From positions 1 to 14,698 of the forward strand of contig JAAZHF010000169.1 of assembly GCA_012510865.1 (NCBI GenBank): DNA of 14,698 nt, written 5' to 3'. The notes under the pieces were generated by a model. That model did no database searches and was not told the origin of the DNA. It saw only the letters and a list, made by a program, of their open reading frames with translations. This DNA is from Gammaproteobacteria bacterium (lineage in GTDB: Bacteria > Pseudomonadota > Gammaproteobacteria > Xanthomonadales > Xanthomonadaceae). The position numbers and the translations under genes are program-made. Of the stretch, positions 1 through 14,698 are shown piece after piece (position 1 is the first letter of the stretch; every line of letters begins with the position of its first letter).

Positions 1-2884
1 CCTCCATTCCCTGCTCGACGTTGGCCTTGGCGAACTCCACGATCAGGATCGCGTTCTTGCTGGTCAGGCCGACCGTGGTGAGCATCGCCACCTGGAAGTA
101 GACGACGCGCTCCATGCCGCGGAAGGTATTGGCCAGCACCGCGCCGAGGATGCCCAGCGGGGCCACCAGAAGGACCGCGGTGGGCCCCGTCCTGCTTTCG
201 TACAGCGCGCCCAGGCACAGGAACACGATCAGCAGCGACAGCGAGTACAGCAGCGGCGTCTGCGCACCGGACTCGCGCTCCTGGAACGACACCGCCGTCC
301 ACTCGATGCCGAAGCCCTCGGGCAGCTGAGCGGCCAGGCGCTCGATCTCCTCCATCGCGACGCCCGAGGCCACGCCCGGCGCTGCCTCGCCCTGGATCTC
401 GACCGCGGGCACGCCGTTGTAGCGCCCCAGGCGCGGCGAGCCGTAGTCCCAGTGCGAGCTGCCGAAGGCGCTGAAGGGCACCATCTCGCCGACGTTGTTC
501 TTCACCGACCAGAGGTTGAAGTCCTCCGGCGTCATGCGGAACGGCGCGTCGGCCTGCACGTAGACGCGCTTGACCCGGCCGCGGTCGATGAAGTCGTCGA
601 TGTACTGGCCACCCCAGGCCGCGGCGAGGGTGGCGTTGATCGCGTCCTGGGTCAGGCCCAGGGCGCCGGCCTTGGCCACGTCCACGTCGATGCGCAGCTG
701 CGGCGTGTCCTCCTGGCCGTTGGGGCGCACGTTGGCCAGCAGCCCGCTCTGGCCTGCCATGCCGAGCAGCTGGTTGCGCGCGTCGATCAGCGCGTCGTGG
801 CCCAGGCCTGCGTTGTCCTTGAGGTAGAACGCATAGCCGCTGGCCACGCCGAGCTCCGGCATCGCCGGGGGCGCGAACACGAAGATGAAGGCGTCCTTGA
901 CCTGGCTCAGCGCGGCCATGCCGCGCCCGGCCACGGCGCTTGCGGAGAGATCGGCGTCGCCGCGCTCGCCCCAGTCCTTGAGCTTGACGAAGGCCATGCC
1001 GGTGTTCTGGCCCATGCCCGCGAAGCTGAAGCCCTGCACCGAGAACACCGATTCGACAGCGTCCGGCTCGTTCTCGAGGAAGTGCTTCTCCAGGCGCTCG
1101 ATCGACTCGACCGTGCGCTCCTGGGTGGCGCCGACCGGCGTCTGGATCATCGCCATCAGCACGCCCTGGTCCTCGTCGGGGAGGAAGGCGGTGGGCAGGC
1201 GCACGAAGAGCAGGCCCATCACCACCACCAGGGCGGCGAACACGGCCATGCCCTTCCACGGCCGCCCCAGGAGCCCGCGCACGGCGCCCTGGTAGCGCTT
1301 GCTGGTGGCGTCGAAGCCCTTGTTGAAGCGGCGGAAGAAGCGCGCGAACAGGCCGTTGCCGGAGTCATGCGCCTCGCCCTTTTCCAGCGGCTTGAGCATG
1401 GTCGCGCACAGCGCAGGCGTCAGCACGATGGCAACGATCACCGATAGCACCATCGCCGACACGATCGTGGCCGAGAATTGCCGGTAGATGACGCCGGTGG
1501 AGCCGGACATGAACGCCATCGGCACGAACACCGCCGACAGCACCACGCCGATGCCGACCAGGGCGCCGGTGATCTGGTCCATCGACTTGCGCGTGGCCTC
1601 GAGCGGGGAAAGCCCCTCCTCGCTCATGATGCGCTCGACGTTCTCGACCACCACGATGGCATCGTCGACCAGCAGGCCGATCGCCAGCACCATCGCGAAC
1701 ATGGTCAGCATGTTGACCGAGAAGCCCAGCGCGGCGAGCACGGCGAAGGTGCCCAGCAGCACCACCGGCACCGCGATCGTGGGGATGATCGTGGCGCGGA
1801 AGTTCTGCAGGAACAGGTACATCACCAGGAACACGAGGGCGATGGCCTCAAGCAGGGTCACGACCACGCCCTTGATCGACACCTTCACGAACGGCGTGGT
1901 GTCGAAGGGGGTCACCGCCACCAGGCCCGGCGGGAAGTAGGGCTCGAGCTGCTCCATGGCCGCGCTGACGCCGGCGGCGGTATCGAGCGCGTTGGCGCCG
2001 GTGGACATCGAGATCGCGACGCCGGTGGCCGGCTGGCCGTTGTAGCGCGACTTGAACTCGTAGGTCTCGGTGCCCATCTCGATCCGCGCGACGTCGCCGA
2101 GCTTCAGCACCGAGCCGTCCGGCTCGCTGCGCACGATGATCTCGCGGAACTGCTCCGGCGTCTGCAGCCGGTCCTGGGCGTTGATGGTGGCGTTGATCTG
2201 CTGGCCGTCGATCGCCGGCGCGCCGCCGAGCACGCCGACCGCGACCTGCGCGTTCTGCGCGCGCACCGCGGAGGTGACCTCGGGGATAGACAGCGGGTAG
2301 GCGTGCAGCTTTTTGGGGTCCAGCCAGATCCGCATCCCGTACTTGCCGCCGAAGACGTGGATGTTGCCCACGCCCGGCACGCGGCTCAGCGGATCGACGA
2401 TGTTCGCGCTGACGTAGTCGGCGATGTCGATCTCGTCCATGCTGCCGTCCTCGGACACGAAGCCGACGACCTGCAGGAAGCTGGTCATCGACTTGGCCAC
2501 GTTGACGCCCTGGCGCTGGACTTCCTGCGGCAGCAGCGGCATCGCCAGCTGCAGCTTGTTCTGCACCTGCACCTGGGCGATGTCGGGGTCGGTCCCGCTC
2601 TCGAAGGTCAGGGTGATCGTGGCGAAGCCGTTCGACGACGACTGCGCGGAGAAGTACATCAGGCCGTCGAGGCCCTTCATGTTCTGCTCGATGACCTGCG
2701 TGACCGAGTCCTCCAGCACCTGCGCCGAGGCGCCCGGGTACATGGCGCGGATCTCGACCGCGGGCGGAGCCACGGTCGGGTACATCGACACCGGCAGGCT
2801 GGTGATCGACAGCGCGCCGGCAAGCATGATGATGATCGCGATGACCCACGCGAAGATGGGCCGGTCGATGAAGAAGCGTGCCAT
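1..2884 (-). CDS. acrB: RND multidrug efflux permease, AcrB/MexB (HAE-1) type, 3' end outside window
   Basis: Inner-membrane proton/drug antiporter of a tripartite RND pump; it takes amphiphilic drugs, dyes and detergents from periplasm and bilayer and passes them to an outer-membrane channel. 961 codons are visible of the roughly 1040-1050 usual for the family, so the C-terminal end lies beyond position 1. The protein opens with [17 protein letters not shown], the typical first transmembrane helix. The proton-relay pair falls at D407-D408 within [16 protein letters not shown], and the relay lysine is K943 in [13 protein letters not shown]; both match AcrB D407/D408/K940. The start ATG at 2884 lies 6 bases after the stop of the adaptor gene, and its AGGAG ribosome site lies inside the adaptor's last codons, indicating translational coupling. 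An outer-membrane factor gene could follow off the left edge. The acrB name reflects family; a Stenotrophomonas worker might call it smeE-like. Confidence 0.96.
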
Positions 2885-2890
2885 CGGGGC

Positions 2891-4144
2891 TTACTCCTGG
2901 TCGGCCGGGGTGGCGGCGTCCGCAGCGTTCGCGGCGTCCGCAGGGTCGGCTGCATCAGCGGCATCGGCGGCGGCCGGCCGCGGCGCGGGCGCGGCCGCCG
3001 GCGGGGCCTCGGCGCGCACCTCCTCCGTCACTTCCACCTCGGCGCCCGGCGCGATCTTCTGCAGGCCTTCGACCACCACGCGGTCGCCCGCGGCAAGGCC
3101 GGACTCCACCAGCCACTGGTCGCCGACGGTCTGGCTGACGACCACCGGGCGCTGTTCGACGACGCCCTGGGCGTTGACCACCATCGCCGAAGTGTTGCCC
3201 TTGGGGTCGCGGGCGATGCCCTGCTGCGGGACCAGCACCGCGTCCTGGCGCACGCCCGAGCGCAGCACGGCGCGGACGTACATCCCCGGCATGAGCACGT
3301 GGTCCGGGTTGGGGACCTCGACGCGCAGGGCGTAGCTGCCGGTGCTCGGATCCACCGCCACCTCGGAGAACTTCAGCGTGCCGGCGTGCGCGAACTCGCT
3401 GCCGTCCTCCAGCAGGATCGTCACCGGCATGGCTTCGTCGCTGCGCTGCAGCCGGCCTTCGGCCAGCGCGCGGCGCAGCTCCAGCAGCTCGGTGCTGGAC
3501 TGGGTCAGGTCGACGTAGATCGGGTCGAGCTGCTGCACCGTGGCCAGCGGCTGGGGCTGGTTGGCGGTCACCAGCGCGCCCTGGGTCACGCTGGAGCGGC
3601 CGATGCGGCCGCTGATCGGCGAGGTGATGCGCGCCCGGCCCAGGGTCACGTTGGCCGCGTCCAGCGCGGCGCGGGCGGCGCCGACGTCGGCTTCGGCCTG
3701 GCCCAGCGCGGCGATGGCGTTGTCGTGGTCCTGCTTGCTGACCGCGCTGACCGCGACCAGCTCGCCGGTGCGCTTCGCGGTCAGGCGCGCCGCCGCGAGC
3801 GTGGCCTCGGCGCGCTTGAGCTGCGCGCGTGCGCTGTTGGCGGCCGCGCGGTAGCTGGCGTCATCGACCTGGTAGAGCGGCTGGCCCGCCTCGACGATCT
3901 CGCCTTCGGTGAACAGGCGCTTGGCCACCAGGCCGTTGACCTGCGGGCGGACCTCGGCCACCAGCCAGGCGCTGGTGCGGCCGGGCAGCTCGCGGCTGAG
4001 CGCGACCGGCTGCGACTGCAGTACCGCCACGGTCACCGCGGGCCTGGGCGGCGCCTGCTGTTCCCCGTTGCCGCCGCAGGCGGCGAGGGCGAGCGTGAGC
4101 GCTGCGAGCAGCGGGAGTGCGCGGCGGGCGAAGGTCGGGGTCAT
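2891..4144 (-). CDS. acrA: RND efflux periplasmic adaptor lipoprotein, AcrA/MexA type
   Basis: Membrane fusion protein linking the permease to the outer-membrane channel. The 417-residue protein starts with a lipoprotein signal whose lipobox LAAC places the lipidated cysteine at residue 23. The usual adaptor order follows: first lipoyl half (about 60-95, RPQVNGLVAKRLFTEGEIV), an alanine-rich alpha-hairpin (about 97-165), second lipoyl half (ARITSPISGRIGRS), beta-barrel (VDLTQSSTELLELRR onward) and membrane-proximal domain (to about 375). The last 40 residues are a low-complexity Ala/Pro/Asp tail with repeated ADAADAAD-like units, which is odd compared with E. coli AcrA and probably disordered. 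The gene leads the operon: its 5' UTR of about 80 bases begins at the promoter holding the TetR operator. A modest AAGG ribosome site lies about 8 bases upstream of the ATG. Family assignment is secure; substrate range cannot be read from sequence. Confidence 0.95.
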   Translation of the reverse strand: MTPTFARRALPLLAALTLALAACGGNGEQQAPPRPAVTVAVLQSQPVALSRELPGRTSAWLVAEVRPQVNGLVAKRLFTEGEIVEAGQPLYQVDDASYRAAANSARAQLKRAEATLAAARLTAKRTGELVAVSAVSKQDHDNAIAALGQAEADVGAARAALDAANVTLGRARITSPISGRIGRSSVTQGALVTANQPQPLATVQQLDPIYVDLTQSSTELLELRRALAEGRLQRSDEAMPVTILLEDGSEFAHAGTLKFSEVAVDPSTGSYALRVEVPNPDHVLMPGMYVRAVLRSGVRQDAVLVPQQGIARDPKGNTSAMVVNAQGVVEQRPVVVSQTVGDQWLVESGLAAGDRVVVEGLQKIAPGAEVEVTEEVRAEAPPAAAPAPRPAAADAADAADPADAANAADAATPADQE

Positions 4145-4229
4145 TGAAGCGGCCTTGGTCTGTCTGGAAAAAGGACACGCCCAGGGCCGGGAACAGGGTC
4201 GGCTCTGGGCGTGCAGCGTCTGGTTGCGT

Positions 4230-4259
4230 AAGATACATACATGGATGTATGTTTGTCAA
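4230..4259 (-). promoter_or_regulatory. Sigma-70 promoter of the acrAB operon
   Basis: Read on the minus strand, TTGACA (complement of 4254-4259) is a perfect -35. TATCTT (complement of 4230-4235) is a good -10, and the spacer is 18 bp. The predicted transcription start is near 4223, about 80 bases before the acrA ATG. The spacer is filled by the TetR operator, so repressor and RNA polymerase should exclude each other. The promoter is seen directly; its activity is inferred. Confidence 0.75.
4235..4252. promoter_or_regulatory. TetR/AcrR operator palindrome between the divergent acrR and acrAB genes
   Basis: ACATACATGGATGTATGT has two perfect 8-bp arms around a GG centre. From memory it closely resembles the E. 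coli AcrR operator (TACATACA...TGTATGTA) and the TtgR/SmeT operators of pseudomonads and Stenotrophomonas. It overlaps the first base of the acrAB -10 hexamer and stops two bases short of the -35, and it lies 45 bases before the repressor's start codon. This fits repression of both directions by the adjacent TetR protein, relieved by drug binding. Confidence 0.85.
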
Positions 4260-4296
4260 AGGCCGCTTGGCCGCTACTACGCAGGGGTGGGTGAGG

Positions 4297-4941
4297 ATGG
4301 CGCGAAGGACGAGGAAGGAGGCCCTGGAGACGCGCGAGGCCATCCTCGACGCGGCCGAGGACTGCTTCATGGAACACGGCTTCGCCCGCACGGGCCTCGA
4401 GGCGATCGCCGCCCGCGCCGGCGTCACGCGCGGCGCGGTCTACTGGCACTTCGCCAACAAGGACGAGGTGCTGGAAGCGGTCATCAATCGCGTCAGCCTG
4501 CCGTTCTTCCACGGCCTCGAGCGCGCTTCGCGCCCGGAAGGCACGACCCCGCTGCGCGACCTCCGCGCACTCCTCCGGCAGTCGTTCTTCGACCTCAGCG
4601 AGCAGCCGCGGCTGCGGAACGCGCTCGAGGTGATCGAACTGCGATGCGAGGTCCCGGCCTCGGGCGACGCGATCAGCGCGCTGCGCCAGTCCGGGATGCG
4701 CCAGACCCAGTCGCGGATCTCCGCGGCCTTCTCGCGCGCGGCGGCGCTCGGGCAGCTGCGCGACGGGATCTCCCCCGACACCTGCGCACGGACCCTGCAC
4801 TTCGTCATTTCCGGCGCGCTGCGCATGCACCTGCTGGATCCTGCGACGATCGACCTCAGGCGCGACGGGCTCGCCGCGGTGGACCTGGCCCTGCGCGCGG
4901 TCGCGCGCAAGCCGCTGGAGTTCGACCCGCCGGCCGGGTGA
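4297..4941 (+). CDS. acrR: TetR/AcrR-family repressor of the efflux operon
   Basis: A 214-residue TetR-family regulator, the length of AcrR and SmeT (about 210-220). The N-terminal DNA-binding domain (about residues 8-58) contains the helix-turn-helix stretch AIAARAGVTRGAVYWHFANK, nearly identical to the matching part of E. coli AcrR as I remember it. The remaining all-alpha domain should bind ligands and dimerise. The frame is open further upstream, but the ATG at 4297 is preferred: AGGGG lies 9 bases before it, the family N-terminus (MARRTRKEALETREAILDAA) begins here, and longer versions would run through the operator and promoter. Divergent placement and the operator in the shared 152-bp intergenic region point to local autorepression and repression of acrAB. 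Whether it should carry the acrR, smeT or ttgR name is not decidable from sequence alone. Confidence 0.93.
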   Translation: MARRTRKEALETREAILDAAEDCFMEHGFARTGLEAIAARAGVTRGAVYWHFANKDEVLEAVINRVSLPFFHGLERASRPEGTTPLRDLRALLRQSFFDLSEQPRLRNALEVIELRCEVPASGDAISALRQSGMRQTQSRISAAFSRAAALGQLRDGISPDTCARTLHFVISGALRMHLLDPATIDLRRDGLAAVDLALRAVARKPLEFDPPAG

Positions 4942-4958
4942 TCGCGCGCAAGCGGAAC

Positions 4959-4985
4959 GGCCGCCGCACCCGGGGTGCGGCGGCC
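4959..4985. terminator. GC-rich hairpin between convergent acrR and yceI
   Basis: A perfect inverted repeat (arms of 12 bp, GGCCGCCGCACC against its complement, 3-nt loop) lies 17 bases after the acrR stop and about 53 bases after the yceI stop on the other strand. No T-run follows on either strand, so an intrinsic bidirectional terminator is plausible but not certain. Confidence 0.45.
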
Positions 4986-5038
4986 GCTGGCCTGGGGGTC
5001 GCGCCGGGAGCCGCGCCGGAGCGCGGTCGCGGTGCCGG

Positions 5039-5635
5039 TTACTCGCCCTGCTTGGGCACCGCGGCTTCGGTGGTGATGCGCAGCTTCACCTCGTCGCTCA
5101 CGGCCGGCGCGAACATGCCGAGCCCGAAGTCGCTGCGCTTGATGGTCGCCACGGCGTCGAAGCCCGCCGTCGGCTGGCCGGTCATGGCGCTCTCGCCGAC
5201 CTTGTTGATGGTGGTGTCGAGGACGACCTGCCGGGTGATGTCCTTGATGGTCAGGTCACCGGTGATCCTCAGCTTGCCCTCGCCGGCCGCTTCGACCGCC
5301 GTGCTCCTGAAGGTGGCCTGCGGGAACTTCTCCGCGTCGAAGAAGTCGGCGCTGCGCAGGTGGTCGTCGAACGCCGCCACGTGCGAGCTGAGGCCCGCCA
5401 GGGGCAGGACGACTTCGACGCGCGAGGCGGCGACGTTGTCGGGGTCGTAGGTGATCGTGCCCTCGGCCTGCCCGAAGTGCGCGCTCGGATTGGAGAAGCC
5501 GAAATGGTTCCACTGCGCCAGCACGTCGGTGTGCGCGGGGTCGATGGCATAGGTGACGGGCGCGGCCAGCGCGCCGGCGGATGCTGCGAGGAGGACGGCG
5601 GCCAGGACGCCGCGGGACAGGCGGTTGATGTTCAT
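5039..5635 (-). CDS. YceI-family periplasmic lipid-binding protein (first copy)
   Basis: A 198-residue exported protein. Residues 1-25 are a Sec signal peptide with a probable cleavage at ALA/AP. The mature part is a YceI-like lipocalin-style beta-barrel: TYAIDPAHTDVLAQWNHFGF at the start, then HLRSADFFDAEKFPQATFRS and the FxATxxIxRSDFGLG block (FDAVATIKRSDFGLGMF). Family members bind polyisoprenoid-like lipids such as ubiquinone precursors and often sit beside cytochrome b561 genes; the exact role is poorly defined. The frame is open 27 codons further upstream, but the ATG at 5635 is chosen because GGAG lies 6 bases before it and the signal peptide begins there. It is divergent from the pirin-b561-yceI operon and shares its AT-rich regulatory region. 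A second, distinct yceI lies 1.6 kb away. Confidence 0.92.
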   Translation of the reverse strand: MNINRLSRGVLAAVLLAASAGALAAPVTYAIDPAHTDVLAQWNHFGFSNPSAHFGQAEGTITYDPDNVAASRVEVVLPLAGLSSHVAAFDDHLRSADFFDAEKFPQATFRSTAVEAAGEGKLRITGDLTIKDITRQVVLDTTINKVGESAMTGQPTAGFDAVATIKRSDFGLGMFAPAVSDEVKLRITTEAAVPKQGE

Positions 5636-5717
5636 GGGATGCTCCGGGATGCGTTGAGGTGTGTAGTGTCGCGGTGACGGGTCGGGGCGGCGTGAGGGAA
5701 CCGGCCCGCGACGCACA

Positions 5718-5737
5718 GCATATCGTTCTGGATATGC
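5718..5737. repeat. Inverted repeat, candidate operator, GCATATC-N6-GATATGC
   Basis: Perfect 7-bp arms separated by GTTCTG, in an AT-rich stretch about 80 bases before the yceI start. Size and symmetry suit a dimeric regulator. No regulator gene of this kind is visible next to it. Confidence 0.45.
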
Positions 5738-5820
5738 ATGTCATCAGTTATTTTTGGAACTAATGATCGCATTTTCAGAACAACAGGCCGCTTCCGTCCG
5801 CCAACAGTGTCGCCGTATGT

Positions 5821-5840
5821 TGTTCTGCTTGTGGAACAAT
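5821..5840. repeat. Inverted repeat, candidate operator, TTGTTC-N8-GAACAA
   Basis: Perfect 6-bp arms with an 8-base spacer, about 95 bases before the pirin start codon. Related GGAAC/GAACAA half-sites lie upstream at 5756 and 5778, suggesting repeated binding by one protein. The regulator is unknown. Confidence 0.45.
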
Positions 5841-5935
5841 AAAGCATTGCATTGCTTATTGATTGCATTAGGGAAACGAACCAGACTCGCTCCATCGCGG
5901 CACCTGCCCGTGTCCACTACGGTATGGAGCACATC

Positions 5936-6643
5936 ATGATCACACTGCGACCCGCCGCCGAGCGCGGCCATGCCGACCATGGCTGGCTCGAGTCCTGGCA
6001 CAGCTTCTCCTTCGCGGACTACCGGGACCCGCGGCACGTGCACTGGGGCCCGCTGCGCGTCATCAACGAGGACCGGGTGCAGGCCGGAAAGGGCTTCGGC
6101 ACGCACAGCCACCAGGACATGGAGATCATCAGCTACGTCCTGGACGGCAGCCTCGCCCACCGGGATTCGATGGGCAACTCGGCCAGCATCGTCCCCGGCG
6201 AAGTCCAGCGGATGAGCGCGGGCACCGGCGTGACCCATTCCGAGTACAACCACGAGAGCGCGCGGACCACGCACTTCCTCCAGATCTGGATCATCCCCGA
6301 CACCATGGGCATCGCACCCGGCTACGAGCAGAAGGCCTATCCCGACGCCGGGAAGCGTGGCCGCCTGCGGCTGGTGGCCAGCCCCGACGGCGGCGACGGC
6401 TCCGTCCGCATCCAGCAGGACGCGCGCATGTACGCCGGCCTGTTCGACGGCGACGAGCGCGCCGCGCTGGAACTCGCGCCCGGCCGCCTTGCCTACGTGC
6501 ACATGGCCCGCGGCAGCGCGGTGGTCGACGGCCACGCGCTGTCGGCCGGGGATGCCCTGCTGTACGCCAACGAGCCGCGGGTGGACATCGAGCGCGGCGA
6601 GGGCGCCGAGATCCTGGTCTTCGACCTGCCACGCTTTCCCTGA
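5936..6643 (+). CDS. Pirin-family bicupin protein (YhhW-like quercetin 2,3-dioxygenase)
   Basis: A 235-residue cytosolic bicupin protein close in length to E. coli YhhW (231). The N-terminal cupin keeps all four metal ligands: H57 and H59 in GTHSHQDME, H101 and E103 in THSEYNHE, the same numbering I recall for YhhW. Family members bind Fe(II), Cu or other divalent metals; several open the flavonol ring of quercetin in vitro, and others act as redox-sensing co-regulators. The true substrate here is unknown. The frame is open 28 codons upstream, but the ATG at 5936 is preferred: GGAG lies 6 bases before it, and MITLRPAAERGHADHGWLES is the usual N-terminus. It is first in an operon, 12 bases ahead of cytochrome b561, suggesting a shared redox or xenobiotic stress role. 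Confidence 0.93.
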   Translation: MITLRPAAERGHADHGWLESWHSFSFADYRDPRHVHWGPLRVINEDRVQAGKGFGTHSHQDMEIISYVLDGSLAHRDSMGNSASIVPGEVQRMSAGTGVTHSEYNHESARTTHFLQIWIIPDTMGIAPGYEQKAYPDAGKRGRLRLVASPDGGDGSVRIQQDARMYAGLFDGDERAALELAPGRLAYVHMARGSAVVDGHALSAGDALLYANEPRVDIERGEGAEILVFDLPRFP

Positions 6644-6655
6644 CGGAGCTTCGCC

Positions 6656-7237
6656 ATGCAGATCCGCAATTCGTCCGAGCGCTGGGGCGCGGTCAGCCAG
6701 CTGCTCCACTGGGCCATCGTCGTCCTGATCGGCTGGCTGGCCTGGCTCGGCCTGACCATGGTCGACATGCCGCCGACGCCGGCCAAGGTCAATGCCTACG
6801 CGCTGCACAAGTCGCTGGGACTGCCCCTGCTGGCGCTGGTCGCCGTGCGCGTGGCGTGGAGGCTCTACGCCGGGGCACCGCGGCCGGTGCCCGGGACGCC
6901 GTCCTGGCAGGCGCGCGTCGCCAGCGCCACCCACGCGGCGCTCTACCTGCTGCTGTTCGCGATCCCGATCAGCGGCTGGGTGTTCAACTCGGCGTCGGGC
7001 TATCCGCTGCAGTGGTTCAAGCAGTTCAACCTGCCGGCGATCGCCGGCCGCAGCGAGGGCCTCGCCGACCTGGCCATCCAGGTCCACGAATACGGCTTCT
7101 GGCTGCTGCTGCTGCTGGTGCTGATGCATGCCGGCGCGGCCTTCCACCACCACCTTTTCCACGGCGACGACACGCTGCGGCGCATGCTTCCGGCGCTGCG
7201 CCGCGCGGGTCGCGACGACCAGACCACGGAGCACTGA
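6656..7237 (+). CDS. Cytochrome b561 family membrane di-haem protein
   Basis: A 193-residue inner-membrane protein of the prokaryotic CybB/b561 family, which moves electrons between quinol and periplasmic or membrane acceptors. Four hydrophobic helices are visible at about 15-36, 52-70, 90-110 and 145-163. Histidines suited to haem binding fall at H18 (QLLHWA), H51 (ALHKSLG), H93 (ATHAALY), H144 (IQVHEYG) and H158 (VLMHAG); which four act as ligands cannot be settled by eye. A His cluster (HHHLFH) lies just after helix four. GGAG stands 7 bases before the ATG. It is second in the pirin-b561-yceI operon, one base ahead of yceI. b561 and YceI genes are common partners, consistent with a quinone or isoprenoid-lipid link. 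Confidence 0.93.
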   Translation: MQIRNSSERWGAVSQLLHWAIVVLIGWLAWLGLTMVDMPPTPAKVNAYALHKSLGLPLLALVAVRVAWRLYAGAPRPVPGTPSWQARVASATHAALYLLLFAIPISGWVFNSASGYPLQWFKQFNLPAIAGRSEGLADLAIQVHEYGFWLLLLLVLMHAGAAFHHHLFHGDDTLRRMLPALRRAGRDDQTTEH

Positions 7238-7238
7238 C

Positions 7239-7796
7239 ATGAAGACCCCCATCCGCCTCCTTCCCATCGCGCTCGCGGCCGCCTTCGCCGCCGCGCCCGC
7301 CTTCGCCGCCGACTACGTGCAGGCGTCGGGCGCACTGAGCTTTGCCAGCGAATACCAGGGCGAGACTTTCGTCGGCCTCTTCCCCGACTTCCGCACCACG
7401 CTGAGCTTCGACCCCGCCGCACCGCAGGACGCACGGCTCGACGTCGTGATCCCGCTCGCGCCCGCGGACACGAAGAACGGCGACCGCGACACGACCCTCA
7501 AGACCGCGGACTTCTTCAACGTCGCGAAGTTCGCCGAGGCGCGCTACACCGCGGCCGGCTTCCGCAGCCTGGGCGACGGCCGCTATGCCGCCGATGGCAC
7601 GCTGGAGCTGCGCGGCGTGAGCAGACCGGTCACGCTCACCTTCACCTGGACGCCGGGCGACCGGCCGGTGCTCGCCGGACGCGCCACCGTGAAGCGCCTG
7701 GATTTCGGCGTCGGCGCGGGCGACTGGGGCGATCTCTCGATCATTCCCAACGACGTCGCGGTGTCGACGAAGGTGACGTTCCGCCCGGCGCCCTGA
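7239..7796 (+). CDS. YceI-family periplasmic protein (second copy)
   Basis: A 185-residue exported protein with a Sec signal peptide (residues 1-23, cleavage around AFA/AD). The mature barrel shows YceI landmarks: ASGALSFASEYQGETFVGLF at the start, TLKTADFFNVAKFAEARYTA in the middle, and the late block ATVKRLDFGVGAGDW. It is clearly different in sequence from the first YceI, so the two are paralogues and not a recent duplication. The start at 7239 is one base after the b561 stop, with GGAG 7 bases before it inside the b561 reading frame, indicating translational coupling. Likely role: lipid or quinone-related carrier for the neighbouring b561; this is inferred from context. Confidence 0.93.
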   Translation: MKTPIRLLPIALAAAFAAAPAFAADYVQASGALSFASEYQGETFVGLFPDFRTTLSFDPAAPQDARLDVVIPLAPADTKNGDRDTTLKTADFFNVAKFAEARYTAAGFRSLGDGRYAADGTLELRGVSRPVTLTFTWTPGDRPVLAGRATVKRLDFGVGAGDWGDLSIIPNDVAVSTKVTFRPAP

Positions 7797-7832
7797 GGCC
7801 CGCACGGAAGCCGCCCGGGTCGGCGGGCCGGG

Positions 7833-8060
7833 TCAGGTCATCGGCTCGGGCTCCCGCGGGAGCCCGAGCCTGGGCGGCAGCGGGATGAACCCGCCGCTGT
7901 CGAGGTCGGGCAGCTTCATCCGCCCGGCCGCTTCGCCGGGGTAGTGCCAGAATCCCGGATCCGCTTCCTCGCGATCGTCGGGCCACCCAGGCCCGGATGC
8001 CGTCGAAGTCGCCACCATCCGCGCGCAGCCGGTCGAAGCGTTCGCGGCCACTTCCTACGC
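7833..8060 (-). pseudogene. Possible frameshifted gene remnant (unrecognised)
   Basis: The 320 bases between the second yceI and the ene-reductase gene hold no intact gene. Minus-strand translation looks protein-like in two frames that would join after one single-base shift near 7980-7990. The upstream part reads RERFDRLRADGGDFDGIRAW. The downstream part reads WPDDREEADPGFWHYPGE and ends in LPPRLGLPREPEPMT before a stop at 7833. Both halves have high third-position GC. I do not recognise the protein. A real gene with a sequencing error, a decayed fragment, or chance in GC-rich DNA are all possible. The final codons overlap a perfect palindrome. Confidence 0.3.
7843..7870. terminator. Perfect 28-bp palindrome, probable hairpin terminator
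   Basis: The sequence from 7843 to 7870 equals its own reverse complement. As RNA it gives a 12-bp stem (GGCTCGGGCTCC and its complement) with a CGCG loop on either strand. It lies 46 bases after the yceI stop and downstream of the convergent ene-reductase, so it could end transcripts from both sides. There is no T-run, so an extragenic palindromic repeat is the alternative. Confidence 0.45.
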
Positions 8061-8116
8061 CGCCGTCCGCGGCGACGCTTGCCGCGCCATCATCGCACCG
8101 CCGCCTTCCGGCGCCC

Positions 8117-9232
8117 TCAGGCGGGCTCGGCCGCCTCGTCGTAGGCCGGATAATCGATGTAGCCCGCGGCGTTCCCGCCGTAGAAGCTGCGCCGGTCGGG
8201 CTCGGCCAGCGGCCAGCCCTGGCGCAGGCGCTCGACCAGGTCCGGGTTGGCGATGAAGGGGCGCCCGAACGCGACCAGGTCGGCGAGGCCGGAACCGAGG
8301 TCGGCGGCCGCGCTGTCCCGGGTATAGCCACCCGCGAGCACCAGCGGCCCCGCATAGGCTCCGCGCAGCGAGCGCAGGAACCCTTCCCCGGCCGCGGGTT
8401 CGGCGAGGATCGCCGCCCGGTTGCTCAGGTGCACGTAGGCCGGTCCGCGCGCCGCAAGTTCCCTCGCGAGCGCGAGCCAGGTATCGGCCTCGCCCTCGAA
8501 GGCGGGCATGTCGAACACGCGGTTGAAGGGCGACAGGCGGATGCCCGTCCGCGCCGGGCCGATCGCGGCCGCGCCCGCTTCGTAGGTCTCGAGCACGAAG
8601 CGCAGGCGGTTGGCGACGCTGCTCCCGCCGTAGGCGTCGTCGCGGGTGTTCAGGCCGCCGTTGATGAACTGTTCGAACAGGTAGCCGTTGGCACCGTGGA
8701 TCTCGACGCCGTCGAACCCGGCCTCGATGGCGTTGCGCGCGGCGGCCGCGAAGTCGGCCGTGATGCGCGGCAGCTCGCCGGCGGCCAGCGCGCGCGGCCG
8801 GCTCGCGGGCATCTGCCCGGGCGTGCCGTCCTCGCGGTATCCGAACACCTGCACGCCCTCGGCGCGCTTCGCCACCGGTGCCACCGGCGCCCGGTCGCCC
8901 GGCTGCACCGAGCAGTGCGCGACGCGCCCCACGTGCCACAGCTGCGCGAAGATCGCGCCGCCCTGGCCATGCACCGCCGAGGTGACGGCCTTCCATCCCT
9001 CCACCTGGGCACGGCTGTGCAGGCCCGGGGTGAACAGGTAGCCGCGCGCCTGCTCCGATACCTGCGCGCCCTCGCTGACGATCAGGCCCGCGCCCGCGCG
9101 CTGCGCGTAATAGGTGGCGGTCCGCCCGTCGGGGACGGTGCCCGGGACGCGCGAGCGCGTCATCGGTGCCATGACGATGCGGTTGCGCAGGCGAAGGCCC
9201 CGCAGGTCGAAGGGGGAAAACAGCTTGCTCAT
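8117..9232 (-). CDS. Old Yellow Enzyme family FMN ene-reductase (NemA-like)
   Basis: A 371-residue FMN-dependent oxidoreductase with the full TIM-barrel length of classical OYEs (about 360-400). It reduces activated C=C bonds (N-ethylmaleimide, enones, sometimes nitro compounds) with NAD(P)H. Visible motifs: LFSPFDLRGLRLRNRIVMAP at the N-terminus (FMN-binding first strand), QLWHVGR (97-103), the substrate-anion pair H179/N182 with Y184 as proton donor in EIHGANGYLFEQF, the NTRDDAYGGS loop (195-204) and the C-terminal phosphate-binding segments LAGGYT and AFGRPFIANPDL. The start at 9232 matches the family N-terminus although no strong ribosome site precedes it. It is transcribed alone. Sitting near the pirin/b561 and efflux loci, it fits electrophile detoxification, which is inference from context. 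Confidence 0.95.
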   Translation of the reverse strand: MSKLFSPFDLRGLRLRNRIVMAPMTRSRVPGTVPDGRTATYYAQRAGAGLIVSEGAQVSEQARGYLFTPGLHSRAQVEGWKAVTSAVHGQGGAIFAQLWHVGRVAHCSVQPGDRAPVAPVAKRAEGVQVFGYREDGTPGQMPASRPRALAAGELPRITADFAAAARNAIEAGFDGVEIHGANGYLFEQFINGGLNTRDDAYGGSSVANRLRFVLETYEAGAAAIGPARTGIRLSPFNRVFDMPAFEGEADTWLALARELAARGPAYVHLSNRAAILAEPAAGEGFLRSLRGAYAGPLVLAGGYTRDSAAADLGSGLADLVAFGRPFIANPDLVERLRQGWPLAEPDRRSFYGGNAAGYIDYPAYDEAAEPA

Positions 9233-9327
9233 GGTGCGACGGGGGTCCAGGTGAATCCTCTGGACAATCTACCGTCGCAAGCGCTGCGCGCGGGGCCCCG
9301 CGGTGGAACGATGGGTCCCGGACGCGC

Positions 9328-9359
9328 CGTGCCGCGGCGCCGGACGGCACCGCGGCACG
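9328..9359 (-). terminator. Hairpin downstream of fabB
   Basis: Ten-base perfect arms (CGTGCCGCGG and its complement) enclose a 12-base loop, beginning 9 bases after the fabB stop on the minus strand. No T-run follows, so it is a candidate terminator or 3'-end stabiliser. Confidence 0.45.
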
Positions 9360-9368
9360 CCCGCAGGG

Positions 9369-10577
9369 TCACGCGCGCGCGAACACCAGGCTGGCGTTGG
9401 TGCCGCCGAAGCCGAAGCTGTTGGACATCACCGTGGCGAGCGGAGCATCACGGCTCGCGCGCGCGATCGGGAAGCCTTCGGCGCGCGGATCCAGTTCGTC
9501 GATGTGCGCCGAGCCCGCGATGAAGCCATCGCGCATCATCAGCAGGCTGTAGATCGCTTCGTGCACGCTCGCGGCGCCCAGGGAATGCCCGGTCAGCGCC
9601 TTGGTGGACGACAGCGGCGGCATGGAATCGCCGAAGGCCTCGCGCACGGCCTCGAGCTCGACGATGTCGCCCAGCGGCGTCGAAGTGCCGTGGGTGTTGA
9701 GGTAATCCACCGGCGCATGCACGGTGGCGAGCGCGTTCTTCATGCAGCGCACCGCGCCCTCGCCGCTGGGGGCGACCATGTCGCCGCCGTCGGAGGTGAC
9801 GCCGTAGCCAACGAGTTCGGCATGGATCGTCGCACCCCTGGCCTTGGCGTGCCCGTACTCCTCGAGCACCAGCATGCCGCCGCCACCGTCGATGACGAAA
9901 CCATCCCGGCCGGCGTCGTAGGGACGCGAGGCGACCGCGGGCGTGTCGTTGTAGCCCGAGGACAGCGCGCCCATGGCGTCGAACATCGCCGTCATCGCCC
10001 AGTGCACCTCCTCCCCGCCGCCCGCGAACACCACGTCCTGCGTGCCGTGGCGGATCAGGTCCGCGGCGGCTCCGATGCAGTGCGCCGACGTGGCGCAGGC
10101 GGCCGAGATCGAATAGCTCAGGCCGAGGATCCCGAACGCGGTCGCGAGCGTGGCCGACACCGTCGAGCACATCGTTCGCGGGACCATGTAGGGGCCGACC
10201 TTGCGCACGCCCTTCGCGCGCAGGAGGTCGGCGGTGGCCACCTGCCACTCGGCCGACCCGCCGCCGGAACCGGCGATCACGCCCACGCGCGGGTTGCGCA
10301 CCTGCTCGAGCGTCAGCCCCGCCTGCGCGATGGCGTCGCGCATCGCCACCCAGGCATAGGCCGCCGCATCGCCCATGAAGCGGCGGCGCTTGCGGTCGAT
10401 CTCCGCGTCCAGGTCGATGCGCGGGACGCCGGCCACCTGGCTGCGGAGCCCGAGCTCCGCGTACTCGGGGACGGCGGCGATCCCGCTGCGACCCTCGCGC
10501 AGCGCGCGGGAGACCTCGTCAAGGGTGTTCCCCAGGCACGACACGATGCCCATGCCGGTCACGACCACGCGGCGCAT
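9369..10577 (-). CDS. fabB: Beta-ketoacyl-ACP synthase I
   Basis: Cytosolic condensing enzyme that elongates acyl chains in type II fatty acid synthesis and is needed for the unsaturated branch. The 402-residue length fits FabB (E. coli 406). The Cys-His-His triad is present: C161 in [11 protein letters not shown]296 in [11 protein letters not shown] and H331 in [11 protein letters not shown], with K326 also conserved. The N-terminus [17 protein letters not shown] and the glycine-rich C-terminal [11 protein letters not shown] are canonical. Its ATG shares one base with the fabA stop (TGATG on the minus strand), so the two are translationally coupled. The fabA-fabB pairing favours FabB over FabF, which has a similar fold but usually follows acpP. 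Confidence 0.97.
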
Positions 10578-11092
10578 CAGTTGTCCTCCAGGTCCTTGAA
10601 AAGGCCCACGCGCATGCTGCTGACATGGTAGATCTCGCAATCGTCGACGTAGGTCCGGCCGTCGGCGATCACCAGGGGCACGCGGCCCCGCATCACCCGG
10701 CGGATGTCGATGCCGTAGCGCACGCACTTCGCGCTCGGCAGGACCTGGCCGGAGAACTTCAGCTCGCCGCAGCCCAGCGCGCGGCCGCGGCCCGGCTCGC
10801 CCAGCCAGGGCAGGTAGAAGCCGGCCAGCTGGAACATCGCGTCGAGGCCGAGGCAGCCCGGCATCACCGGATCGCCGAGGAAGTGGCAGTCGAAGAACCA
10901 CATGTCGGGGGTGATGTCGAGCTCGGCTTCGATCACGCCCTTGCCGTAGGCACCGCCTTCGCTGGAAATGTGGGTGATGCGGTCGAGCATCAGCATCGGC
11001 GGCGCAGGCAGGCGGGCGTTGCCCTCGCCGAACATCTCGCCGCGGCCACAGGCCAGCAGCTGCTCGCGGTCGAGCGAAGAGGGACGCGTCAT
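10577..11092 (-). CDS. fabA: 3-hydroxydecanoyl-ACP dehydratase/isomerase
   Basis: Bifunctional enzyme that dehydrates 3-hydroxydecanoyl-ACP and isomerises trans-2- to cis-3-decenoyl-ACP, the branch point of anaerobic unsaturated fatty acid synthesis. 171 residues against 172 in E. coli. The catalytic pair is H70 ([14 protein letters not shown]) and D84 (LGLDAMFQ), at the same numbers as E. coli FabA. The hot-dog fold landmarks [15 protein letters not shown] and the [13 protein letters not shown] strand are present. The ATG at 11092 has AGGAG 5 bases upstream; the frame remains open further upstream by chance. A somewhat AT-richer stretch at 11124-11160 probably holds the promoter, but I could not define hexamers or a FabR/FadR-type operator. 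Confidence 0.97.
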
Positions 11093-11195
11093 GGGACTCC
11101 TGTTCACGTGCGGCCTGGCGGCCGGAAAAAGACCACCATGTTTACCACAACAGGGTCTCTTCCCGACGCGGACAGGGCGGCCGCGCCGGCGCGGA

Positions 11196-11533
11196 TCAGG
11201 CGAGCCGGCCGGTCGCCGTCGGCAGCCGCCTGCGCGCGTGGGTCGCGCTTGCGGCGAGGACCACGAGGTACCCCAGGAGCTCGGTGACCTCTTCGACGCG
11301 AAGAAGCCGGCCGCAAGCACGGCGAAGGGGCGTTCGGCGGGCGAGCGACGGGCCAGCCCGGCGTGCGCGGCCACGACGCAGGCCAGCACGCCCAACTGGG
11401 CGAACTCGACCGCGGACCACTCGCCCACCGCATTGGACAGCCACTGCACGTCCAGGAACAGGCAGAGCACCGGGAGCCCGGCCAGCGCGGACCAGGCGAC
11501 CGCGCGCCACAGGCCGCCGGCGACCGTGCGCAC
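11196..11533 (-). pseudogene. Frameshifted or partly deleted remnant of an integral membrane protein
   Basis: Minus-strand translation from about 11533 gives clear membrane helices: [20 protein letters not shown], then [18 protein letters not shown], then [11 protein letters not shown]. Around 11290-11305 this frame loses sense, and the next frame continues with [24 protein letters not shown] to a TGA at 11196. I recall a small family of proteobacterial membrane proteins with a long middle part between an AGFFA-like segment and a VEE-ELxGYLxxL C-terminal segment. If that is right, this copy has lost its middle as well as its frame. No credible start codon or ribosome site is present at the 5' end, where coding sense on the opposite strand begins. 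A single sequencing error in a short intact gene is the alternative. Confidence 0.5.
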
Positions 11534-11535
11534 GT

Positions 11536-11779
11536 CGCGGGATACGCGATCGACGTCCGCGGCAAGCGCGCCGGGCTCTTCGATGCGATCGGCGACCACA
11601 GCCTCCTCGCCGCCCTCTTCGAAGGACTGGCCGTGCGCAGCATCCGCAACCCCGGGCTCGGCACCACCCTGGACCGGGCGATGTTCAAGCGCGTGCTGCG
11701 CAGCGTCCTGACCGGCTGCGCGGGCCGTCCGGCGGGGACGCCGGTTCGCCCGACAGCACGACAGCCGCCTGGGCGCTAG
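11536..11779 (+). pseudogene. 3' fragment of an unrecognised plus-strand gene
   Basis: Plus-strand translation up to a TAG at 11779 looks like real protein, with high third-position GC and balanced residues: [20 protein letters not shown], then [18 protein letters not shown] and [16 protein letters not shown]. Upstream of about 11536 the same frame is only the antisense of the membrane-protein remnant, so this gene seems to lack its 5' end. No start codon with a ribosome site is visible. I do not recognise the family. Its stop is 6 bases from the 3' end of the tRNA gene on the other strand. Together with the neighbouring remnant it suggests a past rearrangement beside the tRNA. Confidence 0.4.
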
Positions 11780-11785
11780 GGATCG

Positions 11786-12107
11786 TGGTGGGCCCACCAG
11801 GATTCGAACCTGGAACCAAGGGATTCGCGTGGTCCACGGGTTTCCCCGCGGCGCGGACTATCTCTTCACCCTCCGCCTCGGCGGGTGGGGTGCGGGACGC
11901 TCGAGCCTGTGATCAAGGGCACTCCAGCCCCCAGGTAGTCTCTGCACCTTCCGGCGGTGTACCGCCGGCTTGGCTCAGGGTTGCCACCGTCCGGCATGGC
12001 TGCCGCCGCTGAGGGTTCCCTGAATTCATCCCGTTCCCGTCCGCGCATTCCTGCGCGGCGGCACCTTGTCGATGAGTCCCCTGCTCTAACCGTTGAGCTA
12101 TAGGCCC
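11786..12107 (-). tRNA. tRNA-Ile2 (CAU anticodon, lysidine type), interrupted by a group I intron
   Basis: Two exons make a complete 76-nt tRNA. The 5' exon (12107-12072, 36 nt) gives acceptor strand GGGCCTA, the D-arm GCTC...GAGC, anticodon-stem strand GGGGA and ends exactly at the anticodon CAT. The 3' exon (11825-11786, 40 nt) gives AA, the stem strand TCCCT, the variable loop TTGGTT region, a perfect T-arm (CCAGG-TTCGAAT-CCTGG), acceptor strand TGGGCCC, discriminator A and an encoded CCA. All four stems pair after the exons are joined. The CAU anticodon with an Ile2-like body (short D-loop, variable loop as in E. coli ileX) points to the AUA-reading tRNA whose C34 becomes lysidine through TilS; elongator tRNA-Met is the less likely alternative. 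Because this isoacceptor is usually single-copy and essential, splicing should be efficient. Confidence 0.93.
11826..12071 (-). ncRNA. Group I self-splicing intron in the tRNA-Ile(CAU) anticodon loop
   Basis: The 246-nt insert lies between tRNA positions 36 and 37 and carries a full group I core. P1: internal guide GUG (12062-12064) pairs with exon CAU, placing a U-G pair at the 5' splice site. P2: 7-bp hairpin with GGAA loop (12041-12058). P3: CGGGATG (12027-12033) with CGTCCCG (11893-11899). P4: TCAGGG (12018-12023) with CCCTGA (11975-11980), followed by the classic CTGAGCCAAGCC. P5 lies between the P4 strands. P6: CCGGCGG hairpin (11951-11968). P7: GACTA (11936-11940) with TAGTC (11856-11860), preceded by the conserved GGTGCAGA. 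P8: 11867-11887. P9: hairpin with GAAA loop (11834-11851). The last base is G. It matches subgroup IC3 and, from memory, the 205-nt Azoarcus tRNA-Ile intron. No homing endonuclease is encoded. Confidence 0.94.
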
Positions 12108-12116
12108 GGTCCCGGG

Positions 12117-12125
12117 ATGCTAGCA
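12117..12125 (-). promoter_or_regulatory. Extended -10 promoter element of the tRNA gene
   Basis: On the minus strand TGCTAGCAT forms a TGn-TAGCAT extended -10, ending 9 bases before the first tRNA base, with the GC-rich discriminator CCCGGGACC between. No convincing -35 is seen. Start would fall a few bases before the mature 5' end. GC-rich discriminators are usual at stringently controlled stable-RNA promoters. Confidence 0.45.
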
Positions 12126-12163
12126 AAGCCCCGGCCGCGCAGGTGCCGTGTCCGACAAGGGAA

Positions 12164-12209
12164 TCGCACGGCCGCGACCGGACGACGAGGGCCGGCCACG
12201 GCCGTGCGA
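12164..12209. repeat. Inverted repeat with 11-bp arms upstream of the tRNA gene
   Basis: TCGCACGGCCG (12164-12174) and its exact complement (12199-12209) flank 24 bases. It sits between the lipoprotein stop and the tRNA promoter. It may form a second terminator-like stem for lipoprotein transcripts; the function is unknown. Confidence 0.4.
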
Positions 12210-12215
12210 CACGAT

Positions 12216-12241
12216 CCCGGCGGGGCGAAGCGCCCGCCGGG
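12216..12241 (-). terminator. Hairpin downstream of the small lipoprotein gene
   Basis: CCCGGCGGG and CCCGCCGGG are exact complements; with one bulged G the stem extends through GGGCG/CGCCC to an AAG loop. It begins 18 bases after the lipoprotein stop. The T-run is missing, so the assignment rests on position and stem strength. Confidence 0.5.
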
Positions 12242-12258
12242 CTCGTCCAGGGGACGGA

Positions 12259-12636
12259 TCACATGCCGTCGGTATTGTTCTCGGCGTCGGCGGCGGCCGC
12301 GGCCTCCTCGGCGGCATCCTGCGCCTGTTCGGCGGCGTCCGCGGCCTTCTCGGCCGCATCGGCGAGGTCCTCGCGGCGCGTCATGTCGCCGCTGCCGTCG
12401 ACCTGGCCGGCGATGTGCGCCGACGCGTCGGCCGCGGCATCGGCGGCTTCCGCGGCCGCCCAGGCGGAATCCGTGGCCGCCTGGTCGCCGGTGGCGCTGG
12501 CGTGCTGGGCCGCTTCCTGGGCCTCGGTGGCCGACTCCGCGGCCTCCTGGGCGGAGTTGGCCGCCTGGTCGGTATTGCTGCACGCGGCCAGCGCAGTGGC
12601 AAAGGCGACGGCAAGAAGGGTCTTGGCAGTGTTCAT
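12259..12636 (-). CDS. Small alanine-rich coiled-coil lipoprotein
   Basis: A 125-residue lipoprotein precursor. The signal peptide ends in the lipobox LAAC with the lipidated cysteine at residue 19; serine at +2 predicts outer-membrane delivery by Lol. The mature chain is very rich in Ala, Glu, Asp and Gln with heptad-like spacing ([17 protein letters not shown], then [20 protein letters not shown]), so a long amphipathic helix or coiled coil is likely, in the general style of Lpp-like proteins. There is no C-terminal lysine for peptidoglycan attachment; it ends NNTDGM. AGGAG lies 5 bases before the ATG at 12636. It is transcribed alone between the beta-CASP gene and the tRNA gene. No specific function can be assigned. 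Confidence 0.85.
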
Positions 12637-12770
12637 GGAGTCTCCTGTGGAGCGCTGTGGGGTTGTGGGGGTTGGTGCGGGAACAGTGCACGCGGGCGCG
12701 TCGGCGCCGCGCGAAGGGCGGGCGAAGCCGACGTGAAGGATTCAGCTGTTGCAAAGGGAGCCGGGCCCGG

Positions 12771-14159
12771 CTAGAGCGTGATCCGCGTCCCCGCCCCGGG
12801 CCGGGCCGCGTCGACCCCGAACTCCGCCGCCAGCCTGGCGGCCAGGCCATCGCGTCCGCGCGCCTCGCCGTGCACCAGCGCCACCGGCGGCCGGCCTTCG
12901 ATCGCTCCGTACCAGGCCGCCAGTTCGTCCTGCCCGGCATGCGCGGACAGGCCGCCGATGGTGTGGATGCCCGCCGCCACCCGGATGTCTTCGCCGTGGA
13001 TGCTGACCCGGTCGGCGCCGTCCACCAGCCGCCGCCCCAGCGTGCCCTCGCCCTGGTAGCCGACGATCATGACCCGGCACTCGCGGCGCCAGAGGTTGTG
13101 GCGCAGGTGGTGCAGGATGCGGCCGCCGGTGCACATGCCGCTGCCGGCGATGATGAGCGCGCCGCGACGCACCTGGTTGATGCGCATGGACTCGTCGGTA
13201 CCGGCGGTCTCGCGCAGGTTCGGGAGCAGCTCGCGCAGGCCGCGGCCGTCGAACAGCGGCCGTGCCTGGTCGTTGAACAGCTCGTGGTGGCGGAGGTGGG
13301 CGGCGGTTGCCTGGATCGCCATCGGGCTGTCGACGAACAGCAGCCAGCGGTCGAGCCTCCACTCCTCGTAGTGCTGGGCGAACAGGGTCAGCAGCTCCTG
13401 GGTGCGGCCGATGGCGAAGGCGGGGACCAGCAGGTTGCCGCCGGCCTCCCAGGCGCTGTCGAGCACTTCGGCGATCTCGCGCCGGGTGTCCTCGCGGGCA
13501 CGGTGGTTGCGGTCGCCATACGTGCTTTCGAGCAGGACCAGGTCGGCGCGGTCGGGCGGCCGCGGGGCCGGCAGCATGCAGCTGTCGTCCTGGCCGATGT
13601 CGCCGCTGAAGGCGACGCGCCTGCGGCGGCCGTCCTCTTCGAGGTCGAGCACCACGCTGGCGGCGCCGAGGATGTGGCCCGCCGGCAGCAGGGTCGCGCG
13701 GACCCCGGGCAGGATGTCCGCGGGCGCGTCGAAGTCGAGCGGGCGGAACAGGCGCAGCGTGTCCTCCGCGTCCTGTGCGGTGAACAGCGGCTTCACCTGG
13801 CCCTTGCCCGCGCGCAGGCGCCGGCGGTTCTCGCGCTCGGCGTCGGCCTCCTGCAGGTGGGCGGCGTCGCGCAGCAGCACGCGCGCGAGGTCGATGGTGG
13901 CCGGGGTCGCGAAGATCGGGCCGCGGAAGCCGCGCCGGGCCAGGATCGGCAGGCGCCCGCTGTGGTCGATGTGCGCGTGGCTGAGCACGACGGCGTCCAG
14001 TGCGGCGGCGTCGAAGGGGAAGGGGTCGCGGTTGCGGGCTTCCTCCTCGTGCCGACCCTGGAACATGCCGCAGTCGAGCAGCAGCGAACGGCCGCCCACG
14101 CGGACCAGGTGGCAGGAGCCGGTGACGCCGCCCGCGGCGCCGTGGAAGCCGATGTCCAT
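12771..14159 (-). CDS. Metallo-beta-lactamase/beta-CASP RNase-like protein (Ysh1/CPSF73-type, COG1236-like)
   Basis: A 462-residue zinc-dependent nuclease-family protein. Metallo-beta-lactamase motifs: HAHIDH (H61, H63, D65, H66), H162 in PAGHILGA and D187 in FSGDIG. The beta-CASP part carries motif A at E211 (LLESTYGD), a block with [15 protein letters not shown] and the [14 protein letters not shown] segment, and motif B at H407 ([12 protein letters not shown]). Motif C is H430 in ALVHGEARG. Every catalytic position is present, so an active RNA endo/exonuclease is expected, as in archaeal and bacterial CPSF-like enzymes; its substrates in proteobacteria are not well established. The start at 14159 gives the standard N-terminus ([19 protein letters not shown]); the ribosome site is weak. 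It seems to be a single-gene unit downstream of the rpoD terminator. Confidence 0.93.
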
Positions 14160-14249
14160 CCGGGCACGCTAGCCCGCCGGCCGGCGCCGTGTCGAGGCGG
14201 CCGCGCGGTCGCGGGTGCCGCCTGCCCGCCACCGCGGCACGCAACGGAA

Positions 14250-14272
14250 AAGGCGCGCCATCGGCGCGCCTT
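14250..14272 (-). terminator. Intrinsic terminator of rpoD
   Basis: On the minus strand AAGGCGCGCC, loop GAT, GGCGCGCCTT forms a perfect 10-bp stem followed by further Ts (TTTTCC overall). It lies 25 bases after the rpoD stop. This is the clearest factor-independent terminator in the window. Confidence 0.88.
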
Positions 14273-14296
14273 CCCGGATCTCCTCGCCGCGACGGG

Positions 14297-14698
14297 TCAG
14301 TCGATGTCGAGGAAGCTCCGCAGCTGCTCCGAGCGGCTCGGATGGCGCAGCTTGCGCAGGGCCTTGGCTTCGATCTGGCGGATCCGCTCGCGGGTGACGT
14401 CGAACTGCTTGCCGACCTCCTCGAGGGTGTGGTCGGTGTTCATGTCGATGCCGAAGCGCATGCGCAGCACCTTCGCCTCCCTCGGGGTGAGGCCGGCAAG
14501 CACGTCGTGCACGGTCTCGGAGAGGTTGGTGTTGGTGGTCGCGTCCACCGGGGACTCGACGTTGGTGTCCTCGATGAAGTCGCCCAGGTGGGAGTCCTCG
14601 TCGTCGCCGATCGGGGTCTCCATGGAGATCGGCTCCTTGGCGATCTTCATCACCTTGCGAACCTTGTCCTCGGGCATCTCCATTTCCTTGGCCAGCTC
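14297..14698 (-). CDS. rpoD: RNA polymerase primary sigma factor RpoD (sigma-70), C-terminal part
   Basis: The last 133 residues of the housekeeping sigma factor; the start lies beyond the right edge. The visible part covers the end of region 3 ([20 protein letters not shown]), the segment [20 protein letters not shown] (region 3.2, the finger that reaches toward the active centre), and region 4. Region 4.1 contains [15 protein letters not shown], and region 4.2 contains the -35-binding helix-turn-helix [20 protein letters not shown], followed by [20 protein letters not shown]. The sequence is of the primary-sigma type and not RpoS or RpoH. A strong intrinsic terminator follows. Confidence 0.97.

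Follow-up and report, generated by a model that had tools for sequence, protein, structure and literature searches.

The minus strand of the window (the whole stretch of 14,698 nt analysed here) carries, from position 12107 to 11786, a tRNA-Ile(CAU) gene in two parts with a 246-nt group I intron between them. The element is a well-preserved group I intron and a new representative of an already known kind of tRNA-Ile(CAU) intron. We consider it very probable that the intron splices itself from the tRNA-Ile(CAU) precursor, that the mature tRNA reads AUA, and that the intron is kept at low cost and comes and goes. This explanation is based on the anatomy of the gene, covariation in the variable helices, an exact empty site, the lack of a second intact copy in the two genomes inspected and the presence of tilS.

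Anatomy and conservation of the split gene

The initial annotation, made from the letters alone, had placed a tRNA-Ile(CAU) gene split by a 246-nt group I intron at 11786-12107. These coordinates are right. The Rfam model Intron_gpI (RF00028), searched with an E-value threshold, matched the intron from end to end (model positions 1-253 of 253; 47.6 bits, E 4.3e-11). The features are listed below, where R1 is a covariance model of the long intron type, built from 42 introns including that of the window. Pair and cell counts refer to an alignment (A2) of 42 long-type introns, again with that of the window, which we picked for diversity and length from 112 distinct introns among the matches listed.

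12072..12107, minus strand: tRNA-Ile(CAU) 5' exon, nt 1-36 with CAU at its end; read from the sequence, and adjoining exon 2 in intron-less relatives
11826..12071, minus strand: group I intron, 246 nt, last base G; RF00028 47.6 bits, E 4.3e-11; R1 245.5 bits; missing in 39 of 51 same-genus relatives
11786..11825, minus strand: tRNA-Ile(CAU) 3' exon, nt 37-76, 40 nt, CCA encoded; from sequence and cloverleaf
12062..12064, minus strand: internal guide GUG; pairs with the anticodon CAU (12072-12074) in a 3-bp P1 with a U.G wobble at the 5' splice site; all three pairs identical in 42 of 42
12037..12061, minus strand: P2 hairpin with a GGAA loop; two-sided changes in 9 of 10 pairs; 84.3% of cells paired; GNRA loop in 40 of 42
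12027..12033, minus strand: P3 5' strand (3' strand 11893-11899); 98.6% of cells paired; 6 of 7 pairs invariant
12018..12023, minus strand: P4 5' strand (3' strand 11975-11980); 100% of cells paired; 5 of 6 pairs invariant
11946..11974, minus strand: P6 and P6a; in P6a, two-sided changes in 7 of 7 pairs and 100% paired
11936..11940, minus strand: P7 5' strand, the G-binding helix (3' strand 11856-11860); invariant in 42
11906..11935, minus strand: P7.1, an additional hairpin in the P7-P3 segment; inserted with respect to the Rfam consensus; inner helix with two-sided changes in 2 of 4 pairs and 100% paired, outer helix invariant
11867..11892, minus strand: P8 hairpin; two helices with 97.1% and 85.8% of cells paired
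11834..11851, minus strand: P9 hairpin with a GAAA loop; two-sided changes in 5 of 7 pairs; 90.1% paired; GAAA in 39 of 42
11827..11829, minus strand: P9.0 3' strand, adjoining the terminal G (5' strand 11852-11854); 3 bp; two-sided changes in 2 of 3 pairs; 96% paired
11826..11826, minus strand: terminal G of the intron; alignment column invariant in 42

Joined together, the exons form a 76-nt CAU cloverleaf that ARAGORN labels tRNA-Met(cat), its label for every CAU. An intron-aware tRNA finder had been proposed as a check, and ARAGORN in intron mode does find the split gene, but its junction is two bases early and its call is tRNA-Arg(ccg). We place the junction between U36 and A37, as first claimed, because of the empty sites in relatives and the terminal G. 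The group I core helices P3-P8 are present, P5 and the P3/P7 pseudoknot included, and P4, P5 and P7 are kept and nearly invariant. All of the core elements named initially (P3, P4, P6, P7, P8, a GAAA-capped P9 and the terminal G) are there, but the P7.1 hairpin between P7 and P3 had been missed. No protein-coding sequence lies inside the intron, and a promoter scan of 11600-12400 gave 0 hits with 0.0 expected. Other Rfam matches in the window (ycf2 leader, tRNA-Sec twice and mgtE) had E-values no better than 0.22 and were not considered further.

The structure drawn on the window (P1-P9 and P9.0) has 95.5% of cells paired across the 42 introns, with two-sided changes in 29 pairs and a covariation score of 0.311. 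Column-shuffle controls reached 85.2% of cells, 22.8 pairs and a score of 0.120. Slid-partner controls gave 33-42% paired, 12-18 pairs and 0.041-0.067, a comparison that is biased in favour of the drawn structure, which was taken from one member sequence. The GUG guide, which had been described as facing CAU in a 3-bp P1, is the same in 42 of 42 introns, as are the U.G wobble and the terminal G. P1, P5, P7 and the outer P7.1 helix are likewise invariant and P3, P4 and P6 nearly so; the covariation support comes from the variable helices only. Unpaired cells are most frequent in P2 (84.3% paired), the inner P8 helix (85.8%) and P9 (90.1%). The best RNAfold structure of the whole gene contains P2, P3, P4, P6a, the inner P7.1 helix, P8 and P9, with a z-score of -2.73, and one of 100 shuffled sequences folds equally well.

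The prediction that annotation would easily miss this gene was borne out. Plain ARAGORN reports no tRNA anywhere in the window, and an Rfam search of the window at the gathering threshold returns nothing. The whole-model RF00028 match, the covariance-model check proposed at the outset, lies 2.4 bits under the curated gathering value of 50, so routine annotation would overlook the intron. Among 15 related loci searched with RF00028, 11 reach the gathering score; those below it are the copy in the window (L001), a 97% identical one (L002), the degraded L018 and the truncated L104. When tRNA-Ile(CAU) genes with such introns vanish from annotation, genomes seem unable to read AUA, and R1, as a model of the long intron class, would recover the overlooked genes. 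The tRNAscan-SE 2.0 paper, in its account of such introns, counts 36 genomes that lack an fMet or Ile2 gene owing to them, the Ile2 cases being in Acidovorax and Burkholderia (PMC8450103).

Distribution, kinship and descent of the intron

A search of 101 genomes with the whole 322-nt gene gave a full-length match in 17 (own genome included) and a partial match in one more, G082. Within the genus (52 genomes), the intron is present in 12, again counting the window's own genome, the exons are directly adjacent in 39, and one genome (G037) has no match. Both intron-free and intron-bearing relatives, which the initial annotation had suggested scanning for, therefore exist, and 39 of the 51 same-genus genomes besides our own show an empty site with its junction exactly at U36/A37. 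The accompanying view that such an intron is noteworthy in a Xanthomonadaceae-like genome does not hold at these frequencies; it is not rare. DNA like the end of the window's rpoD, an ORF that we named by eye from its translation, lies upstream of the gene both with the intron (e.g. L003, L009 and L013) and without it (L019, L024 and L025). With the intron present at one locus in some members of a single genus and absent in others, culturable bacteria can be used to test how a tRNA intron is gained and lost and what it costs.

The partially matching genome, G082, has at locus L018 an intact tRNA-Ile(CAU) at 1280-1355 and, at 1439-1689, a degraded intron together with a portion of its 5' exon (R1 132.1 bits); this is possibly a replacement in progress.

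The named genomes were then scanned for tRNA-Ile(CAU) genes in which the base after the anticodon is not A, which gave at least 119 loci. Among the matches listed, R1 matches 115 of 119 (96/100 and 19/19) with 35.6 to 257.6 bits, some of them clipped at the end of the locus. L036, L092, L113 and L121 have no R1 match and were taken as false pattern matches; RF00028 found nothing in the genomes of the last three. Intron loci among the matches listed come from Lysobacter daejeonensis, Luteimonas aestuarii, Rhodanobacter fulvus and five Dyella species, together with many Gammaproteobacteria, Proteobacteria and Burkholderiales records and with Runella, Hymenobacter, Emticicia and an Opitutia MAG. 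Among 20 genomes picked from the more unusual ones, RF00028 detects an intron in 17, with 15 over the cut-off. Counted whatever the host gene, R1 matches 56 of 369 genomes drawn evenly from the class (E up to 1e-4; 29 above 125 bits) and 32 of 398 drawn evenly from the phylum, where 30 of 33 matches score 90.5 bits or less. In the family of an Azonexus MAG, the pattern occurs in three of 150 genomes, and a search of plasmids found no similar DNA. In four betaproteobacterial loci (L034, L077, L108 and L110), another tRNA-Ile 5' half lies 187-271 bases upstream of the one that carries the intron; judged by eye, the bases that follow this extra half would pair with its anticodon stem in L110 and fail to do so in L034, L077 and L108.

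The P7.1 hairpin is 30 nt long and is part of an insertion in the Rfam alignment. From the start of P7 to the start of its partner strand there are 80 nt in the window, compared with 44-47 nt in four short introns; by this distance, the 112 distinct introns among the matches listed divide into 107 long and four short ones, with L130 unclassed. The short introns (L041, L110, L122 and L139, from four betaproteobacterial records) are without P7.1 and start with G, and their 3' ends look like that of the Azoarcus ribozyme. A strict two-helix rule for P7.1 is satisfied by 93 of the 107 long introns among the matches listed, against 14.9 expected from shuffles. L015 and L109, two of the 14 that fail, are misread or different; the other 12 are betaproteobacterial or Bacteroidota introns that, on their letters, seem to pair with another sequence (GGGTG...CACCC or AGAAG...CTTCT).

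The Azoarcus tRNA-Ile(CAU) intron is about 205 nt long and reportedly, going by a reference title, of class IC3. P7.1 occurs in IA kinds of group I introns, and the intron in the window could belong to another subgroup that has P7.1 rather than to IC3. The resemblance to Azoarcus asserted initially stands for the tRNA gene, the CAU tag and the 3-nt guide, as they appear in the relevant passage of PMC6274277, and for the core. It fails for the long P7-P3 segment with P7.1, a comparison made by proxy through the four short betaproteobacterial introns, and for the R1 scores, which are 69.7-80.6 bits for complete short G-starting introns against 245.5 bits for the window, itself in the model. The same long segment is found in the Comamonadaceae relatives L035, L086 (Variovorax) and L134 (Extensimonas), whose introns are 58-59% identical to that of the window in an alignment of all introns.

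The tRNA-Ile2 introns of Acidovorax and Burkholderia are of the same gene and class as ours, and the passage that describes them names no Gammaproteobacteria proper (PMC8450103). Alphaproteobacterial tRNA-Arg(CCU) introns such as BbgpI of Bartonella also interrupt an un-annotated tRNA; there the tRNA is a different one, splicing was shown in vivo and in vitro, and the likeness is drawn from the description (PMC7717549). In their parts on the subject, a 2014 tRNA review places tRNA group I introns in cyanobacteria, alpha- and betaproteobacteria (PMC4033280), a 2017 survey gives cyanobacterial introns in tRNA-Arg, -Gly and -Lys (PMC5733544), and interrupted tRNA-Arg and tRNA-Leu genes are described in the gammaproteobacteria Beggiatoa and Thiomargarita (PMC4853749). 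Searches of the open-licence literature turned up neither a report on Xanthomonadales with a tRNA-Ile intron nor one on phage tRNA genes with introns.

The history of the intron was examined on an rpoB tree of 29 genomes (17 full-length intron bearers and 12 empty ones; four rpoB sequences are partial). G043, with no rpoB match, was left out of this tree, and the degraded L018 of G082 does not enter the intron alignments or trees. A ketoacyl-synthase-like neighbour gene was rejected as a host marker in favour of rpoB, as its matches were about 40% identical and came from only 11 of 30 genomes. The rpoB gene of our own draft genome (G000:C231:775-4092) has one in-frame TAG and stops at the contig end, which is probably an assembly error.

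A vertical relic, present in the Xanthomonadales ancestor, mostly lost since and nowhere gained horizontally, would agree with a gene neighbourhood that is unchanged with or without the intron. It would also agree with the correlation between intron and rpoB identity over genome pairs (Spearman 0.75, the pairs not being independent), which speaks for much vertical descent. Against it, the trait requires at least eight changes on the rpoB tree, and well-supported branches force five of these. As few changes suffice in 92 of 500 label shuffles, which means that clustering of the trait is not clear. The rpoB of G054 groups with those of G029 and G033 (100/99), yet its intron is 93.1% identical to that of the window, and G074 and G090, whose rpoB genes are 92.2% identical, share one and the same intron sequence within a 1149-bp stretch that is 86.8% identical overall. 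Both cases speak for some transfer or strong constraint, and we find descent by loss alone possible but rather doubtful. The intron tree of 17 rows has no well-supported branch and is too weak to decide.

Identity of the tRNA and the case for splicing

The best 10 matches listed for the spliced gene in E. coli are all annotated as tRNA-Ile, with up to 81.6% identity over 76 nt, and 5364 of 5426 E. coli genomes have a match. By sequence, the host gene looks like tRNA-Ile2 and not tRNA-Met. TilS makes a CAU anticodon read AUA, and tilS scored over its cut-off in all four genomes tested (G000, G015, G017 and G029).

With the spliced tRNA as query, all matches in eight intron-bearing genomes other than the split gene itself were weaker, at 72-80% identity. 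Those inspected in our own genome (G000) and in Luteimonas granuli Gr-4 (G015), whose split gene is 97% identical to that of the window, are two tRNA-Lys genes each and, in the latter, one other CAU tRNA (L251 72-148; G015:C1:1205721-1205797). A second intact tRNA-Ile(CAU) was found neither in our own genome, a 91% complete draft, nor in the one-contig L. granuli, so the split gene presumably must splice; it seems to be the sole tRNA-Ile(CAU) gene. All 11 genomes searched contain the other CAU tRNA (87-100% identity), four of them with the split gene and seven with an intact tRNA-Ile(CAU), and because it also occurs in the latter it is no stand-in for the split gene. Going by its acceptor stem it is probably an elongator tRNA-Met, a reading that is not certain; its listed best E. 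coli matches, in 2854 genomes, are annotated tRNA-Ile, which counts against this.

In the precursor, the anticodon CAU would pair with the GUG guide of the intron to form P1, and a guanosine bound in P7 would cut after U36. U36 would then attack after the terminal G, joining the exons and releasing the intron, and C34 of the mature tRNA would be modified by TilS to read AUA. This chemistry is predicted, as is its independence from helper proteins. In the seven window ORFs checked, ATA accounts for none of 122 Ile codons, so the tRNA is little used in the window genes, and low AUA use may be what makes this gene a tolerant home for an intron. The intron would be retained because its removal is cheap in a cell that hardly uses AUA, a low-cost argument that we infer, and it would be gained and lost over evolution.

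Self-splicing could instead have been lost, with a host protein now needed or with splicing now poor. Group I introns are presumed to need protein cofactors to some extent in vivo, according to the BbgpI account (PMC7717549), and AUA demand in the window looks so low that poor splicing might be tolerated. The core helices, the guide, the G site and the terminal G are all preserved, however, and the one-contig relative has no other tRNA-Ile(CAU) copy that we could find, which makes both variants unlikely. That the split gene is a dead copy, with another tRNA serving AUA, is highly improbable: G082, with its degraded intron copy next to an intact tRNA-Ile(CAU), indicates that this can happen, and the further CAU tRNA has E. 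coli matches annotated as tRNA-Ile, but that tRNA also accompanies intact tRNA-Ile(CAU) genes, G000 and G015 hold no other candidate for an AUA-reading tRNA, and the exons give a full cloverleaf.

Related introns in viral genomes

The same pattern was found in 27 viral stretches of IMG/VR. R1 matches 18 of them, 17 at or within the split tRNA (L218 weakly, with 22.6 bits) and one (L230) elsewhere, and a match is lacking in the other nine. L223, L232 and L235 have a 751-nt intron in common; the first bases of L224 are as in this intron, and no 3' exon was found there. In L223, a 221-kb viral contig, the intron lies at 2321-3071 in a tRNA-Ile(CAU) and contains an HNH endonuclease ORF (2396-3007). 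ORFs flanking L212, L216, L221 and L233 match PHROGs families, and PHROGs gave no match for the two large L237 proteins tried. On L237, a 97-kb viral contig, a PP-loop ATPase gene (PF01171, 114.5 bits; 10273-10923), TilS-like by family, lies just downstream of the split tRNA-Ile(CAU).

Klebsiella phage Muenster (MT708547.1; L239 1458-1768) has an un-annotated tRNA-Ile(CAU) in a tRNA cluster, with an intron after CAU that scores 145.2 bits with R1, P7.1 included, and sits at the same nucleotide as that of the window. DNA similar to this locus occurs in phages KP13-7, RCIP0023 and phiKp_21. Together with the introns beside psbA in Synechococcus phage S-SRM01 (135.6 bits) and in the terminase gene of Vibrio phage 1.187.O (128.4 bits), whose host genes differ from that of the window, the Muenster intron is a full-length R1 match that outscores the short betaproteobacterial introns. 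S-SRM01 was rejected as a case of a tRNA intron, as its match adjoins psbA; its locus (L150) has three R1 matches (57.6, 135.6 and 94.4 bits) around a split psbA gene.

Across several viral lineages, introns of the P7.1-bearing class interrupt tRNA-Ile(CAU) at the same nucleotide, and one or more of them enclose an HNH endonuclease gene. Those in viral tRNA genes are distant relatives of the intron in the window, which has bacterial introns alone as its nearest rows; the comparison demonstrates a shared class but no direct transfer. We tentatively suggest that phages with their own tRNA-Ile(CAU) are the vehicle: they would have seeded bacterial tRNA-Ile(CAU) genes, this one among them, with introns that are patchy in occurrence and free of endonucleases. 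The phage connection deserves a separate study. According to the pertinent parts of a 2014 review, every phage group I intron known at that time interrupted a protein gene, although phages have many tRNA genes, and there was little evidence for interspecies movement of bacterial introns (PMC3984707); the phage tRNA copies bear on the gap stated there. A jumbo-phage review, in its passage on the subject, mentions tRNA introns only in general (PMC12908238). R1-type introns were also seen in a 735-kb uncultured phage (L240 1118-1349; 126.9 bits) and in the crAss-like phage cr128_1 (L241 1107-1356; 125.4 bits), and in both the flanks look, by eye, like the anticodon-arm halves of other tRNAs.
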